Shown in pieces: positions 1-38,152 of a stretch of DNA of 38,152 bases. Each line of letters begins with the position of its first letter. The stretch's first letter is position 1. The stretch covers positions 1 through 38,152 of the forward strand of contig CANQED010000018.1 of assembly GCA_947594425.1 (NCBI GenBank), read 5' to 3'. Source of the DNA: an uncultured Ruminiclostridium sp. Lineage in GTDB: Bacteria; Bacillota; Clostridia; Oscillospirales; Ruminococcaceae. The notes under the pieces are model-generated. The model searched no databases and was not told the DNA's origin. It worked only from the letters and a program-made list of their open reading frames with translations. Position numbers and translations under genes: made by a program.

Positions 1-6
1 TTCGTG

Positions 7-35
7 TTGACATTTCGGGTTTTATGTGCTATGAT
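7..35 (+). promoter_or_regulatory. sigma-A promoter
   Basis: TTGACA at 7-12 and TATGAT at 30-35 with a 17-base spacer. It points into a region with no plausible gene and a terminator only about 55 bases downstream. Confidence 0.6.
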
Positions 36-41
36 ATATTG

Positions 42-113
42 TACAGCGAACGGCATTTTTTCGCAAAAGAATAAATTTATGTAAATTAAGGGCAGAGTAA
101 ATCTGCCCGTTTT
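42..113 (+). ncRNA. putative very short transcript of about 70 nt
   Basis: Seen: a good promoter at 7-35 followed by an intrinsic terminator at 90-113, with no open reading frame that has a ribosome binding site between them. Inferred: a roughly 70-nt RNA that starts near 42. It resembles no RNA family that I recognise. It could instead be the remains of a deleted gene whose promoter and terminator survive. Confidence 0.25.
90..113 (+). terminator. intrinsic terminator
   Basis: GGGCAGA (90-96) and TCTGCCC (102-108) form a perfect 7-bp stem with a 5-base loop, followed by GTTTT. Confidence 0.6.
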
Positions 114-130
114 GTATTCATAAATAAAAT

Positions 131-166
131 TAAAAATCCCGTAACCTCACAATGAGATTACGGGAT
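131..166 (-). terminator. intrinsic terminator, minus strand
   Basis: ATCCCGTAA (136-144) pairs with TTACGGGAT (158-166), and an inner CTCA/TGAG pairing extends the stem. Read on the minus strand it ends in a T run. It is the outer of two terminators for leftward transcription from the methyltransferase-STAS gene. Confidence 0.6.
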
Positions 167-189
167 GCGATGTATTCTGATCAAGCCAT

Positions 190-207
190 AAAAAGCGCCG
201 AGGCGCT
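190..207 (-). terminator. intrinsic terminator, minus strand
   Basis: AGCGCC/GGCGCT stem (194-199, 202-207) with a 2-base loop and a T run on the minus strand. The stretch 208-346 between this hairpin and the upstream stop codon holds no gene that I can support. An in-frame extension of about 27 codons lies past the stop at 347 but has no start of its own. Confidence 0.55.
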
Positions 208-346
208 ATCGCTCGTATACAAAGAGCCGCGAGCACTCGTATCGAACGCCCGCGGCATTTATATAATATTACTTTCCGTCAAAAGCTACAGCAAAATCTT
301 GGGCGGTGCGATATATAATCGGCACGCTTTGAGAAATAGTCAGTCC

Positions 347-1793
347 TTATTCTATCATATCGACAAAGCCTGTCTGCTCGAAAATCGTCTGCACGGTCTC
401 GTTTTGCCCGCTTACCGAGAGGTTGCCCGTGCCTACCTCCTTTATCATAATTAGCAGCACGCGCAGTCCTGCGGACGAGATGTAGTCGAGCTCGGACGCG
501 TCGACGATTATCTTTTCGGGAGCGTCCCCCTCGGCGGTTTTCTCGTATACCTTGAGCAATTCGGGCGCGGTGACGATGTCAAGTCGTCCGCGCAGGGTTA
601 TGCGCATTACGCCGTTATGCGATCTTACTTTAACGCCAAAATCCTTGCCGTCATAATTTTCTACCGCCTCTTTAAAATTCTCATCCGGCGTCATTATCCA
701 AAAATAGACATCTTCGAGATACTTTTTATACGCGGCTTTAGTATCCTCGGGGAAATCAGCAAGACTGTTCAGCTCGGGGAGGTAGTTTGCGATAGGCACG
801 CGCTCGTACTTTAAGCCGACCGAGCGTAAAAAGTCCGTCACTCTCTGCATAGACGCGTCAAAGTCAAACGCTAACACGGTCATTTTATTTGCCGTTATCT
901 TGGTGTCGGATTTCTCTTCAAACGCGCCCATGGTTTTAAGCAGGTCCCTAAAAGCCGCCTCGCCCTTTAATGCCTTAAGCGCCGCCATATAGAACGGGTT
1001 TAGCTCGGGGTCGGAGGTTATCCAGCAGCCGCCGAACTCACTTAAGACACGTCTGATATTAGAGGCAAGCTCAGCGATCTCGGGGTCGTTAAAATAAGTA
1101 AGCAAGCCCTCTGTCGTTATGCATATCTCGCCCTCGACCCCGTTAAGCGCGTCCCTTAACAAGCGGTAATTCGTCGCGTCGACGACGTGATATTCCTTAG
1201 GCATGCGGGAACCGAACCCAAGTCGGTTTTTGCGGGCATCTTTCCGCCCATACTTCGTCGACCTCGCTCGACATACATACAGTATGCCTTCGTTCGGTCT
1301 CCTCGTCTGAACGAAAATCTGCTCCGTAAAAACTGCTGCGCACCCCACGGCGTAATGAAATATCGTCGTGGGGCGGCTCGGGTTCGATTCCCGCATGCCT
1401 ATCCTTTATATTTCGCTCGGCGAGAAATTCATTTGCGACGGGAGCAAGCTCCTCTATAACGACAGGCAGGTCGCAGCCTATGTAACGCTTATCCGCAAGC
1501 ATTATATTAACTGCGCGCGGGGTGTAACCGCACGGAAGGTCGACGATATTCTTCTCCTTGCGGGAGCTTAATATCTCGTTAGAGGCGCGGTATCTCGTTT
1601 CTACCACAAGAATAAGATCCGGACTGAACGTCGTCTCCTCGTTGCCGTTAGCGAGCTGTTTAGGGTCTATGCCGAGCTTTTGGATATACAGGTCGGCGTC
1701 CTTGTCCCCCGCCCTGCTTAAGTGGATAAGAGTGGCTCTCGCCGTGTTGAATACAGGGTTCGCTCTCTCGTTTAATTCCTGCTTCTCGTCCAT
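347..1793 (-). pseudogene. SAM-dependent methyltransferase (LCM/TcmP-like) with C-terminal STAS domain, split by an insertion
   Basis: The first part (ATG at 1793, ribosome binding site GGAGGAG) encodes the N-terminal half of a leucine-carboxyl-methyltransferase-like enzyme, with a SAM-binding block VDLPCGYTPR. The second part carries the family block TTEGLLTYF and then a STAS domain (roughly the last 95 residues, ending near DYISSAGLRVLLIMI). A 200-bp element at 1200-1399 separates them and shifts the frame (202 bases with its TA duplication). Removing the element plus one TA joins ...NIKD to KEYHVV in frame, giving a 414-residue protein. The sequence shows the disruption directly. The domain assignment comes from family knowledge. 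The substrate is unknown; related enzymes methylate small carboxylates or hydroxyls, and STAS usually binds a partner protein. Both halves remain open, so short fragments might still be translated, but a functional enzyme is unlikely. Confidence 0.8.
1200..1399. mobile_element. 200-bp MITE-like element with TA target duplication
   Basis: The ends are 20-base terminal inverted repeats: GGCATGCGGG...at 1200 and ...CCCGCATGCC at 1399, with one mismatch over 20 bases. TA lies directly outside each end (1198-1199 and 1400-1401), the duplication typical of IS630/Tc1-mariner transposition. The interior has two further hairpins (TTCGTTC/GAACGAA near 1292-1318 and CCCCACG/CGTGGGG near 1342-1372) and no transposase gene. 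It therefore looks like a non-autonomous miniature element moved by a transposase encoded elsewhere. The terminal repeat contains GGGTTCGATTCCC, which resembles a tRNA T arm. Confidence 0.8.
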
Positions 1794-1841
1794 TGTACAT
1801 TCTCCTCCGATGAATTTGTTACGGTTTTATTTAGTAAAATA

Positions 1842-1870
1842 ATAATATCATACTTTTTTTCTAAATTCAA
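1842..1870 (-). promoter_or_regulatory. promoter of the methyltransferase-STAS gene
   Basis: Minus-strand TTGAAT (1865-1870) and TATTAT (1842-1847) with a 17-base spacer, upstream of the ATG at 1793. Confidence 0.55.
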
Positions 1871-1925
1871 CAATTTGACGTAAAGGGCAATCCTCACGGC
1901 GTAGACGGCATAGTTTTTGGGGGAA

Positions 1926-1960
1926 TAAAAAACGGCGGTGTGAAAATACATACCGCCGTT
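1926..1960 (-). terminator. intrinsic terminator, minus strand
   Basis: AACGGCGGT/ACCGCCGTT stem (1931-1939, 1952-1960) followed by a T run on the minus strand. It ends the membrane-protein gene at 1994-2445. Confidence 0.7.
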
Positions 1961-1993
1961 CAAAATATCAATATTATGCAATAATATCTTATA

Positions 1994-2230
1994 TCAGTAA
2001 ACAAACCAAGCGAGGACAATAAACATAAAAAAGTGTAACAATGGGTTGGATAAAATCAACACCAAACATTTTTGAGAGTCGTTGGTGAGCTTTTTAAACA
2101 AGAAAATGAAGCCTATCAATTCTAAAACAGGAATAATAATAACTAAACCGCTTGTTATAAAAAAATAGTAATAGTATAGTAAAGTACAGCCAAGATAGTA
2201 AATCCGACAACAGCGGCTACAGTCAGCCAT
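1994..2230 (-). CDS. C-terminal half of a frameshifted small membrane protein
   Basis: This frame is open from about 2230 and encodes hydrophobic sequence with two membrane segments (around SGLVIIIPVLELIGFIFLF and LLHFFMFIVLAWFVY). It has no convincing ribosome binding site. Its useful part begins exactly where the upstream reading frame (2155-2445) stops, at a run of seven T residues on the minus strand (2159-2165). One extra T would join the two frames into a protein of about 150 residues with four or five membrane spans. It is most simply the second half of one gene broken by a homopolymer shift, whether a real mutation, phase variation or a sequencing error. I do not recognise the family. 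Confidence 0.45.
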   Translation of the reverse strand: MADCSRCCRIYYLGCTLLYYYYFFITSGLVIIIPVLELIGFIFLFKKLTNDSQKCLVLILSNPLLHFFMFIVLAWFVY

Positions 2231-2445
2231 ATAACGGCTTTTGATACGTCAATATTTCTTCTTCTGATAAGAGAGATAGGTATTATCCCGCCGACTACAA
2301 AGCTTATCATCGCGGAGATAGCCATTCCGCCTGTAAGCATATTATGTGGGTTGATAACGTGACTGAAAAGTACCAGCAACGATACAGCCATAATAAGCAC
2401 TGACGGCAGTATCGAAATAACAAATTGCTTTCTTGTAAGCTCCAT
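2155..2445 (-). CDS. small multi-pass membrane protein (N-terminal half)
   Basis: It starts at an ATG with GAGGT five bases upstream and encodes 96 residues. Three hydrophobic segments are visible: about residues 10-30, 38-58 (GGMAISAMISFVVGGIIPI) and 72-95. It lies 46 bases after the U32 peptidase gene on the same strand and could be read from the same transcript. Translation stops just after a seven-T run, and the next frame continues with more membrane sequence (see 1994-2230), so the intact protein was probably longer. The family is not recognised and no function is proposed. Confidence 0.5.
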   Translation of the reverse strand: MELTRKQFVISILPSVLIMAVSLLVLFSHVINPHNMLTGGMAISAMISFVVGGIIPISLIRRRNIDVSKAVIWLTVAAVVGFTILAVLYYTITIFL

Positions 2446-2491
2446 ATGTACCTCATTTTGGGCTTAAACGGTTTTATGCGCTTTACTCCCT

Positions 2492-3706
2492 TTACCCCTC
2501 CGGCTTTCTTATTATCGACCCTGTGGGAAATTCGCCGTCATATGCAAAGGTCAGCTTTTCGGTCGCGTGATTGGCGACGGTTATATGCTCGCCGAACTGA
2601 TTTATAAGGTATTCGAGCTTTAACGGCACGGGCTTTCTCCCCGGAGAGAGCACCTCGAGTGTGTCGCTTACGGTAAAATAATTGCGCTGGGTCATATACA
2701 CCGTGCCGTTCTCGCACTTATCGATAACGCCGACAAAGTCGCAGCTGCGCAGATAGCCGCTGTCGGGATAATGCTGCTCAGCGTCGTCGTGGGCAAAGTA
2801 AAACCCCGTGCAATACGGTCGGTGGCTGACCTTCTCGGTCTCCTCTATCGCCCACTCGGGGCAAGGCTCGCCCTTATTTACGGCGTCAAGCGCGGCGCGG
2901 TAGGCGTTGGTGACTACCGCGGTATAGTATGAGGACTTTGCGCGCCCCTCTATCTTAAAGCTGTTTACCCCCGCATTTTTCAGCACATCAAGGTGGCGTA
3001 TCATACATAGGTCTTTAGCGTTAAGGATATACGAGCCCTCGCCGTCCTCGCCTATCGGATAATACTGCCCCGGGCGCTTTTCCTCAACGAGACTGTACTT
3101 CCAGCGGCAGGGCTGAGCGCATTCGCCCTTGTTGGCATTTCTTCCGGTGAGAAACTGCGAGAGCAGGCACCTGCCCGAAAACGATACGCACATCGCCCCG
3201 TGTACAAACGCCTCTATCTCCATCTCCTCGGGAATTTTATCCCGTATGCGGCGGATATTGTCAATATCCACCTCGCGGGCGAGCACTACGCGTTTTGCCC
3301 CCATTTTGGCAAGCTCGCACGCGGTGACATAATTTACCACCCCCGCTTGGGTAGATACGTGTATATCGAGCTTTGGGACGGTGCGCTTTATCAGCGCGAT
3401 ACTGCCTATATCGCTGACTATCGCGGCGTCTATCCCGCAGGCGGCGGCGTTTTTGATATACTCGGGCAGGGCGTCTATCTCGTCGTTTGAGGGTACGGTG
3501 TTGCAGGTGAGGTATACCCTTACATTTTTTGAATGTGCAAGCTCGACCGCCTTTTTCAGCGTGTCAAAGTCAAATTTCGCGGCGGAGGCTCTCATACCGT
3601 ATGCGCTGCCGCCGACATATACGGCGTCGCAGCCGTAATTTACCGCCGCGGTAAGGCATTCGGGATCCCCCGCGGGGGATAACAATTCGGTCGGTCGCAT
3701 TATCAT
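2492..3706 (-). CDS. peptidase U32 family protein (TrhP-like, tRNA hydroxylation)
   Basis: 404 residues. The N-terminus (ELLSPAGDPECLTAAVNYGCDAVYVGG) is the standard start of U32 proteins. The family signature appears as EAFVHGAMCVSFSGRCLLS, followed by CAQPCRW, the cysteine cluster that in characterised homologues ligates an Fe-S cluster. Members such as E. coli and Bacillus TrhP, the latter encoded by yrrN/yrrO, act in 5-hydroxyuridine formation at the tRNA wobble position using prephenate. Older annotations call them collagenase-like proteases. The start overlaps the mltG stop as ATGA, so the two are translationally coupled; a second in-frame ATG lies two codons further on. The same mltG-U32 neighbourhood is common in Firmicutes. 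The family is certain; the exact tRNA role is inferred. Confidence 0.9.
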   Translation of the reverse strand: MIMRPTELLSPAGDPECLTAAVNYGCDAVYVGGSAYGMRASAAKFDFDTLKKAVELAHSKNVRVYLTCNTVPSNDEIDALPEYIKNAAACGIDAAIVSDIGSIALIKRTVPKLDIHVSTQAGVVNYVTACELAKMGAKRVVLAREVDIDNIRRIRDKIPEEMEIEAFVHGAMCVSFSGRCLLSQFLTGRNANKGECAQPCRWKYSLVEEKRPGQYYPIGEDGEGSYILNAKDLCMIRHLDVLKNAGVNSFKIEGRAKSSYYTAVVTNAYRAALDAVNKGEPCPEWAIEETEKVSHRPYCTGFYFAHDDAEQHYPDSGYLRSCDFVGVIDKCENGTVYMTQRNYFTVSDTLEVLSPGRKPVPLKLEYLINQFGEHITVANHATEKLTFAYDGEFPTGSIIRKPEG

Positions 3707-5157
3707 TCGGCTATCGCGTCCTCAAGTCCGCAGGCTATAAGGTTCTGCTCGTGCTCCTCTATCGTCGAAGCAAAATACATCTCGGTGGTTTCGGGGTCGG
3801 CGCAGAAATAATAATAATCGGTTTCGTTCGGGTACAGTACGGCGCGTATAGCGTCCATGCCGGGACTGCATATTGGTCCTACCGGTATGCCCTCGCACTC
3901 GTACGTATCGTATGCGTCAAACATAGCTTGGTGCGCCTTTTTCTCGGTCGCGGTCATATGCGCCTTGATATGCTCCTCGACATACAGCGCGGTAACGTCC
4001 GACTCGAATTTAGGGAAAGCGTCGGGCATAGCCATACGGTTATAGAATACCGACGCGACATTTTTCATATTCTCGGCGCTGTCCGCCTCGCGCTGTACTA
4101 TCGAGGCGAGGGTTATCGTCTCGTCGAGCGTCAGCCCCATATCGCTCATTCGGTTATAATATCTGCCGGTGATATTTTCGTTAAAGCTCTCATAAATGGT
4201 ATTTACCGCGTTTACGGCGTTTTCGGTGGTGTCTATCTGATTATTGTCCTCAAGCTCTGGTATGATATAAAACTCATAGGTGTTCGGGAACAAATACCCC
4301 TCCATCTGATAATATTTCAGCGGCTCGTTTTCAAGGCGCTTTTGGAATTTATAGGTGTTTTCGAGCACCTTGCACTGCGCGAGAAAATCCTTTGCGGTGC
4401 ATACGAGCTTATCCTCCATAAGCTGCGCTATCTCGTCTGCGGTCATACCCTCTATTATCGTGACCTCGGTTATCTGGTTGGCAATTGTGACCGTCTGGAG
4501 CGTCATAAGCAGGGTGCTGTAAGACATAGTGCTGTCCACCGTAAACGTGCCCTTGATAAAGTCGTCGTCCGCGTCGGACATAGACACATACATCTTAAAT
4601 ATCTCGGGCATGGTTATCACGCCCTGATTAGCAAGCTGCATAGCGATATCGTCGGTGGTCGAGCCGTCGTCGATGTACACCTGCGCCTGACAGTAGGTCT
4701 TGCCTATACCCGTAAAGTCGAATGCCGTTTTTATTATGTAAACGGCAAGAAATGCGGATACCGACAGTATAAACACCGAAAGCAGCACTCCCGCAAATAT
4801 ATGCGAGAACGTTCTTCTGTGGGCGTTCTTCTTCTTTATCTTTTTATTGCGGGTATGCTTCTCGCGCAGGTATTGACGGTACTCGGCCTCGGTGACCTCG
4901 TCCTCGGCTATCTCGCCCTCCTCGGAATTATCGTCGGGCTCGTCGGGTTCAGCAGGCTCAATAGGCTCCGCGGGCGGCTCGATATCCGAATTGTCGGGGC
5001 TCTCGCCCTCGGGCAGGCCCTCTTCGGGTAACTCCGGCGGCTCGGTCACATTGTCTATCTGCTTAGTATCGCTAAGGTCGTCGGAAGAGCGCTCTGCCGC
5101 CTTTCTCTCGACCTCTTTAAGAATATCGGTTATTCCCATGCTTTTATCGTTGTCCAT
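3703..5157 (-). CDS. mltG: endolytic murein transglycosylase MltG
   Basis: 484 residues. About the first 115 are cytoplasmic and highly acidic and proline-rich, then basic (KKIKKK). One membrane span follows at about residues 118-143, then the extracellular MltG domain. Family blocks seen are YLFPNTYEF (about 288-296) and the catalytic region ASIVQREAD (351-359, Glu357 the probable catalytic residue) with NVASVFYNRM after it. MltG cleaves nascent glycan strands near the division and elongation machinery and sets their length. The acidic N-terminal extension is longer than in E. coli, but such tails are usual in clostridia. The ATG has GGAGG upstream, inside the end of the cyclo-ligase gene (28-bp overlap), and the stop overlaps the U32 start, so it is the fifth gene of the tmk operon. 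Confidence 0.95.
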   Translation of the reverse strand: MDNDKSMGITDILKEVERKAAERSSDDLSDTKQIDNVTEPPELPEEGLPEGESPDNSDIEPPAEPIEPAEPDEPDDNSEEGEIAEDEVTEAEYRQYLREKHTRNKKIKKKNAHRRTFSHIFAGVLLSVFILSVSAFLAVYIIKTAFDFTGIGKTYCQAQVYIDDGSTTDDIAMQLANQGVITMPEIFKMYVSMSDADDDFIKGTFTVDSTMSYSTLLMTLQTVTIANQITEVTIIEGMTADEIAQLMEDKLVCTAKDFLAQCKVLENTYKFQKRLENEPLKYYQMEGYLFPNTYEFYIIPELEDNNQIDTTENAVNAVNTIYESFNENITGRYYNRMSDMGLTLDETITLASIVQREADSAENMKNVASVFYNRMAMPDAFPKFESDVTALYVEEHIKAHMTATEKKAHQAMFDAYDTYECEGIPVGPICSPGMDAIRAVLYPNETDYYYFCADPETTEMYFASTIEEHEQNLIACGLEDAIAE

Positions 5158-5714
5158 ACTTCCTCCATACTGTCGGTGACTACTAATTCTACCGCCTTGT
5201 CAAATTTATCGGTCGGCAGCCGCTCAAATATATACTCCTTATAGCAGATACCGACAGTTTTAACTTTATTCTCGCTTAAAAACCTGTCGTAAAATCCCCC
5301 GCCGTACCCGAGCCTATGCCCTCTCTTATCAAAGGCGAGCCCCGGGACAAAGCACAGCGCGTTTTCGGATATATCCGCTTGTTTACATTCTTTCTTCGGC
5401 TCTAAAATGCCGAATTTGCCTTGTTCTAAATCGTCGGTCGAGCGTATAACGCAAAAGCGCATAGCTCTCCCCTCGCACCTCGGCGCGGCTATAGTGATAT
5501 TATTCTCAAAGCAAAAGTCTATAAGCCTTCTCGTGTCCGCCTCTTCTGGGGTGGAGATATAACTCAGCACGAGCGGCGGCTTAGTTTCAAGGATAAGCCG
5601 TTTTTGCCGCTCGAAAAGCGCATTATCCTTTTCCCGCTTCTCGTCAGAACCGATAAGGCGGCGCATAGTCCTGAGCTTATCGCGCAGCGCTCTCTTTTGC
5701 TCCGAGGGGGTCAT
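5130..5714 (-). CDS. 5-formyltetrahydrofolate cyclo-ligase
   Basis: 194 residues from the ATG at 5714, which overlaps the upstream stop as ATGA; an ATG two codons earlier is also possible. The enzyme converts 5-formyl-THF with ATP to 5,10-methenyl-THF, salvaging folate. Visible features are the basic N-terminus (KRALRDKLRTMRR) of the ATP-binding site and the family motif LGYGGGFYDRFL near residue 140, with the preceding VPGLAFDKRGHRLG. The length matches the family (about 180-200). It sits between the DJ-1/PfpI gene and mltG in one operon with overlapping ends. Confidence 0.93.
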   Translation of the reverse strand: MTPSEQKRALRDKLRTMRRLIGSDEKREKDNALFERQKRLILETKPPLVLSYISTPEEADTRRLIDFCFENNITIAAPRCEGRAMRFCVIRSTDDLEQGKFGILEPKKECKQADISENALCFVPGLAFDKRGHRLGYGGGFYDRFLSENKVKTVGICYKEYIFERLPTDKFDKAVELVVTDSMEEVWTTIKAWE

Positions 5715-6253
5715 ATGCACTGCATAGAGGCGCGCACCTTGTCCGACTTTGCGGGGCTTACGACATTTGCCGCAAGCGCAAGACCAAATTCTACGGCGAC
5801 GCCCGCACCCGCGGCGGTGATATATTTACCGTCGACGACTACCTTTTTATCGCTTATCTTCGCTCCCGCAAGAGCGTCCTCAAACCCCGGAAAGCATATC
5901 GCCTCTTTGCCGCTCAACAGCCCGAGGCTGCCGATTATCGACGGAGCGGCACAGATAGCGCCGATGTATTTATCATTGTCGGCGCAGAATTTAATGGCGC
6001 GCTGCACTGTTTCGCTCTTTTCGAGATTTAGCGTGCCGGGCATACCGCCGGGCAATACTATCATATCCACTTTATCGGTCAGTATAACGTCCTGCTCGAT
6101 AATATCGGGTATCACGGTTATCCCGTGAGAGCCCGTTATGCTGTCGCCGCCAACTCCGACGGTGACGACCTCGGCACCCGCGCGCTTTAATATATCTATC
6201 GGAGCGACAGCCTCTGTTTCTTCAAATCCGTTTGCTAAAAATACGTATATCAT
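5711..6253 (-). CDS. DJ-1/PfpI family protein
   Basis: 180 residues from the ATG at 6253, chosen because AAAGGA lies 8 bases upstream and the protein then begins MIYVFLANGFEETEA, the usual N-terminus of the family. A longer start at 6280 (ATGA overlap with the gene before) adds only nine basic residues. The nucleophile elbow YIGAICAAP carries the reactive Cys, and the Glu of GFEETEA is the partner residue. Members of this class (YajL/DJ-1-like) act as glyoxalase or deglycase-type stress proteins or as chaperones; the precise activity cannot be read from sequence. It is cytoplasmic and lies in the tmk-mltG operon. Confidence 0.9.
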   Translation of the reverse strand: MIYVFLANGFEETEAVAPIDILKRAGAEVVTVGVGGDSITGSHGITVIPDIIEQDVILTDKVDMIVLPGGMPGTLNLEKSETVQRAIKFCADNDKYIGAICAAPSIIGSLGLLSGKEAICFPGFEDALAGAKISDKKVVVDGKYITAAGAGVAVEFGLALAANVVSPAKSDKVRASMQCI

Positions 6254-6276
6254 TTTTCTTTTCCTTTCGCTTTCTA

Positions 6277-7164
6277 TCATTTTAAACCCCCGCCGACGTA
6301 TTCGGCGCGGTATTTTTCCAGCATATACGCGGGGTGGTACGAGCGCTTTGCCTTGCGCAGGTTCTCCTCTCCCATATCCTCCTCGCGGTTGATGTATTTG
6401 TATCCGCCGCAAAACTCGTTAGCCATAAGATAATTTATCATCGGGTACGCCCCGTCAAAGTCGGTAAAAGCCTTTTCTACGTGGGTGACAAAGGTGTCGG
6501 AGTTCTGCCTTTCTCCGTAGGAGAACGCCTGCACCTCGCCGTTTACTCGTATCAGCCCGCCCTCAAGCCCGAGCTCGAAAAAGTGCTGTAGTCCCACGCC
6601 GACCGCGCACATCTCCTCCGCCCTGCCCTCATTAGGCACGGCAGAATTTCTCCTGCACCACTCGCTGCTCATTCTGCGGCAGTCGGCTATGTTGTCGGGA
6701 GTTATCCGCTCAAAGGTATAATTCAGCGTACTGAAACGGTTGACGTAATTGCGCTTTGAGTGCAGCTTTTTGCCCTTTAAGGTCCTCAGCGACTCGGAGG
6801 TATAGATATAGTCGTACATACCCTCGCTTGTGCTAAAGACGAACTGCCCGGGATATTCGCGCTCGAGCAGCAGCTTTGCGGACTTGTCCATACTCGTAAA
6901 TTTAAACGGTACGCCTATACTCGCGCTGTACTCATACAATTGTACGAGCACCCCGTGTATATCTCCCCTGCCCGCGGGGAAAGCAAATCCGTCCCCAAAT
7001 CGGCAGATATAAAAATCCTGCCAGCGTGAAATTTTGGTGTCGAATATATCCTTCCACGCAAAATTATTGGTAAAATTATATTCGCAGCCCTGATAATCCG
7101 AAAGCCTCAACAGCGACCGCACCCATTCTTTATCCGAAAGCTCCGGTTCTTTAAACTTAAGCAC
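6277..7164 (-). CDS. DUF2156 domain protein (GNAT-fold, LPG-synthetase C-terminal-like)
   Basis: 295 residues starting with GTG at 7164, preceded by AAGGG. The sequence has the DUF2156 pattern: an N-terminal CEYNFTNNFAWKD block, a central KGKKLHSKRNYVNRF segment (about residues 133-147) and a C-terminal domain ending INREEDMGEENLRKAKRSY. The fold is that of the transferase domain of phosphatidylglycerol lysyltransferases and Fem-type aminoacyl transferases, but no membrane segments are present, so it is a soluble protein. The acyl or aminoacyl substrate is unknown. It follows tmk by 18 bases, and its stop overlaps a possible start of the DJ-1 gene. Confidence 0.85.
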   Translation of the reverse strand: MLKFKEPELSDKEWVRSLLRLSDYQGCEYNFTNNFAWKDIFDTKISRWQDFYICRFGDGFAFPAGRGDIHGVLVQLYEYSASIGVPFKFTSMDKSAKLLLEREYPGQFVFSTSEGMYDYIYTSESLRTLKGKKLHSKRNYVNRFSTLNYTFERITPDNIADCRRMSSEWCRRNSAVPNEGRAEEMCAVGVGLQHFFELGLEGGLIRVNGEVQAFSYGERQNSDTFVTHVEKAFTDFDGAYPMINYLMANEFCGGYKYINREEDMGEENLRKAKRSYHPAYMLEKYRAEYVGGGLK

Positions 7165-7182
7165 CTATCCCTTACCCTTTGC

Positions 7183-7842
7183 TCATATATCTATAAATTT
7201 ATCCGTAAGCGCCGCGATTTTTTCTCCGACAATGTCTATCGGCAGCGGCTCGCCGCCCTCGGCGCAGGATATTATATCCCAGCCCATATGCTGAGCCGAA
7301 TACATCGCGGCAAGGCGGCAGTTCTCAAAGAAAGCTCTGTCCCGCTCGTGAATGTCCTTTTTGCCCTCGTTGCCGCCATACCGCGCGCTCAGCAGCTTTT
7401 GCGCCGTATCAGTCGGCATATCGAGGTATATCGTAAGGTCGGGGCGCGGCAGACCTAATTTATTATATTCATGGTCGCACAGCCACTTGATAAAGCCGTC
7501 CCAGTCCCGCCGCGGCAGCTTTGCCATCTGATATATCGCGTTAGAGGTGGTATAGCGGGCGGCGATAATAGGCTTATCGCTCTTATAATCATCCTCCCAC
7601 GAGGTCTTATAGCTTACATATCTGTCCACGGCGTACAGGCTCGCGGCGGTATAGCAGCCGACAGCGGCATCTTCTTCGGGAAAATCCCCCGCGAGGTACT
7701 TTGCGATAAGCTGTCCGCTAAGGCTCTGATAATTAGGAAAGCTTATAAATCTCGCCTTATCGCCGTATCTGCTCTTCAGCCGCTCAAGCTGTGTGCTCTT
7801 GCCGCAGCCGTCTAGCCCCTCTAACACTATCAGCCGTCCCAT
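7183..7842 (-). CDS. tmk: thymidylate kinase
   Basis: 219 residues from the ATG at 7842, which has AAGGAGAGG upstream. Reading from further upstream would run through the promoter. The P-loop is GLDGCGKST (9-17). The DR of YAVDRY and the later LPRPDLTIYLDMP are typical of dTMP kinases, followed by a LID region with RYGGNEGKKDIHERD. It phosphorylates dTMP to dTDP for DNA synthesis in the cytoplasm. It is the first gene of a six-gene minus-strand operon (tmk, DUF2156, DJ-1, cyclo-ligase, mltG, U32) transcribed from the promoter at 7874-7902. Clostridial Tmk variants of this length with slightly divergent P-loop surroundings are common. Confidence 0.93.
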   Translation of the reverse strand: MGRLIVLEGLDGCGKSTQLERLKSRYGDKARFISFPNYQSLSGQLIAKYLAGDFPEEDAAVGCYTAASLYAVDRYVSYKTSWEDDYKSDKPIIAARYTTSNAIYQMAKLPRRDWDGFIKWLCDHEYNKLGLPRPDLTIYLDMPTDTAQKLLSARYGGNEGKKDIHERDRAFFENCRLAAMYSAQHMGWDIISCAEGGEPLPIDIVGEKIAALTDKFIDI

Positions 7843-7873
7843 CTGCCCTCTCCTTAAATTAAAGTATATGAAT

Positions 7874-7902
7874 ATTGTACCACAGTTATCCCGTGCAGTC
7901 AA
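7874..7902 (-). promoter_or_regulatory. promoter of the tmk-mltG-U32 operon
   Basis: Minus-strand TTGACT (7897-7902) and TACAAT (7874-7879), 17-base spacer, ending 32 bases before the tmk ATG. Confidence 0.75.
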
Positions 7903-7906
7903 CCGC

Positions 7907-9856
7907 CTATTTCACGCCGTCCGTCGGGCCGGCAGAGCGCGCCCTGCGGCGCTTGTGGGTCTCTTTATCGATATACATTTTCGCGTCGGCGGCTATGATG
8001 TACTGATCTATCGGCTTATCCGCGTCGGCGGGGATAAGACAGCAGCCGAGGCTCAAATGCACATTGTACGGCTTGCCCGAGGAGACATTGTACTCATTAA
8101 GCCCCTCGCGCAGACGCTCGGCATATCGGTACATTAATTCATCGTCGGGACAGTCGCCGAGCACGACAAATTCGTCCCCGCCAAAGCGCGCGCATATCTG
8201 CCCGTCGCTAAATACTCTTTTCAGCGTGTCCGAGGTCACGGTTATAGCGTTGTCGCCCTCGCTGTGCCCGTAATTATCGTTTATCTGCTTAAGATTGTCA
8301 AGATCCATAGATATGACCATTCGGCTTTGCCTTGAGCTCTCTTTAAGCTCATTATACAGCCTGAAAAAGCCTCTGCGGTTATAAAGCCCCGTCAGCGGGT
8401 CGGTGATATACAGCTCGCCTATCTTCTTTGCGTAGGCGTAAAGCTCAGACTGCCGCTTTATCGACTCGAGAGCGGTAGCTATCCCCATAGTAACTATATT
8501 AAGCAGGAATAAAAGGCTGCTCCACGGGAAAAAGTCGAACGCCAGATACCCCACGCATATATCCTTAAAATGCAACGGCGAATACAATATGCACTTAGCC
8601 TTATCCGCGCTGAGATAAAAGTCGGGCAGCATCTGCTTTGTATCAAATACGCAGGGCTCGCCGTATTGCTTATCGTGCAGCGTCACCGCGCAGTACATCC
8701 GGTCGCTGTAGCAGCCCCTGTGCAGACCTCGGTCGCTCTCGGCGAGGACCTCCTCTGCGTCGGTGATATCCTCGGTGCTTATGCCGCTTAAAAAGTCGTC
8801 GCAAAGGCACACCCACAGATGATCCGCCCATATCCTGCCCGCAATTGCGGAAATAGCGTCCATAGTCTCTTTAAGCGTAGAGCTGTTGGTTATCTCCTGA
8901 TTTAGCCTTAACGCCATCTGCGAGTGCTTTCTCGAATTAAAAACCTCTTCGTACAGCCTGTGCCGCTTTTCTATGCTGATATTCATACTGTCGGGAGAGC
9001 AGCCGCAGGAATAGCCGAACCGTATCAGCGGCGGCACTATCACCGTCTTTTCGACCTTTTCACCATTCAGTATTTTTACTGCGACAGAAGCCGTAAGCTC
9101 GCCCGTGTCCTTTCCGAGCAGGTGCGCGGTAGTGACATAATCCTCCGCCTCGTCTATGCCGTCCATACCCGATACAAGTACGTCGCGCGGCACCTCATAG
9201 CCGTGCTGTGACAGCCTCGATATTGCGGCGAGCGCCATAGTATCGTTAGCGCATACTATCGCCTCGGGCAATTCGGCGTCGGACAGCATTTTATCGATAG
9301 CCTTTTCGGTCGGTATCTGCCAAAAGTCACCGTAGTACACTCGGCTTATATCAAAAGGTATGCCGTTCTTTTCCAGCGAGCGGCGATAGCCCTCGAGCCT
9401 AAGCTCGGCGACGGGCTGTCCCTTTGTCCCCGAGATAAAATTTATCTTTTTGCAATGGTGATGCTTTATAAAATGGTCGCAGATATACTCGGTCTGCTCG
9501 GTATAATCGGACATAACACAATAACAGCCCTCGTGCGGCATCCCTACCGAAATGACGGGAATATTCGCGCTAAGCGCCCTGTTTATCACCTTATCTATTA
9601 TCTCGTCGCTCGACGAAAGGAAAAACGGCGCGACTATCAATATATCGAGCATTTCATAATTAGGCAGGCCGAATATCGACGTCTGACCGACGTCGTGCGG
9701 GCCGCCGTTATAATCGCAGGTAAAGCCGTTAAACACATGTATATTTATATCCGCGTCCATAAGCTTGCCGCAGATACCCGCGAGCAATTCTTTTGACGAA
9801 TGAAAATCCCCGATACATACCGCGGCGTTGCGGTTGTGCTTCTCGCTGTCAGTCAC
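7907..9856 (-). CDS. LacI-type ligand-binding domain fused to a GGDEF diguanylate cyclase
   Basis: 649 residues from the GTG at 9856, which has AAGGAG at the right distance. An upstream ATG at 9904 is rejected because it overlaps the promoter. Residues about 10-290 match the type 1 periplasmic-binding-protein fold of LacI/GalR regulators (for example EAIVCANDTMALAAISRL and DVLVSGMDGIDEAEDY), but the DNA-binding helix-turn-helix that normally precedes it is absent. A middle region (about 310-480) looks like a GAF-type or linker segment. The cyclase domain has an intact GGDEF (559-563) preceded by DPLTGLYNRRGF. The inhibitory RxxD site is not visible. No membrane spans are seen, so it should be a cytoplasmic sensor that makes c-di-GMP in response to a sugar-like ligand. 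The ligand is unknown. Confidence 0.88.
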   Translation of the reverse strand: MTDSEKHNRNAAVCIGDFHSSKELLAGICGKLMDADINIHVFNGFTCDYNGGPHDVGQTSIFGLPNYEMLDILIVAPFFLSSSDEIIDKVINRALSANIPVISVGMPHEGCYCVMSDYTEQTEYICDHFIKHHHCKKINFISGTKGQPVAELRLEGYRRSLEKNGIPFDISRVYYGDFWQIPTEKAIDKMLSDAELPEAIVCANDTMALAAISRLSQHGYEVPRDVLVSGMDGIDEAEDYVTTAHLLGKDTGELTASVAVKILNGEKVEKTVIVPPLIRFGYSCGCSPDSMNISIEKRHRLYEEVFNSRKHSQMALRLNQEITNSSTLKETMDAISAIAGRIWADHLWVCLCDDFLSGISTEDITDAEEVLAESDRGLHRGCYSDRMYCAVTLHDKQYGEPCVFDTKQMLPDFYLSADKAKCILYSPLHFKDICVGYLAFDFFPWSSLLFLLNIVTMGIATALESIKRQSELYAYAKKIGELYITDPLTGLYNRRGFFRLYNELKESSRQSRMVISMDLDNLKQINDNYGHSEGDNAITVTSDTLKRVFSDGQICARFGGDEFVVLGDCPDDELMYRYAERLREGLNEYNVSSGKPYNVHLSLGCCLIPADADKPIDQYIIAADAKMYIDKETHKRRRARSAGPTDGVK

Positions 9857-9892
9857 TTTATGCGCTCCTTGAAAAAATATTTGATATATGTA

Positions 9893-9921
9893 ATTGTACC
9901 ACACTTTTCCTAAAAAATCAA
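9893..9921 (-). promoter_or_regulatory. promoter of the LacI-GGDEF gene
   Basis: Minus-strand TTGATT (9916-9921) and TACAAT (9893-9898) with a 17-base spacer, 37 bases before the GTG start. Confidence 0.65.
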
Positions 9922-10015
9922 CACCTCGGGGCTATACGGTCTTTTATGTGAAAAATCCACAAAGACCACGATACTATATCTCAAAATTATATCGATAATG
10001 ATAAAAATAAAATTA

Positions 10016-10044
10016 TTGACACACTTAACTAAATCTGATATAAT
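10016..10044 (+). promoter_or_regulatory. promoter of the small membrane protein gene
   Basis: Consensus TTGACA (10016-10021) and TATAAT (10039-10044), 17-base spacer. Confidence 0.85.
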
Positions 10045-10063
10045 TATTTTGTCGAAGGCGGTG

Positions 10064-10078
10064 TCGGCACGGTGCCGA
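10064..10078 (+). promoter_or_regulatory. inverted repeat in the leader, possible operator
   Basis: TCGGCAC-G-GTGCCGA, a perfect 7+1+7 dyad about 20 bases after the -10 box. Its position suits a repressor site. A one-base loop makes an RNA hairpin less likely than a DNA-binding site. Confidence 0.35.
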
Positions 10079-10113
10079 TACAGCCGACAAATAACAGAAT
10101 AGGGAGAAAATCC

Positions 10114-10431
10114 ATGGACGAAAATCTTAAGAATGCCAAGAACCTTGGCGTGGCCGCTCTTGTCTGCGGCATACTCGGTATAGTAGGAAGCTGGATACCC
10201 GTTGTTCAGTACTTTGTGACTATACTCGCTATACTCGGTATAGTGTTCGGCGCTATCAGCATGAAGAAGTACCAGGAGGCAGGCGTTACCGAAGGAAAGG
10301 GTCTTGCAGTAGCAGGTCTCGTTCTCGGTATAATAGCCGTCGCTCTTGATATCATAGTGATAGCATGCACCTGCGTCGCTGCCGGAGCTATTCTTTCCGC
10401 CGCAGGTTCGGCAGGTCTGCTGCTCAGTTAA
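10114..10431 (+). CDS. small membrane protein, DUF4190-like
   Basis: 105 residues from the ATG at 10114 (AGGGAG upstream); an earlier in-frame ATG at 10072 overlaps the leader dyad and lacks a site. Three hydrophobic stretches are seen: about residues 12-28 (GVAALVCGILGIVGSWI), 32-50 (VTILAILGIVFGAI) and 67-100, with a short hydrophilic loop KKYQEAGVTEGKG between the second and third. Glycine-rich repeats of this kind with an SMKKYxEAG loop are typical of the DUF4190 group of small envelope proteins. Function unknown. It has its own strong promoter and a probable terminator, so it is likely monocistronic and well expressed. Confidence 0.8.
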   Translation: MDENLKNAKNLGVAALVCGILGIVGSWIPVVQYFVTILAILGIVFGAISMKKYQEAGVTEGKGLAVAGLVLGIIAVALDIIVIACTCVAAGAILSAAGSAGLLLS

Positions 10432-10466
10432 AGCACAACATAGCACAATTAAATCAATTGTACATC

Positions 10467-10498
10467 GACGCCTGCGTATCTTGCGGGCGTCTTTGACT
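10467..10498 (+). terminator. probable terminator
   Basis: GACGCCTGC (10467-10475) pairs with GCGGGCGTC (10483-10491) with one G-T pair, followed by a short TTT. It lies between the small membrane protein and lgt; the T run is weak. Confidence 0.45.
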
Positions 10499-10515
10499 TA
10501 TACGACGGAGAAATT

Positions 10516-11301
10516 ATGATAGGTACTTTTGATCTTTTCGGGCGCGAGATAAGCGCATATGTTGTCGCCGCGATAATAGGACTGCTTATCGCGGGCGCTT
10601 TTGTATATAAAATGTGCGACAGACACGGGCTGGACAACGTGTCTGCGGTATTTTTGCTGCTCTTTTCCGCTATAGGCGTACTGATAGGCGGTCACTTAAT
10701 GTACGCGGTAACCAATATCGACAAGCTGTATTTGTTCGGCAGGATACAAAATTTTGACGATTTTATACTTGTGATACAGATAATATTCGGCGGACAGGTA
10801 TTCTACGGCGGGCTGTTCGGCGGGATAGCGGCGGGCTGCATATACGCAAAGGCCTCGCACCTTAAAAATTTCGGCGGGTATGCGGACTTATGCGCAGCCG
10901 CCGTGCCGTTATTTCACGTGTTCGGCAGGATAGGCTGCTTTCTCGGCGGCTGCTGCTACGGCATAGAGAGCGACTTCGGCTTTACCTTCTACCACAGCAC
11001 GGTAGAACAGGCTAACGGCGTGTGCCGCTTTCCGGTACAGCTTTTCGAGGCGGGGTTTAATCTGCTGCTGTTTATATTCATACTGATTTTGCTAGAAAAG
11101 GGCAAATTCAAAAATCATCTTTTTATGGTGTATCTGCCGATATACGCGGTGGGACGGTTTGTCCTCGAGTTTTTCAGAGGGGACGAATACAGGGGATTTT
11201 TGTTCGGACTGTCCACCTCGCAGCTTATCTCGCTCGGAATTTTGGCATTTATAGGCGTATGGGCGATAATAAGGCTTTGCCGCCGCAAAGCCTCTATATA
11301 A
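10516..11301 (+). CDS. lgt: prolipoprotein diacylglyceryl transferase family protein
   Basis: 261 residues with about seven membrane segments. The Lgt signature is seen as HVFGRIGCFLGGCCYG (134-149), where the Arg of FGRIG (Arg138) corresponds to the essential signature arginine. An FYGGLFGGI block precedes it and AVGRFVLEFFRGD follows near residues 212-224. Lgt transfers diacylglycerol from phosphatidylglycerol to the lipobox cysteine of prolipoproteins at the membrane; the lipoprotein at 18540 is an example of a likely substrate. CC in place of the usual N-G-E in the signature is a feature of clostridial Lgt-like paralogues, so it may be one of several copies. GGAG lies 7 bases before the ATG. 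Confidence 0.88.
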   Translation: MIGTFDLFGREISAYVVAAIIGLLIAGAFVYKMCDRHGLDNVSAVFLLLFSAIGVLIGGHLMYAVTNIDKLYLFGRIQNFDDFILVIQIIFGGQVFYGGLFGGIAAGCIYAKASHLKNFGGYADLCAAAVPLFHVFGRIGCFLGGCCYGIESDFGFTFYHSTVEQANGVCRFPVQLFEAGFNLLLFIFILILLEKGKFKNHLFMVYLPIYAVGRFVLEFFRGDEYRGFLFGLSTSQLISLGILAFIGVWAIIRLCRRKASI

Positions 11302-11393
11302 TTATTTTCCACTAAAACGGCGGCGCTTTTTCTGCTATATCGGGCATTTTTAACAAAAATCGTCGCTTTTTGACACTTACGCCCGACGATTTA

Positions 11394-11422
11394 TTGACAC
11401 AATTTTTCAAATATTATATAAT
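11394..11422 (+). promoter_or_regulatory. promoter of the CmpB-like gene cluster
   Basis: Consensus TTGACA (11394-11399) and TATAAT (11417-11422), 17-base spacer. A 9-bp inverted repeat (AAATCGTCG ... CGACGATTT, about 11358-11393) ends right at the -35 box and could be an operator. Confidence 0.8.
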
Positions 11423-11469
11423 AAATATATATTTAAGATACCTTTATTGAATTAAGAAATGAGGGAGTT

Positions 11470-12123
11470 ATTACGGAATACTTCGGAGCAGAGCACTGGC
11501 TTTTCACCTTTTCTGTATACTGTATAATGGGCTGGATGCAAGAGTCCGCGATAGAGTCGCTTTATCACAAGCACCCGATAAACCGCGGATTTCTTAAAGG
11601 GCCGTATATTCCCATTTACGGAGTGGGCGGGATACTGCTGCTGTTTATTTGTCAGCCGTTTAAGCAAAACCCGGTCGCGGTATATTTTATAGCGATGTTA
11701 AGCTGCACCGCGCTGGAATATTTTGTCGGCTGGATGATGGAGACCTTTTTCGGAAAGCAATTCTGGGACTACAGTATGTTTAAGCTGACCTATAAGAACC
11801 GCATAAGCCTTGTGTCCTCATTGTTCTGGGGAGTTATGGGGCTGTTTGTGACCTACGCCGTCGCTCCCGCGACGCAGTTTGTGGTTATCAGGCTGCCGCA
11901 TCAGCTGATAGTCATTACGGCGGTAGTCGTGCCGCTGCTCATGACGGTGGATTTCTTCATGACGGTAAAAAAAGAGTTAGCGGCGCGCGAGGGCGGCAAG
12001 CTGTTCACACTTGCCCGTATAGGTGAACATATCCAGCATTTTAATATAATCGAGCACCTGAGAGGGCGCTTTAGCGGCGACGACGATATATTTGACGACG
12101 GTGATGACGATGAACAGACCTAA
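11470..12123 (+). CDS. putative ABC-transporter-type membrane protein (CmpB/PF06541 family), non-canonical start
   Basis: The first ATG in the frame (11527) would remove most of the first membrane helix, yet family proteins begin just before it. The frame is open further upstream and reads TEYFGAEHWLFTFSVYCIMGW, which supplies that helix. A site GAGGGAG sits at 11461-11467, and the next in-frame codons are ATT (11470) and ACG (11473); no ATG, GTG or TTG is available. I set the start at 11470 on this basis, so translation may begin at ATT or ACG. Family blocks seen: NRGFLKGPYIPIYGVGG and LEYFVGWMMETFFGKQFWDYS, with about five to six membrane spans. The tail is acidic (GDDDIFDDGDDDEQT). The family is uncharacterised. 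It overlaps the HD gene downstream. Confidence 0.75.
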   Translation: MTEYFGAEHWLFTFSVYCIMGWMQESAIESLYHKHPINRGFLKGPYIPIYGVGGILLLFICQPFKQNPVAVYFIAMLSCTALEYFVGWMMETFFGKQFWDYSMFKLTYKNRISLVSSLFWGVMGLFVTYAVAPATQFVVIRLPHQLIVITAVVVPLLMTVDFFMTVKKELAAREGGKLFTLARIGEHIQHFNIIEHLRGRFSGDDDIFDDGDDDEQT

Positions 12124-12604
12124 CCCCAAAACGCTCGTGCTCAGCGAGGACGACAAGAAGTTTATCGCCGCGGCGCGCGAATTGCTCGAGGACGAAAAGG
12201 TCCTGCTTATGCAGCACTTTACCCAGCACGGAAAGGTTTCCTGCTATGACCACTGCCTTATGGTGGCGCTGTACAGCTATCTGTACGCTAAGCATTTAAA
12301 GATAAAGATAAATGTCGAGGCGCTCGTGCGCGGCGCTATGCTGCACGACTTTTTCTTATACGATTGGCATAAGACGGCGTTTACCCCCGACGGTCTGCAC
12401 GGATTTTCGCACCCGTACACCGCGCTTAAAAACGCCTGCCGCTTTTTTAACCTGACCGAGCGCGAAAGAAATATAATCTACTGCCATATGTGGCCGCTTA
12501 CTCCCCTCCAGATACCCGCCTATCCCGAGGCGTGGCTCGTCTGCCTTGCGGATAAGTATTGTTCATTAAAAGAGACATTGCTGAAAGATCCATATGACAA
12601 ATAA
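12104..12604 (+). CDS. HD domain hydrolase
   Basis: About 166 residues. Possible starts are the ATG at 12104 or 12110, both inside the end of the upstream gene, so translation is coupled. Metal-binding HD residues are visible in order: H of CYDHCLM, the HD pair in AMLHDFFLYDW, later histidines in GFSHPYTA and CHMWPL, and D of CLADKYCS. This is the compact single-domain HD phosphohydrolase pattern seen in many Firmicutes near CmpB-like genes. The substrate (a nucleotide or phosphorylated small molecule) is unknown. It overlaps the following P-loop gene by 11 bases. Confidence 0.88.
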   Translation: MTMNRPNPKTLVLSEDDKKFIAAARELLEDEKVLLMQHFTQHGKVSCYDHCLMVALYSYLYAKHLKIKINVEALVRGAMLHDFFLYDWHKTAFTPDGLHGFSHPYTALKNACRFFNLTERERNIIYCHMWPLTPLQIPAYPEAWLVCLADKYCSLKETLLKDPYDK

Positions 12605-13079
12605 AGTACACCTTATCTGCGGGACTATCTGCGCGGGGAAAACTTATTACGCGCGCACTCTCGCAAAAAAGACAAACGCCGTCATCCTCTCCTGCGATGA
12701 GCTCGAAAACGATATTTTCGATAAGCGGCTCGGCGCGCTGTACGACGACATTTCTCCCCGCATAAAATCATACTTGATGAAAAAGGCCGCCGAGACAGCT
12801 CTGTGCGGCTGCGACGTTATCTTGGACTGGGGCTTTTGGAGTGCAAACGAGCGGAAAAGCACCGCCGAGTACTTTTCAAGCCGCGGCATTAAGGTGATAC
12901 GCTATTATATCGCCGTCTCGCCAAAACGGCGCGAAAAAAATATCGCCCTGCGCAATAAGGCGGTATCCGACGGCGTATGCGATGATTATTATGTAGACAG
13001 CGGGCTGCTCGCTAAGTCAAATCAGCGATTTGAGCCGCCCTCCCGTGACGAGATAGATATTTGGATAGAAAACAATTGA
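12594..13079 (+). CDS. P-loop ATPase/kinase (AAA_33, zeta-toxin-like fold)
   Basis: 161 residues. The P-loop is GTICAGKT (10-17). A probable second motif is DVILDWGFWS near residues 74-83, where family members have an acidic residue, and an SPKRREKNIALRNK basic segment forms the lid. The layout fits small ATP-dependent kinases of the AAA_33 group, which phosphorylate small molecules or RNA ends. There is no antitoxin partner, so a zeta-type toxin role is not supported. The start overlaps the HD gene, and the gene ends at a shared bidirectional hairpin. Confidence 0.82.
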   Translation: MTNKVHLICGTICAGKTYYARTLAKKTNAVILSCDELENDIFDKRLGALYDDISPRIKSYLMKKAAETALCGCDVILDWGFWSANERKSTAEYFSSRGIKVIRYYIAVSPKRREKNIALRNKAVSDGVCDDYYVDSGLLAKSNQRFEPPSRDEIDIWIENN

Positions 13080-13112
13080 CCGCGTGAAGCATTTAACTTC
13101 ACGCGGTATTGT
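13079..13112 (+). terminator. hairpin between convergent genes
   Basis: ACCGCGTGAAG (13079-13089) pairs perfectly with CTTCACGCGGT (13097-13107). The T run is weak on the plus side. It overlaps the last codons of the convergent DUF1275 gene. Confidence 0.55.
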
Positions 13113-13779
13113 TATTATCCGTCCTAATTTGCATAAGCAGTATCACCGACAGCAGCAATACCGCGCAAAGCAGGCAGGACTTCTCGCCTAAAGCTATCTC
13201 GGCGGCTCCTCCGAGGACAGCTCCTATCATAAACGAGCCGATAATACCGAAATAGAGCAAAGCCTTTTTGCCCGACTGCTTATCCTTTAAGAATATCCTG
13301 CGGTAGAGGTTCTCGCTCGCGCTGCGAAGATTGCCTGTACACATTGTGGTAGCATATGAACAACCGCGCACCGTTCTAAAACTCTCTACCTGCATAGAGC
13401 AGATGAACGCTATCATAGTCACCGCCGCGATGTCGGCGGTCCCGCTCGGTATAAACGCCGCCGCCATAACGATAAGTATCTCCACCGCGATGACAGGCTG
13501 ACGCCAGTGTATATGCCCGCTCTTGTCAAAGCGGCGGCGGATAAGCTCCGTCGCTATTATCCCCAAGGCATACGCCAAAATCGGCAAGATATAATGTATT
13601 ACCTTTTCTATATCGCCGCTCGCAGCATTCAGCGCGAGCAGCACTATATTGCCCGTGACGGCGTTAGCGAACACCCCGCCGCGTGCAAGATAAGAATACG
13701 CGTCCAAAAATCCTCCCGCAGCTGCTAACAAAGCGCCCACGCGAAAGGACTCGGACGGCTGAAAGCGTGTATCATTCAT
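13099..13779 (-). CDS. DUF1275 (YoaK-like) membrane protein
   Basis: 226 residues from the ATG at 13779, which overlaps the upstream metallophosphoesterase stop by 8 bases; a TTG three codons earlier is an alternative. Six hydrophobic segments are visible. DUF1275 marks are GGFLDAYSYLARGGVFANAVTGNIVLL near the N-terminus and the repeated-half motif CTGNLRSASENLYR in the second half, a sign of the family's internal duplication. The family is an uncharacterised integral membrane group. It is the last gene of the GH9 operon. Confidence 0.9.
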   Translation of the reverse strand: MNDTRFQPSESFRVGALLAAAGGFLDAYSYLARGGVFANAVTGNIVLLALNAASGDIEKVIHYILPILAYALGIIATELIRRRFDKSGHIHWRQPVIAVEILIVMAAAFIPSGTADIAAVTMIAFICSMQVESFRTVRGCSYATTMCTGNLRSASENLYRRIFLKDKQSGKKALLYFGIIGSFMIGAVLGGAAEIALGEKSCLLCAVLLLSVILLMQIRTDNNNTA

Positions 13780-14620
13780 AATTATCAATAGTTATGAACA
13801 CAAGCTCGGGGCGTACAAAAATACGCGGTACGGCTAAAGGCGTGGAGGGCTTCCACAAGCCTCGGCTTACGATATGAACGGTATCACCGTGAGTGTACAG
13901 CCCGCCCGCGTATTTTGGAAAGAGCCCCTGCCCCGGCGCAAATACGCCGTTAATAAGCCCCGGCACAGCCCACTGTCCGCCGTGAGCGTGCCCCGACAGC
14001 ACCATATCAAAGCCGCCCTTAAGATACTCCTCTATCTGCTCGGGAAAATGCGCGATAAGTATGCGGTAATTTTCGCTGTCGATATCGGTCACCTCGTCAA
14101 GCTGGCTGACAAAGCCGCGCTGCTCGTCATAATCGGCGGTGTGTGCGTCGTATATGCCGCATATCTCTATCTTAGAGCCGTTTAGCTCGATAGTCTTGCC
14201 GCTCCCCTCGAGCACCGTTACGCCCATATCGGAGAAAATACGCTTTAGCCGCTTGCTGTCGCCTCGACTGCTCTCGTGATTGCCTATAGTGTAAAAGCAC
14301 GGGTATTTTGCAGCTAACGCCCTTACTAAAATAATGGCGTTGCCGGGCAGGACGCTTTGGGTCTTATCCGCAAGATCCCCGCCGAAGATGACTATATCCG
14401 GTCGGGCTTTATCCACCTCGCCAACTATCTGCGACTGTCCCCTGCCGTAAAGCGTATTGTGCAGGTCGGAAATAAACGCTATACGCACCGAGCCGTTTAT
14501 CTTAGGCGAGCCGACCTTATAATGTACTGTCTTAAGCCTTGTATCGAGCGCCGCAGCGGTAACGGCAGCCCCCGCCGCCGCAGACAGTCCGAACAATAAA
14601 AGCTTGGTATTTTTCTTCAT
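13772..14620 (-). CDS. membrane-anchored metallophosphoesterase (YkuE-like)
   Basis: 282 residues. The N-terminus KKNTKLLLFGLSAAAGAAVTAAAL is a signal anchor or signal peptide, so the enzyme faces the outside. Calcineurin-like metal motifs appear in order: D-x-H in FISDLHN (50-56), GD in VIFGGDLAD, GNHE in TIGNHESS, H in ILIAHFPE and GHAHGGQW near residue 205. Related proteins (YkuE) hydrolyse phosphodiester or phospholipid-like substrates at the cell surface; the substrate here is unknown. AAGGGA lies before the ATG, 8 bases after the dCMP deaminase gene. Confidence 0.9.
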   Translation of the reverse strand: MKKNTKLLLFGLSAAAGAAVTAAALDTRLKTVHYKVGSPKINGSVRIAFISDLHNTLYGRGQSQIVGEVDKARPDIVIFGGDLADKTQSVLPGNAIILVRALAAKYPCFYTIGNHESSRGDSKRLKRIFSDMGVTVLEGSGKTIELNGSKIEICGIYDAHTADYDEQRGFVSQLDEVTDIDSENYRILIAHFPEQIEEYLKGGFDMVLSGHAHGGQWAVPGLINGVFAPGQGLFPKYAGGLYTHGDTVHIVSRGLWKPSTPLAVPRIFVRPELVFITIDNYE

Positions 14621-14628
14621 AATATCCC

Positions 14629-15120
14629 TTATTTATAGCCGTCCGTGCCGGTAAGGCTGTCGTCGTGCTCTAACCATTCGGACACGTTGATTATGCGATA
14701 ATTCTCCTCGTCGGTGCGGATTATGACCTTGTCTATCCCCGCGTTTATTATCAGCCTTTTGCACATGGAGCAGGGCTCGACGTCGCCGCAGAGCTTTCCT
14801 GTTACGGCGTCACGGCAGGCAAGATATATCACCGAGCCTATCATATCCGTGCGCGCGGCGGAGATGATGCAATTAGCCTCGGCGTGTACCGAGCGGCACA
14901 GCTCGTACCGCTGTCCCTTGGGGATATTGAGCTTCTCGCGGGTGCAAACACCGAGGTCGCAGCAATTTTTAAGCCCCCTCGGCGCGCCGTTATAGCCCGT
15001 GGAGATTATCTGGTCGTTTTTAACGATTATAGCGCCGAAATTGCGCCTAAGGCAAGTGCCCCTGCCGCTTACGGTTTGGGCGATGTCAAGATAGTAGTTG
15101 GTCTTGTCGCGTCTTTCCAT
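14629..15120 (-). CDS. deoxycytidylate deaminase
   Basis: 163 residues. The zinc site is H-A-E-A-N (VHAEANC, about 78-84) plus P-C-S-M-C (DVEPCSMCKRL, about 114-124), the dCMP/cytidine deaminase signature. The region NGAPRGLKNCCDLGVCTRE is typical of dCMP deaminases of the ComEB type. The enzyme deaminates dCMP to dUMP, the precursor of dTMP, so it belongs to the same pathway as tmk elsewhere in the window. AAAGGA precedes the ATG and the gene follows GH9 by 5 bases. Confidence 0.93.
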   Translation of the reverse strand: MERRDKTNYYLDIAQTVSGRGTCLRRNFGAIIVKNDQIISTGYNGAPRGLKNCCDLGVCTREKLNIPKGQRYELCRSVHAEANCIISAARTDMIGSVIYLACRDAVTGKLCGDVEPCSMCKRLIINAGIDKVIIRTDEENYRIINVSEWLEHDDSLTGTDGYK

Positions 15121-15125
15121 TTTAA

Positions 15126-16793
15126 TTATCCTTTCTTATGTTCGGTATGGTCGATCATATATGCGGTCAAGAATACCGCGGGCGAGTTCCAGTATATCGC
15201 GACCTCGTTAAGCGAGTAGCAGCCCACGTCGTCGACAAAGCACTTCATAGGCGGCGTCCCGGGTGGGATAAGCACGCGCGCGTCCTCGTCGGCGGGGCTT
15301 GCGTTAGGTCCGCCGCTGACAAAGCCCGGTATGCACTCTTCTATCCCATCGGCATAAGCGGTGCGCAGGTGCGGGGACTTGCAGGCAAACTCGCCGCACC
15401 CCGTGATAAAGCTGTAGCCCGTGGCGTTTGTGCCGAGCAGATAATCGAGCTGCGCCGCAGCAAAGCGGTGGTACTTGTCGTTGCCGTTTATCCTGTCGGC
15501 TATTATAAATATCATCGCGTGCTTTAACAGGTTCATAGTGCTGCCCCATATGTAGTGCCAGCTGCCCATAGCGCAGCCGTATCCGCAGGAGGCGCACAGC
15601 CCTTTAAGCTCCTCCGCCTTAGAATTAAAATCGCGCTTTATCCTGTCCCTCATTCTGTCGGGGATAGGTCTGTCGCACAGCCACAGCGCGAGCGAGCCGA
15701 AGCCGCCTACCGAGGCAAATCCGAGATCCGACATAGAAAAGCCGAGCATAGCGGAGTCTATACGCTTAAAATATTTATCCTCGCCTGTCAGCGCGTAAAG
15801 CTGAGCCGCCGCCCAAAATCTGTTGTCGACGTCGGTGCGCTCGCCGTATGTGCCTGTATTGCAGCCCTCGGGGTTATCAAATCCGAGAAAGCCCGGGTTA
15901 TCCTCAAGCCACTTATACGACTTTATCGACGTGTTATAGAGACTGTCCGCAAAATCCCCATCGTACTCGCGGTACATCTCGCTCGCAAGCGCGCACACCG
16001 CCGCAAGATCCGCCGTCGCCATAGAGGACGGGGAGAAAAGATATAGTTGCTCTTTATCGTCCTGCGGCATAATGAACGGCGCGTGCCGTGCGGTGGTCAC
16101 CTTATGCCACACCGCGCCGTCCTCGCGCTGCATTTTCATAAGCCACTCGAGCTCATAGCGCACCTCGGCGAGAATGTCGGGCAATGCGCCGCATTCGGGT
16201 ATATTCAGCTTTTGCCTGCCGAATGCGGACGGGAAAAGCTTATACGCGTACAGCAGATGCGCCGCGGCGCTCGCTCCCGCTGTGACATACCTGCCATAAT
16301 CTCCCGCGTCGTGCCAGCCGCCCGTAACGTCGTATTCTTTATCGCCGCCGCCCCATTCTTTAGCCGTTTCGGTGTGGCAGGACGGATGGGTGAACACGCC
16401 CGCGTGCTCTTTTTTAAGCTCGCAGCCGCACCGCTGATAATAAAAGGCCTTTACCAGTGCGTCAAATACGGGGCGGTACACGTCCCTGCTTATCATAAAT
16501 CTTATAGAGCGCGCGCCGCCGTCGGTTATCAGCACATATTCGCCCTCGCTGTGAAAGTCGGAAAAGTCGGCGATATATACGTCGTCGCCCGAGCATTCGT
16601 CCACGCCGAAATGCGCCGCGTTGCCCGTGTATACGTCTATATTATATTCGTTGCGCAGATAAAACTGCTCGCACGGTATTCTTATTATCGCGCGCTTGGG
16701 TCCGTCGGGGGTAAATCCCGCCTGATTAACAAAAACATCGTGATCGAATTGGGGTATCACGGGTTTTTCTCTATGAAAATATATACTGTCCAT
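15126..16793 (-). CDS. glycoside hydrolase family 9 enzyme, no signal peptide
   Basis: 555 residues. An N-terminal immunoglobulin-like CelD_N domain (about 15-105, starting VFVNQAGF) is followed by the GH9 (alpha/alpha)6 domain. Catalytic signatures are GGWHDAGDYGRYV (158-170; Asp162 and Asp165 activate water) and NEVAIYWN near the end (Glu530 the proton donor). The N-terminus MDSIYFHREKPV has no signal peptide, lipobox or membrane segment, and there is no carbohydrate-binding or dockerin module, so the enzyme is probably cytoplasmic. Intracellular GH9 enzymes act on imported cello-oligosaccharides or related short beta-glucans. AAAGG lies before the ATG, and the promoter is at 16844-16872. 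It is the first gene of an operon with unrelated housekeeping genes. Confidence 0.92.
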   Translation of the reverse strand: MDSIYFHREKPVIPQFDHDVFVNQAGFTPDGPKRAIIRIPCEQFYLRNEYNIDVYTGNAAHFGVDECSGDDVYIADFSDFHSEGEYVLITDGGARSIRFMISRDVYRPVFDALVKAFYYQRCGCELKKEHAGVFTHPSCHTETAKEWGGGDKEYDVTGGWHDAGDYGRYVTAGASAAAHLLYAYKLFPSAFGRQKLNIPECGALPDILAEVRYELEWLMKMQREDGAVWHKVTTARHAPFIMPQDDKEQLYLFSPSSMATADLAAVCALASEMYREYDGDFADSLYNTSIKSYKWLEDNPGFLGFDNPEGCNTGTYGERTDVDNRFWAAAQLYALTGEDKYFKRIDSAMLGFSMSDLGFASVGGFGSLALWLCDRPIPDRMRDRIKRDFNSKAEELKGLCASCGYGCAMGSWHYIWGSTMNLLKHAMIFIIADRINGNDKYHRFAAAQLDYLLGTNATGYSFITGCGEFACKSPHLRTAYADGIEECIPGFVSGGPNASPADEDARVLIPPGTPPMKCFVDDVGCYSLNEVAIYWNSPAVFLTAYMIDHTEHKKG

Positions 16794-16843
16794 ACCCTTT
16801 CCTTTCGGAAATAAAATGTGCCGATATTACATCTTACAGTTAA

Positions 16844-16872
16844 ATTATAGCAGTATTCATTGTATATTTCAA
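16844..16872 (-). promoter_or_regulatory. promoter of the GH9 operon
   Basis: Minus-strand TTGAAA (16867-16872) and TATAAT (16844-16849) with a 17-base spacer. Divergent from the MATE promoter about 90 bases away. Confidence 0.75.
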
Positions 16873-16964
16873 GGGCGGTAAAATAGATAAAATTCACATT
16901 ATATTTTTGTATATATTGACGAAAGGCGAAATTTTTCCCGCAAAGGGCGGCCGCAATATTGCCC

Positions 16965-16993
16965 TTGACGGAAAACATAAAAGCTGGTATAAT
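16965..16993 (+). promoter_or_regulatory. promoter of the MATE transporter
   Basis: TTGACG (16965-16970) and TATAAT (16988-16993), 17-base spacer. Confidence 0.8.
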
Positions 16994-17034
16994 TTATATA
17001 AGAATGATTTAATTTAAGAAAGAGATGACTTGAT

Positions 17035-18411
17035 ATGAAACAGCAGCAAGCAGCCAAGATGGATATGCTGCACGGACCGCTGCTGAAGAAGATGCTGCTA
17101 TTTGCCCTGCCGCTGGCGCTTAGCAGCATATTGCAGCAGCTGTTCAACTCGGCAGATATAGCGGTGGTCGGCAGATTTGCCGACAGCACGGCACAAGCGG
17201 CGGTAGGCGGCAACAGCTCGGTGATTAATCTGCTTATAAACCTTTTTGTCGGGCTGTCTATGGGCGCTAATGTCATTATCGCTAATTACATAGGACAGGA
17301 CAGGAAAAAGGACGTGCGCGAGGCGGTGCATACCGCCGTAGTGCTGTCTGTGATAAGCGGGTTTGTCGTGCTTATTCTCGGTCAGTTTATCGCAGAGCCT
17401 ATACTTAAGCTTATGGACACGCCCGACGACGTTATGAGTCAGGCGGTGCTGTACCTTAGGATATACTTTGCGGGTATGCCGTTTATAATGTTCTACAATT
17501 TCGGCTCGGCGATACTGCGCAGCGTCGGCGATACCAAAAAGCCGCTTTATTGCCTGATAATATCGGGCGTACTCAATGTACTGCTAAACCTGCTGCTGGT
17601 CATAGTTTTCCATATGAGCGTTGCGGGAGTGGGCATTGCGACGCTCGTATCCAACGCGGTAAGCGCGGGTATGATATTTATCTTCCTCAGGCGCGGGGAT
17701 AAGATGATACACCTCGATTTTCGCAGGCTCGGGATAAAGAAAAACCACCTGCTGAAGATAATAAAGATAGGCGTACCCGCGGGCATACAGGGCATGGTGT
17801 TCTCACTGTCGAACGTCTGCATACAGGCCGAGATAAACGGCTTTGGCTCTAACGCGATAGCGGGCTCGGCCGACGCGATAAACTTTGAGATGTTCACATA
17901 TTTTATCACAAACGCATTCAGTCAGGCTGTGGTGACCTTTACGGGGCAGAATTTCGGCGCGGGGCTGTACGACCGCTGTAAAAAGGTATATCGTCTCGGA
18001 GTTATCTCGGGGCTTGTCGGCACGGGAATTATGGCGGCGACGTTTGTGCTGCTTAGAGAGCAAGTGATACAATTTTACACTATAGACCCCGAGGTGATAA
18101 AATTCGCGGTAGCGCGTATACTGCATGTAGAGCTGTTTACATTCCTGCCCGTGACGTATGAGATATCCGCCGCGGCTATGAGAGGCATGGGGTACTCGAT
18201 GGTGCCCGCCGTTATAACGATAATAGGCACATGCGCGCTGCGCTTTGCTTGGGTATATACGATATTCCCGCTGTTTGGGGACTTTGATATGCTGCTTAAC
18301 GTCTACCCCGTTACCTGGGTGCTGACGGGCGTGGTCATGGTGGTATGCTATCTGCTGATACGCCGCCATGCGTTTAGAAAATACTCCGTGGAGCATACTA
18401 AGGCTGTTTAA
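17035..18411 (+). CDS. MATE family efflux transporter
   Basis: 458 residues with about twelve membrane spans arranged as two similar halves. The N-terminal block MDMLHGPLLKKMLLFALPLALSSILQQLFNSADIAVVGRF and the loop NVIIANYIGQ are characteristic of the clostridial MATE group, and the second half shows the matching NFGAGLYDRCKKVYRLG. It should export a cationic drug or metabolite using a Na+ or H+ gradient; the substrate cannot be inferred. It is transcribed alone from its own promoter, divergent from the GH9 operon. Confidence 0.93.
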   Translation: MKQQQAAKMDMLHGPLLKKMLLFALPLALSSILQQLFNSADIAVVGRFADSTAQAAVGGNSSVINLLINLFVGLSMGANVIIANYIGQDRKKDVREAVHTAVVLSVISGFVVLILGQFIAEPILKLMDTPDDVMSQAVLYLRIYFAGMPFIMFYNFGSAILRSVGDTKKPLYCLIISGVLNVLLNLLLVIVFHMSVAGVGIATLVSNAVSAGMIFIFLRRGDKMIHLDFRRLGIKKNHLLKIIKIGVPAGIQGMVFSLSNVCIQAEINGFGSNAIAGSADAINFEMFTYFITNAFSQAVVTFTGQNFGAGLYDRCKKVYRLGVISGLVGTGIMAATFVLLREQVIQFYTIDPEVIKFAVARILHVELFTFLPVTYEISAAAMRGMGYSMVPAVITIIGTCALRFAWVYTIFPLFGDFDMLLNVYPVTWVLTGVVMVVCYLLIRRHAFRKYSVEHTKAV

Positions 18412-18435
18412 TTTTAAGTTATTAAGTAAAAAGCG

Positions 18436-18463
18436 TTGACATTGTTGAAAATAGTGCTATAAT
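18436..18463 (+). promoter_or_regulatory. promoter of the lipoprotein gene
   Basis: TTGACA (18436-18441) and TATAAT (18458-18463), 16-base spacer. Confidence 0.75.
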
Positions 18464-18539
18464 TAAATTATGGAATAATCGTATCACACGATCAAAGCAA
18501 TCTTTACAGCAAAAGCATTATATGAACGGAGGTATATCT

Positions 18540-19541
18540 ATGAAAAACCTAAAACTTACATCATTAGCCCTTGCCGTAGCACTTTTATCCTCCTGTGCGG
18601 CAAATCAAGCCCAAACCGCCGAAGATAATAAGGCTGTCGGAGGCAGTACCGAGATATCCGACCCCGCAGAAAGCACCGACGCAAGCGACCAAAGCGGCAT
18701 AGTAGTCGACCTCACCGAGGACGAGATAGAGCACCCGTGGCTTAAAGCTCCCGACGGGCTCGAGGGATTTACCTTTGACAGAAATACGAGCATTTTAATA
18801 AATTTTAGTGAAGATTACTCTTACCCTTTTAGAGCTGTGTGCGCATCCGGCGGCTTAGAGCCTTATGATCCGATTTTCCCAAAAGACTATGACGAATTTG
18901 CCGTCGATATAAGCGAGGCCGAAAACACATATGTTAAAGCCTCTATCGCGGGAGAGAGCTTTCAATTATTCCGTTATTATATCAATTTTTATGAAGACAG
19001 CTATTCTCCACATGACTTAATGCAATCTGTTCCGCCGGGTTTCGGAGGGGTTGTCACACCGATATTGATAGAGGATATAGTTGACGATTTCGGCAAAAAA
19101 TCTCCCTTTAAAAAGGGCGATATTGTTTATGTTATAGAGCCGTACAATTATGTAAATGCTAAATATGTGGAATATTGGGAATATAATTTCCCTGATACCA
19201 TGGGAGCTGAATGGTTTAAAGAACACGAAATAACCGACAACACCTTTGAATTTAACGAGGACCATGGTTATTATCCTATGGAAGTAGGAAAGTCCTATCT
19301 GATACTCTTAGACAATAGTAAATATGATCGTATAGATTGCAGCTACGATGAGTATGACGATGATTATGCAAAATATGACGATATAGTAAAAATCTATCGA
19401 ACGGGCAGCTATATATTAAATCTCGGGGACACTGCTCCCGACTCATACGGAGAAGAAGATATTCATATGAACAACTACAAGCAATACTGCGCATACTGGG
19501 AGGCTTGTAAAAAGCTTTACGGAGAGTATTTTAAATCATAA
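18540..19541 (+). CDS. lipoprotein of unknown function
   Basis: 333 residues from the ATG at 18540 (GGAGG upstream; a more distal start at 18522 overlaps that site). The N-terminus is a lipoprotein signal peptide, with LLSSC as the lipobox (Cys about residue 19), followed by a Ser/Thr/Asp-rich linker (about 20-60). The mature part is acidic and rich in Tyr and Asp, for example DEYDDDYAKYDD near the C-terminus. I recognise no domain. The coding region from about 18790 on is more AT-rich than its neighbours. It has its own promoter and a perfect terminator, so it is monocistronic. Confidence 0.82.
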   Translation: MKNLKLTSLALAVALLSSCAANQAQTAEDNKAVGGSTEISDPAESTDASDQSGIVVDLTEDEIEHPWLKAPDGLEGFTFDRNTSILINFSEDYSYPFRAVCASGGLEPYDPIFPKDYDEFAVDISEAENTYVKASIAGESFQLFRYYINFYEDSYSPHDLMQSVPPGFGGVVTPILIEDIVDDFGKKSPFKKGDIVYVIEPYNYVNAKYVEYWEYNFPDTMGAEWFKEHEITDNTFEFNEDHGYYPMEVGKSYLILLDNSKYDRIDCSYDEYDDDYAKYDDIVKIYRTGSYILNLGDTAPDSYGEEDIHMNNYKQYCAYWEACKKLYGEYFKS

Positions 19542-19583
19542 AAAATCCCTCGCGGTTTTAATTACCGCGAGGGATCGTTTTTT
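19540..19583. terminator. bidirectional intrinsic terminator
   Basis: ATCCCTCGCGGT (19545-19556) pairs with ACCGCGAGGGAT (19564-19575), with a T run on both strands. It serves the lipoprotein gene and the convergent HPr-like genes. Confidence 0.85.
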
Positions 19584-19589
19584 ACAGCC

Positions 19590-19820
19590 TTACTTGATGA
19601 TGTATTTATCCAGTGCGGCGAGCAGCTCGTCGCAGTCGTCGGAATGTATGCGCATCTCGAGCGGCTTAGACAGGTCGAGCGAGAATATGCCCATTATCGA
19701 CTTTGCGTCGATGGCATATCTGCCGCTTATGATGTCTACGTCATAATCGCACTTAGCGACGGTGGACACGAACTTCTTTACATCCTCAATGGTGGTTATC
19801 TCTACGTTTACGGTCTTCAT
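19590..19820 (-). CDS. HPr-like protein lacking the phosphorylatable histidine (copy 2)
   Basis: 76 residues from the ATG at 19820, chosen because AAAGGA is then 8 bases upstream; an ATG three codons earlier leaves no room for the site. The sequence aligns with HPr, and the regulatory-serine block is retained as KSIMG (Ser41, HPr Ser46) within DAKSIMGIFSLDLSK. The active-site His15 region (normally G-I-H-A-R-P) is replaced by ITTIEDVKKF with no His, so PTS phosphotransfer is not possible. This resembles Crh of Bacillus, which keeps only the regulatory serine. Its partner may be CcpA or HPr kinase, but that is inferred. Forms a tandem pair with 19865-20092. Confidence 0.8.
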   Translation of the reverse strand: MKTVNVEITTIEDVKKFVSTVAKCDYDVDIISGRYAIDAKSIMGIFSLDLSKPLEMRIHSDDCDELLAALDKYIIK

Positions 19821-19864
19821 ATCGATCATCCTTTCTTTCAGTCACACTTAAATTAAAGCAGTCG

Positions 19865-20092
19865 TTATATAACGAACTTCTTTATCTTCTCTACCAGCGC
19901 GTCGGACTCCTCGCCGTGTACGGTGAGCTTAAGCTCCTTGGACAGGTCGAGGCTGAACAGTCCCATAATGGACTTAGCGTCGACGACGTACTTGCCGACG
20001 GTAATATCGCAGTCGTGCTCGTACGCGTTTACGATGTTGACAAATTCTTTAACATCGTTTATTGCCGCTAATTTGATATTTATCTCTGTCAT
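19865..20092 (-). CDS. HPr-like protein lacking the phosphorylatable histidine (copy 1)
   Basis: 75 residues, with AAAGGGG before the ATG. It is paralogous to the next gene: both share DAKSIMGxFSLDLSK with Ser41 at the place of HPr Ser46, and both lack the catalytic His (here LAAINDVKEF). A His is present at residue 26 (YEHDCD) but not in the active-site loop. It is first in a two-gene operon read from the promoter at 20174-20202. A role as a Crh-like regulator is possible; alternatively these are HPr-fold proteins with a different partner. Confidence 0.8.
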   Translation of the reverse strand: MTEINIKLAAINDVKEFVNIVNAYEHDCDITVGKYVVDAKSIMGLFSLDLSKELKLTVHGEESDALVEKIKKFVI

Positions 20093-20173
20093 AGAAAATA
20101 TCCCCTTTCATATTAACTGATCTATACTTGCTTACTTTCTTTCCTCTGCGGTGAGTTTTCTCATCGCACCTAC

Positions 20174-20202
20174 ATAATAGCAATTTGAGCAAATTAAGTC
20201 AA
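20174..20202 (-). promoter_or_regulatory. promoter of the HPr-like pair
   Basis: Minus-strand TTGACT (20197-20202) and TATTAT (20174-20179), 17-base spacer. Confidence 0.7.
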
Positions 20203-20229
20203 GTGTTTTTTTAAGATTTTGCGTTTTAC

Positions 20230-20258
20230 TTGCAAAATTCGTAAAAAAGAATTATAAT
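20230..20258 (+). promoter_or_regulatory. promoter of mtaB
   Basis: TTGCAA (20230-20235) and TATAAT (20253-20258), 17-base spacer. Divergent from the HPr-like promoter. Confidence 0.7.
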
Positions 20259-20314
20259 AGAAAAAGAAACTAAAGTTGTTTAGTGAAACTGCACAAATAA
20301 ATAGGACAGATTTT

Positions 20315-21592
20315 ATGAATTACGCTATATACACCTTTGGCTGTAAGGTAAACCAATACGAAAGCTCGATAATGGAAAAGGCTATGCGCGAGGGCGGATT
20401 TGTTCCGTCCGAGGATAATATTCCCGACATAGCGATAATTAATTCCTGCTGTGTCACCGAAAACAGCGGTAAAAAAGCGTTGCAGCTATTAAGACGGCTA
20501 AAGCGCAGCAGACCCGACTGTATAACGGTGCTCGCAGGGTGCTATCCGCAAGCTTTCGGCGAAATATCCGACAACGCGGATATCATTATCGGGACGGAAA
20601 ATAAAGGAGACGTCTCAGCCGTGGTAAAAGAATATCTCGGCTCGGGCAAAAAGCCTCTCCCGCCCAACGGAAGACCGACCGTAAAGGCATACGAGCATAC
20701 CGCGCCCGCCGATATGGGAAAGACCCGCGCATATATAAAGATAGAGGACGGCTGCGATAGGTTTTGCTCGTATTGCATAATCCCCTACGCGCGCGGACCG
20801 GTGCGCTCGCGCGGGATAGAGGATATAATAAGCGAGGCGCGCTTTCAGGTAAGCTGCGGGCATAAAGAGCTTATACTCGTCGGGATAAATCTTTCCTGCT
20901 ACGGTAAGGATATAGGGCTTAGGCTGGCCGACGCGGTGGAGGCTGTCTGCTCGGTCGAGGGGGTACAGCGCGTGCGGCTGTCCTCGCTGGAGCCCGAGCT
21001 GCTGACAAGAGAGGATATCTCGCGGCTTGCCGCCCAAAAGAAGCTGTGCCCGCACTTTCACCTGTCGCTGCAATCGGGCAGCGCGGCCACGCTAAAGCGT
21101 ATGAACCGACATTATACCCCCGAGGAGTACCTTAAGATAGTCGACGCGATAAGGGAAGAATTTGACGACCCCGCGATAACTACGGATATTATGGTGGGAT
21201 TTGCGGGAGAGAGCGACGAGGAGTTTGAAGAGAGCTGCCGCTTTGTAAGGCGGGTGGGCTTTGCGGGCGGGCACGTTTTTACCTACTCGGTAAGAGAGGG
21301 GACAGCCGCCGCGAGGCTTACCGACCATGTAGACAGCGCCGTCGCCGCAAAGAGATATAAGGTTATGAGCGATCTGCTCTCACATCAAAAAGAGGCGTAT
21401 TATCGCCGCCAGATAGGTCAGGTGCGGCAGGTGCTTATTCAGCTGAGACAGAGCGACGAATATGCAAACGGGCTTACCCCGCAGTATGTCCCCGTCCGTA
21501 TATACGGCAGCAAGGCCAAAAAGCACGATATTATCAATGTCAGGATAACCGAGACATACGGGGGAGAATTTTGCGTCGGAGTGGAAATATAG
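20315..21592 (+). CDS. mtaB: tRNA t6A37 methylthiotransferase MtaB
   Basis: 425 residues from the ATG at 20315; the frame is open to a TTG at 20276, but family proteins begin MxYAIYTFGCKVNQYES. The N-terminal UPF0004 domain has cysteines at CKVN (10), INSCC and GCY that bind one Fe-S cluster. The radical SAM motif CDRFCSYC (147-154, CxxxCxxC) binds the other. A C-terminal TRAM-like region follows. The enzyme adds a methylthio group to t6A37 in tRNAs reading ANN codons. The GCKVN form rather than GCQMN separates MtaB from MiaB. Confidence 0.95.
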   Translation: MNYAIYTFGCKVNQYESSIMEKAMREGGFVPSEDNIPDIAIINSCCVTENSGKKALQLLRRLKRSRPDCITVLAGCYPQAFGEISDNADIIIGTENKGDVSAVVKEYLGSGKKPLPPNGRPTVKAYEHTAPADMGKTRAYIKIEDGCDRFCSYCIIPYARGPVRSRGIEDIISEARFQVSCGHKELILVGINLSCYGKDIGLRLADAVEAVCSVEGVQRVRLSSLEPELLTREDISRLAAQKKLCPHFHLSLQSGSAATLKRMNRHYTPEEYLKIVDAIREEFDDPAITTDIMVGFAGESDEEFEESCRFVRRVGFAGGHVFTYSVREGTAAARLTDHVDSAVAAKRYKVMSDLLSHQKEAYYRRQIGQVRQVLIQLRQSDEYANGLTPQYVPVRIYGSKAKKHDIINVRITETYGGEFCVGVEI

Positions 21593-21595
21593 GGC

Positions 21596-21624
21596 TTGTA
21601 TTTCTTAGATAAGTATAGTATAAT
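21596..21624 (+). promoter_or_regulatory. promoter of purL
   Basis: TTGTAT (21596-21601) and TATAAT (21619-21624), 17-base spacer. A dyad CCGAC-G-GTCGG (21642-21652) follows the start region and could be an operator. No purine riboswitch is seen. Confidence 0.6.
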
Positions 21625-21671
21625 TATAATATGAATGTCGACCGACGGTCGGAAAAGAAAGGAACGTTAAT

Positions 21672-24600
21672 ATGTCTGTTTATCGTATCTATGTGGAGAA
21701 AAAGCCGCAGTTTGCGGTAGAGGGAAAGGCGGTGCTGTCCGACCTCAAAACAGCCTTGCAGGTAAAGGGTATCGAGAATGTCCGCACCGTAAACCGCTAT
21801 GACGCAGAGGGGCTGTCAAAGGAGGACTTTGATAAAGCCGTACCGACGGTGTTTTCCGAGCCGCCCGTCGACGACGTGTACTATTCTTTGCCTTATTTGG
21901 GCGAGAATGAGCGTATGTTCGCGGTGGAGTTTCTCCCCGGGCAGTTTGACCAAAGAGCGGACTCGGCGGCGCAGTGTATACAGATGTTGTGCAGGGGCGA
22001 GCGTCCTACGGTAAAATACGCTAAAATATATATCCTTTCGGGAGAGCTGTCCGACGAGGACTTTGCAAGGATAAAGCATTATCTGATAAACGCGGTCGAG
22101 TCACGCGAGTGCGGCTTTGACGAGTATCAAACGCTCGACATAAAATACGACGTGCCTAAGGACGTCGCGGTGCTCGACGGCTTTTTGAGCTTGACAAGAG
22201 AGCAGCTCGACGAATTTATTAAGCATTATGCGTTGGCTATGGATTTAGACGATATAGCGTTCTGTCAGGAGTATTTTCAAAAAGAGGGGCGCGACCCTAC
22301 CCTTACCGAGATACGCATGCTCGACACCTACTGGTCGGATCACTGCCGCCATACGACCTTTGGCACGATCATAGACAATGTCAAGATCGACGCGGATTAC
22401 ATAGAGGATACATATAAAGAATACAAGCAGCATAAAGAGCAGCTCGGCAGAGCTAATAAGCCCGTCTGCCTTATGGACATAGCGACCGCCGCCGCCCGCA
22501 AGCTCAAAGCCGACGGCTACCTCGACGACCTCGACGAGAGCGAGGAGATAAACGCCTGCTCGGTGCATGTCACCGTCGACGTAAACGGCAAGGACGAGGA
22601 CTGGCTGCTTATGTTCAAAAACGAGACGCACAACCACCCGACCGAGATAGAGCCTTTCGGCGGAGCGGCGACCTGCCTCGGCGGAGCGATACGCGACCCG
22701 CTCTCGGGAAGATCCTACGTATATCAGGCGATGAGAGTGACAGGCGCGTCCGACCCGCTATTGCCCGTAAATAAGACCATCCCCGGAAAGCTTCCTCCCC
22801 GCAAGATAACAGTCACGGCGGCGCAGGGGTACTCCTCCTACGGCAACCAGATAGGGCTTGCCACCGGGCACGTAGCGGAGATATACGACCCCGGCTATAT
22901 GGCAAAGCGCCTCGAAATAGGCGCGGTAGTAGGCGCCGCCCCCGCGGAAAACGTTGTACGCATACGCCCCGAGCCCGACGACATAATTATCCTCCTCGGA
23001 GGAAGAACGGGGCGCGACGGCTGCGGCGGCGCGACAGGCTCGTCTAAGTCGCACAGCGTCGAGTCGCTCGAGACCTGCGGCGCGGAGGTGCAAAAGGGCA
23101 ACGCCCCCGAGGAGAGAAAGCTGCAGCGCCTGTTCAGAAATAAGGACGCTACGAGACTTATAAAGCGCTGCAACGACTTTGGCGCGGGCGGCGTGTCGGT
23201 GGCTATAGGAGAGCTCGCCGACGGACTGGAGATAGACCTTAACGCCGTACCGAAAAAGTACGACGGCCTTGACGGCACCGAGCTCGCCATCTCGGAGTCG
23301 CAGGAAAGAATGGCGGTAGTAGTCGACAAAGAAAACGTCGATAAGTTTATCGCTCTCGCCGCTGCGGAGAACCTCGAGGCTACGCCCGTAGCTGTAGTTA
23401 CCGAGCAGCCCCGCCTCAAAATGAACTGGAACGGCAAGACGATAGTTGATATATCGAGAGAATTTTTAAACTCAAATGGAGCCGAAAAGCACACCGACGT
23501 ATACGTCCCGAATGTGAGCGTTTCCTACTACGGCGGCAGGAAAAACACCGCCGAGGACTGGGAGAGCCTTGTCACCGACCTAAATGTATGCTCGCAAAAG
23601 GGGCTTGTACAGCGCTTTGACTCGACTATAGGCGCGGCTACAGTGCTTATGCCCTACTCGGGCAAGACGCAGCAGACCCCCGTACAGGCTATGGCGGCTA
23701 AGCTGCCCGTAATGGGAGAGACTACCACCGCGTCGGTCATGGCGTGGGGCTTTGACCCCGCTATAAGCAAGCAGTCGCCCTATCACGGCGCGGCGCTCGC
23801 GGTAGTCGAAAGCATAGCTAAGCTTGTCGCCGCGGGCGGGAGCAGCAAGACCTGCCGCCTTACATTTCAAGAATATTTTGAGCGCACAAAGCAAGACCCC
23901 GAGCGCTGGGGCAAGCCCTTTGCCGCTCTGCTCGGAGCGTATGACGCACAGATAGCCTTGTCTAGCGGCGCTATCGGCGGAAAAGACTCTATGTCGGGTA
24001 CGTTTGAGAATATCGACGTGCCGCCGACGCTGGTATCCTTTGCAATTTCTACCGCAAAGACAGACAATATAATCTCCGCCGAGTTTAAGCTGCCCTACAG
24101 CGGCATCTACTATATCGCTCCCGATTATAAAGATAACGGTATGCCCGATTATGACAGCGTCAAAAAGGTATTTGCGACAGTAGAAAAGGCAATATCCAAC
24201 AAAAAAGCGCTTTCGGTGTGGGCAATATCCGCGGGAGGCTTAGCCGAGGGGATATTCAAGATGTCCCTCGGAAACCGTATCGGCGCTAAGCTTATTGACC
24301 TTGACGATAAAACGCTTTTCTCTAAATGCGTGGGCGGCTTTATTATAGAATCGGGCAGCCCGATAGACGGCGCGGTAAAAATAGGCGAAACGACCGAAGA
24401 ATACAAGATCACCTGCGGCAATCTCGAGCTCGATATAGCCGAGCTTGAAAAGAAATATGACGCGGTGCTCGAGCCTATCTTTAAAAATGCGCTCCCCGCA
24501 GAGCCCAAGCCCGAGGAGATAAAGTACGACAAGGGCTGCGAGCTGCTGATAAATAAATCTCCCCGCAATATAGCCAAGCCCCGCGTGCTTATCCCCGTAT

Positions 24601-25373
24601 TTCCGGGCACTAACTGCGAATACGACACCGCGGCGGCGTTTGAGCGCTACGGGGCAAAGGCGGAGATATTCGTTATACGCAACCTAAGCGCCTCGGATGT
24701 GGAAGAAAGCGTAAAGGCATTTGCCGACAGGATAGCCGACAGCCAGATGATAGCCATCCCGGGAGGCTTTAGCGGCGGCGACGAGCCCGAGGGCTCGGCT
24801 AAATTTATAACCTCGTTCTTCTGCAACCCGCGTATAAAGGACGCCGCGGAAGAAATGCTGTACGCGCGTGACGGACTTATGCTCGGCATATGCAACGGCT
24901 TTCAGGCGCTGATAAAGCTCGGGCTTGTCCCCTACGGACATATTCAACCCATGACAGCAGACAGCCCGACGCTGACCTATAATAAGATAGGTCGTCACCA
25001 GTCGCAGCTTACGCTTACAAAGATATGCACCAACAAGTCCCCGTGGCTAATGCACTGCAAGCCCGGCGAGATATACAATATCCCGATATCCCACGGCGAG
25101 GGCAGATTTGTCGCAAGCGAGGAGGTCATTCGCTCGCTTATCGACAACGGGCAGGTAGCGACGCAGTACGTTGACCTTGAGGGCAAGCCCTCAATGGAGC
25201 TTGCTTACAACCCCAACAGCTCTATGTACGCTATCGAGGGTATAATTTCCCCCGACGGCAGAGTTCTCGGCAAAATGGGGCATAGCGAGCGTATCTCGGA
25301 CCACACCTGCATAAACGTCGACGGTAAGAAAGACCAGCTGCTGTTTAAGGGCGGCGTGGATTACTTTAAATAA
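21672..25373 (+). CDS. purL: phosphoribosylformylglycinamidine synthase (single-chain PurL)
   Basis: 1233 residues: an N-terminal PurS-like part, two AIRS-type synthetase halves (ATP motif around FKNETHNHPTEIEPFGGAAT, about 318-335; second half around GGKDSMSGTF near 770) and a C-terminal class I glutamine amidotransferase. The amidotransferase nucleophile is Cys1074 in GLMLGICNGFQ, with SHGEGRF carrying the partner His further on. It converts FGAR, ATP and glutamine to FGAM in purine synthesis. The fused form is the usual one in many clostridia, whereas Bacillus has three separate proteins. It stands alone here with its own promoter and terminator, away from other pur genes. AAAGGA lies before the ATG. 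Confidence 0.97.
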   Translation: MSVYRIYVEKKPQFAVEGKAVLSDLKTALQVKGIENVRTVNRYDAEGLSKEDFDKAVPTVFSEPPVDDVYYSLPYLGENERMFAVEFLPGQFDQRADSAAQCIQMLCRGERPTVKYAKIYILSGELSDEDFARIKHYLINAVESRECGFDEYQTLDIKYDVPKDVAVLDGFLSLTREQLDEFIKHYALAMDLDDIAFCQEYFQKEGRDPTLTEIRMLDTYWSDHCRHTTFGTIIDNVKIDADYIEDTYKEYKQHKEQLGRANKPVCLMDIATAAARKLKADGYLDDLDESEEINACSVHVTVDVNGKDEDWLLMFKNETHNHPTEIEPFGGAATCLGGAIRDPLSGRSYVYQAMRVTGASDPLLPVNKTIPGKLPPRKITVTAAQGYSSYGNQIGLATGHVAEIYDPGYMAKRLEIGAVVGAAPAENVVRIRPEPDDIIILLGGRTGRDGCGGATGSSKSHSVESLETCGAEVQKGNAPEERKLQRLFRNKDATRLIKRCNDFGAGGVSVAIGELADGLEIDLNAVPKKYDGLDGTELAISESQERMAVVVDKENVDKFIALAAAENLEATPVAVVTEQPRLKMNWNGKTIVDISREFLNSNGAEKHTDVYVPNVSVSYYGGRKNTAEDWESLVTDLNVCSQKGLVQRFDSTIGAATVLMPYSGKTQQTPVQAMAAKLPVMGETTTASVMAWGFDPAISKQSPYHGAALAVVESIAKLVAAGGSSKTCRLTFQEYFERTKQDPERWGKPFAALLGAYDAQIALSSGAIGGKDSMSGTFENIDVPPTLVSFAISTAKTDNIISAEFKLPYSGIYYIAPDYKDNGMPDYDSVKKVFATVEKAISNKKALSVWAISAGGLAEGIFKMSLGNRIGAKLIDLDDKTLFSKCVGGFIIESGSPIDGAVKIGETTEEYKITCGNLELDIAELEKKYDAVLEPIFKNALPAEPKPEEIKYDKGCELLINKSPRNIAKPRVLIPVFPGTNCEYDTAAAFERYGAKAEIFVIRNLSASDVEESVKAFADRIADSQMIAIPGGFSGGDEPEGSAKFITSFFCNPRIKDAAEEMLYARDGLMLGICNGFQALIKLGLVPYGHIQPMTADSPTLTYNKIGRHQSQLTLTKICTNKSPWLMHCKPGEIYNIPISHGEGRFVASEEVIRSLIDNGQVATQYVDLEGKPSMELAYNPNSSMYAIEGIISPDGRVLGKMGHSERISDHTCINVDGKKDQLLFKGGVDYFK

Positions 25374-25392
25374 TAAGCCGAAATATATAATG

Positions 25393-25430
25393 ATACCCTC
25401 CGCAAATGATTGCGGAGGGTATTTGTGTTT
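25393..25430. terminator. bidirectional terminator between purL and hicB
   Basis: ATACCCTCCGCA (25393-25404) pairs perfectly with TGCGGAGGGTAT (25411-25422), followed by TTTGTGTTT on the plus strand. It also ends the convergent hicAB transcript. Confidence 0.75.
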
Positions 25431-25454
25431 GCAGCTTTGATCAATCGATAAGGC

Positions 25455-25856
25455 TCAAGGTCTGTCGGTGAGGTGTAGCTTTTGCTTTAAAGCCTCCTGT
25501 AAGACAGCCGATACATTAACGCCGCTTTTCTTAGCAGCCTCGTCGAGCCACGACGGGAGTGTTACGTTTCTGCGAACGGCTTTTGTGTCATTTTGCCTGC
25601 GGTATGCGGTAAAATCAACGTCTACAAGGGTGATTATATCGTCGGGGTTTTGCTTCTCGTAATCGTAAACTTTTGACGGAAGAGGAAGCGTTTTATGGTC
25701 GTCCTCCATGTCTATGCCCATAAGTCCTATAGCGTCCCTTGCCATTTCGATGGCTTCTGTTATAGTATCACCCTCGGTATTGATATTAAAGTCGGGAATG
25801 TACACAACATATCCAACCTCATCTTTGATCAAAATAACCGGGTAAGAGTGTTTCAT
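25455..25856 (-). CDS. hicB: HicB family antitoxin
   Basis: 133 residues: an N-terminal HicB-type RNase-H-like fold (YPVILIKDEVGYVVYIPDF..GDTITEAIEMARDAIGL) and a C-terminal ribbon-helix-helix DNA-binding segment (RRNVTLPSWLDEAAKKSGVNVSAVLQEALKQKL). GGGAGG lies before the ATG. It follows hicA by 37 bases, the common hicA-hicB order, and should neutralise HicA and repress the operon. Two more HicB proteins with the same architecture occur at 35501 and 35951 without a toxin. Confidence 0.9.
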   Translation of the reverse strand: MKHSYPVILIKDEVGYVVYIPDFNINTEGDTITEAIEMARDAIGLMGIDMEDDHKTLPLPSKVYDYEKQNPDDIITLVDVDFTAYRRQNDTKAVRRNVTLPSWLDEAAKKSGVNVSAVLQEALKQKLHLTDRP

Positions 25857-25893
25857 TTTGCAAGCCTCCCTTAGCTTATTTTCATATAAGGGG

Positions 25894-26067
25894 TCATTTC
25901 AATCCCCTGCGTCTTATTATAGCCTTTGCCAAATTTTCCTTAACTTCTTTATGGCGGGGTATCATCTCACTATCTGTACCGTTAGTATAAATGTCGTGAT
26001 TACCGCCATTTCTCTTTAAATACCAGCCGTTCTTTTCGAGCAGCTTTATCAAGTCCTTTGTTTTCAT
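25894..26067 (-). CDS. hicA: HicA family toxin
   Basis: 57 residues from the ATG at 26067, which has GGGAGGA upstream; earlier in-frame codons run into the promoter. The sequence KTKDLIKLLEKNGWYLKRNGGNHDIYTNG is the HicA dsRBD-like fold. The His of GGNHDIY is the catalytic residue, and PRHKEVKENLAKAIIRRRGL is the usual C-terminus. HicA cleaves mRNA when free of HicB. Nothing in the sequence suggests inactivation. Confidence 0.9.
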   Translation of the reverse strand: MKTKDLIKLLEKNGWYLKRNGGNHDIYTNGTDSEMIPRHKEVKENLAKAIIRRRGLK

Positions 26068-26089
26068 CTTATTCCTCCCGACACTATAT

Positions 26090-26118
26090 ATTATACACAT
26101 TATATGCGCATTTGTCAA
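26090..26118 (-). promoter_or_regulatory. hicAB promoter
   Basis: Minus-strand consensus TTGACA (26113-26118) and TATAAT (26090-26095), 17-base spacer. Confidence 0.8.
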
Positions 26119-26126
26119 CTGTTTTT

Positions 26127-26168
26127 CAAAAAATATTCACCGTGTACGAATAAATGCCATACACGGTG
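26127..26168 (-). terminator. terminator of the zinc-ribbon gene
   Basis: CACCGTGTA (26138-26146) pairs with TACACGGTG (26160-26168). On the minus strand it is followed by AATATTTTTTG. Confidence 0.65.
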
Positions 26169-26192
26169 GAATTTGGCTCGGGTTCTGCTCCA

Positions 26193-26208
26193 GTATGCTT
26201 AAGCATAC
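26193..26208. other. perfect 16-bp palindrome
   Basis: GTATGCTTAAGCATAC is fully self-complementary with no loop, as in a protein-binding site. It lies between the terminator and the stop codon of the zinc-ribbon gene, so its role is unclear. Confidence 0.35.
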
Positions 26209-26256
26209 GGCAATGAAAAATTCTTCGTACCGATATATCCCTTAATGCCGACCCGT

Positions 26257-26433
26257 TTATTTCTTTATAAGCTTATCTACCTCTTCGATATAAAGCGACA
26301 CCTCGCCGCACTGCGGGCATACGGCGGCCTTAGGCTTAGCGGAGGAGAGCCCCTTGCGGACTACTATCCCCTGGCTTGAGGTAATGGTAAGGTATTCTTC
26401 CATACCCGCACCGCATCTTAAGCACTTTCTCAT
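26257..26433 (-). CDS. small zinc-ribbon protein
   Basis: 58 residues: ATG at 26433 with AAGGAG upstream, stop at 26257. Two CxxC pairs are seen, CLRC (4-7) and CPQC (39-42), which would bind one zinc ion, separated by a beta-type segment LTITSSQGIVVRKGLSSAKPKAAV. Similar small zinc-ribbon proteins of clostridia have no defined function. A minus-strand terminator follows at 26127-26168, so it seems to be a separate unit upstream of hicA. Confidence 0.75.
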   Translation of the reverse strand: MRKCLRCGAGMEEYLTITSSQGIVVRKGLSSAKPKAAVCPQCGEVSLYIEEVDKLIKK

Positions 26434-26552
26434 AGCATTTTCTCCTTAATATAAGTAAATTTTCGGTCGGCGTGATGTACAGCGACCGTATGGTAAAATA
26501 GCAGCATATTTTTACTAAAAAACAACCCTTTATGAAAAATTGCAAAAAGCAC

Positions 26553-26581
26553 TTGACAAAACCTTTACGATGTGCTAAAAT
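26553..26581 (+). promoter_or_regulatory. promoter of tRNA-Arg
   Basis: TTGACA (26553-26558) and TAAAAT (26576-26581), 17-base spacer. Confidence 0.7.
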
Positions 26582-26608
26582 ATTTAATTGTGATAGCAAA
26601 TCAGACAC

Positions 26609-26685
26609 GCGCCAATAGCTCAGCTGGATAGAGTATTTGGCTACGAACCAAAGGGTCGGGGGTTCGAATCCCTCTTGGCGTGCCA
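26609..26685 (+). tRNA. tRNA-Arg (ACG)
   Basis: Cloverleaf: acceptor GCGCCAA/TTGGCGT, D arm GCTCAGCTGGATAGAGT, anticodon stem TTTGG/CCAAA with loop CTACGAA (anticodon ACG, read as ICG), T arm GGGGGTTCGAATCCCTC. CCA is encoded. Own promoter and terminator. The solitary cas3 region begins directly after it. Confidence 0.95.
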
Positions 26686-26691
26686 GTGAGT

Positions 26692-26741
26692 AAAACGCTT
26701 TAAACCGCATTATATAAGGGTTTTAAAGCGTTTTTCTTTTT
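26692..26741 (+). terminator. terminator of tRNA-Arg
   Basis: AAAACGCTTTAAA (26692-26704) pairs with TTTAAAGCGTTTT (26722-26734), followed by a T-rich tail. Confidence 0.8.
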
Positions 26742-26811
26742 GTAAAAAAGCTACAACGGGTATAATTTTTTGCCAAAAATCCGGGTTTTTTAAAAATGCC
26801 CGCCTAAACGC

Positions 26812-26840
26812 TTGACGAAAAATAGTGATATTTGTATAAT
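26812..26840 (+). promoter_or_regulatory. promoter of the double-HD mini-gene
   Basis: TTGACG (26812-26817) and TATAAT (26835-26840), 17-base spacer. The same arrangement recurs before cas3. Confidence 0.75.
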
Positions 26841-26865
26841 ATATTATGATAGTAAGGAGGTAGAA

Positions 26866-27180
26866 ATGAATTACATTGCGCACAAAAAAGACGGCAGAGA
26901 GCAGACCGTAAAGGAGCACCTCGAGAACACCGCCGTGCTTGCGAGTGACTTTGCGGTGGACAAGCTTAAAGGTATAGCGTATACCTTGGGGCTCACGCAC
27001 GATATAGGAAAGTACTCGCAGGATTTTGCGGTGGACGAGTTTAAAGGTATATCCTATACCCCGGGGCTCATACACGATATAGGAAAATACGCGCAGGCGT
27101 ATCGGGACCGCATTTTGCACGACAGCTTTAAAAAAAGTAAAGACCGGTACAATTTTTTCAAAAAATCAATATTTTTATGA
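26866..27180 (+). CDS. double-HD mini-protein derived from the Cas3 N-terminus
   Basis: 104 residues from the ATG at 26866 with a strong AAGGAGG site. Residues 1-50 are nearly identical to the start of the Cas3 encoded downstream. The segment D-F-A-V-D...H-D-I-G-K-Y-x-Q (75 bp, 25 residues) is then present twice in tandem (26947-27021 and 27022-27096), so the protein has two HDIGK motifs. A short match to Cas3 (RILHDS) follows before an unrelated lysine-rich tail (FKKSKDRYNFFKKSIFL). It lacks the later histidines of the HD nuclease and all of the helicase, so it cannot be a full nuclease. It may be a decaying duplication product or a small regulator. Promoter, site and frame are all intact. 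Confidence 0.6.
   Translation: MNYIAHKKDGREQTVKEHLENTAVLASDFAVDKLKGIAYTLGLTHDIGKYSQDFAVDEFKGISYTPGLIHDIGKYAQAYRDRILHDSFKKSKDRYNFFKKSIFL
26947..27096 (+). repeat. 75-bp in-frame tandem repeat (HD motif segment)
   Basis: Two adjacent 75-bp units, 26947-27021 and 27022-27096, each encoding DFAVD..KGI.YT.GL.HDIGKY.Q. The units differ at scattered positions, so the duplication is not brand new. Confidence 0.9.
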
Positions 27181-27443
27181 AAAAATGCCCGTCAAAACTC
27201 TTTACAAAAATAAATGACGTATGTATAATATTAAGATAGTAAGGAGGTAGATATGAATTACATAGCGCACAAAAAAGACGGCAGAGAGCAGACCGTAAAG
27301 GAGCACCTCGAGAACACCGCCGTGCTTGCGAGGGACTTTGCGGTGGACAAGCTTAAAGGTATAGCGTATACCTCTGGGCTTATACACGATATAGGAAAGT
27401 ACGCGCTCTCTTTTCAGGATCACATTTTGCACGACAGCGCGGT
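27181..27443 (+). repeat. right copy of the duplication (functional cas3 start)
   Basis: Second copy of the unit described at 26791-27133. This copy continues into the full-length cas3 gene. Confidence 0.85.
27201..27229 (+). promoter_or_regulatory. cas3 promoter
   Basis: TTTACA (27201-27206) and TATAAT (27224-27229), 17-base spacer; paralogous to the promoter at 26812. Confidence 0.75.
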
Positions 27444-29460
27444 AAAATACGAGCACGCGACCCCCGCCGCTATAGAGCTGGGCGAGCTAAAATTGGACCC
27501 GCGCGAAAAGAAGCTGCTGTATATGTTGCAATACTGCGTTATGGGACATCACACGGGACTGCCCGACGGCGGCAGCAACGTAGACCCAAAAGACGTGGGT
27601 ACTCTTATCGGTAGGCTGAAAAGAAAGTCGAATTATACCAAAAGAAACGACTACAGCGCATATAAGGACGAGATAAAGATAACCTTTCCCGATATATCCA
27701 AGCTCTCAGAATTGCTAAGCGAGGGCGGTATCAATGAAAAAAATCGCGAGTATATAGAAAGATACGCATTTTTTACCCGATACCTTTTCTCCTGCCTTAC
27801 GGACGCGGATTTTCTCGATACCGAGAAGGTTTTCACACCAGATATAGACAGAGAGTTAAAATTTGATTTTGATACGGCGGCGCTCTTGCTCGATAAGCAC
27901 GCCGAGAAATTTCCGCAAGACACCGAGCTGCAAAGGTCAAGGGCACGCCTGCTTAATCAAGCGCTGAATAATTTTTCACATGCGGAAAATATCAGCATAT
28001 TAAGTATGCCGACAGGCAGCGGAAAGACCTATTGCAGCCTAAAGCTCGCTTTTGAAAAGCTGAAAACCTCCGGTAAAAGGCGCATTATTTACGTTATCCC
28101 CTACACGAGCATAATCGAGCAGACCGCTAAGACTATGCGTGAGATTTTCGGGGACAGCGTGGATATTTTACAACACCATTCAAATTATACCTTTGAAAAA
28201 GATGAAAATGATGAAAAGTATAAAAAGGAAATCGATAAAGAGGTTTTGACGGAAGAAAAGCTGCGCCGTTCGACCGAAAACTGGGACGCGCCGATAATAG
28301 TTACCACTAATGTGCAATTTTTTCAATCGGTGTACAATTATAAAAGCTCCGCGCTGAGAAAGATGCACAATTTGGCGGACTCGGTGTTAATCTTTGACGA
28401 GGTGCACCTGCTTCCGATAGAGCTGCTCCAGCCCTGTCTTAGGGTGATAGGCTATATCACGAGGTACTTAAACAGCTACGCGGTGTTTCTTTCGGCGACA
28501 ATGCCCGATTATTCAAAGCTGATACAAGCGTATATGCCCGGCTGCCAATTTACCGAGCTTATCACGGATAAATCGGACTATGCTTATTATAAAAAATGCA
28601 CCTATCACTTTTTAGAGAATACCGATTATCAAAGCGTCGCGGAGCTGTCGCAGCAGTATAAGACAAGCCTTATTGTTGTAAACAAAAAGAAGACCGCCAA
28701 AGAGGTATACAAAATGCTCAGCGGGAACAAATTTCACCTGTCTACATATATGACGCCCGCTCACCGTACAAGTGTCATTGCCAAGATAAAAGACTGCCTT
28801 AGTAAGCAAGAGCAAGTCACTGTGGTTTCTACCTCGCTTATCGAGGCGGGAGTAGACCTTGATTTTAAAGCGGTATTCAGGGAGATAGCGGGGCTGGACA
28901 ATGTTCTTCAATCGGGAGGAAGATGCAACCGCGAGGGTAAAGACGAAAACGGCGACGTTTATATATTTAAGACAGAAGAAAAGCAAAGCAGCGAATTTGA
29001 GTCCCGCGGAAAAATAGTAGAGGAGCTGATCACGTCAGGAGAGGATATTTCCTCCGATAGTTCGATAAAGGAATACTATTGCAGACTTTTTGACAATTAC
29101 CATAAAGATATAGATAAAAAGTCGATATTCACCGAGCAGGTCTCCCTAAACACTATCCCCTTTCGCAAATACGCAAAAGCATTCAAGCTTATCGACAAGG
29201 AGAGCACCAGCGTAGTCATAAATAACTGTGACGAGGCCGACAAGGCATTGAATAAGCTCAAAACAGACAGAATAAAAGGCCTGCGCGCATTGCAGCCGTA
29301 TTCCGTCTCGCTGCGCAACCGGGAATTTGATTGTGCTGTTAAAACGGGAATTATCCAAGAATACGCGGATGGGGTCTTTGTTTTGACCAACAATGATTAT
29401 TATGACAGCGAAACGGGGCTTGTTTTCGATGTGACGAATGATATGATAGTATCAAAATAA
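27253..29460 (+). CDS. cas3: solitary CRISPR-associated helicase/nuclease Cas3
   Basis: 735 residues with a strong AAGGAGG site. The N-terminal HD nuclease has its metal ligands in order: His18, His45-Asp46 (LIHDIGKY), His68 (KYEHATPA) and His99-His100 (MGHHTGLPDGG). The superfamily 2 helicase part has P-loop MPTGSGKT (252-259), DEVH (382-385), SAT (414-416) and motif VI QSGGRCNREG (from 553). The closest known architecture is Cas3 of type I systems, perhaps I-C. In a working system Cascade recruits Cas3 to cut and unwind target DNA. Here no cas5, cas7, cas8, cas1/2 or repeat array is found within the window, so partners must be elsewhere or the protein has another role. It lies directly after tRNA-Arg with its own promoter and terminator. 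Confidence 0.92.
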   Translation: MNYIAHKKDGREQTVKEHLENTAVLARDFAVDKLKGIAYTSGLIHDIGKYALSFQDHILHDSAVKYEHATPAAIELGELKLDPREKKLLYMLQYCVMGHHTGLPDGGSNVDPKDVGTLIGRLKRKSNYTKRNDYSAYKDEIKITFPDISKLSELLSEGGINEKNREYIERYAFFTRYLFSCLTDADFLDTEKVFTPDIDRELKFDFDTAALLLDKHAEKFPQDTELQRSRARLLNQALNNFSHAENISILSMPTGSGKTYCSLKLAFEKLKTSGKRRIIYVIPYTSIIEQTAKTMREIFGDSVDILQHHSNYTFEKDENDEKYKKEIDKEVLTEEKLRRSTENWDAPIIVTTNVQFFQSVYNYKSSALRKMHNLADSVLIFDEVHLLPIELLQPCLRVIGYITRYLNSYAVFLSATMPDYSKLIQAYMPGCQFTELITDKSDYAYYKKCTYHFLENTDYQSVAELSQQYKTSLIVVNKKKTAKEVYKMLSGNKFHLSTYMTPAHRTSVIAKIKDCLSKQEQVTVVSTSLIEAGVDLDFKAVFREIAGLDNVLQSGGRCNREGKDENGDVYIFKTEEKQSSEFESRGKIVEELITSGEDISSDSSIKEYYCRLFDNYHKDIDKKSIFTEQVSLNTIPFRKYAKAFKLIDKESTSVVINNCDEADKALNKLKTDRIKGLRALQPYSVSLRNREFDCAVKTGIIQEYADGVFVLTNNDYYDSETGLVFDVTNDMIVSK

Positions 29461-29474
29461 TATGGGATAAAATC

Positions 29475-29515
29475 CGGGGCGCGCCCGAAACGGACGCGCC
29501 CCGATTATTCTTATA
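29475..29515 (+). terminator. cas3 terminator
   Basis: CGGGGCGCG (29475-29483) pairs with CGCGCCCCG (29495-29503); ATTATTCTTAT follows. Confidence 0.7.
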
Positions 29516-29717
29516 AAAAATAAAAATAATTTCAACTCACTGCTTTCGCAGACTATAACCTCACCAAAATAGTAATAAGGCAAATAAGCAAACCGTTGTG
29601 GTAAATACAGTTCGCCGCTAATAGTACTATACTATTTTTGGCTTTTTGCCAAACAAATTTAAATTTTACGATATTAAACTTTTGAAAAAATTTTTAATTA
29701 TATCAATTAAAAAACAG
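29516..29717. other. AT-rich intergenic stretch
   Basis: The gap between cas3 and tRNA-Met. Apart from the cas3 terminator and the tRNA promoter I see no gene, repeat array or RNA structure here, only AT-rich sequence with short imperfect hairpins (for example TTTTTGGCTTTTTGCCAAA near 29634). Confidence 0.5.
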
Positions 29718-29746
29718 TTGACAAGTACCGAAGAATATGCTATAAT
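29718..29746 (+). promoter_or_regulatory. promoter of tRNA-Met (and tRNA-Glu)
   Basis: Consensus TTGACA (29718-29723) and TATAAT (29741-29746), 17-base spacer. Confidence 0.85.
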
Positions 29747-29763
29747 AATTAGGTCGTTGATAT

Positions 29764-29840
29764 GGCGGTATAGCTCAGTTGGCTAGAGCACTTGGTTCAT
29801 ACCCAGGGTGTCGTTGGTTCGAATCCGACTACCGCTACCA
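29764..29840 (+). tRNA. tRNA-Met (CAT), elongator type
   Basis: Acceptor GGCGGTA/TACCGCT, D arm GCTCAGTTGGCTAGAGC, anticodon stem CTTGG/CCAGG with loop TTCATAC (CAT), T arm GTTGGTTCGAATCCGAC, encoded CCA. Paired first base and overall sequence fit elongator Met rather than initiator. Confidence 0.93.
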
Positions 29841-29848
29841 TGCGATGT

Positions 29849-29875
29849 GTGTCGGACAATAGCCCGACACTTTTT
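29849..29875 (+). terminator. terminator-like hairpin abutting tRNA-Glu
   Basis: GTGTCGG (29849-29855) pairs with CCGACAC (29864-29870), followed by five T. The next base is the first of tRNA-Glu, and no promoter lies between. It may be a leaky terminator or a processing spacer. Confidence 0.6.
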
Positions 29876-29950
29876 GGCCCGTTGGTCAAGCGGTTAAGAC
29901 ATCGCCCTTTCACGGCGGAATCATGGGTTCGATTCCCGTACGGGTCACCA
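29876..29950 (+). tRNA. tRNA-Glu (TTC)
   Basis: Acceptor GGCCCGT/ACGGGTC, anticodon stem CGCC/GGCG with loop CTTTCAC (TTC), T arm ATGGGTTCGATTCCCGT, encoded CCA. The 3' end is repeated at 30627-30652. Confidence 0.95.
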
Positions 29951-29953
29951 GCA
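29928..29953 (+). repeat. att-like repeat, copy at the tRNA-Glu 3' end
   Basis: 26 bases covering the T arm, acceptor and CCA of tRNA-Glu plus GCA. Matches 30627-30652 at 24 of 26 positions, in direct orientation. This is the usual crossover region of tRNA-targeting integrases. Confidence 0.75.
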
Positions 29954-29959
29954 GATTTT

Positions 29960-29999
29960 CAGCAGATCGCGTAGATATGCGGTTTGCTGATTTTATTTT
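29960..29999 (+). terminator. terminator after tRNA-Glu
   Basis: Imperfect stem CAGCAGATCGC (29960-29970) with GCGGTTTGCTG (29979-29989), followed by ATTTTATTTTT. Confidence 0.55.
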
Positions 30000-30088
30000 T
30001 GGACAAATCTACAAAGGATAAATTTCCCGGGAGATTTATTTACTGCGATACATTTTACAATTCCTGTCAAAGTCTGTTAAAACAAAAT

Positions 30089-30117
30089 TTGACAAATGGG
30101 TGTTTTTATAATATAAT
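30089..30117 (+). promoter_or_regulatory. promoter of the GNAT gene
   Basis: TTGACA (30089-30094) and TATAAT (30112-30117), 17-base spacer. Confidence 0.75.
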
Positions 30118-30170
30118 CATACTGTTGGATAAACTGACCGACAAATTGGGATTTATAGGAGTTAGCATAA

Positions 30171-30623
30171 TTGAAAATAATAAGTTTTTATAAAAGCGAA
30201 AGGCAGAGTTATTGGCTTAATGAAATAGGAAAAAGCGATTGGAGAGCCGGAGCATATTTACATCAAATATTAAGCAACGACACTTTTTACGATGTTGTGG
30301 GTGAAGGTTCTGAATTGCTTTTGCTTACGGACGGAGATGAACTTGTTTCATTCTGTACATTTGCAAAGAGAGATGAGATCATATCAACAGAATATTCTCC
30401 TTGGATAGGCTTTGTATATACTTTTCCTCAATATCGTGGGCATAGATATATGGGGCTGCTATTTCAGAAAATTGAATCTATGGCTAAAGATAATAACATA
30501 AATAAAATATTTATATCGACAGATCACATTGGTTTATATGAAAAATACGGATTTGAGTACATAAAACAAATGGAAAGTATTTATGGAGGATCATCAAGAG
30601 TATATGTAAAACAAATCAAGTAA
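30171..30623 (+). CDS. GNAT family N-acetyltransferase
   Basis: 150 residues, starting with TTG at 30171 with AGGAG nine bases upstream. The acetyl-CoA binding region appears as IGFVYTFPQYRGHRYMGLLFQKIE (about 83-106), with the R-G-H-R-Y-M-G form of the Q/RxxGxG/A loop, and YEKYGFEYI is the typical C-terminal strand. The substrate is unknown. The gene is clearly more AT-rich than the backbone genes and lies between two copies of the tRNA-Glu 3' end, so it was probably brought in by site-specific integration. No integrase is present. Confidence 0.85.
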   Translation: MKIISFYKSERQSYWLNEIGKSDWRAGAYLHQILSNDTFYDVVGEGSELLLLTDGDELVSFCTFAKRDEIISTEYSPWIGFVYTFPQYRGHRYMGLLFQKIESMAKDNNINKIFISTDHIGLYEKYGFEYIKQMESIYGGSSRVYVKQIK

Positions 30624-30626
30624 CAA

Positions 30627-30652
30627 TTCGATTTTCGTACGGGTCACCAGCA
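30627..30652 (+). repeat. att-like repeat, distal copy of the tRNA-Glu 3' end
   Basis: Direct copy (24/26) of 29928-29953, differing by CC to TT in the T arm. It starts three bases after the GNAT stop codon and is not part of a second tRNA gene. Confidence 0.75.
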
Positions 30653-30653
30653 C

Positions 30654-30699
30654 AAAAAGCCTCACAAACAGTGTAATATCGCCGTTTGCGAGGCTTTTT
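30654..30699 (+). terminator. intrinsic terminator
   Basis: AAAAAGCCTCACAAAC (30654-30669) pairs with GTTTGCGAGGCTTTTT (30684-30699) with one mismatch. Confidence 0.75.
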
Positions 30700-30711
30700 A
30701 TTTATAAAAAT

Positions 30712-30779
30712 TTTTTGGCATGGAATTTAAAGGCGCTGCCTCCCATAAGACCGCCTATCCTCGCCGAATTTATAGGCGC
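30712..30779 (+). repeat. about 68-bp direct repeat, left copy
   Basis: Matches 31313-31381. The best conserved core is TTAAAGGCGCTGCC and CCGCCTATCCTCGCCGAATTTATAGGCGC, the latter with an internal GCCTA/TAGGC stem. Resembles a REP-like or miniature element. The two copies flank the HIT gene in direct orientation. Confidence 0.75.
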
Positions 30780-30806
30780 TGCTATGCCGCAGAGCATAAA
30801 TGTCCC

Positions 30807-31280
30807 TTATGATTTTGATACGCACAGCAATTTTTCTATCTCGCTAAGCAAAGTTTGTTTCATTATCTCAAGCTCAGCGTCATTCGGTTTGTTATCATCC
30901 GAATAAAATTCTTCCCTCGGGTACCACCAAACAGGTCCTCTGCCATTGTTTCCGTAATCGCCGAGATCTCCGCTTACTCTCGGAAATAAATGCCAGTGCA
31001 GGTGTGCGTCACCGTTGCCCAAACATTCATAATTCATCTTTTCCGCGCCGAATGCTTTCGCGACCGCCTCTGCCACAAGCGTCATTTCGGCAAGATATTT
31101 TGCCCTTATATCGCCTTTTAAATCAAACAGCTCGGTAATATGCTCTTTTAGCAAGAACAAAGTATAACCTTTGAAGTGCTGATTGTCGCCGATAACAACA
31201 TAGCCTGTATCAAGCTCTTTGACAAAATACGGGTTCGTTCCCGATTTTATCATCTGTATTCGGTCACATATTACGCACAT
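30807..31280 (-). CDS. HIT family protein
   Basis: 157 residues. The histidine triad is HLHWHLFPR (93-101), with the middle His of the H-x-H-x-H set as nucleophile. The N-terminal CVIC (2-5) pair with the later His is the zinc site of many bacterial HIT proteins. These enzymes hydrolyse nucleotidyl phosphoramidates or dinucleoside polyphosphates. AGGAG lies before the ATG. The gene stands alone between two direct repeats. Confidence 0.92.
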   Translation of the reverse strand: MCVICDRIQMIKSGTNPYFVKELDTGYVVIGDNQHFKGYTLFLLKEHITELFDLKGDIRAKYLAEMTLVAEAVAKAFGAEKMNYECLGNGDAHLHWHLFPRVSGDLGDYGNNGRGPVWWYPREEFYSDDNKPNDAELEIMKQTLLSEIEKLLCVSKS

Positions 31281-31312
31281 CGTTTTCTCTCCTTAAATGC
31301 CTATTATGTATT

Positions 31313-31381
31313 CTTTTTTGGGTGGGAAGTTAAAGGCGCTGCCCCCATGATCCCGCCTATCCTCGCCGAATTTATAGGCGC
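31313..31381 (+). repeat. about 68-bp direct repeat, right copy
   Basis: Second copy of the repeat at 30712-30779. The core CCGCCTATCCTCGCCGAATT is identical. It lies between the HIT gene start and the end of the flavoprotein gene. Confidence 0.75.
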
Positions 31382-31389
31382 GCAAATTT

Positions 31390-31929
31390 TTATATACTAT
31401 CGCAAAATTGTAAAATCTCGGCTTTTCTTCCCTCCACATCGTCTTTATATTCTATCGAGCTTAAGCCCAGCCTGCCGCAGCATTCTATTTCCATATGCCC
31501 GTAAAAATGCTCTATGGTTTCAAATATCCGCAGGCATTCTCTCATACTCGACCCCGTCCTAAGCGCCGCCACATAGCCTTTCTTCCCCGCACTTAAGGCC
31601 GCGTGCGGCTCGTGGGTATTGCACCACGGCGTACACCTGTCGATAAAAGCCTTGAACTGCCCGGGGATATCCGCCCAGTACGACGGCGATACCGATACGA
31701 TAATATCCGCCCATTCGTAGCAGTCGATAATTTTCCCGACGTCGTCATTTTGGACGCATTTTGCGGTATTGTGGCATGTCCTGCACCCCTTACAAAAGGC
31801 GAAAGCAAAATCGTCGATACAGATACTCTTCACCTCGTGCCGTTTACTAAGGCTTTCGGATATTATCCTTGCAATTTCCGCGGTCGCACCGTTCCTGACA
31901 GGGCTGCAATTGACTATCAGAGCTTTCAT
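31390..31929 (-). CDS. NADPH-dependent FMN reductase-like flavoprotein with cysteine cluster
   Basis: 179 residues. The N-terminal KALIVNCSPVRNGATAEIA is the phosphate-binding start of flavodoxin-fold FMN reductases. A cysteine cluster CKGCRTCHNTAKC (about 46-58) matches the iron-sulfur flavoprotein type, where it binds a 4Fe-4S cluster. VSPSYWADIPGQFKAFIDR is the family's FMN-contact region. It likely transfers electrons to an unknown acceptor. AAAGGAG precedes the ATG, and its promoter is at 31985-32013. Confidence 0.88.
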   Translation of the reverse strand: MKALIVNCSPVRNGATAEIARIISESLSKRHEVKSICIDDFAFAFCKGCRTCHNTAKCVQNDDVGKIIDCYEWADIIVSVSPSYWADIPGQFKAFIDRCTPWCNTHEPHAALSAGKKGYVAALRTGSSMRECLRIFETIEHFYGHMEIECCGRLGLSSIEYKDDVEGRKAEILQFCDSI

Positions 31930-31984
31930 TCATTCTCCTTTCACAAAATCTGAGTTTATAACCGTCTAAAAAGTATTGCTTATA

Positions 31985-32013
31985 AATATATCATAAAATT
32001 TATGAAATGTCAA
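31985..32013 (-). promoter_or_regulatory. promoter of the flavoprotein gene
   Basis: Minus-strand TTGACA (32008-32013) and TATATT (31985-31990), 17-base spacer. Confidence 0.75.
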
Positions 32014-32045
32014 CAGCGAGTAGGCATTATTTTTTACCCTTTCTG

Positions 32046-32074
32046 TTGACAAAATAAACAGAAGATCCTATAAT
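32046..32074 (+). promoter_or_regulatory. promoter of the small-gene island
   Basis: Consensus TTGACA (32046-32051) and TATAAT (32069-32074), 17-base spacer, 22 bases before the ATG at 32097. Divergent from the flavoprotein promoter. Confidence 0.85.
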
Positions 32075-32096
32075 ATTATTTAATGGAGGTGTTTTT

Positions 32097-32357
32097 ATGG
32101 CTGCTGCTTACGATGTTGCATTTGAATACGAAATTGCAAATGAAGTTATTGCAAGTATCAACGGTTTTATTTCCCGAAATTATGACATGCCTGATGATGA
32201 ATTGCCCGAAAAGGTGGCTGAGATAAACAGCGAAACTCAAGAGATCTATGAAAAGCTTCCCCTTGAAGAAGATCATGATAAAACCGTGGGATATAAAAAT
32301 AGGCTTATAGAGCTTTTAAAATCGCTTAAATCGATAACTCCGCAGCCGCACAGATAA
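32097..32357 (+). CDS. small acidic protein, paralogue family X (copy 1)
   Basis: 86 residues with a strong GGAGG site. It is predicted helical and acidic, with a conserved start AAYDVAFEYEIANEVIA and end TPQPHR shared with the copy at 34871-35128 (about 60 percent identical by eye, also similar at the DNA level including the ribosome binding site). I recognise no domain. It is the first gene after the island promoter and is followed by a decayed copy of a second small family (Y). Position in a duplicated set of small acidic genes suggests an immunity or antitoxin type role, but this is only inference. Confidence 0.75.
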   Translation: MAAAYDVAFEYEIANEVIASINGFISRNYDMPDDELPEKVAEINSETQEIYEKLPLEEDHDKTVGYKNRLIELLKSLKSITPQPHR

Positions 32358-32384
32358 ATTGAAGCTTTTTTTAGGAGAGAAAAT

Positions 32385-32486
32385 TATATCGTCGAAAACG
32401 ATATTAAAGGTAAAGTACCCGGCGGATACGGTGACATTTATCCGTTATTTGATTGCACAGAAGATCAAATAAAGAAGATATCATAA
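32385..32486 (+). pseudogene. truncated copy of small family Y (SH3-like, DUF4926-like)
   Basis: No start codon. The frame encodes YIVENDIKGKVPGGYGDIYPLFDC and then TEDQIKKIS before the stop, matching the C-terminal half of the gene at 34595-34762. The first half is missing, although an AGGAGAG site lies just upstream at 32373. Homology continues past the stop to about 32524 (GCTGACGAAAGCATATAG). Confidence 0.75.
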
Positions 32487-32537
32487 GTCCTTATGAGGTT
32501 TATGTCTGCTGACGAAAGCATATAGGAGAGAATAAAG

Positions 32538-32795
32538 ATGACTGAAAAAGAAGAAGAACTTTGTGATTTGTTGTTAAGCTTGCCTTGCGAAACGGAAGAA
32601 GAAATACCAAACGAACACACATATGCAAGGATAATCATTGCCATTTATGCGAAAGATAACGGCTTGACGGAGGAGTTTATAGAAAAGATAAAAGGGTTAG
32701 ATAACCCTACTCTTGAAGAAGTAGATAAATTGTTATTGGGCGATTTGCCGCCGCTTGAAATAGACTACGAAGATGATGATTATGACGAAGAATAA
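32538..32795 (+). CDS. small acidic protein of unknown function
   Basis: 85 residues, TAGGAGAG before the ATG. It is very acidic, beginning TEKEEELCDLLLSL and ending PPLEIDYEDDDYDEE, with mostly helical sequence between. No family is recognised. It lies in the island of small genes and could be cotranscribed with 32097. Charge and size resemble immunity or antitoxin proteins, but no partner is visible. Confidence 0.65.
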   Translation: MTEKEEELCDLLLSLPCETEEEIPNEHTYARIIIAIYAKDNGLTEEFIEKIKGLDNPTLEEVDKLLLGDLPPLEIDYEDDDYDEE

Positions 32796-32909
32796 TTAAA
32801 TCATCGGTCAATTGAATAATTTAAGCGCTTTACGCTGCACCCGCAGCGGCAAGCCGTGATTACAATGAAGCTTATAGAAAGCGAGATAAAGAGTTAAGAG
32901 GTGACTAAA

Positions 32910-33158
32910 ATGGCAAATAAGCCTATCCCTCCGACTTTGGAAAAATACACTGAGGTCGTAAAGGAATTATGCAAAAACGATTATCCAGAAATCTACAAGC
33001 TAAGGCTTAAAGATTATCTTGAAACCGAAGAAGCGGCAGAAGTAATTAAGAATGATTACGACAATTACTGTATGGAACTTGAAAAAGGTATGGAAGAAAA
33101 GTATTTTCTCGGTGCTTGTGCAAGTGCTACAGAATATAATCTGTATATGCTGTCGTAA
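32910..33158 (+). CDS. small protein of unknown function
   Basis: 82 residues from the ATG at 32910, with AAGAGGTG upstream (a GTG three codons earlier lies within that site). Sequence starts ANKPIPPTLEKYTEVVKELC and is helical and charged, with six Tyr in the second half. No family is recognised. Upstream, 32820-32899 encodes in one frame a C-terminal-looking fragment with no start (LHPQRQAVITMKLIESEIKS), perhaps gene debris. Confidence 0.6.
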   Translation: MANKPIPPTLEKYTEVVKELCKNDYPEIYKLRLKDYLETEEAAEVIKNDYDNYCMELEKGMEEKYFLGACASATEYNLYMLS

Positions 33159-33199
33159 CTTAATCACGATAATATGACAATATGAAAGGAGGAATAAAA

Positions 33200-33328
33200 A
33201 TGTCAGAACCTATGACTGATAAGCAAATGGAAGTATTATTAAATTTGATAGCCGACAAATTCTCCTATTGTAAAACAATGGAAGAAGTTAAAAAGGTTAT
33301 AGACGAATTAAGACAAATGGCAAAATAA
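33200..33328 (+). CDS. 42-residue helical protein
   Basis: ATG at 33200 with a near-perfect AAAGGAGGAATAAAA site, stop at 33328. The product (SEPMTDKQMEVLLNLIADKF..ELRQMAK) is a short amphipathic helical peptide with heptad-like Leu/Ile/Val spacing. Unknown family. The strong site supports real translation despite the small size. Confidence 0.6.
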   Translation: MSEPMTDKQMEVLLNLIADKFSYCKTMEEVKKVIDELRQMAK

Positions 33329-33378
33329 GCTTTCTAAATCAATATTGGCTTATCAAATAATTATAATGGGGAGAAATT

Positions 33379-33639
33379 ATGTGCCGTAGATTTGAAGAAT
33401 GGTCATCCGAGATCCAAAAATACTGTGAAGAAAACGACCTCGACTTTGAAAAAGCAAAGAAAATGGTAAAAAGCTGGGGAAAAAATAATCTAATGCTACT
33501 ATACTATGACCCGAGTATGTCAAAGGGTTTGGGTTTACTTGATGAAACGCCGTTGCCTTTGGCTTTGCATATTTATAAGGGTGAAAACGGCGAACTGATA
33601 TTTGAGCAGACCGAATATACACGAAAGTATTTGACTTGA
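33379..33639 (+). CDS. small protein of unknown function
   Basis: 86 residues, GGGGAG before the ATG. N-terminal CRRFEEWSSEIQKYCEENDLDFEKAKKMVKSWG is helical and charged; the second half (LLYYDPSMSKGLGLLDETPLPLALHIYKGENGELIFEQTEYT) looks like beta strands. No family recognised. Last of three small genes lying between two copies of a TTAAGC(C)GCTTTACG repeat (32821 and 33658). Confidence 0.65.
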   Translation: MCRRFEEWSSEIQKYCEENDLDFEKAKKMVKSWGKNNLMLLYYDPSMSKGLGLLDETPLPLALHIYKGENGELIFEQTEYTRKYLT

Positions 33640-33656
33640 TTTTATGAATTAAATTT

Positions 33657-33785
33657 TTTAAGCCGCTTTACGACGTCGAGAAGAAGTCAAACGGGCTGTA
33701 TACCTATTCCCGCGAGCCGAAATTCGACCCCGAAAAGATGGACTTTATACGGCAGATTTTCTCGCGTAAAGCGGGGATAGAATAG
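33657..33785 (+). pseudogene. 3' fragment of an unidentified gene
   Basis: An open frame without a start (FKPLYDVEKKSNGLYTYSRE, then FDPEKMDFIRQIFSRKAGIE and stop). Its base and codon use (CCG, GTC, CGC, GAC) is that of the backbone genes, unlike the AT-rich genes around it. It therefore looks like the tail of a chromosomal gene interrupted by the island or moved here. It matches no other gene in the window. Confidence 0.5.
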
Positions 33786-33813
33786 GGGCTCAAATTATAC
33801 ACGTTATTTTTTG

Positions 33814-33849
33814 AAATAGGTTGACTTTATCCTATTTTTTGAGTATAAT
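33814..33849 (+). promoter_or_regulatory. phd-doc promoter with overlapping operator
   Basis: TTGACT (33821-33826) and TATAAT (33844-33849), 17-base spacer. The -35 box is embedded in a dyad AAATAGG (33814-33820) ... CCTATTT (33831-33837), suited to autorepression by the Phd protein. Confidence 0.7.
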
Positions 33850-33869
33850 AAAAATGGAGGTGTATGTAA

Positions 33870-34112
33870 ATGACTATCAATACCAAAACAATGGTTTCAA
33901 TTACAGAGGCTAATCAAAACTTTTCAAGGGTTGCTCGGCTTGTTGACGAGAATGGGGTTGCAGTCATTCTGAAAAACAATGTGCCGCGCTATCTTGTTGT
34001 AGAATTCGGTCAGGCAGAGTCCGAGCAGCTGGCTTCAGACGAGGACGTTATGGCACTATCCAAGCGCCTTATCGAAAAAAACAGGCAGGCTTATGAGGCT
34101 CTTGCCAAATGA
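33870..34112 (+). CDS. phd: Phd/YefM family antitoxin
   Basis: 80 residues, GGAGG before the ATG. The N-terminal SITEANQNFSRVARLVDENGVAVILKNNVPRYLVV is the Phd/YefM DNA-binding fold, and the C-terminal helix (SKRLIEKNRQAYEALAK) is the part that binds the toxin. It overlaps the doc start by 4 bases. It should repress its own promoter through the dyad at 33814-33837. The adjacent toxin is frameshifted, so the antitoxin may now stand alone. Confidence 0.88.
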   Translation: MTINTKTMVSITEANQNFSRVARLVDENGVAVILKNNVPRYLVVEFGQAESEQLASDEDVMALSKRLIEKNRQAYEALAK

Positions 34113-34481
34113 AACGGCTGACTAAAGAACAGGTCCTTTTACTCCACAGCGCCTTAACACAAGAAACAGGAGGCTCTGATGGAATTCGTGATGAAGGACT
34201 TTTGGAGTCTGCCTTAGAAACACCGTTTCAAAGCTTTGGAGGGTCAGACGTCTATCCTTCTATTCAGCAAAAAGCTGCGCGTTTAGGGTTCGGCCTAATT
34301 CAAAATCACGCATTCATAGATGGTAATAAACGAATAGGTGCACATGCTTGTGTTTTTGTCACTGAACGGAATTGAGCTTACTTATACGCAATCAGAGCTT
34401 TTCGATATGGTTCTTGCTGTTGCTGACGGAAAGCGCTCCTTTGACGATATGGTAAAATGGGTCATTGAACATCAGGAATGA
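34109..34481 (+). pseudogene. doc: Doc (Fic-fold) toxin, frameshifted
   Basis: The first 88 codons encode a Doc-like protein with the Fic-type motif HAFIDGNKR intact, starting at an ATG that overlaps phd. At about 34340 the frame shifts: the original frame stops at 34375, while a second frame from 34344 gives MLVFLSLNGIELTYTQSELF and the normal Doc C-terminus to the stop at 34481. Net change is one base extra or two missing. Doc proteins phosphorylate EF-Tu. The truncated product lacks the last helices, so toxicity is doubtful. Confidence 0.8.
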
Positions 34482-34594
34482 ATAATAAGGCGTGTTTTAA
34501 TCGGTGTGTAGGATCTTCTTATCTCGCAGACAGGAAAACTAACGAACGGCACTTCTTTTTCACCACTCACCATATATTCATAGGAGGGCTGAAG

Positions 34595-34762
34595 ATGTTT
34601 GAATTGTACGAAGAAGTAATAATACTTTCCAACGGTTTGACCGGTACGATTGTCGATATCAGCGCAATAAACGGCAAAACGAAGTACACGGTCGAAAGCG
34701 ATATTAAAGGTAAGGTATCCGGCGGATACGGTGATATTTATCCGTTATTTGATTGCACATAA
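34595..34762 (+). CDS. small family Y protein (DUF4926-like), C-terminally truncated
   Basis: 55 residues from the ATG at 34595 with an AGGAGGG site. FELYEEVIILSNGLTGTIVDI looks like a small SH3-like barrel similar to DUF4926 proteins. The frame ends at TAA after PLFDCT; the decayed copy at 32385 has GAA at this codon and continues EDQIKKIS, so a point mutation has removed eight residues here. The two copies have complementary damage. Upstream 34482-34594 holds no gene that I can support. Confidence 0.6.
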   Translation: MFELYEEVIILSNGLTGTIVDISAINGKTKYTVESDIKGKVSGGYGDIYPLFDCT

Positions 34763-34870
34763 GATCAAATAAAGAAGATATTATAAGTCATTATGAGGTT
34801 TAAGTCTGCTGACGAAAGCATATAGCTAAAAATAAAAAGGTCTAAGATGTTACTTGTTGGAGGTGTTTGT

Positions 34871-35128
34871 ATGGCTGCTTATGACGTCGCGTTTGAATAT
34901 GAAATTGCAAATGAAGTTATCGCCGAAATTAAGGGCTTTATTTTCAGAAATTATCTTTTAACGGGGAAAACAATGCCCAAAGAAGTTGCTGAAATTGATA
35001 AGGAAAGCCGAGAAATATATAAAAAGCTGCCGCTTGAGCATGATATTGATAATATGCGCGCATATAAAAATCATCTCATTGAACTTATGAAGTCAGTTAA
35101 ACAGATGACCCCGCAGCCGCACAGATAA
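34871..35128 (+). CDS. small acidic protein, paralogue family X (copy 2)
   Basis: 85 residues from the ATG at 34871, chosen because GGAGG lies directly before it and because the protein then aligns from its first residue with copy 1 (AAYDVAFEYEIANEVIA ... MTPQPHR). An ATG at 34847 is in frame but has no site. No promoter is seen close by, so it is probably read from further upstream. A terminator follows at 35132. Confidence 0.75.
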   Translation: MAAYDVAFEYEIANEVIAEIKGFIFRNYLLTGKTMPKEVAEIDKESREIYKKLPLEHDIDNMRAYKNHLIELMKSVKQMTPQPHR

Positions 35129-35131
35129 AAA

Positions 35132-35157
35132 GAAAAGCAGCCCTTTGAGGCTGTTTT
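35132..35157 (+). terminator. terminator at the end of the small-gene island
   Basis: CAGCC (35137-35141) pairs with GGCTG (35148-35152), extended by AAAA/TTTT pairing, with a T run. Confidence 0.65.
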
Positions 35158-35299
35158 TCATTTTTATGGTTACGGCAAAAAGCAACACAAGCTCCACACG
35201 CCCATGCGGGGCGCGACCTACACATTTTATAATATATACCGTATGTCAATGCCGAAATCAATAGATTTTGACGTTCTTTTGTAAAAAATCAAAAAGGAC

Positions 35300-35328
35300 T
35301 TTACACGCAATAAATTAAGTGCTATAAT
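35300..35328 (+). promoter_or_regulatory. promoter of the tandem HicB genes
   Basis: TTTACA (35300-35305) and TATAAT (35323-35328), 17-base spacer. Confidence 0.75.
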
Positions 35329-35334
35329 TTAAAG

Positions 35335-35500
35335 AGGAAGAATTGAAGAATACCACGGTCATTAAATCCCATGCAAAAAAGTGCGTGTAACGGTTCCCCA
35401 TCCGTGAAAGGATAAACCGATAAAAACACTTCACAGCATTGAAAAGCAGGCGGGCTTTACATTTTAAGTCCCATAATGCAAATATCGAAAGGAGTTTGTT
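35335..35500 (+). other. long leader before the first HicB gene
   Basis: About 165 bases of transcribed leader with no convincing gene; it was checked for a HicA remnant and none is seen. Short pairings are possible (CGGTT ... AACCG around 35391-35420) but no known riboswitch. The stretch 35160-35299 holds nothing that I can name. Confidence 0.4.
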
Positions 35501-35908
35501 ATGTACCCCGATAAGTATAGATTTATCGCTGTGTTGGAATACACAGACACAGGCACAATAGGAGTTTATTTTCCCGACCTGCCCGGCTGCATAAGCACCG
35601 CGGACAGCGCCGGCGAAGCCGCAGAAAACGCAAAAGAGGCGTTGAGCCTGCACATTTACGGAATGGAAGAAGACAATGAGGAAATACCCGCACCGTCTGA
35701 CCTTAAGGATATAGTGCTCGAAAGCAATGAAATGCCGCTATACGTTGAGGTCTATATGAAACCGTTTCGTGAGAAAATGCGCAAACGATTTGTAAAGAAA
35801 ACGCTCTCCGTTCCTGCTTGGATAAATGCAATGGCGGAAGAACAGGGTATAAATTTTTCCGCCGTTTTGCAAAAAGCTCTTAAAGAAGAATTAGGCGTGA
35901 ATGATTGA
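35501..35908 (+). CDS. HicB family antitoxin without a HicA partner (first of two)
   Basis: 135 residues, AAAGGAG before the ATG. N-terminal HicB fold (YRFIAVLEYTDTGTIGVYFPDLPGCISTADSAGEAAENAKEALSLH with the family's FPDLPGC core) and C-terminal ribbon-helix-helix (KKTLSVPAWINAMAEEQGINFSAVLQKALKEEL). No HicA reading frame is found on either side or in the leader. It and the next gene are tandem paralogues with almost identical C-terminal tails. It may regulate transcription or neutralise a toxin encoded elsewhere. Confidence 0.88.
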   Translation: MYPDKYRFIAVLEYTDTGTIGVYFPDLPGCISTADSAGEAAENAKEALSLHIYGMEEDNEEIPAPSDLKDIVLESNEMPLYVEVYMKPFREKMRKRFVKKTLSVPAWINAMAEEQGINFSAVLQKALKEELGVND

Positions 35909-35950
35909 TAATCCCCTCTTAAAGTTAAAATATCAAAAGGAGAATGAGTT

Positions 35951-36352
35951 ATGAAATACGCATATCCCGCAATTTTTACATTTAATCCGGAGGACAAAGT
36001 ATATTATGTCAGGTTTCCCGATATCGAAAATTGCTTTACAGACGGAAAGACGCTTGTCGAGGCACTTGAAATGGGTCAAGACGCTTTGACCATTATGCTA
36101 TGTCAAATGGAAGATGATAACGCACAGATCCCCGCCCCGTCGAATTGCTCCGCCATAAAAGCAAAAAGCAATGAAACAGTGTCGTTAGTTTTCGCTGATA
36201 CTACCGAATATCGCCGTCACAACGACAGCAAAGCTGTAAAGAAAACGCTCACCATTCCTAACTGGCTGAACACAATGGCAGAGCGCAAAGGCGTAAACTT
36301 TTCCGCCGTTTTACAAAAAGCTCTTAAAGAAGAGCTGGGCGTGAATAATTGA
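35951..36352 (+). CDS. HicB family antitoxin without a HicA partner (second of two)
   Basis: 133 residues, AAGGAG before the ATG, 42 bases after the first copy. Same architecture: HicB fold (YPAIFTFNPEDKVYYVRFPDIENCFTDGKTLVEALEMGQDAL) and ribbon-helix-helix (KKTLTIPNWLNTMAERKGVNFSAVLQKALKEEL). The last 25 or so codons and the following TTGATAATCCCCTCTTA are nearly identical to those of the first copy, so the pair arose by tandem duplication. The N-terminal part is closer to the HicB at 25455 (VDFTAYRRQNDTKAV against ADTTEYRRHNDSKAV) than to its neighbour. Confidence 0.88.
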   Translation: MKYAYPAIFTFNPEDKVYYVRFPDIENCFTDGKTLVEALEMGQDALTIMLCQMEDDNAQIPAPSNCSAIKAKSNETVSLVFADTTEYRRHNDSKAVKKTLTIPNWLNTMAERKGVNFSAVLQKALKEELGVNN

Positions 36353-36356
36353 TAAT

Positions 36357-36402
36357 CCCCTCTTAGGCGCAAAATATTGCGTTTAAGAGGGGGTCGGTTT
36401 TA
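36357..36402 (+). terminator. terminator after the tandem HicB genes
   Basis: CCCCTCTTAGGCGCAA (36357-36372) pairs with TTGCGTTTAAGAGGGG (36377-36392) with one bulge, then GTCGGTTTT. Only the left arm survives after the first HicB copy. Confidence 0.75.
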
Positions 36403-36526
36403 GCCGGATAAAGGGTCATTATTTTTGAAAAAATGCGTTATATCGCAAATCTACCGCCACAAAAACACCAAATTTGCTCAAAACGTTTTAGGACTTTTTC
36501 CTACTGATTAATTCCTGCTTTTTCTT

Positions 36527-36847
36527 TTAAAACGGGATCGTAAGCGGACTGTCGCCCGTACCCACCTGTAAAGCAGAATACTGTCCCCTGTACTTTTTCG
36601 CAATGAACTCGATCAGAGCTTTGCCATAACCCATACCGTGATATGCGGGCAGGACCGCTATATTCTTTATCTCGAGAACGCCATCACCCTCATCCGTAAC
36701 CACACATTCGGCTTTAACGCCGTCATCGATGAGAGCATACATTGTCCCTCTATCAAGATATCTGTCGATCATATTCTCTTGCTCATCTGCTAACAACAGT
36801 AAGCTGAGGTAGTCTTTTTTATTTGTTTTTATCTCTGTGATATCCAT
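36527..36847 (-). pseudogene. C-terminally truncated GNAT acetyltransferase
   Basis: 106 residues, GAGGTC before the ATG. The acetyl-CoA loop is present (IAVLPAYHGMGYGKALIEFI, about 67-86), but the frame stops right after QVGTGDSPLTIPF. In GNAT proteins of this type the segment continues as YxKCGF with about 35 more residues, and no continuation is seen in any frame downstream. The last strands of the fold and part of the substrate site are therefore missing, so it is likely inactive. Confidence 0.65.
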
Positions 36848-37005
36848 TTTGACCTCGAAAATAAGAAATTGTAACTTTGTTCAAATCATTTACCTATAAA
36901 TTAGACTTAACACACAGCCGTCTTTATACATCATCATACCATACTTCCCCCGAAAAAGCAAGCTTGTTTTCTTATGAAAACATATTGAATGAAGCGTATA
37001 ATACA

Positions 37006-37036
37006 CAAAGGCCCGATGTTTTTCGGAACATCGGGT
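37006..37036 (-). terminator. terminator, minus strand
   Basis: CCCGATGTT (37012-37020) pairs with AACATCGGG (37027-37035); on the minus strand CTTTG follows. Ends the gene at 37054-37725. Confidence 0.65.
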
Positions 37037-37053
37037 CTTATATATTACTTTGC

Positions 37054-37725
37054 TTAAGCTAATTTAAGCGCCGTCTGCATAACTTCATTCGGGTCTTTGT
37101 CCTCAAGCAATTGCCAAACCTTCTTTAACTGAGCCACGAACTTTTCAACCTCATCTATTTTATCCGCTCCGATCATCTGCGTTACCATATAAACAAGCTC
37201 ATCAATAGTTATTTTTGTATGGTCAACGATAGATTTTGCCATTGTGTAGCAGAACACATTTTCAGAATTGGCGATTATACCCGACGAAGAAAAGCAATAC
37301 TTGTAGCACTTTAGATCCACCCTGACTATCGCAAAATTTTCCGGGTAGACGAAAAACATTTTTTCTTCGTGTTCGCCCATTGCGGTATTGCCGATCATAG
37401 TGTCCAAAGCGACGGTTATCAGCTTCTGAAAGCCCTGATTTACCTCATCCCCGCCCTTAAAGAACATATCTATTGCCTCTTTGATAGCGTTATCGCAGCC
37501 TTTCTTAATATCTACATGCTGGCAATTATAATAGCCGATAGCACGCTTGCCTACCACCTCACACTCCGCAGTCCCTCCGCTGGTGAACATTGCTTTCAAC
37601 TCGGATTCAAATTGTGCGCACTTTGCCTGCGCCATTTTCTGAAGAAAACCGAATTGTTCCTTGAGAACCTGCTCCTGTTCGGTCTTTCCCGTTATATCAT
37701 TGATCTTGTCCACAATTTTTGCCAT
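37054..37725 (-). CDS. protein of unknown function, 223 residues
   Basis: ATG at 37725 with GGGAGGAG upstream. It is a soluble, mixed alpha-beta protein without signal peptide or membrane span, with a helical N-terminus (AKIVDKINDITGKTEQEQVLKEQFGFLQKMAQ) and a helical C-terminus (IDEVEKFVAQLKKVWQLLEDKDPNE). The middle contains several cysteines (CEVV, YNCQH, CDN, CYKYC, FCY) with no recognisable metal-binding spacing. I do not recognise the family. It appears to be a single-gene unit; no convincing promoter was found upstream, and 37726-37915 holds no other gene. Confidence 0.75.
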   Translation of the reverse strand: MAKIVDKINDITGKTEQEQVLKEQFGFLQKMAQAKCAQFESELKAMFTSGGTAECEVVGKRAIGYYNCQHVDIKKGCDNAIKEAIDMFFKGGDEVNQGFQKLITVALDTMIGNTAMGEHEEKMFFVYPENFAIVRVDLKCYKYCFSSSGIIANSENVFCYTMAKSIVDHTKITIDELVYMVTQMIGADKIDEVEKFVAQLKKVWQLLEDKDPNEVMQTALKLA

Positions 37726-37916
37726 ATCATTGCTCCTCCCTAAATTTTTATAACCGGCTATATAACCATTATATGGTCAAGCCTTTGTCGATATGAAAAA
37801 TTTTGATCTTGATAGCTGAAAATCTTTTTATATTTAGTGAAAAAGCCTGCGACGGCTCCTCATTTAGAAGAGCATTCACAGGCGATCCGTACATATTGAC
37901 ATAAATCTCAGGACGC

Positions 37917-37946
37917 AAAAACACGCTCCCATTATGGAAGCGTGTT
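37917..37946 (-). terminator. terminator of the rRNA/tRNA-Asn transcript, minus strand
   Basis: AACACGCT (37919-37927 region) pairs with AGCGTGTT (37939-37946) with GG/CC extension; on the minus strand TTTTTG follows. Confidence 0.7.
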
Positions 37947-37965
37947 AAATCCGGCATATTACCGG

Positions 37966-38041
37966 TGGCTCCCCCTGTTGGACTTGAACCAACGGCATCG
38001 TGATTAACAGTCACGCGCTCTACCGACTGAGCTAAGGAGGA
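37966..38041 (-). tRNA. tRNA-Asn (GTT)
   Basis: On the minus strand: acceptor TCCTCCT/AGGGGGA, D arm GCTCAGTCGGTAGAGC, anticodon stem GTGAC/ATCAC region with loop TGTTAAT (GTT), T arm GTTGGTTCAAGTCCAAC, encoded CCA. It lies just downstream of the 5S rRNA gene, as is common in Firmicute rRNA operons. Confidence 0.94.
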
Positions 38042-38047
38042 ATATTT

Positions 38048-38073
38048 GAAGAAAGCACCGAGGTGCTTTCTTC
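38048..38073 (-). other. hairpin between 5S rRNA and tRNA-Asn
   Basis: GAAGAAAGCACC (38048-38059) pairs perfectly with GGTGCTTTCTTC (38062-38073), 2-base loop. No T run in the direction of transcription, so a processing or stabilising hairpin is more likely than a terminator. Confidence 0.5.
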
Positions 38074-38077
38074 TTTA

Positions 38078-38152
38078 TGTCGGCATCTATCTATCTTCCC
38101 GGGCGGTCACCCGCCAAGTATTGTCGACGTAAATGAGCTTAACTTCTGTGTT
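38078..38152 (-). rRNA. 5S rRNA, 3' part, cut by the window edge
   Basis: Minus-strand sequence from GAACACAGAAGTTAAGCTC-type core (AACACAGAAGTTAAGCTC) to GATGCCGACA, the typical 3' two-thirds of 5S rRNA. The 5' part, and presumably 23S and 16S, lie beyond 38152. Confidence 0.88.

Follow-up and report, generated by a model that had tools for sequence, protein, structure and literature searches.

In the type I-C CRISPR system, an anchor loop mediates binding of Cas3 to Cas8, and the metal ligands of NlaCas3 are H8, H25, H52, D53, H118 and H119 (PMC11417383). CreR cas-regulating RNAs, as three papers present them (PMC12737573, PMC13131331, PMC12948488), carry a guide that partly matches a cas promoter; they are placed in types I-B, I-E and V-A (PMC13131331) or more broadly in type I as a whole and V-A (PMC12737573). 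In a literature search on partial cas3 duplications and on solitary, second or truncated cas3 genes, judged by titles and the beginnings of abstracts, no paper was recognised as describing the present case. Here we describe a type I-C-like cas3 whose start is copied in tandem, and the remains of the locus around it. The window that we analysed is an entire contig of 38,152 bp from a 2.6-Mb genome (99.95% complete, 0.2% contamination).

Repeat anatomy and divergence ahead of cas3

The features of the duplicated region are as follows.
26744–26842, plus strand: copy 1 leader with its promoter (–35 TTGACG at 26812, –10 TATAAT ending at 26840), 25% divergent from copy 2
26866–27180, plus strand: mini-ORF of 104 aa, copied from part of cas3 and containing HDIGK twice, absent in 8/8 relatives (ORF call)
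26947–27021, plus strand: module A, the first unit of the internal 75-bp repeat, codons 28–52 (repeat search, self-BLAST)
27022–27126, plus strand: module B, codons 53–87, homologous to cas3 codons 28–62 and 84% identical (repeat search, self-BLAST)
27127–27180, plus strand: mini-ORF tail, 17 codons and a stop, from the duplicated non-coding leader (27131 onward is homologous to 26744 onward)
27201–27229, plus strand: promoter-like site of cas3, copy 2, TTTACA-17-TATAAT (promoter scan)
27253–29460, plus strand: cas3, HD nuclease and helicase, 735 aa, open, an orphan gene (NCBIfam cas3_core and cas3_HD above cut-off)

A repeat search of the window identified units at 387- and 75-nt spacing, the former being the tandem copy of the cas3 start directly 5' of cas3. 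Self-BLAST of the window aligns 26744–27019 with 27131–27406 (86% over 279 columns, E 5e-88), 27021–27126 with 27333–27438 (84%, E 4e-26) and, as the internal repeat, 26947–27022 with 27022–27097 (86% over 76 nt, E 5e-18). A chance origin of these repeats is excluded. The internal 75-bp repeat is in frame, resulting in two HDIGK motifs in the mini-protein, and the 104 codons of the mini-ORF (26866–27180) contain zero internal stops. The last 17 residues of the mini-protein (88–104) are translated from the copied non-coding leader and have no cas3 origin. Both copies carry promoter-like sites scoring 11/12 (26812–26840 and 27201–27229), and a GGAGG ribosome site precedes both the mini-ORF and the cas3 ATG.

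A preliminary description of this DNA had proposed a duplicated cas3 promoter and start that encodes a 104-residue open frame, and this is borne out by the ORF call, self-BLAST and the 387-nt spacing. Its in-frame duplication of a 25-codon HD segment inside the first copy is likewise confirmed by the 75-bp repeat and the two HDIGK motifs, and its signals are intact, with two promoter-like sites at 11/12, GGAGG before both ATGs and a frame free of stops. The proposed extent of about 390 bp agrees with the 387-bp spacing, but the proposed start at 26791 does not hold, as homology begins at 26744, about 47 bp further upstream. The first 50 codons do belong to the copied part, but module B extends the homology to cas3 codon 62.

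The repeats show an initial step in which a segment of about 387 bp, reaching from the leader of cas3 to around codon 62, was duplicated in tandem, such that reading into the next leader yielded the 17-residue tail of the mini-ORF. They also show a second step, in which an in-frame 75-bp duplication flanked by the repeated stretch GAYTTTGCGGTGGAC generated the two HD modules. The front part of the copy was probably homogenised with the cas3 start afterwards.

Divergence between the copies is patchy. Upstream of 26843, the two leaders differ at 23 of 92 sites with four additional indels (25%), codons 1–50 of the mini-ORF differ from cas3 at 7/150 sites and codons 1–40 at 2/120, and module B differs from cas3 at 17/105 sites with zero indels. 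By Fisher's test, codons 1–50 are distinct from both the leader (P = 9e-6) and module B (P = 0.004), with P = 0.16 for the leader versus module B. Later homogenisation with the cas3 start is the simplest explanation of the near-identical tract, which extends from 26843 to around codon 40, given that codons 1–40 lie beside a leader diverged by 25%; the low synonymous change within this tract would speak against protein selection as its cause. Modules A and B share CTC at codon 43 and CAG at codon 52, where cas3 differs, suggesting that the internal repeat was probably born inside the copied segment.

The closest database Cas3 is 96% identical to the window Cas3 (733 aa, on a 2767-bp contig) and identical to it over residues 3–149, and the next matches stand at 66% and below among the best 120 of 7976. 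These two Cas3 variants (P0001 and P0006) differ in dense patches at about residues 507–521 and 693–731, and this patchiness suggests allele mixing at the cas3 locus.

In one alternative, module B would be left over from a different cas3 allele of greater divergence, with module A and the promoter derived from the present cas3, so that the copy would be the scar of an allele replacement and not of a simple tandem duplication. Module B is indeed further from cas3 (17/105) than module A (7/150), with many synonymous differences, and it keeps the commonest residues A53 (53/120) and R57 (108/120) where the window cas3 has S and H (best 120 of 7976); the closest database Cas3 also differs from the window Cas3 in patches. 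However, the CTC(43) and CAG(52) shared by A and B against cas3 are as expected from a duplication inside the copy, and H57 also occurs in two relatives (L052 and L053), so that R57 in module B may be a new change. We give this explanation only a slim chance. An assembly artefact is hardly credible: two of the relatives are metagenome assemblies and the window genome may be one too, but the copies differ by about 5–25% plus indels and hence are not one sequence assembled twice, and they lie in a 38-kb contig of a genome with the high completeness and low contamination given above.

The mini-ORF can probably be transcribed and translated, and the sole likely effect of the copy would be a second promoter reading through into cas3, no terminator being found between them. 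In another alternative, the extra promoter or leader cistron, and not the protein, would be what is kept, transcription from the first promoter reading through the mini-ORF and raising or uncoupling cas3 expression. Two promoter-like sites at 11/12 each, and the absence of any plus-strand terminator in a scan of 26440–29800, are consistent with this explanation, but the leader is the most diverged part of the copy (23/92 sites, four indels), and we consider it unlikely.

Our preferred reading is a non-selected recombination by-product. Further duplications occur in the window among small genes (32051–32543/34682–35134, 35791–35921/36235–36365 and 30711–30779/31314–31381; 71–92% identical), and one of them sits in HicB-like antitoxin genes; these other partial duplications count for the by-product reading of the mini-ORF.

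Relatives, the orphan cas3 and a CreR-like relic

We searched 71 genomes of the genus, one per species and including the window genome, and found window-type cas3 at E <= 1e-100 in nine, that is, in eight relatives. A second copy of the cas3 start occurs in 0/8 of these relatives in the DNA around cas3, covering at least 421 bp upstream, with the first 70 cas3 residues as query; retention of the mini-gene, which the preliminary description had put forward as a check in related strains, is not seen in any of these eight relatives, each from another species of the genus. Two extra 18-residue matches in relatives (E 0.5–0.6) were regarded as chance, and among Cas3 pattern matches in genomes (21) and viral contigs (6), none is a relative by tblastn. 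In one relative (G028, locus L051), and only there, cas3 has an early in-frame stop at codon 86 of the match, pointing to cas3 decay there too; the cas3 stop in G005 is the normal gene end.

Beyond the duplicated region, the locus and its counterparts comprise the following features.
26609–26685, plus strand: tRNA-Arg(ACG), left neighbour of the duplication (ARAGORN, Rfam)
29474–29504, no strand assigned: GC-rich hairpin 3' of cas3, terminator-like on the minus strand (terminator scan)
29510–29554, minus strand: CreR-like relic made up of a short hairpin, the 3' end of a CRISPR repeat (GTGAGTTGAAAT) and a guide seed, 44/45 identical to G072
29764–29950: tRNA-Met/tRNA-Glu, on the far side of cas3
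L055, 11053–11097; L050, 10794–10831; and L054: CreR-like elements between cas3 and cas5 in relatives

The window Cas3 scores 148.5 against cas3_core (cut-off 102.45) and 84 against cas3_HD (cut-off 43.45), and is homologous to NlaCas3 of type I-C (E 8.6e-82). When the window ORFs were compared with the cas genes of the relatives, cas3 was the sole match, and a simple scan detected no CRISPR array in the window. No close cas7 or cas8 was found in the window genome: identity reaches only 36% and 29% for the two best cas7 matches and 25% for cas8, and these matches belong to two other CRISPR loci. By comparison, cas3 of the relatives sits with type I-C cas5, cas8 and cas7 (assigned by profiles for G072 and by BLAST for the others), and the cas5c–cas8c–cas7 neighbourhood that is missing at the window cas3 is present in relatives, for example at L055. 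In six of the eight (G005, G028, G033, G067, G072 and G082), cas5 is directly 3' of cas3, although the G033 contig ends early in cas8 and the gene order of G082 is taken from ORF sizes only; in G035, cas5 is on the cas3 contig but separated, and the G030 contig has only cas3 and an array. The type I-C genes are followed by cas4 and cas1 in G072, G035 and G067, with cas2 in G072 and G035; no cas4, cas1 or cas2 was seen after cas7 in G005, G028 and G082. Comparison with the relatives suggests that the window cas3 is what remains of a type I-C operon that has lost all its other genes at this locus.

The tRNA-Arg gene with its leader is also found in relatives. A scan of ten loci (L071–L080) detected no empty site of the cas3 island, none having tRNA-Met or tRNA-Glu in the flanks covered. 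On the far side of cas3, the 3' end of tRNA-Glu (29928–29953) is repeated with 24/26 identity at 30627–30652, beyond a GNAT acetyltransferase gene (30171–30623), and this pair looks like the termini of a small integrated element.

The relic lies 50 bp past the cas3 stop, where the cas3–cas5 stretch of G072 matches at 44/45 and that of G005 at 37/38 positions, despite Cas3 proteins that are only about 64% identical. Its minus strand runs from a short hairpin through the final 12 bases of the CRISPR repeat to an AT-rich guide, which is followed by a strong hairpin. A CreR-like element was found in three relatives, G072, G005 and G033. In 3/3 of them the guide fits a site just 5' of cas5 that covers the promoter-like sequence; the match runs over 18 positions, of which only positions 6 and 12 are mismatched, and the site is preceded by CTT. 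In a shuffle control, a guide run of 18 occurred in 0/1000 shuffles per intergenic stretch (maxima 14, 15 and 15). Positions 6 and 12 correspond to the spacing of the guide bases flipped out by Cascade. In G033, both guide and target differ from those of G072 yet still fit. The elements at L050, L054 and L055 therefore look like CreR-type self-control, as predicted from sequence, between type I-C cas3 and cas5. No CreR-like element was found in the five other relatives (G028, G082, G067, G035 and G030); cas3 and cas5 are separated by a short gap in G028 and G082 and overlap in G067, whereas G035 and G030 have a different gene arrangement. A 28-nt match to the relic in the G035 array is an AT-rich spacer after a repeat, and guide runs elsewhere in that locus reach at most 9.

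In the window, homology to the element of the relatives stops just past the hairpin, and cas5 is absent after it. The best run of the relic guide against the window is 9, with no target promoter; the runs of 9, one of which lies over the mini-ORF promoter at 26829, were taken as chance in AT-rich DNA, and the one strict relic–target pattern searched for is absent from the window genome. The good preservation of the relic suggests that the type I-C operon was lost recently from the window genome. A more adventurous idea, that a cas3 without Cascade grew its own small two-HD partner from the start of the gene, which regulates or shields Cas3 or lets it act with one of the other two CRISPR systems of the cell, with the CreR relic as a vestige of an older RNA control, is a long shot in our view.

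Selection on the mini-protein

The intact frame of the mini-ORF does not call for selection. In simulations with the observed number of changes placed at random, the frame stayed open in 47% of 5000 runs, and in 65% of 5000 runs with about half the changes, so that an open frame can be put down to chance. At two near-invariant positions, module B carries Y in place of the F of 118/120 Cas3 proteins and R in place of the Q of 117/120, in a comparison set that is the best 120 of 7976 matches of a protein search with the window Cas3. Relative to cas3, module B has 7.5 synonymous changes per 21.8 sites and 9.5 non-synonymous changes per 80.2 sites, and codons 1–50 have 3 per 31.5 and 4 per 118.5, respectively. 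This synonymous excess would fit some constraint, in small numbers, but part of it comes from the cas3 branch, which may account for it. The ratio of synonymous to non-synonymous change, suggested earlier as a check, accordingly shows the excess but does not establish constraint on the mini-protein, as the cas3 path contributes and the numbers are small.

The mini-protein scores 36.9 bits against NCBIfam cas3_HD (TIGR01596), below the cut-off of 43.45, over profile positions 2–49 of 178; against Pfam, it is just above the cut-off for HD (PF01966; 24.6 versus 22) and just below it for Cas3_HD (22 versus 23.1). Its residues H18, H45 and D46 correspond to NlaCas3 H25, H52 and D53, and H6 was matched to H8 by motif rather than alignment, whereas counterparts of H118 and H119 are absent, leaving the metal site incomplete. 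AlphaFold2 prediction from the single sequence gave a mean pLDDT of 55.5, which is of low confidence. A PDB search with the mini-protein gave weak matches regarded as chance, the best being a glycerophosphodiester phosphodiesterase (E 0.017). The protein search recovered its own cluster (two member sequences, one contig) and three short Cas3-start fragments at 53–60%; as the 90% cluster lists two member sequences, a second near-identical copy of the mini-protein may exist elsewhere. Viral contigs contain zero exact matches to the start shared by cas3 and the mini-ORF. In the neighbourhood, purL-like and hicBA genes are among the ten window ORFs scanned with Pfam, and tRNA genes flank the mini-ORF.

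If functional, the mini-protein would act as a competitor or decoy, being a Cas3-HD fragment of two modules able to bind partners of Cas3 or anti-Cas3 proteins. Its open frame, two intact HDIGK motifs, own promoter-like and ribosome sites and the synonymous excess are in keeping with such a role, and Cas homologues are known as anti-CRISPRs (PMC13131331). Set against these are the absence of the copy from 8/8 relatives, the frame expected to be open by chance, the changed near-invariant positions, the low-confidence fold from single-sequence AlphaFold2 and the lack of close cas7 or cas8 in the genome, and we judge this role very unlikely. The same points, including the changed conserved positions, tell against competition for Cas3 contacts and an anti-Cas3 decoy, both raised in the preliminary description, and its third option, a by-product of recombination, is the best supported by the repeat anatomy, the patchy divergence and the absence in 8/8 relatives. 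A function of the mini-protein is possible but unsupported, with no clear sign of selection, and the mini-gene is probably a non-selected recombination by-product in a deleted type I-C locus.

Comparison with known systems

The best reading is that of a confirmed sequence feature with a probably ordinary mechanism, namely a partial tandem duplication, an internal repeat and later homogenisation. The mini-protein is probably unimportant, and it shows that a partial copy keeping promoter, ribosome site and frame can look like a gene. More interesting than the mini-ORF is the orphan cas3 with its CreR-like relic: an open cas3 and a scrap of its regulatory RNA mark the place of a lost type I-C system, and apparent CreR-type self-control in type I-C is seen in three relatives, one of which has joint changes in guide and target.

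Compared with type I-C Cas3 (NlaCas3, PDB 8g9u and 8zns), the mini-protein copies the first 62 residues of the homologous window cas3 but is missing the GHH histidines and the remainder of the HD domain, as well as the helicase and C-terminal domains. Like CreR, the elements described here are predicted to be repeat-like RNAs, each with a guide that fits a cas promoter in part; they differ in belonging to type I-C and lying between cas3 and cas5, and in the window only the relic is left, its target promoter having been lost. The Cas-homologue anti-CRISPRs AcrIB3, AcrIB4 and AcrVIA2 (PMC13131331) resemble the mini-protein in that a Cas piece or homologue is expressed alone, whereas the mini-ORF adjoins its own parent gene and has putative activity only. 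In form, the locus resembles ordinary partial tandem gene duplications, with a direct copy including the promoter, a truncated frame and other partial copies in the window; the extra in-frame internal repeat and the probable later homogenisation set this locus apart from them.
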